IMG/VR virus record: IMGVR_UViG_3300031951_001103
Coordinates: 1-25,498 of that record
Strand: one strand, 5' to 3'
Length of the DNA stretch: 25,498 nt
Source of the DNA: a virus
The translations under genes were made by a program, and so were the position numbers. Below, in pieces: positions 1-25,498 of the stretch (position 1 is its first letter; each line of letters starts with the position of its first letter). A model generated the notes under the pieces. The model was not told the DNA's origin, did no database searches, and saw only the letters and a program-made list of their open reading frames with translations.

Positions 1-834
1 CCAGAAGCACCACCAGCTGTCAAACCTCCAACAGCCGCAAAGATTCCACCTGTAGTGGTGAGTGGTACAAAAGGTTTAGTTTTGGGTGCTTTAGTTGCTG
101 CCGGTTATTCTAAACAAGCACAGGCCAATGTAATGGCCAATGTGGATAAAGAATCAAATTTTAAACCAAGAAGTGAAGAACTTGGTAAATACTCAGCAAA
201 AACATTATTCAAGTTATATGGACCTCCTGGTGTACCAGATGGCCAGCCAGCCGATGGTAAAAATAAAGTTCGATTTCAATCTATGAGTGAAGCACAGGCG
301 GTTGTGAGTAAAGGACCTGAAGCTGTAGGTGATGTTATCTATGGTGGTCGTATGGGTAATGATAAACCAGGTGATGGTTTTAAATATCGTGGCCGTGGTT
401 TCATACAGATTACAGGTAAAGAAAACTATGACAAAGTTGGTAAATTGATTGGTGTTGATTTAGTAAACAATCCTGATTTAGCCAATGATCCCGAAGTTGC
501 TGCAAAAATTGTACCGGCATTCTTTAAGTTACGATTAAAGAAACCAGAAGATTTAGAAAATATTGATGCAGTGAACAAAGCGGTAGGATCTGCTAGTGTG
601 CAGTCAAGAGAAGATAGAAAAAAACTGGCTGTTGCATATGCCGCTGAGTTAAATACTGGTAATCAACTCAGTGCATCTTCTACTGAAAATAGAGAACTGA
701 AAAAGAATATGACGGATTCTGCACCGGCTCCAGTTATTGTAAATAATAACAATACAACTCAAACAAAGAAACAAACACCTATGCCACCACCTGCAGGTGA
801 TGATAGATCCGCATATGCAAAGAAAGTAAACTAA
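1..834 (+). CDS. Virion-associated GH19-type muralytic protein (5' end outside window)
   Basis: The frame is open to the left edge, so the gene starts upstream; the GTG codons near 55 are not needed as starts. The protein carries a glycoside hydrolase 19 / chitinase-like lysozyme core. The candidate catalytic Glu lies in the VDKESNF stretch (codon at 151-153), followed by the family signature YGGRMGN, then GDGFKYRGRGFIQITGKENY (codons about 340-430) and a late NPDLAND segment. Such domains cut peptidoglycan, and in phages they occur as endolysins or as tail or baseplate lysozymes. The C-terminus is a low-complexity Asn/Thr/Pro tail (NNNNTT...PMPPPAGDD), which fits a structural protein better than a free endolysin. 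The next gene, also rightward, starts immediately after the stop and has a similar tail motif. Muralytic fold is confident; the virion location is inference. Confidence 0.8.
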   Translation, partial: PEAPPAVKPPTAAKIPPVVVSGTKGLVLGALVAAGYSKQAQANVMANVDKESNFKPRSEELGKYSAKTLFKLYGPPGVPDGQPADGKNKVRFQSMSEAQAVVSKGPEAVGDVIYGGRMGNDKPGDGFKYRGRGFIQITGKENYDKVGKLIGVDLVNNPDLANDPEVAAKIVPAFFKLRLKKPEDLENIDAVNKAVGSASVQSREDRKKLAVAYAAELNTGNQLSASSTENRELKKNMTDSAPAPVIVNNNNTTQTKKQTPMPPPAGDDRSAYAKKVN

Positions 835-2106
835 ATGGATTACTATAAAGCACAATCGATTCGTAAAACAGGTTTATCTGATTTAATTGCCAATGAAATC
901 ACTGGTGGTGGTAGCATTACTTCTTCTATTGGTAAAGGCATTTCACAAAAATCATCAGCGGCTATGACTGGCCTTAAACAAAAGTTTGACCCATTAAACA
1001 TTGCTAAGTTTGTAACTGGTGGTTCTAATTTAGCGCCTGCGATGTTAGGTCGTTTGACTGGTAGAAAAGAAAAAGATATTAAATTTTTTACTGGTAAAAA
1101 ACAGTATGATACTGCATCAAAAATAAAACCAGTAGAATCTGGTGATGGCCTGAATGATATTTTAGGTAAAATGTTGAACTTTATGCAAAGTATCAATGCA
1201 GCTGAAAAAGCAAGACGAGATAAAGCCAATCAGTTTGCAGAAGAAAATGCATCTGAAAAAGAAAGACGCCACAAAGAACTGATTGAAGCCATTACAGGCC
1301 AAAAATACACCGGTAAAACAGCTGCAAAAATACAAAATCCTGAATCACCTGGAGGTGGTGGTATAGTTGATGATGTTTTGTCAAGTTTAGGTTTAGCAAA
1401 GATTGCTAAATCTGCATTGAGTGGTTTAGGTAAATTGGCTACATTTGCTGTTGGTCCTGTTGGATTACCATTGCTTGCCGCAGCCGCTATTGGAGGATTT
1501 GGGTATTTCATATACAAAGCATTAAAAGAAGAACCTAGTTATGAAGCAGAACAAGAAGCCAAAGGCATAAAACAAGCAGAATCAGTTGGTGGATTGGCTG
1601 GTGTTGCTGATGAAAGAGAAAAACGCAAAGCAATGCCAGAGTATGATAGAACTATGGCAGAGATAAAAGATTTTGAAACATATCAAAATGAAGGTGAGAA
1701 ATTAACCAACAAACAACTAGAAGGATTTGGTAAAAGAGGACCAGGTGCCTTAGAGGCTGTTGAAGATTATAAAGTGGCTCGTGATAAGTATCAGAAGATT
1801 GTAGGTGAAACACCTGAGATGGTTACACCAGCATCACCGCCAGCTACTGAAAGTATGACACCAACATCTTCACCAGCGAGTGAAGTACCAGCTACTGAAC
1901 CGGCCGCAGGTGCAAAACTCAGCCAAGTTCAAAGTGAAAATATGAATCTCAATATACCCGAAAGTAAAGAAGATCCATCTTCTATTATCAATAACAATTC
2001 AGTTAAAAGTTATGCAGAGGGTGGCGGAAAGATTCCAATGCCTGCGGTGAGAAATCAAGAACCAACATTTCAAGATATGATATTATACAGTACCAGAGTT
2101 GTATAA
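835..2106 (+). CDS. Probable virion structural protein with hydrophobic segment
   Basis: This 423-residue protein starts at an ATG directly abutting the stop of the muralytic gene, so the two are co-translated. The first third is Gly/Ser/Lys-rich. A charged, probably helical stretch follows (about residues 115-150, many E/K/R). Next is a Gly/Ala-rich hydrophobic segment (about 200-230, with GLPLLAAAAIGGFGYFIY) and a Pro/Thr/Ser/Glu-rich linker (about 325-360). The C-terminus has an INNNS patch and ends PTFQDMILYSTRVV. Paired Asn-rich and PMP motifs at both C-termini suggest the two products share a particle location. I recognise the layout as typical of T4-like aquatic phage virion proteins but cannot assign a named tail or baseplate component. 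The hydrophobic segment could reflect membrane insertion during infection; that is inference. Confidence 0.65.
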   Translation: MDYYKAQSIRKTGLSDLIANEITGGGSITSSIGKGISQKSSAAMTGLKQKFDPLNIAKFVTGGSNLAPAMLGRLTGRKEKDIKFFTGKKQYDTASKIKPVESGDGLNDILGKMLNFMQSINAAEKARRDKANQFAEENASEKERRHKELIEAITGQKYTGKTAAKIQNPESPGGGGIVDDVLSSLGLAKIAKSALSGLGKLATFAVGPVGLPLLAAAAIGGFGYFIYKALKEEPSYEAEQEAKGIKQAESVGGLAGVADEREKRKAMPEYDRTMAEIKDFETYQNEGEKLTNKQLEGFGKRGPGALEAVEDYKVARDKYQKIVGETPEMVTPASPPATESMTPTSSPASEVPATEPAAGAKLSQVQSENMNLNIPESKEDPSSIINNNSVKSYAEGGGKIPMPAVRNQEPTFQDMILYSTRVV

Positions 2107-2111
2107 TAACC

Positions 2112-2145
2112 AATAAAAAACCCACCGTAAAGGTGGGTTTCTTTT
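2112..2145. terminator. Bidirectional rho-independent terminator
   Basis: A perfect 9-bp stem (AAACCCACC at 2118-2126 with GGTGGGTTT at 2132-2140) encloses a GTAAA loop. It is flanked by an A-run on the left and a T-run on the right, so it has a U-tract when read from either strand. It lies between the convergent ends of the rightward virion genes and the leftward gp32-side operon. Confidence 0.9.
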
Positions 2146-2158
2146 AAGTGAGAAAAGA

Positions 2159-2290
2159 TTACTTCTTCTTTTCGTCTTTCTTAACTTCTGCTTTAGGTGC
2201 TTCTTTCTTTGGTTCTTCTTTCTTAGCAGGTGCCTGAGCAAATGCTGCAACAGCGAACATAGAAGCTACGAGTGCGGTAAGATACTTCAT
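2159..2290 (-). CDS. Small secreted Lys/Glu/Ala/Pro-rich protein, 43 aa
   Basis: The ATG at 2290 is preceded by GAAAGGAAGTAAA, nearly identical to the ribosome-binding site of gp32 just upstream, so strong translation is expected. Residues 1-19 form a signal peptide (MKYLTALVASMFAVAAFAQ, with a likely AFA cleavage site). The remaining roughly 24 residues are almost only K, E, P and A (for example KKEEPKKEAPKAEVKKDEKKK). It is the last gene before the shared terminator. Short secreted Lys/Ala-rich proteins of this kind are known from proteobacterial genomes, so a host-derived gene is possible. The mature product would be a highly charged periplasmic peptide; no function can be assigned. Too short to be found by length-limited gene callers. 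Confidence 0.75.
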   Translation of the reverse strand: MKYLTALVASMFAVAAFAQAPAKKEEPKKEAPKAEVKKDEKKK

Positions 2291-2336
2291 TTTACTTCCT
2301 TTCAATCAAAGTTAAAAAATCACAAACAACTCATTA

Positions 2337-3221
2337 TCAATCTTCTTCAGCTAACTTGCTGAAGTAAGCCATATCATCATCTTCAGAATCATCTTTAAAT
2401 GGAGAATCTTCTGCTACTGCCTTAGGTGCAGGCTTTGCTTTGGCTTGTTCTACGGTTGTGCGTGGTGCTTCACCATTGAGACCGAGAACTTTGTCTAAAC
2501 GTTGCTTCAAAGCATCATATGACTTGAACTCACCAGCTTTTAATAGTTCCTGTAGAGAATGTTCAGACTTCCAAATCTTCTCTAACTCATCATCATCACT
2601 CAACAAAGGTGCTGGTGATTCAAATTCAGACTTATCATAGTTCTGATAACCTTCAACCTTACGAATCTTTAACTTGAAGTTGGCACCTTTCCATAAATCA
2701 AATGGATTGATTGCCTGTTCATCTTCAAACTGAGGATTCATGGCTTCTGAAATCTTATCAAAGATTTTCTTACCAAACTTAAACAATTTGACCTGACCTT
2801 CATTTTCAGGATGTTTTGGGTCTGATACAATATAAACGTTGGCAATGTAATTTAGTTTACGTTTTTGCTTACGGACAATATCTTTATTTGCTTCAATACC
2901 AGAATTCCACAATGCAGAATTATGTTCACAAACAGGACATTTTTCATCTTTGGTTGTCAAACAATTATCGATTAACCAACCACCTGGACCTTGAAATCCA
3001 TGTGAGAAGATTTTAACCCATGGTAAACCATCTTCACCATCTGCTGCCGAAGCAGGCAGAAAACGAATCGTAGCCATGCCGTTGCCAGCTTTGTCTACTT
3101 CTGGTCGCCAGTAGTTATCGGATTTATCGTTGCCCTCGGATGAGGTATTGAGTGCCTCGATTGCTTTAGATAGTTTGTCGAGGTTGCCAGATTGGCGTTT
3201 GAGGTTCGCAAATGAACTCAT
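2337..3221 (-). CDS. 32: Single-stranded DNA-binding protein gp32
   Basis: This 294-residue protein coats single-stranded DNA during replication, recombination and repair. The basic N-terminus (NLKRQS) matches the cooperative-binding region of T4 gp32. The zinc site is visible as H74, C87, C95 and C98, with the T4 spacing H-X12-C and a final C-X2-C. The core continues through FHGFQGPGGW-type aromatic and Gly motifs. The tail after residue 255 is a Pro/Lys/Ala linker followed by an acidic end (EDSPFKDDSEDDD), which in T4 contacts gp59, polymerase and other partners. Length is close to T4's 301. It has its own consensus promoter overlapping the end of the HAD gene and a strong AAAGGAAG ribosome-binding site. 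gp59 and gp33 lie upstream in the same direction, the T4 order. Confidence 0.97.
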   Translation of the reverse strand: MSSFANLKRQSGNLDKLSKAIEALNTSSEGNDKSDNYWRPEVDKAGNGMATIRFLPASAADGEDGLPWVKIFSHGFQGPGGWLIDNCLTTKDEKCPVCEHNSALWNSGIEANKDIVRKQKRKLNYIANVYIVSDPKHPENEGQVKLFKFGKKIFDKISEAMNPQFEDEQAINPFDLWKGANFKLKIRKVEGYQNYDKSEFESPAPLLSDDDELEKIWKSEHSLQELLKAGEFKSYDALKQRLDKVLGLNGEAPRTTVEQAKAKPAPKAVAEDSPFKDDSEDDDMAYFSKLAEED

Positions 3222-3290
3222 AATTTACTTCCTTTCGTATAAACGGATTATTAACGGTGTATAAAAAAACGGCTTGTCCACATACTTCTC

Positions 3291-3319
3291 ATTATATAAG
3301 AATATTTATCCAATGTCAA
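3291..3319 (-). promoter_or_regulatory. Consensus sigma70-type promoter of gp32
   Basis: On the minus strand a perfect TTGACA (3319-3314) is separated by 17 bases from a perfect TATAAT (3296-3291). The -35 box contains the TGA stop codon of the HAD gene. The spacer also contains GATAAATA (3310-3303), one base from the T4 late consensus TATAAATA, so early and late use of the same region is possible. An untranslated leader of about 65 bases precedes gp32. Confidence 0.85.
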
Positions 3320-3801
3320 GTATACATTTTCAAAATACCGATGGTAGTTAAGGCATCTGTGTGAAGTATACCAATACCACCATCTACTCTCCATTGGTCA
3401 ATGTTTACGCCTGTATCATCAATCAATAGATGGTCTGGTTTGGCATAGGTTCGTTTTAACCTTTTGCCTGGTACTAAATTAATTGGATAATGAATACCAT
3501 GTTTCAGTAACCATTCTGTCTTTTGTGGTGCAATCGCATCATGTCTTTTTTCAGAAGCTGTTGAAGATAAAATCTCAACAGGAATACCTGTGCTATCTAA
3601 AAATTGTAACAATAATTTTGCATCTTGGGTCATGTCTAGTTTGGCAAATTGTCCTGTTTCAATGAAGTTATCAAACAATTTATAAAACTCTTTCTTGTCG
3701 TCCGCTTCTTTTGGTGACATTCTATACAACTGTCTGTATTGTTTGTCAAAGTCAGCAATCACACCATCCATGTCCAAGTATATCTTGGTAACTCTACGCA
3801 T
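3316..3801 (-). CDS. HAD-superfamily phosphatase (nucleotidase-like)
   Basis: This 161-residue protein has the haloacid-dehalogenase motifs in order. Motif I is YLDMDGVIADF, with nucleophile D10 and acid/base D12. Motif II Ser/Thr lies in EILSSTAS (about 79-81), a Lys near 121 can serve as motif III, and motif IV is LLIDDTGVNI (D128/D129). Enzymes of this type hydrolyse phosphomonoesters through a phospho-aspartate; the size and DMDGV pattern resemble 5'(3')-deoxyribonucleotidases. Its start overlaps the end of gp59 by a few bases and its stop lies inside the gp32 promoter, placing it within the 32-59-33 module. A role in nucleotide turnover is inferred; a 3'-phosphatase for DNA or RNA ends is an alternative. 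Confidence 0.85.
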   Translation of the reverse strand: MRRVTKIYLDMDGVIADFDKQYRQLYRMSPKEADDKKEFYKLFDNFIETGQFAKLDMTQDAKLLLQFLDSTGIPVEILSSTASEKRHDAIAPQKTEWLLKHGIHYPINLVPGKRLKRTYAKPDHLLIDDTGVNIDQWRVDGGIGILHTDALTTIGILKMYT

Positions 3802-4402
3802 ATTCTTTAATCTTTTCTTTTAAAATCTGTTTAAACTTTTCTTTATCATAATGTAGAAATGCTTTATACTTTTGGCATTTCATTTTAAAATTTGGCCACA
3901 CAATATCATCATAGATTTGTTTTTCCCACATCGGAAAGAAATTCATAATATCATCTAAAATGATAAGTGTTTCAATTGTAATATCACCTTGTTGAGCACA
4001 TTGCATTAATAATGGAAATTCATTCTTTCTAACCATTAATAATTCATTTGGTACATCAACTCTATCTAACAGTTTAATTATATCAGACTCAAAGGTATAA
4101 GTCAAGCTTTGTATTCTTTTCTGCCACTTCTTATAATTTTCTTCAGAATCAGGTCCTATTATATCACCGACCCATTGAATATCGCTTACCAAAAAGTTGG
4201 CAAGATAATAATCTTTTAATTCTGTCAATCCAAATTTACGAGATAAACGGTAGAATGAATACTTGTCTTTTCTGGTAGAGAATGTGGTTTTGGTAACATT
4301 AGTCTTACCATTGTATTTGATATAGTCGTAACTATCGGATGTGAAATGCAACTTTAACGCATGAAATAATGCGTAAGCGGCAAAACCTGAATTTTCAATC
4401 AT
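3794..4402 (-). CDS. 59: Replicative helicase loader gp59
   Basis: This 202-residue protein aligns by eye with T4 gp59 (217 aa). The N-terminal YDYIKYNGK segment corresponds to T4 YDVIKYNW. It is followed by the shared RKDKYSFYRLSRKFGL-like block (T4 RRDKYFFQKLSEKYKL), the NFLVSDIQWVGDI block (T4 NLVANQDAWIGDI) and a C-terminal helical half with TLIILDDIMNFF (T4 TFILLDSFLNII). gp59 binds fork DNA and gp32 and loads the gp41 helicase. It lies between gp33 and the HAD gene, with gp32 next, so physical and functional partners are neighbours. The start is the only ATG that preserves the N-terminal block. Confidence 0.95.
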   Translation of the reverse strand: MIENSGFAAYALFHALKLHFTSDSYDYIKYNGKTNVTKTTFSTRKDKYSFYRLSRKFGLTELKDYYLANFLVSDIQWVGDIIGPDSEENYKKWQKRIQSLTYTFESDIIKLLDRVDVPNELLMVRKNEFPLLMQCAQQGDITIETLIILDDIMNFFPMWEKQIYDDIVWPNFKMKCQKYKAFLHYDKEKFKQILKEKIKEYA

Positions 4403-4408
4403 AACAAT

Positions 4409-4630
4409 TTAAAGAGGTAACTTTGAACTCTTTTTAATCAAATTTAATTCTTGTGCTTCTTCTTTAATCTTTGCTTTGAGAGCGGAAGAAATTAAAGTGG
4501 ATGCCACTTCAACTTCTAATCCTGTTTCTTTGCAATGGTGTAGAATGGCATCCATGTGATTACATTTCAATTTGGATGCCAACTCCTCAATCATCATACT
4601 AAATTCTTTAATCTCACCTTTTGTTGGCAT
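4409..4630 (-). CDS. 33: Late-transcription co-activator gp33
   Basis: The start chosen is the ATG at 4630, giving 73 residues beginning MPTKGEIKEF. The frame is open further to 4672, but that would overlap the preceding gene by about 40 bases, whereas 4630 leaves one base and has AGAGAAG upstream. The central block NHMDAILHHCKETGLEVEVASTLI and the EEAQELNLIK stretch correspond by eye to the C-terminal half of T4 gp33 (SYLEATTAFLEENSIPETQF...SEAIDENLL). gp33 bridges RNA polymerase and the sliding clamp to activate late promoters. The hydrophobic clamp-binding end expected of the family would be the final KLPL, shorter than T4's. Position directly before gp59 matches T4. Confidence 0.85.
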   Translation of the reverse strand: MPTKGEIKEFSMMIEELASKLKCNHMDAILHHCKETGLEVEVASTLISSALKAKIKEEAQELNLIKKSSKLPL

Positions 4631-4631
4631 A

Positions 4632-5174
4632 TTATATTTTACTTCTCTCTTTATAAAAAATGTGGTTACCAATCTGTGTAATTTTTGGTAAATTCCAATT
4701 AGGCTTCACATAATTGGCATGATAATACATGGCCTTCTCTTTGTGTAGTGTAACATGAGCAACTTCAGATGTCAAGGCTTTCTTTGCAACAAGTACCGAT
4801 TCTTCCCATTGGTATGGGTTACGAATCATACTGTATGCCTGATTACAGAACCAAGAGAACTGGCAGACCATTCTACCATTCACTTCATCTTTTTGTTTTA
4901 CAACACCACAAACGGTCTTTGGAAATTTGCCAGAGTTTACACGATTGAGTGTTACTTGTGCTACTGCCAGTTTACCTTCAAAGGACTCACTAGCAGATTC
5001 ATAATAAATGTTTTCAGCAAGGCATTGTACCTCATTACTGAAATGATTGCCAAGGTTTGAAACAGTTACTTTGTTTGCTTGTGCCTTGGCTACGGGAATT
5101 AGTAGATTAACTGCAATAAGAGCTGTTGAGATTGCAATTAAAAATTTATTTGTTACTTTACGGTTGAAATACAT
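4632..5174 (-). CDS. Secreted SleB-type cell-wall hydrolase
   Basis: This 180-residue protein has a classical N-terminal signal sequence: a basic start, a hydrophobic run at about 11-28 and VAKAQA cleavage near residue 31. The remainder is a cell-wall hydrolase of the SleB family. CLAENIYYESASES (candidate catalytic Glu at 54) is followed by GKLAVAQVTLNRVNSG, FPKTVCGVV, CQFSWFC and the late AMYYHANYVKPNW segment. Cysteines 51, 89, 104 and 110 may form disulphides in the periplasm. The enzyme should cut peptidoglycan glycan strands. Export through the host Sec system would make it a holin-independent or signal-arrest type endolysin. The ribosome-binding site is AAGGAAG. It sits next to gp33, and the two tiny membrane proteins upstream of the tmRNA are the nearest holin candidates. 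Family is confident; lysis role is inferred. Confidence 0.85.
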   Translation of the reverse strand: MYFNRKVTNKFLIAISTALIAVNLLIPVAKAQANKVTVSNLGNHFSNEVQCLAENIYYESASESFEGKLAVAQVTLNRVNSGKFPKTVCGVVKQKDEVNGRMVCQFSWFCNQAYSMIRNPYQWEESVLVAKKALTSEVAHVTLHKEKAMYYHANYVKPNWNLPKITQIGNHIFYKERSKI

Positions 5175-5194
5175 TTTTCTTCCTTATTGATTAC

Positions 5195-5216
5195 GGCGGC
5201 CAAACTTCTGACCGCC
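5195..5216 (-). promoter_or_regulatory. Intergenic RNA hairpin before the SleB gene
   Basis: On the minus strand GGCGGTC pairs with GGCCGCC (seven pairs including one G-T) around an eight-base loop. It lies between the stop of the 90-residue gene and the ribosome-binding site of the hydrolase. No U-tract follows, so it is unlikely to be a simple terminator. mRNA processing, stability or partial attenuation are possible. Confidence 0.4.
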
Positions 5217-5227
5217 TTGGTCTCCAA

Positions 5228-5500
5228 TTACGAATTAGTTTTCGATTTTATTTTAACTTCAGGTTGTGGAGGGGTTTGAGAAACGAATAGATTGAGGGCT
5301 TCTGCCTTCTTAACTATATCTGTTTCTGTGGGGAATGGTGGCAATTCGGGGATATCAGGTGATTCTAAACCGGCAATTTTTGCTGCCTCAACCTGTGTGT
5401 GCCATTGTTCTAGTTTAGCGCTTCTGTTATATGAATACTCATCAGATACTAAACCTTGTGCCATTTTTAATAATTCTAGGCGAATTTCATATGGTGTCAT
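5228..5500 (-). CDS. Conserved T4-like phage protein of unknown function
   Basis: This 90-residue protein has a helical N-terminal half (MTPYEIRLELLKMAQGL...) and a Pro-rich middle (SPDIPELPPFPTETD). I recognise the MTPYEIRLELLKMA start as recurring in aquatic T4-like phages near replication and late-regulation genes, but know no function. AGGAGTG lies eight bases before the ATG. It follows the tmRNA and precedes the SleB hydrolase; a GATAAATA sequence near 5571-5564 might act as a weak late promoter for it. Confidence 0.7.
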   Translation of the reverse strand: MTPYEIRLELLKMAQGLVSDEYSYNRSAKLEQWHTQVEAAKIAGLESPDIPELPPFPTETDIVKKAEALNLFVSQTPPQPEVKIKSKTNS

Positions 5501-5618
5501 ACTTTCACTCCTGTGTGTGTTAATGTGTGTAATGTATCAGCGGTTTGTGTGTTGCTGATATATTATTTATCCAGGTGATTCTGTTGCTAAGTTCACCTGG
5601 TGAAACTCCGCTTACCTA

Positions 5619-5651
5619 TCAGGCAGCAAGTGCAAACTTATTATCGTTAGC
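5619..5651 (-). other. tmRNA tag-peptide reading frame (ANDNKFALAA)
   Basis: From the resume codon GCT at 5651-5649 the frame reads ANDNKFALAA and ends with TGA, directly followed by TAG. The AND start and ALAA end match the bacterial degradation-tag pattern (E. coli ANDENYALAA), with ALAA being the ClpXP recognition end. The intact tag argues the RNA is functional and marks host or phage proteins for proteolysis rather than being a relic. Confidence 0.92.
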
Positions 5652-5732
5652 GTTTAATTTAATTAGTGATTACGCCTTCTCTGGCGATTCTCCATTGTTC
5701 TAATTATTGCCATGTCGAATCTAGGCACCCCC

Positions 5733-5800
5733 ATCAGAAGTATATTGCCACAACTATAATGTGTGTTTGCTACCGATAACTCGGTTTGTCAATATACTTT
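5733..5800 (-). other. Excised spacer between tmRNA pieces
   Basis: This 68-base segment separates the CCA end from the mature 5' end. It begins with AAGTATATTG (5799-5790), which is perfectly complementary to CAATATACTT (5747-5738) near its other end, so the precursor can form a 10-bp helix extending the acceptor stem after a short internal loop. Inside are a CCGA/TCGG mini-hairpin and a CACAC/TTGTG-type pairing. RNase P and 3' nucleases would be expected to remove it, as in known permuted tmRNAs. Confidence 0.85.
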
Positions 5801-5860
5801 TGGTGGAGGTGGTGGGAATCGCACCCACGTCCACAACAACTTTGAAACAACTTCTACGAA

Positions 5861-5971
5861 TTACTTCAATACAAAAAGCATTGCAAACACAGCCAATGCA
5901 AAAGCACAGGCACCAGTATAAAATGCAAAACTTTTTACTTTAACTTGTCTTACACAATCTTTGCTAGGCAT
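5861..5971 (-). CDS. Tiny single-span membrane protein, 36 aa
   Basis: The ATG at 5971 shares its A with the stop of the preceding 41-residue frame (TAATG), and AAAGGA lies about eight bases upstream. Residues 1-14 are polar and basic (MPSKDCVRQVKVKS) and 15-35 form one hydrophobic span (FAFYTGACAFALAVFAMLFVL) ending in Lys. Its stop lies only a few bases before the tmRNA acceptor piece. No family recognised. A holin-like or other inner-membrane role is possible given the nearby secreted hydrolase. Confidence 0.6.
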   Translation of the reverse strand: MPSKDCVRQVKVKSFAFYTGACAFALAVFAMLFVLK

Positions 5972-6096
5972 TACAGGATCCTTTCTAGTAACCAAATAAC
6001 AAAAAGAAAACTTAAACCACCAGCCAATATTTTTAAAGCTCCCAATTGTCTTTCGTTCTGCTCGGGAGTGCAGAGTTTTTTCCAATGCTTATTCAT
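5971..6096 (-). CDS. Tiny membrane protein, 41 aa, possibly leaderless
   Basis: The product begins MNKHWKKLCTPEQNERQLG and has one hydrophobic span at about residues 21-38 (LKILAGGLSFLFVIWLLE). The ATG at 6096 lies where the strong promoter at 6133-6105 would start transcription, so the mRNA may have no leader. AGGA is present at 6104-6101 but would then be largely untranscribed. It is coupled by TAATG to the 36-residue membrane protein. Function unknown. Confidence 0.6.
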   Translation of the reverse strand: MNKHWKKLCTPEQNERQLGALKILAGGLSFLFVIWLLERIL

Positions 6097-6104
6097 AGAG
6101 TCCT

Positions 6105-6133
6105 ATTATAAGTGTTTATACTTATTTAGTCAA
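6105..6133 (-). promoter_or_regulatory. Strong sigma70-type promoter for the small membrane genes and tmRNA
   Basis: TTGACT (6133-6128) and a perfect TATAAT (6110-6105) are separated by 17 bases on the minus strand. It lies just after the stop of the nuclease gene. The predicted start of transcription is at about 6098-6096, at the ATG of the 41-residue frame. Apart from the two tiny coding frames, the next clear product downstream is the tmRNA. Confidence 0.8.
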
Positions 6134-6142
6134 GCCATTCAC

Positions 6143-6802
6143 TCAATGTTTACCATTTTTCTCATAATATGAAATGGCATTGACTAGGCCTGTTATGTGG
6201 TCCTCAGTCTTTTGTTTGAACACGATAGGACTTGAATCCTCAACGGCCATGACGATAACCAAGTCATGGATAGGTTCACCAATCAACTCCTCATACATCA
6301 AGGCATAGGCAGATGTTTGCCAGAAGTAATCTTCGATATCTTCGTGGCTCTTAATCTTTTTGGATGTTTTAAAATCGATTACCGAAAGCACACCATCAAA
6401 CTCAGCAATACAATCCACACGACCCGCCATCTTTAATTGTGTAGACCATAACGCCTGTTCTTGATAATGAATGTTGTTGATACGATTGAGATGTGGTTTG
6501 ATTGATAAAAACATTTCATGTGCATCAGGCATTATATTACCCAATGATTCATTGTTTAAATATTTTTCACACAAAGTATGCACATTGGTGCCACGAGAGG
6601 TTGCTTTCTTTGTAATGGCATTGGCAACATCTTCACCCACTTTATTACGCCATGCTTGAAAGATATGTTTCTTTTGGGCACCAATTACTGTAGTAACCGA
6701 TGGTAGTTTTGTACCATCAGGCAGTTTATAGAATCTTCGGCCATCAGGAAATGTTTCTGATTTCAGGTCTTGTAATTGTTTTGGTGGGCAGTAATTAAAC
6801 AT
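6143..6802 (-). CDS. PD-(D/E)XK-family nuclease (RecB/Cas4/MGME1-like exonuclease)
   Basis: This 219-residue protein shows the motifs of the RecB-like PD-(D/E)XK fold. RGTNVHTLCEKYL (H75) is the early GxxxH motif and YQEQALWS carries Glu 115. GRVDCIAEFDGVLSVIDFKTSKK provides D130, D143 and K145, and QTSAYALMYEE (about 162-172) is the trailing Q-x3-Y motif. These coordinate metal for DNA cleavage, usually as a single-strand exonuclease in DNA processing or recombination. Aquatic T4-like phages often carry this type. The start overlaps the end of the upstream oxygenase gene, so it is translationally linked to the modification cassette, though the function looks separate. Confidence 0.88.
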   Translation of the reverse strand: MFNYCPPKQLQDLKSETFPDGRRFYKLPDGTKLPSVTTVIGAQKKHIFQAWRNKVGEDVANAITKKATSRGTNVHTLCEKYLNNESLGNIMPDAHEMFLSIKPHLNRINNIHYQEQALWSTQLKMAGRVDCIAEFDGVLSVIDFKTSKKIKSHEDIEDYFWQTSAYALMYEELIGEPIHDLVIVMAVEDSSPIVFKQKTEDHITGLVNAISYYEKNGKH

Positions 6803-7454
6803 TTTCTCTCATTTTTAAAAAACTATTAGTCCAACTTTTTAACACCATGGCATTTGGTGCATTTCTATCTATCTTTTGTTTTATATCGGTTGATAATGAA
6901 ATACGCAAATCATTTGATTTATTTGATTGAACTTCATGAACAATATATGCTGGAAAAAATATCAACATCCCTTCTTCAGGTTCAATGTGTATATGTTTTA
7001 ATTCTGATTTATCATTATGAGCAAATGCACCTTTATCATCAATAATATTTTCTGTGCTGAGTAATACTAGGTCACCAGAATTTTCTTTTGCACGAATATA
7101 ATAGGTGGCTGTGAGTGATGCATCATTGTGTGCGTGTGCTTCAATACTTTCACCTGGTTCTTTGATATTGGCCCATGCCATCACATAATCTGGTTCTATA
7201 TTAAGTTGTTGTGCTTCTGATATTAAAGAGAATACGTGCTTCTTGACGGCCAAATTTATAATACTCTTTAGATAATTTAAATGTGGTCGGTCATATTCCC
7301 ATAAACTATCTTTGGGATTGCCATCACGACCTGTTGCAATATCTTTGGCAATCCAATAAAGTTCTTCTTCTAGTTCCCAATTGAATTGACTATTGAGGCC
7401 TGTTTGAACTGCCCAATATGGTGACACCCACCAATTACTTTTTACAATATCCAT
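6795..7454 (-). CDS. 2OG-Fe(II) oxygenase (phage type)
   Basis: This 219-residue protein carries the double-stranded beta-helix iron site. EAHAHNDASLTATYYI supplies H109 and D111, VHEVQSN supplies H173, and R184 in LRISLSTD would bind 2-oxoglutarate. The IEPEEGMLIFFPAYIVHEV stretch is typical of the phage-type 2OG oxygenase family seen in cyanophages. Such enzymes hydroxylate proteins, nucleic acids or small molecules with oxygen and 2-oxoglutarate. It is the third of three consecutive, mutually dissimilar oxygenase-like genes that end and start within a few bases of one another. Substrate unknown; the neighbouring Asn-Cys-rich fibre protein is one candidate. Confidence 0.88.
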   Translation of the reverse strand: MDIVKSNWWVSPYWAVQTGLNSQFNWELEEELYWIAKDIATGRDGNPKDSLWEYDRPHLNYLKSIINLAVKKHVFSLISEAQQLNIEPDYVMAWANIKEPGESIEAHAHNDASLTATYYIRAKENSGDLVLLSTENIIDDKGAFAHNDKSELKHIHIEPEEGMLIFFPAYIVHEVQSNKSNDLRISLSTDIKQKIDRNAPNAMVLKSWTNSFLKMRENV

Positions 7455-8233
7455 TATTCTTTCTTTGTAACAAACTTCTCTTTAATCTTATCAAAGTATG
7501 CAATCTCATCTGGTGTAAGAGTTACTTCATCCATATTCTTACGATATGTAATGGCATCTTGTTCCATTAATTGTATATTACCAGTATACTTAAAATGATT
7601 TGTAATTTGTTTTGTATCGTAGGCATCCATAATGATGTGATAACGATCCTCATCCGAATCATTACGAATCTGGTGCCACAAATTTACCCACATAATATAC
7701 ACAGAACCGTCAGCAGGCAGATGTAATGATTTGCCTTGGCAGATATGCACACTTTTCTTATTAGTGATTAATGGAATGTGAATACGAGCCATGTAATTAT
7801 TTGTGGCTGCATCTTTGTGTACCAAAGATTTAGAATGTGCTTGTAGGCATGAAACTCTTGCTCGGCGTGGATAGAATCCCAATTCTTCTAATTGGTTCAA
7901 TACTTCTTTAATATAACCTGTGCAACCTTGTGTTGGGTTTTTATGTTCAAATGCGTGAGATACATTGAGGTACTTCATGGCTCTATAGTTGTATTGGCCA
8001 TTAGGAAAAAACATATCATTTGTTTCTTTATCATCTGAGTGATATACTTCCCAACCATCTCGCCAATCACCGGTACGAGATAATAATGTCCAACCACCAA
8101 AGCCATGATATTCTACAGTTTCAAATTCTTCACCTTGTATTTGTTGTTTACCAAGTGTAAATACTTTTTCTTCTACTTCTTTTCGTAGTCGGTCAATATC
8201 TACTTTGAAATCTAATTTTTCAATCCACATCAT
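7454..8233 (-). CDS. Aspartyl/asparaginyl beta-hydroxylase-like oxygenase
   Basis: This 259-residue protein fits the Asp/Asn beta-hydroxylase family of 2OG-dependent oxygenases. LVHKDAATNNYMARIHIPL gives H139 and D141 of the iron site with the family's Arg at 150. LPADGSVYIMWVNLWHQIRNDSDEDRYHIIMDAYD gives H187 and the 2OG-binding R197. Known members hydroxylate Asp or Asn in Cys-rich EGF-like domains, or free proline. That is notable because an Asn-Cys repeat protein lies three genes upstream in the same transcription direction. It overlaps both neighbouring oxygenase genes by one to four bases. Family is confident; substrate is inference. Confidence 0.88.
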   Translation of the reverse strand: MMWIEKLDFKVDIDRLRKEVEEKVFTLGKQQIQGEEFETVEYHGFGGWTLLSRTGDWRDGWEVYHSDDKETNDMFFPNGQYNYRAMKYLNVSHAFEHKNPTQGCTGYIKEVLNQLEELGFYPRRARVSCLQAHSKSLVHKDAATNNYMARIHIPLITNKKSVHICQGKSLHLPADGSVYIMWVNLWHQIRNDSDEDRYHIIMDAYDTKQITNHFKYTGNIQLMEQDAITYRKNMDEVTLTPDEIAYFDKIKEKFVTKKE

Positions 8234-8769
8234 AAGTTTCCTGTTTCGTGTAACATATTACATACATCATCATAATTATATGTATTCGTTGCCAAAGACA
8301 ATCCTAATCGTTCTGTAATATCACCAATTGGTTTTACGCTGTGTGGTTGACTTACATCAAGCACCCATGCATCATATTGGTTGGCAATAAAACTGCCAGC
8401 TGGCACTAAATCTATTTCATCAAATATAAAACCTTCTTTTTGATTTTCTATCTGATATTTTTTAGGTTCACCTTTAAATTTATAAAAGTGTGTGGTACAG
8501 TTACTTGTTTCAATATAAAAATTAATTGTTACCATAATACCTGTATCGGTATGTGGAGGTATTATAGTATTAATTTTCATTAATGTCAAGCAAAAGTTCT
8601 CTCGATATTGGTTAGGTACCAAACTAAAGAGAGAATCAGTATTTGAGTAGTTGATGTTGAAGTATTCGATGCCTTTAAATTGGCCGTCTACCTGTTCACC
8701 AAATTGTATGCGAGAACCAGTTATATCAAATGGTTTTGGATTGAATTTGTTTTTTAGTTTTAAGAACAT
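8230..8769 (-). CDS. 2OG-Fe(II) oxygenase-like protein
   Basis: This 179-residue protein shows IIPPHTDTGIMVTINFYI (H73 and D75). After a CTTHFYKF strand and GSFIANQYDAWVLDVSQPHSV it provides H143, then R154 in ERLGLSLAT. The H-x-D...H...R arrangement and the gate-like 'HTDT' strand indicate a jelly-roll 2OG oxygenase. It resembles neither of its two neighbours closely, so the trio is not a recent tandem duplication. Stop and start overlap the next gene (8230-8233). Substrate unknown. Confidence 0.75.
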   Translation of the reverse strand: MFLKLKNKFNPKPFDITGSRIQFGEQVDGQFKGIEYFNINYSNTDSLFSLVPNQYRENFCLTLMKINTIIPPHTDTGIMVTINFYIETSNCTTHFYKFKGEPKKYQIENQKEGFIFDEIDLVPAGSFIANQYDAWVLDVSQPHSVKPIGDITERLGLSLATNTYNYDDVCNMLHETGNL

Positions 8770-8785
8770 GACGAATCATAATATA

Positions 8786-9163
8786 CTAAGCCTTAGAGGC
8801 TTTCCATTCTTCATAGGCACGAATAATTGGGCAATCATAATCCCAATTAATGCCTTCGTGTGGATTGGCATTGGCTGCTGCAAAGCGTTTACCTTGGACG
8901 TGTTCAATGATATCGATACCAGGATGTAGTATTTTTTCTAAAATATCAGCATACTGTTCAATCATTTGAAAGAATTGAACTTTATCTTCTGGTGATAAAT
9001 TCAATATGTCATTACCTAATTGATTATCAAAGTAATGAACAATGTGTTTTCTATAAGCATTGAGTTCTTCTTCGGTTACTGTACCATCACGATTTAAATC
9101 AGCATCAGCCACACCATCAGCATTGAGGTCGATATCTTTTAAGTTAATGTTAATGTCTGTCAT
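8786..9163 (-). CDS. Protein with N-terminal EF-hand/dockerin-like calcium loop
   Basis: In this 125-residue protein residues 12-33 contain two consecutive DxNxDG units. The second is a complete 12-residue EF-hand loop (D22, N24, D26, G27, T28, T30, E33 in DLNRDGTVTEEE), so calcium binding is expected. The remainder is helical and acidic, with a CPIIRAYEEWKASKA end. It starts by an ATGA overlap with the stop of the Asn-Cys-rich fibre gene, so the two are translationally coupled and probably both late. It could be a calcium-dependent virion or chaperone protein; no specific family recognised. Confidence 0.75.
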   Translation of the reverse strand: MTDININLKDIDLNADGVADADLNRDGTVTEEELNAYRKHIVHYFDNQLGNDILNLSPEDKVQFFQMIEQYADILEKILHPGIDIIEHVQGKRFAAANANPHEGINWDYDCPIIRAYEEWKASKA

Positions 9164-10062
9164 TTAGCAAATCCTTGAACAAATTTTGTTTTTACATACA
9201 TTTTAATTTTATTTAATTTATTAGTTGTTTTAACGTATGTTGTGGCGTAAAAATAACTACCTAAACACAAGAACCACATCATCCATGATCCAAATAAACC
9301 TAATTTATATTTCTTAGGTAAACTAAACACAAATTTACAAATTGGTCGGCCGATATTCATTAATATTTTACCAACTTCATTGTCATTCTTAACAGCACCC
9401 ATAAGATATGCCATGTGTTCCGACCAAGGTGTAGCTATTTTATAAGCCCATTTTGTTGTTGCTTCTTTTTGTTTTTGGTTTCGTTCTTCTTTATTAACCC
9501 AAAACATAAAGTTAGGACCTGTGCCATCCATCCAAGCAGTTACAGTTTTTGCCCAGCGTATGTAACCACGATATACTACTTTATCATTTTTCTTTAACCA
9601 TTCACCATATTGTTGGTCAGCAGCAAATATTGAATATGGCATCATTCCAAATTGATGTAATTTTGTGCAAATAATTTTAGAGCAGTTGCAAGCACAATTA
9701 CAATTATATGATGTTTCTGATGTGGTACAATTGTAAGGTGTTGTTACACAATTACAGTTTGTTTGTAACCAGTTTTGTGTATCACAGTTGGTACAGTTTA
9801 CAGAACCTGAAATGAGGCAGTTATTACACTGGATATTACCACAGTTACAGTTACTTGTGCAGTTACCATTGTTGCAATTGCCTTGTGTGTTATTCTGAAA
9901 GAAATTTAAATTATAAAAATTATTCATGGCCGGTGTGGCTGGCCGTTGAGTAGGTACAATCTGGTCGTTTAGAAATTGTAGGCTGGATGAGAAGGTAGGT
10001 GCTTGACCTATCTCACTATTTACGTCAGCAAAACTAATTGTTCCAGATGATGGTAATGTCAT
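9160..10062 (-). CDS. Tail-fibre-like virion protein with Asn-Cys-rich repeat
   Basis: This protein has 300 residues. The N-terminus (MTLPSSGTISFADVNSEIG, then FSSSLQFLN) is the attachment-type start common on phage tail-fibre and structural proteins. Residues 63-132 contain 16 cysteines, 13 of them directly preceded by Asn (for example NCNNGNCTSNCNCGN). The C-terminal 170 residues form a different, Trp-rich domain (YRGYIRWAKTVTAWMDGTGP, ATPWSEHMAYLMGA), with a hydrophobic stretch at about 254-277. A perfect T4 late promoter lies 30 bases upstream, matching virion expression. The radical SAM/SPASM gene lies directly upstream and the oxygenases downstream, suggesting the repeat is modified or binds metal. 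Function beyond virion protein is inference. Confidence 0.75.
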   Translation of the reverse strand: MTLPSSGTISFADVNSEIGQAPTFSSSLQFLNDQIVPTQRPATPAMNNFYNLNFFQNNTQGNCNNGNCTSNCNCGNIQCNNCLISGSVNCTNCDTQNWLQTNCNCVTTPYNCTTSETSYNCNCACNCSKIICTKLHQFGMMPYSIFAADQQYGEWLKKNDKVVYRGYIRWAKTVTAWMDGTGPNFMFWVNKEERNQKQKEATTKWAYKIATPWSEHMAYLMGAVKNDNEVGKILMNIGRPICKFVFSLPKKYKLGLFGSWMMWFLCLGSYFYATTYVKTTNKLNKIKMYVKTKFVQGFAK

Positions 10063-10074
10063 GGTTATTACTCT

Positions 10075-11544
10075 TTAATTGGTTACTTCTGTATTTATAC
10101 CATCGGCCAATCGTGACTTTCCGTAGACTTCCACACCTTCAATCTCGCCAATTTTTTCACTTACTACTTTGATTGGTATAATCTTTTTCTTTGGTTCTTC
10201 TTTGTGTTCATATACGGTACCCCAAATATCTTGGCGTTCCAATGGTAATTCTGGATGTTTGATTAATACAGGAATATAACCTGTCATACGAGCCAGAGCT
10301 ACAGCAAAGAGAGCCACATTGTCTGAATAGGAGTTGGCACATGATATATCCCAAAACTTTTTATCTAAGAACATACAGGCACCTTTACACAGGTGCAATA
10401 CAGGACATTTAGGACATTCTTTACGATTTGACCAATGGGTTGAGGTTTTAATCTCAACCTTATCGAATTCTTTTAGATTACCACCATGATGTGATTCACC
10501 ATTTTTACCTATCTCTAGAGCACTTACGTTCTGACAGGTCATTACATTACCACGCAAATCAACTGCCATAACGTGTTCATCATCCATGCCACATTTTTGT
10601 CCAAGATATTTTGATTCTGAGTGAGATAGAACTGCCTGAGTAAAACCATCTATCTTACCTAATTGACCAAAGAAACCAATTTGACCATTGGTTACATAAA
10701 TGTCTGAGAAGGCTGTTTTGCGGTAATCAAAGTGTTCAGCTTTGGTCTGTAAACTATTCTGCATACCATCTTCATCATAACTATCTACAATACCACCTTC
10801 ACCAAGTTTAATATCAGGATCACCGGTAAGATTGACGAACCACTCATAGATTTCTTTACGAGATTTGTTTTTAGAATTCATCATTGGATTAAAACTGATA
10901 CCTTTACCCAAACGGGACATAGCACGATAGAAATCTAAAATGATTTTCTTTTGGTCTGGATCATCAAACGGATCAGGACCACGAACTGATTGACCAGGTC
11001 CATCATGTGAGATTGATACAGAAAAATCCATCATCATCAACCAATCACAAATATCTGGTGTAAGAATAGAACCATTAGTAATTACAGAGAATCGTGGTTT
11101 ATTTTCCCAATGTTCAAATCGGTCACGAATGGTCTCTGCCAATGGTTTCATGGTTTTCCAATAAACAAATGGTTCACCACCCCAAAACTCAATTGAGAGT
11201 CCTTTCTTTTCATCAAACTCTAATGTATCAAACATTTCCATGAAAGCATCAATGTCTTTCTTAGATGTTTCAGGCATACGTTCAACAAACTTCTGTGAAC
11301 AATAATCGCATGAGTAATTACAACTCAAACCCATTTGAATTTTGAGTATTTGAACCTGTTTAGATTTTTTAAGTGGGTGGTCTTTGTCGAATGGACGATA
11401 TGGTGTGAGATTGTGGTCGTGAATTGTGCCTTCAGGAAATTGAAAGGTAATTCCATCTTCACTCTTTAGTATGTTTGTTTCATTATCATAATAAAATATT
11501 TTTTTATCGTTTGCACTTCGTTCAGAGTGTATTTCAAATATCAT
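10075..11544 (-). CDS. Radical SAM enzyme with SPASM domain (peptide/protein maturase-like)
   Basis: In this 489-residue protein the radical SAM cluster motif is C75-X3-C79-X2-C82 (LSCNYSCDYCSQ), with FWGGEPFVY (about 120-128) as the SAM-binding GGE motif and ISHDGPG near 179-184. The C-terminal SPASM domain shows its full signature: C318, X13, G332, X4, C337, then C377-X2-C380-X5-C386-X3-C390 and C402, enough for two auxiliary iron-sulphur clusters. The family includes sulphatase-maturing enzymes and RiPP maturases that form thioether, carbon-carbon or oxidised residues on peptides. The N-terminal 60 residues may be a substrate-recognition or leader-binding part. Directly downstream is an Asn-Cys-rich virion protein, the obvious candidate substrate; this link is inference. 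Confidence 0.9.
   Translation of the reverse strand: MIFEIHSERSANDKKIFYYDNETNILKSEDGITFQFPEGTIHDHNLTPYRPFDKDHPLKKSKQVQILKIQMGLSCNYSCDYCSQKFVERMPETSKKDIDAFMEMFDTLEFDEKKGLSIEFWGGEPFVYWKTMKPLAETIRDRFEHWENKPRFSVITNGSILTPDICDWLMMMDFSVSISHDGPGQSVRGPDPFDDPDQKKIILDFYRAMSRLGKGISFNPMMNSKNKSRKEIYEWFVNLTGDPDIKLGEGGIVDSYDEDGMQNSLQTKAEHFDYRKTAFSDIYVTNGQIGFFGQLGKIDGFTQAVLSHSESKYLGQKCGMDDEHVMAVDLRGNVMTCQNVSALEIGKNGESHHGGNLKEFDKVEIKTSTHWSNRKECPKCPVLHLCKGACMFLDKKFWDISCANSYSDNVALFAVALARMTGYIPVLIKHPELPLERQDIWGTVYEHKEEPKKKIIPIKVVSEKIGEIEGVEVYGKSRLADGINTEVTN
10092..10099 (-). promoter_or_regulatory. T4-type late promoter
   Basis: On the minus strand the sequence reads GGTATAAATACAG, containing the exact T4 late -10 element TATAAATA. 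It sits within the last codons of the radical SAM gene, 30 bases before the ATG of the Asn-Cys-rich fibre gene. The window also encodes gp33, the co-activator such promoters need. It is the only exact match I found. Confidence 0.8.
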
Positions 11545-11545
11545 T

Positions 11546-11704
11546 TCAATTCCAATTTGTTTTTAATGATTGTATATATCTTGTTACTTTTTCATGTTCT
11601 ATTGTTTGTTTACTGTATTCAGCCAATTCTTGCCTTACTCTTTCCTTGTTGGCTGATTCGTAGTATAGCCGCTGTTGTTTTGACATCATTCGCTTCTTGC
11701 TCAT
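11546..11704 (-). CDS. Small basic protein, 52 aa
   Basis: The start chosen at 11704 (MSKKRMMSKQQRLYY) has a near-perfect ribosome-binding site, AAAGGAGAACGG, immediately upstream. The product is charged and helical (KERVRQELAEYSKQTIEHEKV). It ends one base before the radical SAM gene. Its first 86 bases overlap another leftward frame (11619-11828), so either both are read or only one is real; the strong ribosome-binding site favours this one. No family recognised. Confidence 0.55.
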   Translation of the reverse strand: MSKKRMMSKQQRLYYESANKERVRQELAEYSKQTIEHEKVTRYIQSLKTNWN

Positions 11705-11828
11705 CCGTTCTCCTTTGGTCTTTATTATATTTTCGGACACGCTGAGCTTTTACTATGGGGACAATTTTATCATTGACACCTCGCCGTTTGGTTAATAGAA
11801 TAGGGGTTTGAGTATTGAATACTACCAT
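11619..11828 (-). CDS. Small Arg/Lys-rich protein, 69 aa
   Basis: The ATG at 11828 overlaps the TGG-TAG end of the preceding gene, suggesting coupled translation. The product is rich in Lys, Arg and Gln (KRRG, KAQRVRKYNKDQRR, QQGKSKARIG). That composition could bind nucleic acid. Its last 86 bases overlap the 52-residue frame in another phase. A frameshift joining the two is an alternative. Function unknown. Confidence 0.45.
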   Translation of the reverse strand: MVVFNTQTPILLTKRRGVNDKIVPIVKAQRVRKYNKDQRRTDEQEANDVKTTAAILRISQQGKSKARIG

Positions 11829-12103
11829 TCTCTAGGCAACTTTGTCTTGTGTGATTTGTGTAAGGTATTTCCTGGTACTGTATCTTTGATTCTTTGTATG
11901 ACACCTTTCTCAAAGGCAGAATCGGCAGTCTTGGTACCTGGTACAGACATACGACCAACATCACCGAAAACTGGTAGGTTCTCGGCTGAGTGGTATCGTT
12001 GTAAATGTGGATTATTTTGTATGAATTCGTCTAACACCGTGTAAGACATACGGTGTTCTTCAATTTGTTTGGTTTCTTTATTCAAAAAATCATAGGTTGG
12101 CAT
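11822..12103 (-). CDS. Conserved T4-like phage protein (MPTYDF family)
   Basis: This 93-residue protein begins MPTYDFLNKETKQIEEHRMS, reminiscent of the FmdB-type small regulator start (MPTYxxxC) but with no cysteine, so it cannot form a zinc ribbon. Central NLPVFGDVGRMSVPG and C-terminal VIQRIKDTVPGNTLHKS blocks look conserved. I recognise it as recurrent in aquatic T4-like phages without a known role. The start overlaps the previous stop by TAATG. Confidence 0.7.
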   Translation of the reverse strand: MPTYDFLNKETKQIEEHRMSYTVLDEFIQNNPHLQRYHSAENLPVFGDVGRMSVPGTKTADSAFEKGVIQRIKDTVPGNTLHKSHKTKLPREW

Positions 12104-12693
12104 TAACTATACTCATGGGCAAGTGATTCATTCATTTTTCGGAACCATTCTTTCATAAAGACTGGCACTTCTCTTTTATTTATCTTACCTTTCCATGACC
12201 AAAGGTGTGATTTATTCATACGATAATAGTTATGGTAAGATTGTAATGAATTGCCTGGTACTTTACAGTCATCTGGCATGGCAGGTGTAGGACCAGTAAA
12301 CGAACCAACTGGACAATTATCTGGTACCCGAGCCAAGTCAGGTATCAATCGTGCCGTGGCATGAACCTTACCATAACGATATGTAAACTCTTTGAGTAAT
12401 TCACACCACATATTATAGAGCCAAGTATAGTTTGCTTTGCTTTGGCGAACCCATATGGCTGATGGATGATTCATCATTGTGGGTTTCATCAATCGTTCTT
12501 CACGCTCATCTGGTAGTCGCCACCGTTTAATATTACGATTATTGGTTGTTTTACCAAGGTACATCTCACCATCAAGCACACGGTGTGCAGTAGAGAGTAA
12601 CTGAGCATACTCAATCACCATTTTACAAACATGGCGGTCAACGTGCATTTCAGCACACTTCACAGGATCATTATCAAGATAAAATATATTCAT
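12103..12693 (-). CDS. Conserved T4-like phage protein of unknown function
   Basis: This 196-residue soluble protein begins MNIFYLDNDPVKCAEMHVDRH and continues CKMVIEYAQLLSTAHRVLDG, a start I recognise from many T4-like phages. HPSAIWVRQSKANYTWLY and PTPAMPDD follow. Histidines at 17 and 21 and several conserved aromatic residues could be a metal or nucleotide site, but no motif identifies an enzyme. Coupled by ATGA to the membrane protein before it. Confidence 0.75.
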   Translation of the reverse strand: MNIFYLDNDPVKCAEMHVDRHVCKMVIEYAQLLSTAHRVLDGEMYLGKTTNNRNIKRWRLPDEREERLMKPTMMNHPSAIWVRQSKANYTWLYNMWCELLKEFTYRYGKVHATARLIPDLARVPDNCPVGSFTGPTPAMPDDCKVPGNSLQSYHNYYRMNKSHLWSWKGKINKREVPVFMKEWFRKMNESLAHEYS

Positions 12694-12974
12694 AGCATTC
12701 TAATTAAACCGATTGTATCAATAGTAGTTAACAAGATGTAGTTAGCAAGCATCCCAAATGATTTCCTAGTGTAACTAGCCCAAGCATACATAGCACAGCC
12801 AAGAATCCAAACAGGATATAAAACAAGTAACGGTGGGTTCGGAACGGTAAGTGCCATAGTAATAGAGCAACCAATACTAATAGCCCAAGCCAACAACTCA
12901 ACAATAAAACGGAAACGACCACTTCGCCAGTCATCACGAATCCAATCAAAGAGATTATAAAATAAATCGTTCAT
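12690..12974 (-). CDS. Small integral membrane protein, three predicted spans
   Basis: The start is taken at the ATG at 12974, which overlaps the preceding stop (TGATG); a GTG six bases upstream is also in frame. The 94-residue product has a polar N-terminus (MNDLFYNLFDWIRDDWRSG) followed by hydrophobic spans at about 24-43, 49-68 and 75-92, broken by PNPP and ASYTRKS. I recall near-identical proteins in other aquatic T4-like phages. Function unknown. Confidence 0.7.
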   Translation of the reverse strand: MNDLFYNLFDWIRDDWRSGRFRFIVELLAWAISIGCSITMALTVPNPPLLVLYPVWILGCAMYAWASYTRKSFGMLANYILLTTIDTIGLIRML

Positions 12975-13237
12975 CAACACTCATCAGAGCGAATCAGACT
13001 TTTCTTACCATTGAAGATAGAATCTAAATCATCCAAATCATCTTCTTTAGATTCAGTCATTGAATTCCATTCTTCATTATCAACAACTTCTAAATGACCT
13101 TCGTCCAAATTATATCCACAGCCTTGTAAGAAATATTGAAATTGTTCCAATACATCTTCCAATCGAACTGCTTCAAATTCAAAGGTAGTTTTTGAATTGT
13201 TATAATTTTGTTCTTGAACAAATGTAAACTTACTCAT
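12974..13237 (-). CDS. Small acidic phage protein, 87 aa
   Basis: MSKFTFVQEQNYN leads into a predicted beta-helix mix (TTFEFEAVRLEDVLEQFQYFL) and a very acidic C-terminal third (SKEDDLDDLDSIFNG). It is joined by ATGA to the gene before it and by TGATG to the membrane protein after it. No family recognised. Confidence 0.65.
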   Translation of the reverse strand: MSKFTFVQEQNYNNSKTTFEFEAVRLEDVLEQFQYFLQGCGYNLDEGHLEVVDNEEWNSMTESKEDDLDDLDSIFNGKKSLIRSDEC

Positions 13238-13503
13238 AGTTTTGGAATATCCAATGAAAGGTCTTTTGCTTTTGTTTTACCAAATTTCTTTTCAATGTCG
13301 GCCGCTGATACAGTTTGCAAGACGAATTGCTTAAACTCAGCATAATCATTTGAAACTTTCATTGATACAGCACCACCATGGCCATCAGCCATAAACAATG
13401 CACAACCACCACCAACCAATGGTGCAATCTCAACGACTGCCTCTAGATTGATAATTACAGGACACTTCTTATCTAACGAATTCACTTCAATTAACATGGT
13501 CAT
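13234..13503 (-). CDS. Small phage protein, 89 aa
   Basis: The ATG at 13503 overlaps the upstream TGA (ATGA), which supports this start over the Met two codons later. Short beta strands (LIEVNSLDKKCPVIINLEAVVEI) are followed by a Gly-rich turn and a helical YAEFKQFVLQTVSA segment. No function recognised. Confidence 0.65.
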   Translation of the reverse strand: MTMLIEVNSLDKKCPVIINLEAVVEIAPLVGGGCALFMADGHGGAVSMKVSNDYAEFKQFVLQTVSAADIEKKFGKTKAKDLSLDIPKL

Positions 13504-13667
13504 GCTTCTTCTCCTTTGGGTTCACGAATCTTTGCAAACTTAGCCATCTTCTCAGATAGTTCAGCTTCAATATATGATTTTTTCCATAAACTTCTTTTGT
13601 CTGGCGTCATGGTAGCCAATACTCGTTTTGCTGATTTACTTAATTTAAAATCTTTATTTGGTTTCAT
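13500..13667 (-). CDS. Small basic phage protein, 55 aa
   Basis: This short frame is linked by ATGA overlaps on both sides, which is good evidence it is translated. It begins MKPNKDFKLSKSAKRVLATM, has a Lys-rich helical middle (DKRSLWKKSYIEAELSEKM) and ends KGEEA; its last codons contain the AAAGGAG ribosome-binding site of the next gene. Too short for length-limited gene calling. Function unknown. Confidence 0.7.
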   Translation of the reverse strand: MKPNKDFKLSKSAKRVLATMTPDKRSLWKKSYIEAELSEKMAKFAKIREPKGEEA

Positions 13668-13939
13668 TTAATTGCCTTGATGGTTGTATCGGATCTATCA
13701 CAGTCTTTTACACGAATGAGATAAACAGTTTCATCGGAGTATGGACGAACAAAGAAACATTCTCCTTTGATTGACCACACCAAATGGTGTTGAATACTAC
13801 CTTCTATTACGGCAATCGTTGGTGGTTTTCGTACCACATCAACCAAAGAATACAATGAACCTAAACAGGTCACAATCAAAGCAAACACAAATAAACCAAT
13901 GGCGTGTTTGCCTACCCATGCATACAATTTATCAAACAT
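13664..13939 (-). CDS. Small membrane-anchored protein, 91 aa
   Basis: The start is taken at the ATG at 13939 (MFDKLYAW), six bases after GGAG; an in-frame ATG four codons earlier is less well placed. A single hydrophobic span at about 13-34 (AIGLFVFALIVTCLGSLYSLV) is followed by a roughly 55-residue polar domain with two Cys. Coupled to the genes on both sides. No family recognised. Confidence 0.65.
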   Translation of the reverse strand: MFDKLYAWVGKHAIGLFVFALIVTCLGSLYSLVDVVRKPPTIAVIEGSIQHHLVWSIKGECFFVRPYSDETVYLIRVKDCDRSDTTIKAIK

Positions 13940-14174
13940 TAAAAACTCCATTCACATATAATAGATATAGTATAACAAAAGCCACAGCAAATGTCAATAG
14001 TCCAATGGTAAAGAACCAAGATACTTTTTGGTAATATTCCACTTCTAACTCCAACATATCACGCTGACCAAGTAACATAGGTTGGCATTCATTCTCACCA
14101 CCCATTAACTCTATGGTTTTCTTGGCATTGGCCAATCGTAATTTTGCTACATACAGATAGTAATAGGCTAACAT
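13932..14174 (-). CDS. Small membrane protein, 80 aa
   Basis: The frame is open to 14246, but the ATG at 14174 lies one base after the preceding stop and is the likely start. The protein begins MLAYYYLYVAKLRLANAKKT, has a polar centre (MGGENECQPML) and ends in a long hydrophobic span (WFFTIGLLTFAVAFVILYLLY). Overlaps the next gene by eight bases. Function unknown. Confidence 0.6.
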   Translation of the reverse strand: MLAYYYLYVAKLRLANAKKTIELMGGENECQPMLLGQRDMLELEVEYYQKVSWFFTIGLLTFAVAFVILYLLYVNGVFNV

Positions 14175-14175
14175 A

Positions 14176-14856
14176 TTAGTCCCAAAGGTTCTCGTAATAC
14201 TTACCAAACAATCTAAATGCGTTACGCTTTCTATCATTGTGTGCATTTAGTCCATCCCAATCAACCTTAGGTCCAACATAGTTCTCGTCCCAAGGCAATT
14301 TATCACCACAATCGGTGTAATCAAAGAACTTGGACTCAGGATCATCCTGAACTTTCTGTTCAAATGCCCAAATCATTTCATCAAGCACCCATGCCCAGCG
14401 TTTATGAATGAGTGTATCTTCATCCATATCCAACATTTGAATATCAGGATTAGAATGGCGTTTTGATTTTGTTTTTCTTTTTGGACTACGCAACTCAGCA
14501 GGCACATCTTCATCATCAATCCATGGCGAACCATGTGATTCTTCTCTCAATTGTTTGAGCATTGGTAGAATGATATAAGACAAGGTGTAATCCATTGACC
14601 ATGTATCATATCGGTCAATCTTTACATACTTAATTGGTGGGTGAATAAAGTCTAATACAGATTGAATCACTTCACAAATAGGTTTAATATACTTTGTGCA
14701 TTTCTCAACCCATACAGGATGATCCACATAATCTTCATCTGCAATCACACCTTTATTACGACCACATTTACTCCAATCTGTCCAGAAAAAGATATATTCT
14801 AGAATAGTATATGGAGAAATCCAATGGCTACGATAGCCACTTAAATAAACTTTCAC
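14176..14856 (-). CDS. Conserved T4-like phage protein of unknown function, 226 aa
   Basis: The start is a GTG at 14856 preceded by AGGAGATAAAAA and overlapping the previous stop (GTGA). The MKVYLSGYRSHWISPYTILE start is one I recognise from other aquatic T4-like phages. The protein is rich in Trp, Tyr and acidic residues, with a basic linker (SPKRKTKSKRHSN) near residue 128 and WAWVLDEMIWAFE after it. No enzymatic motif seen. Confidence 0.75.
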   Translation of the reverse strand: MKVYLSGYRSHWISPYTILEYIFFWTDWSKCGRNKGVIADEDYVDHPVWVEKCTKYIKPICEVIQSVLDFIHPPIKYVKIDRYDTWSMDYTLSYIILPMLKQLREESHGSPWIDDEDVPAELRSPKRKTKSKRHSNPDIQMLDMDEDTLIHKRWAWVLDEMIWAFEQKVQDDPESKFFDYTDCGDKLPWDENYVGPKVDWDGLNAHNDRKRNAFRLFGKYYENLWD

Positions 14857-15356
14857 TTTTTATCTCCTGTTGGGAATGGCCAACTAGACGGTGCCAGTTC
14901 GCCATCAAATTCAATTGGTTTAAAATATCTATCATGCAATTCTTCCATGATAGTCATCACTTGTTCGGTATTTAATTCTGTATCTTCTAATCGTTCTTCT
15001 AAATCTAAAATTTCCCACTCATCGTTTTCTACATCATGCCACACCCAAATACAAACTTCTTCTTTTGGTCTATGTATCAGGCACCATGGTGTGAATTCAT
15101 GTTCAGGAAATACAAAGCCTTCGGTCAAGGCATCTTTGTGAATAAAGACGGCAAAAGATTCCATGTTCTTATTGCCACCTTCAATGTATTCTTCATCCGT
15201 TTCAAGGTCACCATAACCATCAAAAATAATTTTCATTTCTTCAACACTTGAAACATTCTCACCAATCTCCGATCCTTCATCAGAATCGTGGTACATGGCA
15301 TTCAAATGATGTTGTAGTAATTCTTCAAATCGTTCATAATCATATTCGTATCGCAT
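14853..15356 (-). CDS. Acidic phage protein, 167 aa
   Basis: A strongly acidic soluble protein starting MRYEYDYERFEELLQHHLN, with beta-type stretches in the middle (CLIHRPKEEVCIWVWHDVEND) and a helical LEERLEDTELNTEQVMTI segment. Linked by GTGA to the next gene. No family recognised. Confidence 0.7.
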   Translation of the reverse strand: MRYEYDYERFEELLQHHLNAMYHDSDEGSEIGENVSSVEEMKIIFDGYGDLETDEEYIEGGNKNMESFAVFIHKDALTEGFVFPEHEFTPWCLIHRPKEEVCIWVWHDVENDEWEILDLEERLEDTELNTEQVMTIMEELHDRYFKPIEFDGELAPSSWPFPTGDKK

Positions 15357-15357
15357 A

Positions 15358-16194
15358 CTATACTTTCAGTAATTGTGATAGTGTATAAGTGGATTCCATG
15401 TATGATGATGGATTATCCAATACACTACATTCTAAATCACCTTCTCGTCTTTGGCAATAGTTTATTTGAAAATTGCAATTGTTTACCAGTTTAAAGGTAT
15501 CTACCATTTGTCTAACAGTATGACCTTTACCATGTCCTAGGTTTTCTAATGAATTGGCAGGTGTTTCAATTGCTTTTTGAATAGAATGGCATATTTCATT
15601 CACATGAACATAATCTCTAACAGGTGTGCCATCTGGTGTATTGTAATCACCACCATATAAATTGAATGAACCTGTTTCTTTTGCTTTCATTAAGTTATAC
15701 ATCAACCCATCCATATTGGTGGGTGCAATCCCATCAGACCCAATCACATTATAAAATCTGAATGAAGTGAAAGTCTTTGTATTTTCAATGCAATATCTTC
15801 CTACTATATCTTCAGCACAACGCTTACTCAAGGCATATGGGTTGATGGGATTAGCGGCTGTGCCTGTCGATGCAAACACAAAATTCTTGTAATTTAAATT
15901 CGTTAATACATTATGTGTACCATTAATATTGGTATCATAATACTCATATGGTTTTAATACTGATTCATTTACTTTGACCAATGCGGCCAAATGAACCACA
16001 GTATCAAACTCATCAGAATAACATAATTGATAATCATTTGTAATATCATATTGAAGAAATTGTTTGGGTAACAAATAATCATTCAAACATGGTTTAATAT
16101 CAGTACCAAACACCTCGTATCCTTCCTTTTTGAGGAGCTTTACAAGGTGTTGGCCAATATAACCAGAACTACCGGTTATCAATACTTTTTTCAT
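15358..16194 (-). CDS. NAD-dependent nucleotide-sugar epimerase (GalE-like, extended SDR)
   Basis: This 278-residue protein has the N-terminal Rossmann motif TGSSGYIG (G8, G11, G14), an acidic residue after the second strand (D32), VVHLAALVKV, and the catalytic FASTGTA with Y120 and K124 (NPYALSKRC). YNVIGSDG and the late GTPVRDYVHVNE block are typical of UDP-glucose 4-epimerase relatives. It should interconvert UDP-sugars, perhaps feeding glycosylation of phage or host surface sugars. Somewhat shorter than cellular GalE (about 330-340). Starts by TAATG overlap with the rubrerythrin stop. Confidence 0.9.
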   Translation of the reverse strand: MKKVLITGSSGYIGQHLVKLLKKEGYEVFGTDIKPCLNDYLLPKQFLQYDITNDYQLCYSDEFDTVVHLAALVKVNESVLKPYEYYDTNINGTHNVLTNLNYKNFVFASTGTAANPINPYALSKRCAEDIVGRYCIENTKTFTSFRFYNVIGSDGIAPTNMDGLMYNLMKAKETGSFNLYGGDYNTPDGTPVRDYVHVNEICHSIQKAIETPANSLENLGHGKGHTVRQMVDTFKLVNNCNFQINYCQRREGDLECSVLDNPSSYMESTYTLSQLLKV

Positions 16195-16634
16195 TAAGCT
16201 TGTTCTGCTTTATGTGCTTCTAATGTTTTACGGAACTTATTGGCATGACTACGCTCTGCTTTGGCTAATGTTTCAAACCAATCAGCAATCTCATCAAAGC
16301 CTTCATCACGAGCGGTCTTTGCCATACCAGGATACATATCGCTGTATTCATGAGTTTCACCGTGAATTGCAGACTCTAATGCTTCTGCTACGGTTGCAGC
16401 CGATAGACCAGTACCTGGATCTCCAGCACCACCAGTCAATAGATATTCCATGTGTCCATGTGCATGACCTGTTTCACCTTCAGCGGTAGAACGGAACACA
16501 GCGGCTACATCTGGTGAGCCTGCCACATCGGCCATGTTTGCAAAATACAAATAACGGCGATTTGCTTGTGATTCACCTGCAAATGCTTCTTTCAATGCTG
16601 CTTCGGTACGAGTACCTTTTACTGATTTTGCCAT
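16194..16634 (-). CDS. Rubrerythrin (diiron peroxidase)
   Basis: This 146-residue four-helix-bundle protein carries the diiron ligands of rubrerythrin: E21 ([10 protein letters not shown]), E54 and H57 (EGETGH), E93 (HGETHEY) and E127 with H130 (KAERSH). Rubrerythrins reduce hydrogen peroxide, taking electrons from rubredoxin. This form lacks the C-terminal rubredoxin domain of classical members, and a separate rubredoxin-like gene lies directly upstream in the same unit. Ala- and Gly-rich composition is unlike the surrounding phage proteins, suggesting a bacterial origin. AAGGAG lies just before the start, overlapping the rubredoxin stop. Confidence 0.93.
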
Positions 16635-16635
16635 A

Positions 16636-16782
16636 CTATTTCTCCTTTACTGTTGAATAATATTCATCTTTAAAACAACCACATTCTGGACAAGTAAAGA
16701 GGTCAGATAACTCCTCAAACTTGCCTTCTTTTTCATCATCGTGGACATGGCCACAAACTAAACAAATATACTGCAATTCCAT
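16636..16782 (-). CDS. Rubredoxin-like protein, 48 aa
   Basis: The ATG at 16782 has AAAGGAGATAAT directly upstream. Two CxxC knuckles, C7-X2-C10-G (CLVCGH) and C31-X2-C34-G (CPECGC), form a rubredoxin iron site, separated by an acidic loop including FEELSDLFT. It is slightly shorter than typical rubredoxins (about 52-54 aa). It ends one base before the rubrerythrin gene and should be its electron donor. Too short for length-limited gene calling. Confidence 0.88.
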   Translation of the reverse strand: MELQYICLVCGHVHDDEKEGKFEELSDLFTCPECGCFKDEYYSTVKEK

Positions 16783-16888
16783 ATTATCTCCTTTAATAGT
16801 TAAAAACTAACAATAATATGTATTCATAGTTTAACTCAATTATATGGTTTTGTCTAATGATATTTTTATATGTTCCTAATCAATAAAA
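16783..16888. other. AT-rich intergenic region before the rubredoxin operon
   Basis: About 105 bases without a gene. On the minus strand there are TATAAT (16833-16828 approx.), TATAAAAAT and TTGAGT elements, but none gives a good -35/-10 pair at 16-18 bases, so a promoter is likely here but cannot be placed. Confidence 0.35.
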
Positions 16889-17257
16889 TCAATCACCAGT
16901 CCACCATTCAATTTTAGGATTTGCTCTTTCATACAATTCAACCAATTCTTCTAATGTCCACATAAAATCAGTTTCAAATGTATTCAACCATTTACCAAAT
17001 CGGTGCCAATCTTCTGCCTTCATTGGCGGTACACCAATCTCATCACCAAATTGACCTAAATCTTCACCACGACAATCAATACGGCCACAGGAATATTCTT
17101 GTGTAATATTGTCATATTCAAATACATCACCAGCTTTTCGGCCAGTTAATTGTGAATCTTCGGTTAATGTTCTACTCACTCTTTCGGTGAGTCCACGGTC
17201 TCTATACCATTGTAGATTGGCCACGCCCATCCAGTTGGTACTATACCTCACAGGCAT
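16889..17257 (-). CDS. Conserved phage protein, 122 aa
   Basis: A Trp-rich soluble protein beginning MPVRYSTNWMGVANLQWYRDRG and ending TLEELVELYERANPKIEWW. The middle contains SCGRIDCRGEDLGQFG with two Cys. It overlaps the preceding gene by 17 bases. No enzymatic motif recognised. Confidence 0.7.
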   Translation of the reverse strand: MPVRYSTNWMGVANLQWYRDRGLTERVSRTLTEDSQLTGRKAGDVFEYDNITQEYSCGRIDCRGEDLGQFGDEIGVPPMKAEDWHRFGKWLNTFETDFMWTLEELVELYERANPKIEWWTGD

Positions 17258-17573
17258 AATTTAATTCCTTCCAATTTGTATTCTCAGGCATTATTTCAAT
17301 TTTGTATTCGGCCTTATCAATGAAATTGGCCAATACACTGCCGCCATATCCGTTGGTGCCGTATGACATTTTATGACAACGATATACACTACCAGAGTAT
17401 CCATTGAACATAAAATATGATTCATCTTCTCCTACACTTTTGATACCACTATTCATCTGCCATGAATCGGAGCCAGCATAGCCACCATACCAGCAGGCGA
17501 ATACTTTATATAAAGTTTCTTTGTCGGTTGTAATCTTCACAACAACCCATCTATCAGGCGTATAATCACTCAT
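17241..17573 (-). CDS. Phage protein of unknown function, 110 aa
   Basis: Beta-rich and Gly/Tyr-rich (CWYGGYAGSDSWQMNSGIKS, FNGYSGSVYRCHKM), with no signal peptide. It overlaps both neighbours by a few bases, which supports translation. No family recognised. Confidence 0.7.
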   Translation of the reverse strand: MSDYTPDRWVVVKITTDKETLYKVFACWYGGYAGSDSWQMNSGIKSVGEDESYFMFNGYSGSVYRCHKMSYGTNGYGGSVLANFIDKAEYKIEIMPENTNWKELNYACEV

Positions 17574-17895
17574 CTACTTTTTCAATCTTCAATATTTTAC
17601 CATCCATGAATAGAGCTTTGTATTCTATCCAGTTATCATCCTTCCAACCACCATTCTCTTTATCTTCACGGTAGAATCGGACCAGTCCATCAAACTTATC
17701 ACACATATCCCAGCGTTCATTGAACTTTCTTAGATAACCACCTAAAATACCATCATCGTCATCTATCCATTCGGCATCATAGTTTTCATACCAAAGAATA
17801 TTATTCTCAATCTTATAGTTATCACACGCTTGAGCAGGAGTATCTTTGGTTTGATACTCCTGTCCTTCATAATGTATGTAATCAAACATTCCCAT
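17566..17895 (-). CDS. Conserved phage protein (MGMFDYI family), 109 aa
   Basis: Begins MGMFDYIHYEGQEYQTKDTP, a start I recognise from many phage hypothetical proteins, often followed by an acidic middle (AEWIDDDDGIL). The ATG abuts the preceding TAA, and GGAGG lies within the previous gene's last codons. Function unknown. Confidence 0.75.
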   Translation of the reverse strand: MGMFDYIHYEGQEYQTKDTPAQACDNYKIENNILWYENYDAEWIDDDDGILGGYLRKFNERWDMCDKFDGLVRFYREDKENGGWKDDNWIEYKALFMDGKILKIEKVDE

Positions 17896-18771
17896 TTAAA
17901 CCTCCAAATATCTCAATTTAAATTCTTTTGCTCTTTGCTCATGACCAATATAACCACGAGGATTACAAACCACTCTAGTGTCACCAACCATATAATCAGA
18001 TACATTGTGCATATGACCATGAGTCCACAGTTTGATTTGTGGCCTATCTAGAATAAACTCGGACAAATCAGATGCAAACGCACCATTCATTAGTGTATCA
18101 TGCCTATAACAATTAGCAATACTAATTGGTGATGGTGCATGGTGTGTTACCACAACATACTGTTTTGTTTTATTTTCAGTAGTAATCTTTATGTAGTTCA
18201 TCATTTTCTTATGGTCTTCCACAGAATCTTCTGGTGACCACTTTGAAGGTGACTGATAATGATCCACACTTTTAACAATCAAAGTACCATCTTCGTTACG
18301 CTCATTTTCATGGTAAACATTTCTTTTATGTTGAACCATGCGATTGCTATTTTTAATTACTTGAAAATCACTCATGCCTTTGCTGCAATGCCACAAGGTC
18401 AATGGATCGCCTTTGTTCATATCAGTCCATAATGTACCAGCAACAAAGGTCACATCATTATGTTCCCATGTTTCTTTTTCTAACACATGAATATTAGGCA
18501 AATCGGCCAACTCTGCTTTCAGTCTATCATATGTCTTAGCAATATCAAAATCATAATGCTCGTGGTTGCCCATCACATATACAACCTGAGGAAATTGGAA
18601 TGAACACCGCTTAAAGAAATCTTTGACCTTCATTCTTTCTTTTGGCTTATTCTTAAATTGACTGGCGGTACAAATGTCACCACTCAAAACGAGAACGTCA
18701 GCATTCTCCTCATTTTTTAAAAAGAGGTCACCGAATTCCAAGTGAATATCGGATGCTAACGCAATCTTCAT
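17896..18771 (-). CDS. Calcineurin-like metallophosphoesterase
   Basis: This 291-residue protein shows the dimetal phosphoesterase motifs in order: LASDIHLEF (D8, H10), VLSGDICT (D32), YVMGNHEHYDF (N69, H70), VVTHHAPSP (about 209) and KLWTHGHMH (about 250-257). The enzyme hydrolyses a phosphomono- or diester; phage members may act on nucleic acid ends or signalling nucleotides. Starts by a one-base overlap with the preceding stop (TAATG). Substrate not predictable. Confidence 0.9.
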   Translation of the reverse strand: MKIALASDIHLEFGDLFLKNEENADVLVLSGDICTASQFKNKPKERMKVKDFFKRCSFQFPQVVYVMGNHEHYDFDIAKTYDRLKAELADLPNIHVLEKETWEHNDVTFVAGTLWTDMNKGDPLTLWHCSKGMSDFQVIKNSNRMVQHKRNVYHENERNEDGTLIVKSVDHYQSPSKWSPEDSVEDHKKMMNYIKITTENKTKQYVVVTHHAPSPISIANCYRHDTLMNGAFASDLSEFILDRPQIKLWTHGHMHNVSDYMVGDTRVVCNPRGYIGHEQRAKEFKLRYLEV

Positions 18772-18995
18772 TAATGTACCTGTTTTCTTTCTTGTTCATT
18801 ATCACCAATAATATCTTTTGGTGATTCTAATAGTTTTAAATAATCTTGTTCTACATTGGCCTCTTTGGCCAACCATGTTAATCGTGCTAATATAACGGCA
18901 GTCAGATTCAATGGATGAATTTCAAATGTGGTCAACCATTTTAATATTTCGGTATCCACATCCATTGACAACTGTTCCAACATTTCATCGTCCAT
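18771..18995 (-). CDS. Small phage protein, 74 aa
   Basis: Acidic N-terminus (MDDEMLEQLSMDVDTEIL) and a hydrophobic helical middle (LNLTAVILARLTWLAKEA) that may be an amphipathic or buried helix. Coupled by TAATG to both neighbours. No family recognised. Confidence 0.65.
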   Translation of the reverse strand: MDDEMLEQLSMDVDTEILKWLTTFEIHPLNLTAVILARLTWLAKEANVEQDYLKLLESPKDIIGDNEQERKQVH

Positions 18996-19240
18996 TATTT
19001 CTTTTCCATAATAGATTTGATTAGTGCATTTGCTTCAGGAAATCCTTGTTTCTCTCGACTTTCAACTGCCGCTTCAATTAGATTGAATTGTGTTTCATGC
19101 AACATTGATAGAAATTTAGGAATGTCAGCACGACCTATTTGAATACGAACAGGTTTTTGTGGCATTGCATACACTTTGCCATACCTGGTTTTTCCATTGG
19201 ATGAAATATACTTACTGTATTCTGGTTTATCGTTTGGCAT
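18995..19240 (-). CDS. Small basic phage protein, 81 aa
   Basis: Begins MPNDKPEYSKYISSNGKTRYG and has PQKPVRIQIGRADIPKFLSML and a helical C-terminus (FPEANALIKSIMEKK). Its start overlaps the end of the previous gene by 14 bases. Function unknown. Confidence 0.65.
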   Translation of the reverse strand: MPNDKPEYSKYISSNGKTRYGKVYAMPQKPVRIQIGRADIPKFLSMLHETQFNLIEAAVESREKQGFPEANALIKSIMEKK

Positions 19241-19520
19241 TTTTCTTCTCTGCTTTCTCTAATTGCTCACGCAAGGCAGCACATTCTTCTTCAAGCATTT
19301 TGTTTTTACGAACTTCTGCCATCATTACATCTTCAAATAAATTCCACAATTTATTAAATTTAATTTCATATGTATTGGCCGTACCAAGAATATGATTTGA
19401 AACATCTTCTCTGGTAAATTCTAACCAACCTTCAAATAGGCCTTCATCAAGCTCTTTGAGGTCATCAACAACATTCCAACACTTTATAATCTGTTGTTCA
19501 AAATCAAATCTATCACTCAT
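19227..19520 (-). CDS. Small phage protein with C-terminal coiled coil, 97 aa
   Basis: The first 60 residues are helical and acidic (CWNVVDDLKELDEGLFEGWL); the last 30 (KMLEEECAALREQLEKAEKK) fit a coiled coil, suggesting an oligomer. It follows the tRNA-Tyr gene by 16 bases. No family recognised. Confidence 0.7.
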   Translation of the reverse strand: MSDRFDFEQQIIKCWNVVDDLKELDEGLFEGWLEFTREDVSNHILGTANTYEIKFNKLWNLFEDVMMAEVRKNKMLEEECAALREQLEKAEKKNAKR

Positions 19521-19536
19521 TATTATTCCTTAATAG

Positions 19537-19622
19537 TGGTGGGCAAGGATGGATTCGAACCAACTCAGCCGTAGGCAACAGATTTACAGTCTGCCGTAAC
19601 TCTCCAACTTTACCGCTTGCCC
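19537..19622 (-). tRNA. tRNA-Tyr (anticodon GUA)
   Basis: An 86-base cloverleaf. Acceptor strands GGGCAAG (5', ending at 19622) and CTTGCCC pair fully, followed by A and an encoded CCA (TGG at 19537-19539 on the plus strand). The anticodon arm is CAGA-CTGTAAA-TCTG with anticodon GTA. A long variable arm (GCC-TAC-GGC) marks the bacterial class II tRNA-Tyr. The T-arm contains GGTTCGAATCC. It lies inside a leftward gene array and probably is cut from a polycistronic transcript. Confidence 0.95.
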
Positions 19623-19628
19623 AATATA

Positions 19629-19796
19629 TCATTGCGGTGAATACTGCTTCATCCATTCCAACAGAATGGCTTTTGCTTCTCTGCGGTCAATATCAAATGC
19701 CTGTTCCAAATAAGGACCAGCACCAAACATATTGGTTACACCCGATTCACGCAAGGTGTCCAAGTATTCAAACATTTCACTTTTATCAATAGTCAT
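19629..19796 (-). CDS. Small conserved phage protein, 55 aa
   Basis: The ATG at 19796 comes two bases after the preceding TAA. The product reads MTIDKSEMFEYLDTLRESG, then VTNMFGAGPYLEQAF, ending in a helical KAILLEWMKQYS; this start is familiar from small proteins of other aquatic T4-like phages. It ends seven bases before the tRNA-Tyr. Too short for length-limited gene calling. Function unknown. Confidence 0.75.
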   Translation of the reverse strand: MTIDKSEMFEYLDTLRESGVTNMFGAGPYLEQAFDIDRREAKAILLEWMKQYSPQ

Positions 19797-19798
19797 AA

Positions 19799-20041
19799 TT
19801 AATCCAATAAAGTCATATACGCTTCACAATTGTTCTCCATAAACCAATCAAGGCCTTTGCGAACACCTTTATAATCCCCCATCAACTCACAACCTTTGAG
19901 GTAATCATATACTGCTACTTCATCAGGTGTGAGCATTACACTCTCACCACTAAATGGATTCTCAACACGAACTGGCTCAGAATCCAAAACCATAATACCT
20001 GGAAAAATATCTTTAATTGATTTTTGTAACGATTTTTTCAT
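19799..20041 (-). CDS. Small phage protein, 80 aa
   Basis: MKKSLQKSIKDIFPGIMVLDS is followed by VENPFSGESVMLTPDEVAVYDY and a helical end (GVRKGLDWFMENNCEAYMTLL). Strong AAGGAGC ribosome-binding site. It is the first gene after the promoter at 20099-20072. No family recognised. Confidence 0.7.
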   Translation of the reverse strand: MKKSLQKSIKDIFPGIMVLDSEPVRVENPFSGESVMLTPDEVAVYDYLKGCELMGDYKGVRKGLDWFMENNCEAYMTLLD

Positions 20042-20071
20042 AACGAAAGCTCCTTGTCAATTTGAACTACC

Positions 20072-20099
20072 ATTATAACATAACCACGGAGATAATCAA
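20072..20099 (-). promoter_or_regulatory. Phage early-type promoter (shared motif)
   Basis: TTGATT (20099-20094), 16 bases, then TATAAT (20077-20072), with GTGGT in the spacer and GGTAG directly after the -10. The same extended pattern occurs at 22766-22739 and 25171-25144. It would drive the 80-aa and 55-aa genes, tRNA-Tyr and genes beyond. Confidence 0.8.
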
Positions 20100-20127
20100 G
20101 CCATCTGTTGTGTGGATACAACAATTT

Positions 20128-20307
20128 TCAGTCGATTAGGAGCGCCTCTGGTGAGAGTAGACCTATGACTATGAGCCCTAGTGCTATGGCACAGAATATG
20201 AGACCTCCAAGCGCTTCTGGTGAGAAGTCTAGTGTATTTCTACACGAGAATTCTATGCCAGCGGCAAAAGCACAAAACAATGCAAAGATTAAAAGAATAA
20301 CCGACAT
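20128..20307 (-). CDS. Small membrane protein, 59 aa, two spans
   Basis: The ATG at 20307 directly follows the TAA of the 117-aa gene. Two hydrophobic spans (about 1-18, MSVILLIFALFCAFAAG; and 33-51, ALGGLIFCAIALGLIVIGL) flank a short polar loop with FSCRNTLDFSP. The repeated SPEAL in both halves (SPEALGG and SPEALLID) is a curious feature. A longer plus-strand frame overlaps it, but context and orientation favour this one. Function unknown. Confidence 0.65.
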   Translation of the reverse strand: MSVILLIFALFCAFAAGIEFSCRNTLDFSPEALGGLIFCAIALGLIVIGLLSPEALLID

Positions 20308-20661
20308 TTATGGCCATATTCTATGTTTTTCGGCAATGTGCTCACGGCCATCATATTCTTCAATTTGCCACTCTACACCATCAGGAATTTCCACAATTCT
20401 AAGTGTAGATGCCCAACCATTGGCATCATCACCAAAATATTCAATTACAGAAATTAAATCTGGATCATTTCGTGGTGTGTAATAATCATATTGTGAAATG
20501 AAATACTTGTCCTCACCAGCATGGCCTTTAACATAGTAATTTGAACAACCAAATACTGCCTTAGCTTTTTCAAAGCGAATACCTTTTTTCTCCAAAAGAG
20601 ATTCAAAGGCCTTATCAGAGAGGCCAAAACCACCAAAGTCAACATTGATAGCAATTTTCAT
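20308..20661 (-). CDS. Conserved phage/bacterial hypothetical protein, 117 aa
   Basis: Begins MKIAINVDFGGFGLSDKAFE, a start I have seen in hypothetical proteins of phages and bacteria. The mid-part RNDPDLISVIEYFGDDANGW and the end IPDGVEWQIEEYDGREHIAE also look conserved. Soluble mixed fold. Coupled by ATGA to the gene before. No function known to me. Confidence 0.75.
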   Translation of the reverse strand: MKIAINVDFGGFGLSDKAFESLLEKKGIRFEKAKAVFGCSNYYVKGHAGEDKYFISQYDYYTPRNDPDLISVIEYFGDDANGWASTLRIVEIPDGVEWQIEEYDGREHIAEKHRIWP

Positions 20662-20840
20662 TTTGTTAATTCATCCACAATTTTTCTAAATTCTTCTTCG
20701 GTCATTTTCTCATAAGGAGAATAATTCAACATCTTTGAACCATTCATACCATAGGCATAATGGAAGATTTTACAATTATCTTCCTCTTCTTCAATGCTAA
20801 ACCAATAACTATAATCTTTATAATGCCAAATACTTCTCAT
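20658..20840 (-). CDS. Small phage protein, 60 aa
   Basis: Aromatic- and acid-rich: MRSIWHYKDYSYWFSIEEEED, then YAYGMNGSKMLNYSP and MTEEEFRKIVDEL. The ATG comes one base after the preceding stop, and the stop overlaps the next start by ATGA. Function unknown. Confidence 0.65.
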   Translation of the reverse strand: MRSIWHYKDYSYWFSIEEEEDNCKIFHYAYGMNGSKMLNYSPYEKMTEEEFRKIVDELTK

Positions 20841-20841
20841 G

Positions 20842-21060
20842 TTATCTCAACTCATATTGTTTATATATTAAATTTCCCTGTTGCTTTGCATACTTCACAA
20901 ACTCTTTTGGTTTGCAAGAGGCAACAAGTTTAGTACCAACCTCTTTGAAAACATTATTGTAATACGATTCTTTGACAGAACAATCCACTTTCATATCATA
21001 CTGCGAATGCACCTGATAATTATGTGGTGTGTTCAAATAGAATATTAAGATCCAACCCAT
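20842..21060 (-). CDS. Small phage protein, 72 aa
   Basis: A short hydrophobic start (MGWILIFYLNTP) could be a membrane anchor or weak signal. Two cysteines (C27, C49) lie in the remaining basic domain (VASCKPKEFVKYAKQQG). The ribosome-binding site AGGAG follows the paired hairpins at 21075-21136. No family recognised. Confidence 0.6.
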   Translation of the reverse strand: MGWILIFYLNTPHNYQVHSQYDMKVDCSVKESYYNNVFKEVGTKLVASCKPKEFVKYAKQQGNLIYKQYELR

Positions 21061-21074
21061 GATAAACTCCTAAC

Positions 21075-21136
21075 CATATTGAAGCATACTCAACGAATAC
21101 ACTTCAATATGGCGGCCTCTCCCGAGGGGCCATATT
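21075..21136 (-). promoter_or_regulatory. Two overlapping, mutually exclusive hairpins
   Basis: Read on the minus strand, AATATGGC (21136-21129) can pair with GCCATATT (21113-21106) around a GC-rich inner stem. Alternatively CATATTGAAG (21111-21102) can pair with CTTCAATATG (21084-21075). The shared CATATT cannot be in both. The region follows the winged-helix-like gene and precedes the ribosome-binding site of the 72-aa gene. No U-run follows, so RNA processing, stability or a switch is more likely than plain termination. Confidence 0.55.
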
Positions 21137-21143
21137 CTACTAC

Positions 21144-21479
21144 TTACGCTGTAACAGGTTGTGCTACGGGTTTTACAACTGCGACAGGTTTGGCTGCAGG
21201 TGCAGCTACCTTACCAGTGTAACGGCCGTTTGCATCAAACTCGGTGAAGTTAACCAATTGATATGCCTTTACTTTACGGCCATCTTTGATTACTTTCACA
21301 ATACCACCATCTTTACGAATGTTATAGATGTTGGTAGAGAGTCGGTACAGCACCTTCTCTTGGTTAGTGCCTTTGAATACGGCAGCAATCTCATCAGGTG
21401 ATACTGGTTTACCACTCAACAATACTTGGGTAATTTTCTCATGACGATTGATTTTGCCTTTGCGAACTGTTAAAGCCAT
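21144..21479 (-). CDS. Small winged-helix-like DNA-binding protein
   Basis: In this 111-residue protein residues 10-75 read as a helix-turn-helix with wing: HEKITQVLLSGKPVSPDEIAAVF, then KVLYRLSTNIYNIRKDGGIV and a basic beta wing (KVIKDGRKVKAYQLV). The C-terminal 25 residues are Ala/Pro/Val/Lys-only (AAPAAKPVAVVKPVAQPV), probably a flexible tail. The basic start (MALTVRKGKINR) and strong AAGAAGGAG site fit an abundant regulator or DNA-organising protein. Target unknown. Confidence 0.65.
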   Translation of the reverse strand: MALTVRKGKINRHEKITQVLLSGKPVSPDEIAAVFKGTNQEKVLYRLSTNIYNIRKDGGIVKVIKDGRKVKAYQLVNFTEFDANGRYTGKVAAPAAKPVAVVKPVAQPVTA

Positions 21480-21534
21480 TGTAATACTCCTTCTTTCAAA
21501 TTAAACATAATATAAAATACCTACTACATGAACC

Positions 21535-21563
21535 ATTGTATCACACCTGTGGTTGGTTGGCAA
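21535..21563 (-). promoter_or_regulatory. Probable promoter of the winged-helix-like gene
   Basis: TTGCCA (21563-21558) and TACAAT (21540-21535), each one mismatch from consensus, are spaced 17 bases apart on the minus strand. The -10 is followed by GGTT, similar to the GGTAG seen in the other early-type promoters. The -35 lies inside the last codons of the AAA+ gene. Confidence 0.5.
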
Positions 21564-22704
21564 CCTCGGTTGTGGTAGAAATGGTACTTGTATTCGCTGG
21601 TGATTCAACGGTGTTATCCACTTTTGAATACAAATCTAAGAATGCCATTTTAGTTTCGGCATCAAATCGATTCACACAAAGCTCAATTGCTTTCATGCGG
21701 TCTTTGAATATACCAAATGCCTTGGCAATATGTACCAAACGGCGAGTGGAAATAATCTCGTCAGTAGCACCTTGGTCAAACGATTGGCGTACCACATCTG
21801 CCCATTGGCATAGATTCTCAACGAATTCTTTGTCAGCAATCAATGGTGTAAGAATCTTACGCTCAGTTTTAGCATCAGGATATTCCTGTTCTACTGTGAT
21901 TGGGAATCGTTCTAAGAAGGCATCATCAAGCACTTGTGATAGATAACGACCTTCTTCACTACCACGACCTTTGGTGTTGGCGGTGGCAATCACGGTGAAA
22001 CCATTGGCTGGTGATACAACTTCGCCAGTCTTTTTGTTGTAGTATGGTTTGCCTTCAAGAATACCTTGCAAGCACATTAGTTTGTTTGAACCACGGTCAA
22101 CTTCGTCAATCAACAGCACGGCGCCTTTCTTCATTGCTTGAAGAACAGGACCATCACGATTGACCACATTGCCATTGATAAGAGTAGGACCACCAAGCAG
22201 GTCGGTTTCATCGGTCTCAATAGAAATGTTTACACGAATACATTCACGCTTGAGTTCAGCACACACTTGCTCAACCATCAAGGTTTTGCCGTTGCCTGAT
22301 AAACCAGTAATGAATACAGGATAAAACATTTTAGATTTGACAATGCCAAACAAATCTTTGTAAAAGCCAAACGGCACATAACCTTCAAATTTGGTTGGCA
22401 CGGCAGAATCAGATTCGTCCAACAATTTAGGTTGGCGGAACTCTAACACTTGAGCATAGGCAACTTCAAGCTCTTGCTCTTGTTCAACAACTGGAGCTTT
22501 TTGTTTTTTGGTGCCAATGTTTGGTAACAAATACTCACCACGATTACCATTACGATATTCTGCTTTGGTTACAAACCAATAAGGATATGGAACATCTGCC
22601 TCGCTGACCACATGAGCAATATTATCTCTGGTCAACACAGCGCCAATGCCATATAATTTCTCTGCCGCTTCTACGAAAGCGATACCGTTTTTATTTAATT
22701 TCAT
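21541..22704 (-). CDS. CobS/MoxR-like AAA+ ATPase
   Basis: The start is taken at the ATG at 22704, preceded by AAAGGTG; a GTG two codons upstream is in frame but overlaps that site. The protein has 387 residues. Walker A is GLSGNGKT (about 134-141) and Walker B VLLIDEVDRG (about 197-206). ATANTKGRGSEEG is the sensor 1 region and LDDAFLERFPI the arginine-finger segment. This arrangement is that of cobaltochelatase CobS and MoxR-type ATPases, which T4-like aquatic phages often carry. The N-terminal 110 residues are extra. An ATP-driven chaperone role is known for the family; the phage target is not. Driven by the promoter at 22766-22739. Confidence 0.9.
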   Translation of the reverse strand: MKLNKNGIAFVEAAEKLYGIGAVLTRDNIAHVVSEADVPYPYWFVTKAEYRNGNRGEYLLPNIGTKKQKAPVVEQEQELEVAYAQVLEFRQPKLLDESDSAVPTKFEGYVPFGFYKDLFGIVKSKMFYPVFITGLSGNGKTLMVEQVCAELKRECIRVNISIETDETDLLGGPTLINGNVVNRDGPVLQAMKKGAVLLIDEVDRGSNKLMCLQGILEGKPYYNKKTGEVVSPANGFTVIATANTKGRGSEEGRYLSQVLDDAFLERFPITVEQEYPDAKTERKILTPLIADKEFVENLCQWADVVRQSFDQGATDEIISTRRLVHIAKAFGIFKDRMKAIELCVNRFDAETKMAFLDLYSKVDNTVESPANTSTISTTTEVANQPQV

Positions 22705-22738
22705 ATACACCTTTCACAATAACATTATTTAACCTACC

Positions 22739-22766
22739 ATTATACAGATACCACAAGGAATGTCAA
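22739..22766 (-). promoter_or_regulatory. Phage early-type promoter of the AAA+ gene (shared motif)
   Basis: Perfect TTGACA (22766-22761), 16 bases, perfect TATAAT (22744-22739), with GTGGTA in the spacer and GGTAG after the -10. The TGA within the -35 is the stop codon of the SWIM protein. Confidence 0.85.
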
Positions 22767-23161
22767 CCAGCCTGTTGCTTTTTAGCAACACTTTCCGAAT
22801 GTTTACATTTACCACGATACGAATAACCAATACAATTACATTGATACTTACCAGATTCTAAGGTGACTGTATAGGTCTTACCAGAATCACTCTTGACCTG
22901 CCAATTAGGCACATTCAAGGCCTTTGGTTCATCGACCACCACCGTTGCGCCAATCTTGTCCAATTCTTTATGTTTGACCTTGATAAACTTACGCCTACGA
23001 GTATCCATTGGCAATGGCTTTTTGAATACTGTTACTTGGCCATCACTCTCACGAGCATAGGCCAATATATTAGATTTACCATCAAACAAATAGGTATGGT
23101 TAGGCACCACGAACTCTGGTTCATTCCATTCTGTAATTTCTTTATATGCTGATATACCCAT
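22763..23161 (-). CDS. SWIM zinc-finger protein
   Basis: In this 132-residue protein the C-terminus carries a complete SWIM motif: C108-X-C110, eight residues, C119-X-H121 (YQCNCIGYSYRGKCKHSES). SWIM fingers bind zinc and contact DNA or proteins. The N-terminal part is beta-rich, with a basic patch DTRRRKFIKVKHKEL, fitting nucleic-acid binding. Start shares an A with the preceding stop (TAATG). Precise role unknown. Confidence 0.8.
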   Translation of the reverse strand: MGISAYKEITEWNEPEFVVPNHTYLFDGKSNILAYARESDGQVTVFKKPLPMDTRRRKFIKVKHKELDKIGATVVVDEPKALNVPNWQVKSDSGKTYTVTLESGKYQCNCIGYSYRGKCKHSESVAKKQQAG

Positions 23162-23334
23162 TATTCATCTTTCCATTGGTCATTCTCACCAACATCTTGC
23201 CAAACATTCCAAATCTTGGCATTAGGCCAACCATTCTTAATGCTATTAACAGCCTCTTGTGCTGAGATGGCAGAAACTTCTTCATATTGAGGATGAACCG
23301 AATCATCCATAAATTCAACAAGGTAATAATTCAT
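23161..23334 (-). CDS. Small acidic phage protein, 57 aa
   Basis: ATG at 23334 overlaps the upstream TGA (ATGA). The product is MNYYLVEFMDDSVHPQYEE, then SAQEAVNSIKNGWPNAKIW and an acidic end. A short beta strand followed by a helix is likely. Too short for length-limited gene calling. Function unknown. Confidence 0.7.
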   Translation of the reverse strand: MNYYLVEFMDDSVHPQYEEVSAISAQEAVNSIKNGWPNAKIWNVWQDVGENDQWKDE

Positions 23335-23504
23335 TCATCATCCTGATTCAAGGCTTCAAACACACTTGCATAAATGGTTTGAATGTTTTCATCACCATGG
23401 CGTTGAAAGAATTGCTGTTTGCAATCGACCAAATCTTCGGCACCAATGTGATATTGGTTACCTTCAACTGTTTCAACCATGTATACTTTATAATCAAAGC
23501 TCAT
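23331..23504 (-). CDS. Small acidic phage protein, 57 aa
   Basis: ATG at 23504 overlaps the upstream TGA (ATGA) and lies after AAAGGAAA. It reads MSFDYKVYMVETVEGNQYHI, then GAEDLVDCKQQFFQRHGDE and an acidic tail. Same length and strand-then-helix build as the next gene (both begin with a YxVxxxE-type strand), so they may be distant paralogues. Function unknown. Confidence 0.7.
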   Translation of the reverse strand: MSFDYKVYMVETVEGNQYHIGAEDLVDCKQQFFQRHGDENIQTIYASVFEALNQDDE

Positions 23505-23950
23505 GCTGTTTCCTTTTCTTTACAGAACTCCACAAACTCAGGTAATGAACCAGAGAAAATAACTTCACTCTCATAATCACTACTCATACCAAACATATTG
23601 CAACCACAATAATATACTTCAATTTTGAATTGACCATCAACATTCAAAATATGATATTCGTAATCCTGACCACACGATTGCTCAACAACAGGATGAATAT
23701 AAAATCCACCAGGTGATTGTTTGAAATTTGCAATCATCTGTGCAGCCAAACAACCCATGCCATTGAAGAATCTCTCATTGGCACCAAGGCGTAAACCATT
23801 GGTCATTGTACCGCTCGATAAAAACTCTGCCAACTCAGCACCATGGCCTGTTGGATAACCATCGTATTGGCGGTACATATTGACAATACGCTCAGCGGCC
23901 TCACCACTCTTAGATTCACTATAAACAAATGTTAAACTTCTGGTACCCAT
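23501..23950 (-). CDS. Conserved phage protein (MGTRSLTFVY family), 149 aa
   Basis: Begins MGTRSLTFVYSESKSGE and continues NMYRQYDGYPTGHGAELAEFL, a combination I recognise from numerous phage and bacterial hypothetical proteins. Later parts hold several Cys (EQSCGQDYEYHI, YYCGCNMFG). Soluble. GGAG precedes the start. No known function. Confidence 0.75.
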   Translation of the reverse strand: MGTRSLTFVYSESKSGEAAERIVNMYRQYDGYPTGHGAELAEFLSSGTMTNGLRLGANERFFNGMGCLAAQMIANFKQSPGGFYIHPVVEQSCGQDYEYHILNVDGQFKIEVYYCGCNMFGMSSDYESEVIFSGSLPEFVEFCKEKETA

Positions 23951-23952
23951 AA

Positions 23953-24144
23953 TTAAACTCCACTCAAATTAGTATTATAACGCTCTTCATAAATTTTGAT
24001 AATTGTATCGTCAGTCAATTCACGCAAATTATCAGTCAGTAAATCTTTGGTAAGGTCAATCAATTCAGCTTTTTTAAGCTTTTTCATTTGAACCATGCTG
24101 TCATCTACCAATTCAGCAATCAATCTGTTAATCATTTTACTCAT
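23953..24144 (-). CDS. Small helical phage protein, 63 aa
   Basis: Helical and charged throughout (MSKMINRLIAELVDDSMVQM, KKLKKAELIDLTKDLLTDNL). The GGAGTT site precedes the ATG. No family recognised. Confidence 0.65.
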   Translation of the reverse strand: MSKMINRLIAELVDDSMVQMKKLKKAELIDLTKDLLTDNLRELTDDTIIKIYEERYNTNLSGV

Positions 24145-24327
24145 ATAAACTCCAAAAAATAGGGTTTGGTTTACATTATCTCAGTTGAAACCAACAAACT
24201 ATCAGCCGCTGTTTTGGCTCTTTAAGGTCTGCCACGGATATTCCTCCAGTAAGACCAAGCGATGTGATTTTCCCACACATCACCACGCATATCGGCTTAA
24301 ACTAGTTACACCTTATGCGATTTCCAA
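24145..24327 (-). other. Gene-poor 180-base gap with possible micro-peptides or RNA
   Basis: No ORF longer than about 22 codons. On the minus strand an ATG frame at 24290-24222 encodes a Trp-rich 22-mer (MRGDVWENHIAWSYWRNIRG...). A GTG frame at 24235-24176 encodes a 19-mer (MADLKEPKQRLIVCWFQLR) with GGAGG seven bases upstream. The two overlap in different phases. Whether either is translated, or the segment is a structured RNA, cannot be decided here. Confidence 0.35.
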
Positions 24328-24642
24328 TTAATGGCTACGATTATTAGCCCATCTAACACCACGCTCAAATGCCTCACGCTCAATACGAATTTCACGGACA
24401 GTCCGTGCATCACGCTCATACACATCAAAAGCTTTTGCATCACGCTTGCGAGTAGAACTAGCACCACGATTACGAGGACCACGGAACATTACGAAATACT
24501 TGGTGAAATCAATAAACTGCTTGATTTGCTCGTAATTGTCAATTGGCACACTTTTGTAAACTGACCGAAAACCAATTGGTGAATGATGATTAGCAAATAT
24601 AGATTGCATAATATCTTCTTTCTGTTGATAATTCAGTTTCAT
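24328..24642 (-). CDS. Small basic phage protein, 104 aa
   Basis: N-terminal half mixed (MKLNYQQKEDIMQSIFANHH); C-terminal half very Arg-rich and helical (RGPRNRGASSTRKRDAKAF, TVREIRIEREAFERGV). Such a tail could bind nucleic acid. AAAGGAAAC ribosome-binding site; ATGA overlap with the preceding gene. No family recognised. Confidence 0.65.
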   Translation of the reverse strand: MKLNYQQKEDIMQSIFANHHSPIGFRSVYKSVPIDNYEQIKQFIDFTKYFVMFRGPRNRGASSTRKRDAKAFDVYERDARTVREIRIEREAFERGVRWANNRSH

Positions 24643-24830
24643 ACTGTTTCCTTTTCTACTGGTGCAAAGAACTCACGACCCATGGCCATGAATGTTCGAA
24701 ATGCCAATGCCTCTTGGTGATTCAAATCATCATAACACATCTGCATTTCTTCCAAGGTTTCCAATAGACCTTTGATACCCCATTGGTCTTGATACTGCCT
24801 AATAATCAATACTGATTGTTCTATTTGCAT
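24639..24830 (-). CDS. Small helical phage protein, 63 aa
   Basis: MQIEQSVLIIRQYQDQWGIKG, then LLETLEEMQMCYDDLNHQEA and a FAPVEKETV end. GGAG precedes the start. Coupled by ATGA to the next gene. No family recognised. Confidence 0.65.
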   Translation of the reverse strand: MQIEQSVLIIRQYQDQWGIKGLLETLEEMQMCYDDLNHQEALAFRTFMAMGREFFAPVEKETV

Positions 24831-24832
24831 AA

Positions 24833-25114
24833 TTACTCCGATAAATTGATTACACGAAAATCAAATTCCATAAAACTGGTTTGGTGTGGCACAAACATAA
24901 TTTTGCCAACACGATTCTTTTTATTAGGTTTGGTTTCAAACTTAACAAATTTGTCAGCAGTCACCGTAACCTTATAGCAATTAAAACCAGGTTCATTACA
25001 ATTGGCATTTTCAACCACACCTTCAATAAATGCATCATCACGACCTGCACATGGTTTGAAATCATATGCACGGATAATATCGCCAACTGTTGCTATACCT
25101 TCAAATTTCAACAT
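24833..25114 (-). CDS. Small phage protein, 93 aa
   Basis: The start is taken at 25114 (MLKFEGIATVGDIIRAYDF) because AAAGG lies six bases upstream; an in-frame ATG six codons earlier is too close to the promoter. Mixed alpha/beta, with ENANCNEPGFNCYKVTVTADK in the middle and MFVPHQTSFMEFDF near the end. First gene after the promoter at 25171-25144. Function unknown. Confidence 0.7.
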   Translation of the reverse strand: MLKFEGIATVGDIIRAYDFKPCAGRDDAFIEGVVENANCNEPGFNCYKVTVTADKFVKFETKPNKKNRVGKIMFVPHQTSFMEFDFRVINLSE

Positions 25115-25143
25115 AATGTACCTTTCACTCAATTAATACTACC

Positions 25144-25171
25144 ATTATACACTTACCACAGGGGTTTTCAA
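25144..25171 (-). promoter_or_regulatory. Phage early-type promoter (shared motif) with -35 in a palindrome
   Basis: TTGAAA (25171-25166), 16 bases, perfect TATAAT (25149-25144), GTGGTA in the spacer and GGTAG after the -10. The -35 lies in the eight-base loop between ACAGGGG (25158-25164) and CCCCTGT (25173-25179), so a repressor or a hairpin could control it. Confidence 0.8.
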
Positions 25172-25194
25172 GCCCCTGTTGTAAATATACAACA

Positions 25195-25326
25195 CTATTT
25201 GGTTTTCTTAACAGGATAACCCTTTAATAAAACCTGTTCAACATACAATTCCACGATTGCTTGATGGTCTTGGTGCTCTTGTTGGAGTGATTTCAACTCC
25301 TTAATCGTAAATTCCCATTTACTCAT
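25195..25326 (-). CDS. Small charged phage protein, 43 aa
   Basis: ATG at 25326 lies two bases after the preceding TAA. The product MSKWEFTIKELKSLQQEHQD is helical and ends with GYPVKKTK. The hairpin and promoter at 25144-25179 follow it. Too short for length-limited gene calling. Function unknown. Confidence 0.6.
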   Translation of the reverse strand: MSKWEFTIKELKSLQQEHQDHQAIVELYVEQVLLKGYPVKKTK

Positions 25327-25328
25327 AA

Positions 25329-25498
25329 TTATGCCAAACTTTCGTAATCTTCGATAATGTGCCGTTCTGGCATATTATCATATTTTTCAATAAGCAGCTC
25401 TTTAAGAGCTTCAAACAATTCACCACGGTTCAATGTTTGAAAATAATTCATTTCATCACGAACCAAGGCTTCACGCATACGGTCAACATTTGAGATAC
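25329..25498 (-). CDS. Phage protein, C-terminal part (5' end outside window)
   Basis: The frame is open to the right edge and ends with TAA at 25329. The visible part reads through NVDRMREALVRDEMNYFQTL, GELFEALKELLIEKYD and MPERHIIEDYESLA; helical and charged. An internal ATG at 25478 lacks a ribosome-binding site, so the true start is probably upstream. No family recognised. Confidence 0.6.
   Translation of the reverse strand, partial: ISNVDRMREALVRDEMNYFQTLNRGELFEALKELLIEKYDNMPERHIIEDYESLA

Follow-up and report, generated by a model that had tools for sequence, protein, structure and literature searches.

A candidate phage cassette pairing a SPASM radical SAM enzyme with an Asn-Cys tag on late, fibre-type proteins

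Known radical SAM maturases act on small secreted peptides. In the ranthipeptide systems (NxxcA/NxxcB, PapB, CteB/SCIFF, CefB) a SPASM radical SAM enzyme adjoins a gene for a Cys-rich substrate, and in NxxcA Cys23 is joined to Asn20 by a beta-thioether (PMC8326336). The same adjacency is found in the viral DNA analysed here, a 25,498-nucleotide fragment of a T4-like myophage (IMG/VR record IMGVR_UViG_3300031951_001103, hereafter the window). We propose, with a probability of roughly two in three, that the locus encodes a RiPP-like maturation cassette that modifies, probably by thioether crosslinking, an Asn-Cys tag borne by a late protein of the fibre type. The titles and abstracts of the open-licence literature searched contain no description of such a system.

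The radical SAM enzyme, the Asn-Cys protein, a small helical protein and three oxygenases form one tight leftward cassette with gene-to-gene spacings of -8 to +16 bases (Table 1). The gene coordinates and the strand given in a preliminary description of this DNA were all correct, and the matches to radical SAM, SPASM, TIGR02466 and PF05118 all score above curated cut-offs. The cassette is located in the replication/regulation region and not in the tail-fibre locus. Three T4-like relatives that have been isolated, Melnitz, HTVC008M and Mosig, do not encode the radical SAM enzyme, and no convincing Asn-Cys tag was found in them; HTVC008M gives one motif match, which was not counted as such.

Table 1. 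Features of the cassette and its flank (window coordinates)
Feature	Position	Strand	Remarks
PDDEXK exonuclease	6143..6802	-	Flank, outside the system; flank conserved in Melnitz
TIGR02466 / 2OG-FeII_Oxy_5 oxygenase, 219 aa	6795..7454	-	Above TIGR02466 and PF13759 cut-offs
Asp/Asn beta-hydroxylase family (PF05118) oxygenase, 259 aa	7454..8233	-	34.1 bits, cut-off 22.6
Double-stranded beta-helix oxygenase (predicted), 179 aa	8230..8769	-	HxD...H...R; invariant residues and model
Small helical accessory protein, 125 aa	8786..9163	-	EF-hand motif at N-terminus, not conserved in family
Asn-Cys protein, 300 aa, predicted substrate	9160..10062	-	N-terminal ~50 aa, Asn-Cys array, helical C-terminal domain
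Asn-Cys array, residues 62-132	9667..9879	-	16 Cys, 13 NC pairs; predicted disordered
T4-type late promoter TATAAATA	10092..10099	-	30 bases before Asn-Cys start codon, inside radical SAM 3' end
SPASM radical SAM maturase, 489 aa, PHROG 1802	10075..11544	-	Pfam/NCBIfam/PHROG matches; predicted modifier of Asn-Cys array

The radical SAM protein scores 34.7 bits against the Pfam Radical_SAM family (cut-off 29.5) and 32.1 bits against SPASM TIGR04085 (cut-off 27). Its CX3CX2C motif (Cys 75/79/82) is invariant in 19 diverse relatives, and the seven SPASM cysteines (318, 337, 377, 380, 386, 390 and 402), which fit the pattern CX9-15GX4C, CX2CX5CX3C, C, are invariant or nearly so in the same comparison, in agreement with the complete seven-Cys signature reported before. 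The closest solved structures by sequence are 8vpo, 5wgg (CteB) and anaerobic sulfatase maturases. PapB is the best NCBIfam match with 79.9 bits against a cut-off of 340, all NCBIfam maturase equivalog scores shown are far under their cut-offs, and no RRE domain or leader peptide was seen.

The counts given earlier for the Asn-Cys protein, 16 Cys in 70 residues with 13 of them in NC pairs, were reproduced. Shuffling the whole protein gave at most 13 Cys per 70 residues and at most 7 NC pairs, while 5000 shuffles of the array alone gave a mean of 4.0 and a maximum of 10 NC pairs, compared to the 13 observed. In comparisons of the array Cys is kept in 87% and Asn in 76%, against 56% for the other residues, and its codons differ by many synonymous changes. 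Selection on the protein, and not a DNA repeat, therefore accounts for the array. The array is internal, unlike the usually C-terminal tags of other phages, and is followed in the predicted model by a long, partly hydrophobic C-terminal helix. A fold search with this model gave matches confined to the C-terminal helical domain, three of them to phage proteins at E < 0.001, and a protein from the fibre cluster of Synechococcus phage S-MITS9220M01 contains this domain as well. The Asn-Cys protein itself matches no Pfam or PHROG family and has no tail-fibre similarity in the PHROG search.

The pairing of enzyme and tag extends far beyond the window, to many phages. Among 50 viral relatives of the enzyme 46 have an adjacent Asn-Cys gene, and the other four have no sequence beside the enzyme, so that every testable viral locus (46/46) shows the pair. 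A bacterial set comprised 80 relatives of mostly 31-59% identity, 63 of them with enough upstream sequence; the tag is present in 53 of the 63 loci (52 upstream on the same strand, one on the opposite strand), and among the loci outside the 53 two show a YC/SC variant and four sit in another, non-phage cluster. In the reverse direction, of 38 contigs in which the pattern lies in a real reading frame 35 encode an enzyme of this family, against 1 of 41 contigs with chance matches, which are partly shorter than the tagged ones (P = 9e-18). In the single enzyme-bearing contig among the chance matches the contig end truncates the frame. Among 201 genomes of one bacterial family two contain a real tag, and both encode the enzyme at a distance of 3-4 kb; the remaining pattern matches inspected were microsatellites or chance frames. 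The Asn-Cys DNA pattern alone was unusable for searching whole bacterial genomes without reading frames, as it mostly retrieves (AACTGC)n microsatellites or chance frames. Since related loci inflate the raw counts in both sets, the 129 enzyme-tag pairs were clustered at 50% identity, which gave 17 enzyme clusters. In these genomes the pairing is near-obligate, and the match of the enzyme with its predicted substrate is strongly supported. An Asn-Cys protein occurring commonly without the enzymes, named in the preliminary description as evidence against its reading, was not found in either search direction across many phage backgrounds.

Across the tags the residue preceding Cys is N in 493, A in 72, Q in 43 and D in 35 of 651 cases, and the Cys-Cys spacing is 2 in 202 of 258. 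In bacterial prophages and in the cultured Achromobacter phage JWF a tag of the form [N/A/D]C-[N/A/D]C... stands at the C-terminus of a tail fibre or just before a Hint domain, and its gene lies 0-4 genes upstream of the radical SAM gene. JWF is a temperate siphovirus (PMC3899368), and its enzyme (46% identical) is encoded two genes after a fibre with NCNCDCNCNCSC plus Hint (PJWF_00028); the tag also directly precedes Hint in loci L192, L239, L241, L245 and L252. The carriers are structural-type proteins of mostly about 90-620 aa with a usually C-terminal tag, some match tail-fibre PHROGs (L128, L055), and they adjoin gpJ-type tip proteins. Predicted tail fibres thus carry the tag in other phages. 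In the window TATAAATA is the sole exact match, where about 3 are expected, and it is therefore not rare by count alone. Among related loci a T4-type late promoter motif precedes 36 of 40 Asn-Cys genes, 4 of 38 radical SAM genes and 0-1 of the other cassette enzymes, indicating that the Asn-Cys genes are probably expressed late. The placement of this promoter together with the tail-fibre carriers supports a structural substrate. The earlier designation of the window protein as fibre-like goes further than this evidence; the protein itself is a putative fibre or virion component.

The three oxygenases noted before, one of them of the Asp/Asn beta-hydroxylase family, are confirmed for two members by curated cut-offs and for the third by its model and invariant residues. 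The 179-aa protein has no family match, but is predicted to form a double-stranded beta-helix (pLDDT 94) with invariant H73xD75...H143...R154; weak fold matches are to NO66/MINA53 and cupins (TM < 0.5), and the cupin-type partner also gives ADO- and cysteine-dioxygenase-like matches. All three share the double-stranded beta-helix, HxD...H and R, and are predicted 2OG-Fe(II) oxygenases. The TIGR02466 protein matches the family located between the Asn-Cys fibre and the radical SAM gene in 40 other loci (HHalign 99.3%, E 8.5e-21) and is, by this profile comparison, an accessory common to the window and to prophage-type cassettes. The enzyme set previously regarded as one system holds for the radical SAM protein, which is universal, whereas the 2OG enzymes are optional: the TIGR02466-like one is a frequent partner, but roughly half of the diverse loci have no 2OG enzyme, which renders an action of oxygenases on the tag less secure. 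The EF-hand ascribed to the small helical protein did not hold up; it is under the Pfam cut-offs, its calcium loop occurs in 7 of 37 family members, and we discarded it as a working component of the cassette.

We propose that the SPASM enzyme recognises a tag of low complexity, with Cys alternating mostly with Asn and more rarely with Ala, Asp or Gln, and that it would most likely abstract hydrogen from tag residues, to which a Cys sulphur could then be joined as a thioether. A linkage like that of NxxcA is conceivable because every NCNC contains NxxC, but since Ala sometimes precedes Cys, Asn cannot be the sole acceptor. In many phages a TIGR02466-like oxygenase may hydroxylate the tag or its carrier, in the window phage possibly with two further oxygenases. 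The carrier would be a structural protein made late in infection: in most cases a tail fibre tagged at its tip, with the tag exposed by a Hint domain in some phages, and in the window phage a small protein whose array is internal and precedes a helical tail. A tip stiffened by covalent bonds is the likely result. The role of the tag as substrate, its crosslinking and hydroxylation, its presence in virions and its purpose are what we infer from gene context, and a metal-binding or protease-resistant fibre as purpose is guesswork. The earlier idea that the repeat is modified by the adjoining enzymes gains support from the two-way co-occurrence, the late promoter and the fibre carriers.

A modification without crosslinks, by Cys oxidation as in formylglycine or by altered stereochemistry or side chains of Asn and Cys, could also provide a reactive or metal-binding tip. 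We consider this rather unlikely, despite the sulfatase maturases among the closest solved relatives, the annotation of the JWF enzyme as one of them and the dioxygenase-like matches of the cupin-type partner: the window protein contains no [CS]x[PA]xR sulfatase signature, and strict alternation with many Cys per tag fits multiple linkages better than one oxidised residue. That common phage enzymes came to lie beside a Cys-rich orphan by chance has a negligible probability. This reading could draw on phrog_81-type 2OG oxygenases, which are common in marine phages and one of which occurs on its own in Mosig, but is already contradicted by the two-way co-occurrence and by the 17 divergent enzyme clusters, all with tags.

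The tag could instead be a metal, Fe-S or disulfide module that is merely co-inherited with a radical SAM enzyme acting on another fibre component. Cys-rich sequences often bind metals, the radical SAM enzyme and the oxygenases are themselves Fe enzymes, and other genes are common to many loci, such as a ~279-aa family (b0; no Pfam or PHROG match) in 56 of 87. No partner is as constant as the tag, and none of the 50 loci close to the window contains b0. Since the carriers outside the tag belong to unrelated clusters and b0 is not constant, the enzyme tracks the tag, and we regard this explanation as improbable. Equally improbable is a secreted or membrane peptide (a bacteriocin or a superinfection-exclusion RiPP), for which the hydrophobic C-terminal helix of the window protein would serve as an anchor. 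This helix and the fatty-acid-desaturase-like membrane enzymes in some cassettes speak for it; against it, the Asn-Cys genes follow a late promoter, and the tag ends tail-fibre proteins beside gpJ in most other phages.

If the tag is modified as proposed, one radical SAM family would serve tagged structural proteins of phages whose hosts include Burkholderiales, Rhodobacterales and Rhodospirillales. The assembly of receptor-contacting tips would then involve a further step, a recurrent set of 'hypothetical' genes would be explained, and chemists would have many natural peptides of great regularity as substrates of a single enzyme family. Viruses would complete the proteins of their own particles in a manner not described before, and the idea is directly testable in the cultured phage JWF. 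Its broadest form, a widespread viral machinery dedicated to crosslinking the Asn-Cys tag covalently and so yielding enzyme-stapled tail-fibre tips with no described precedent, we put forward only tentatively.

Compared to known systems, the cassette combines familiar parts in a different setting. It shares the SPASM architecture with anaerobic sulfatase-maturating enzymes, of which 4k36/4k37 are among the best PDB sequence matches, but contains no sulfatase. Asp/Asn beta-hydroxylases and TIGR02466 oxygenases are established families that here accompany a radical SAM enzyme and a single Cys-rich protein of a phage. Tail fibres that end in an autoprocessing or chaperone domain (Hint, endosialidase chaperone) resemble those carriers in which the tag directly precedes Hint, although the sequence before Hint is here an enzyme-linked Asn-Cys tag. 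In contrast to the ranthipeptide maturases, whose curated cut-offs lie far above the score of the window enzyme, the predicted substrate is a tag on a phage structural-type protein and is accompanied by 2OG partners, and the short precursor with a removable leader of ranthipeptide and sactipeptide systems is replaced by carriers of structural-protein size.

Residues 63-132 of the window's Asn-Cys protein hold 16 of its 18 Cys, 13 of them preceded by Asn, and composition-preserving shuffles fall short of this array, so that the Asn-Cys-rich region noted in the preliminary description is real. In 40 distinct homologues Asn stands before 493 of 651 Cys, and the other Cys mostly follow Ala, Gln or Asp. 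Cys and Asn are conserved far above the rest of the array, with synonymous drift in their codons, so selection on the array acts at the protein level. AlphaFold leaves the array disordered and models residues 130-300 as helices; some viral Asn-Cys proteins whose genes precede the enzyme (contigs L039-L043) have no helical domain and terminate in ...CNCNCGG.

The pairing of this tag with the SPASM radical SAM enzyme was borne out in both search directions. Scanning viral contigs for the enzyme yielded 50 loci, in 46 of which an Asn-Cys gene adjoins it, while the other four contigs start or end at the enzyme. In the reverse search, viral contigs were scanned for the bare DNA pattern encoding NCNCxCNC, and a frame was considered real if it stayed open over 50 or more upstream codons. 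The radical SAM family was present in 35 of the 38 real-frame records versus 1 of the 41 others (Fisher P = 9e-18); these controls were partly shorter than the tagged contigs, several exceeded 40 kb, and none of the latter carried the enzyme. In the one control record that has the enzyme, the contig end truncates the frame. Of the three real-frame records without it, L065 has an antisense-looking frame, the match in L068 is non-terminal, and L121 is a 10.9-kb fragment.

Bacterial genomes, searched with an alignment of the enzyme, yielded 80 relatives, mostly with 31-59% identity. Among the 63 loci with enough upstream sequence, the tag lies upstream on the same strand in 52, downstream in 1 and on the opposite strand in 1. 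The prophage carriers are tail fibres adjoining gpJ-type tip proteins or tape measures. Their tag is commonly the extreme C-terminus (33 of 49 distinct tags have Cys last), and the next Cys follows at a distance of two residues in 202 of 258 cases. In the cultured Achromobacter phage JWF, Burkholderia paludis and four Rhodospirillaceae-type loci a Hint domain directly follows the tag, which would become the C-terminus again if this domain cleaves itself. Ten bacterial loci have no tag, including two with a YC/SC variant and four in a non-phage cluster that includes an ATP-grasp-like gene. The former, both from Magnetospirillum (L246, L251), carry a tandem pair of radical SAM genes and the variant tag YCSYCSYCTCACSDCSC. 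The latter (L234, L240, L242, L244) are chromosomal clusters also encoding a ~770-aa protein; no Asn-Cys tag was found in them, and they possibly represent a separate peptide-modification system. Separately, L069 and L106 encode CQGCQTCQGC-repeat proteins with the end NCNCDCNCNCSDDS and a distant radical SAM nearby. In one bacterial family 3 of 201 genomes contain the enzyme, two with a real tag 3-4 kb away and the third of the non-phage type. Altogether, 129 enzyme-tag pairs fall into 17 enzyme clusters at 50% identity, and this pairing constitutes strong evidence.

The 25,498-base record derives from a T4-like myophage, whose gene order (gp32-type ssDNA-binding protein, cell wall hydrolase, PDDEXK exonuclease, tmRNA) resembles Methylophilales phage Melnitz. 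Melnitz phages carry a tmRNA at the same place as the one predicted here (tag ANDNKFALAA). Elsewhere in the window, a rubrerythrin gene (Pfam, 94 bits) lies beside an NAD-dependent epimerase gene. Gaps between neighbouring cassette genes never exceed 16 bases, and some of the genes overlap. In the isolated relatives Melnitz and HTVC008M, PhoH and small genes occupy the cassette position; Melnitz lacks both the radical SAM and the tag pattern, and HTVC008M and Mosig gave nothing stronger than a weak and distant radical SAM match. The cassette therefore looks like a unit gained or lost whole. Its order varies, with the Asn-Cys gene after the enzyme, as in the window, or before it, and the unlike flanks in L018, L022-L025, L027, L031 and L049 show that it moves between phage backgrounds.

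Positions of features in the window and in compared loci (L-numbers)
Feature	Position	Remark
tmRNA, predicted	5528-5895	(-)
PDDEXK exonuclease	6143-6802	bounds cassette on one side
TIGR02466 2OG oxygenase	6795-7454	leftward
PF05118 hydroxylase	7454-8233	leftward
Double-stranded beta-helix protein, 179 aa	8230-8769	leftward
Small helical protein	8786-9163	leftward
Asn-Cys protein	9160-10062	leftward
SPASM radical SAM	10075-11544	leftward
Small regulator	11822-12103	bounds cassette on other side
NAD-dependent epimerase	15358-16194	
Rubrerythrin	16194-16634	(-)
Tail-fibre tag, then Hint domain	L002:5793-7244	also L192, L239, L241, L245, L252
b0 family	L128:6947-7774	
Fatty-acid-desaturase family	L012:3886-4605	and similar
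Tandem radical SAM pair with variant tag	L246, L251: 4778-9236	
Radical SAM relatives, non-phage clusters	L234, L240, L242, L244: ~8000-9300	

Of 40 Asn-Cys genes, 36 are preceded within 70 bases, mostly at 31-41, by the T4-type late promoter (T)ATAAATA. The same holds for only 4 of 38 radical SAM genes and for 0-1 of each other cassette enzyme; the small upstream regulator gene has one in 10 of 21 loci. The only exact match in the window is 30 bases ahead of the Asn-Cys start. This places the Asn-Cys protein in the expression class that T4-like phages use for virion proteins, which does not by itself prove presence in the virion.

2OG oxygenases, three of which were proposed to act alongside the enzyme, proved frequent accessories rather than constant partners: at least one 2OG-type gene is present in 41 of 50 window-close loci and in 46 of 87 diverse loci. 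A ~215-aa gene separating tagged fibre and enzyme in 40 prophage-type loci is homologous to the TIGR02466 oxygenase of the window (HHalign 99.3%, E 8.5e-21). The 179-aa protein has a confident double-stranded beta-helix model with invariant HxD...H...R; its fold matches to ribosomal oxygenases and cupins are weak. The EF-hand assigned to the small helical protein is not conserved (7 of 37 homologues). In 56 of 87 loci a gene of the b0 family (~279 aa) separates the tagged fibre from the radical SAM; Pfam and PHROG searches gave no match for it. About ten loci contain one or two fatty-acid-desaturase-family genes within the cassette.

Peptide-acting SPASM enzymes employ a 5'-deoxyadenosyl radical and auxiliary Fe-S clusters. 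One of them, NxxcB, bonds Cys23 to Asn20 of NxxcA by a beta-thioether (PMC8326336). The alternating (NC)n tag presents this NxxC spacing repeatedly, and we therefore favour multiple thioethers that would stiffen the fibre tip, with 2OG hydroxylation as a possible addition in some phages. Roughly one Cys in ten is preceded by Ala, which shows that Asn cannot be the sole acceptor. The main rival is that the same tag is altered by Cys oxidation or another modification. Both the chemistry and the purpose of the tag are inferred.

The radical SAM matched no curated maturase family at its cut-off, and among 50,697 phage records a close enzyme occurs only in Achromobacter phages JWF and 2-1. In the open-licence literature we found no paper describing such a radical SAM/Asn-Cys tag system. 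Because the cassette falls outside the short-leader-precursor criterion, we do not class it as a ranthipeptide system, although it is similar to RiPP maturation systems in its working mode.
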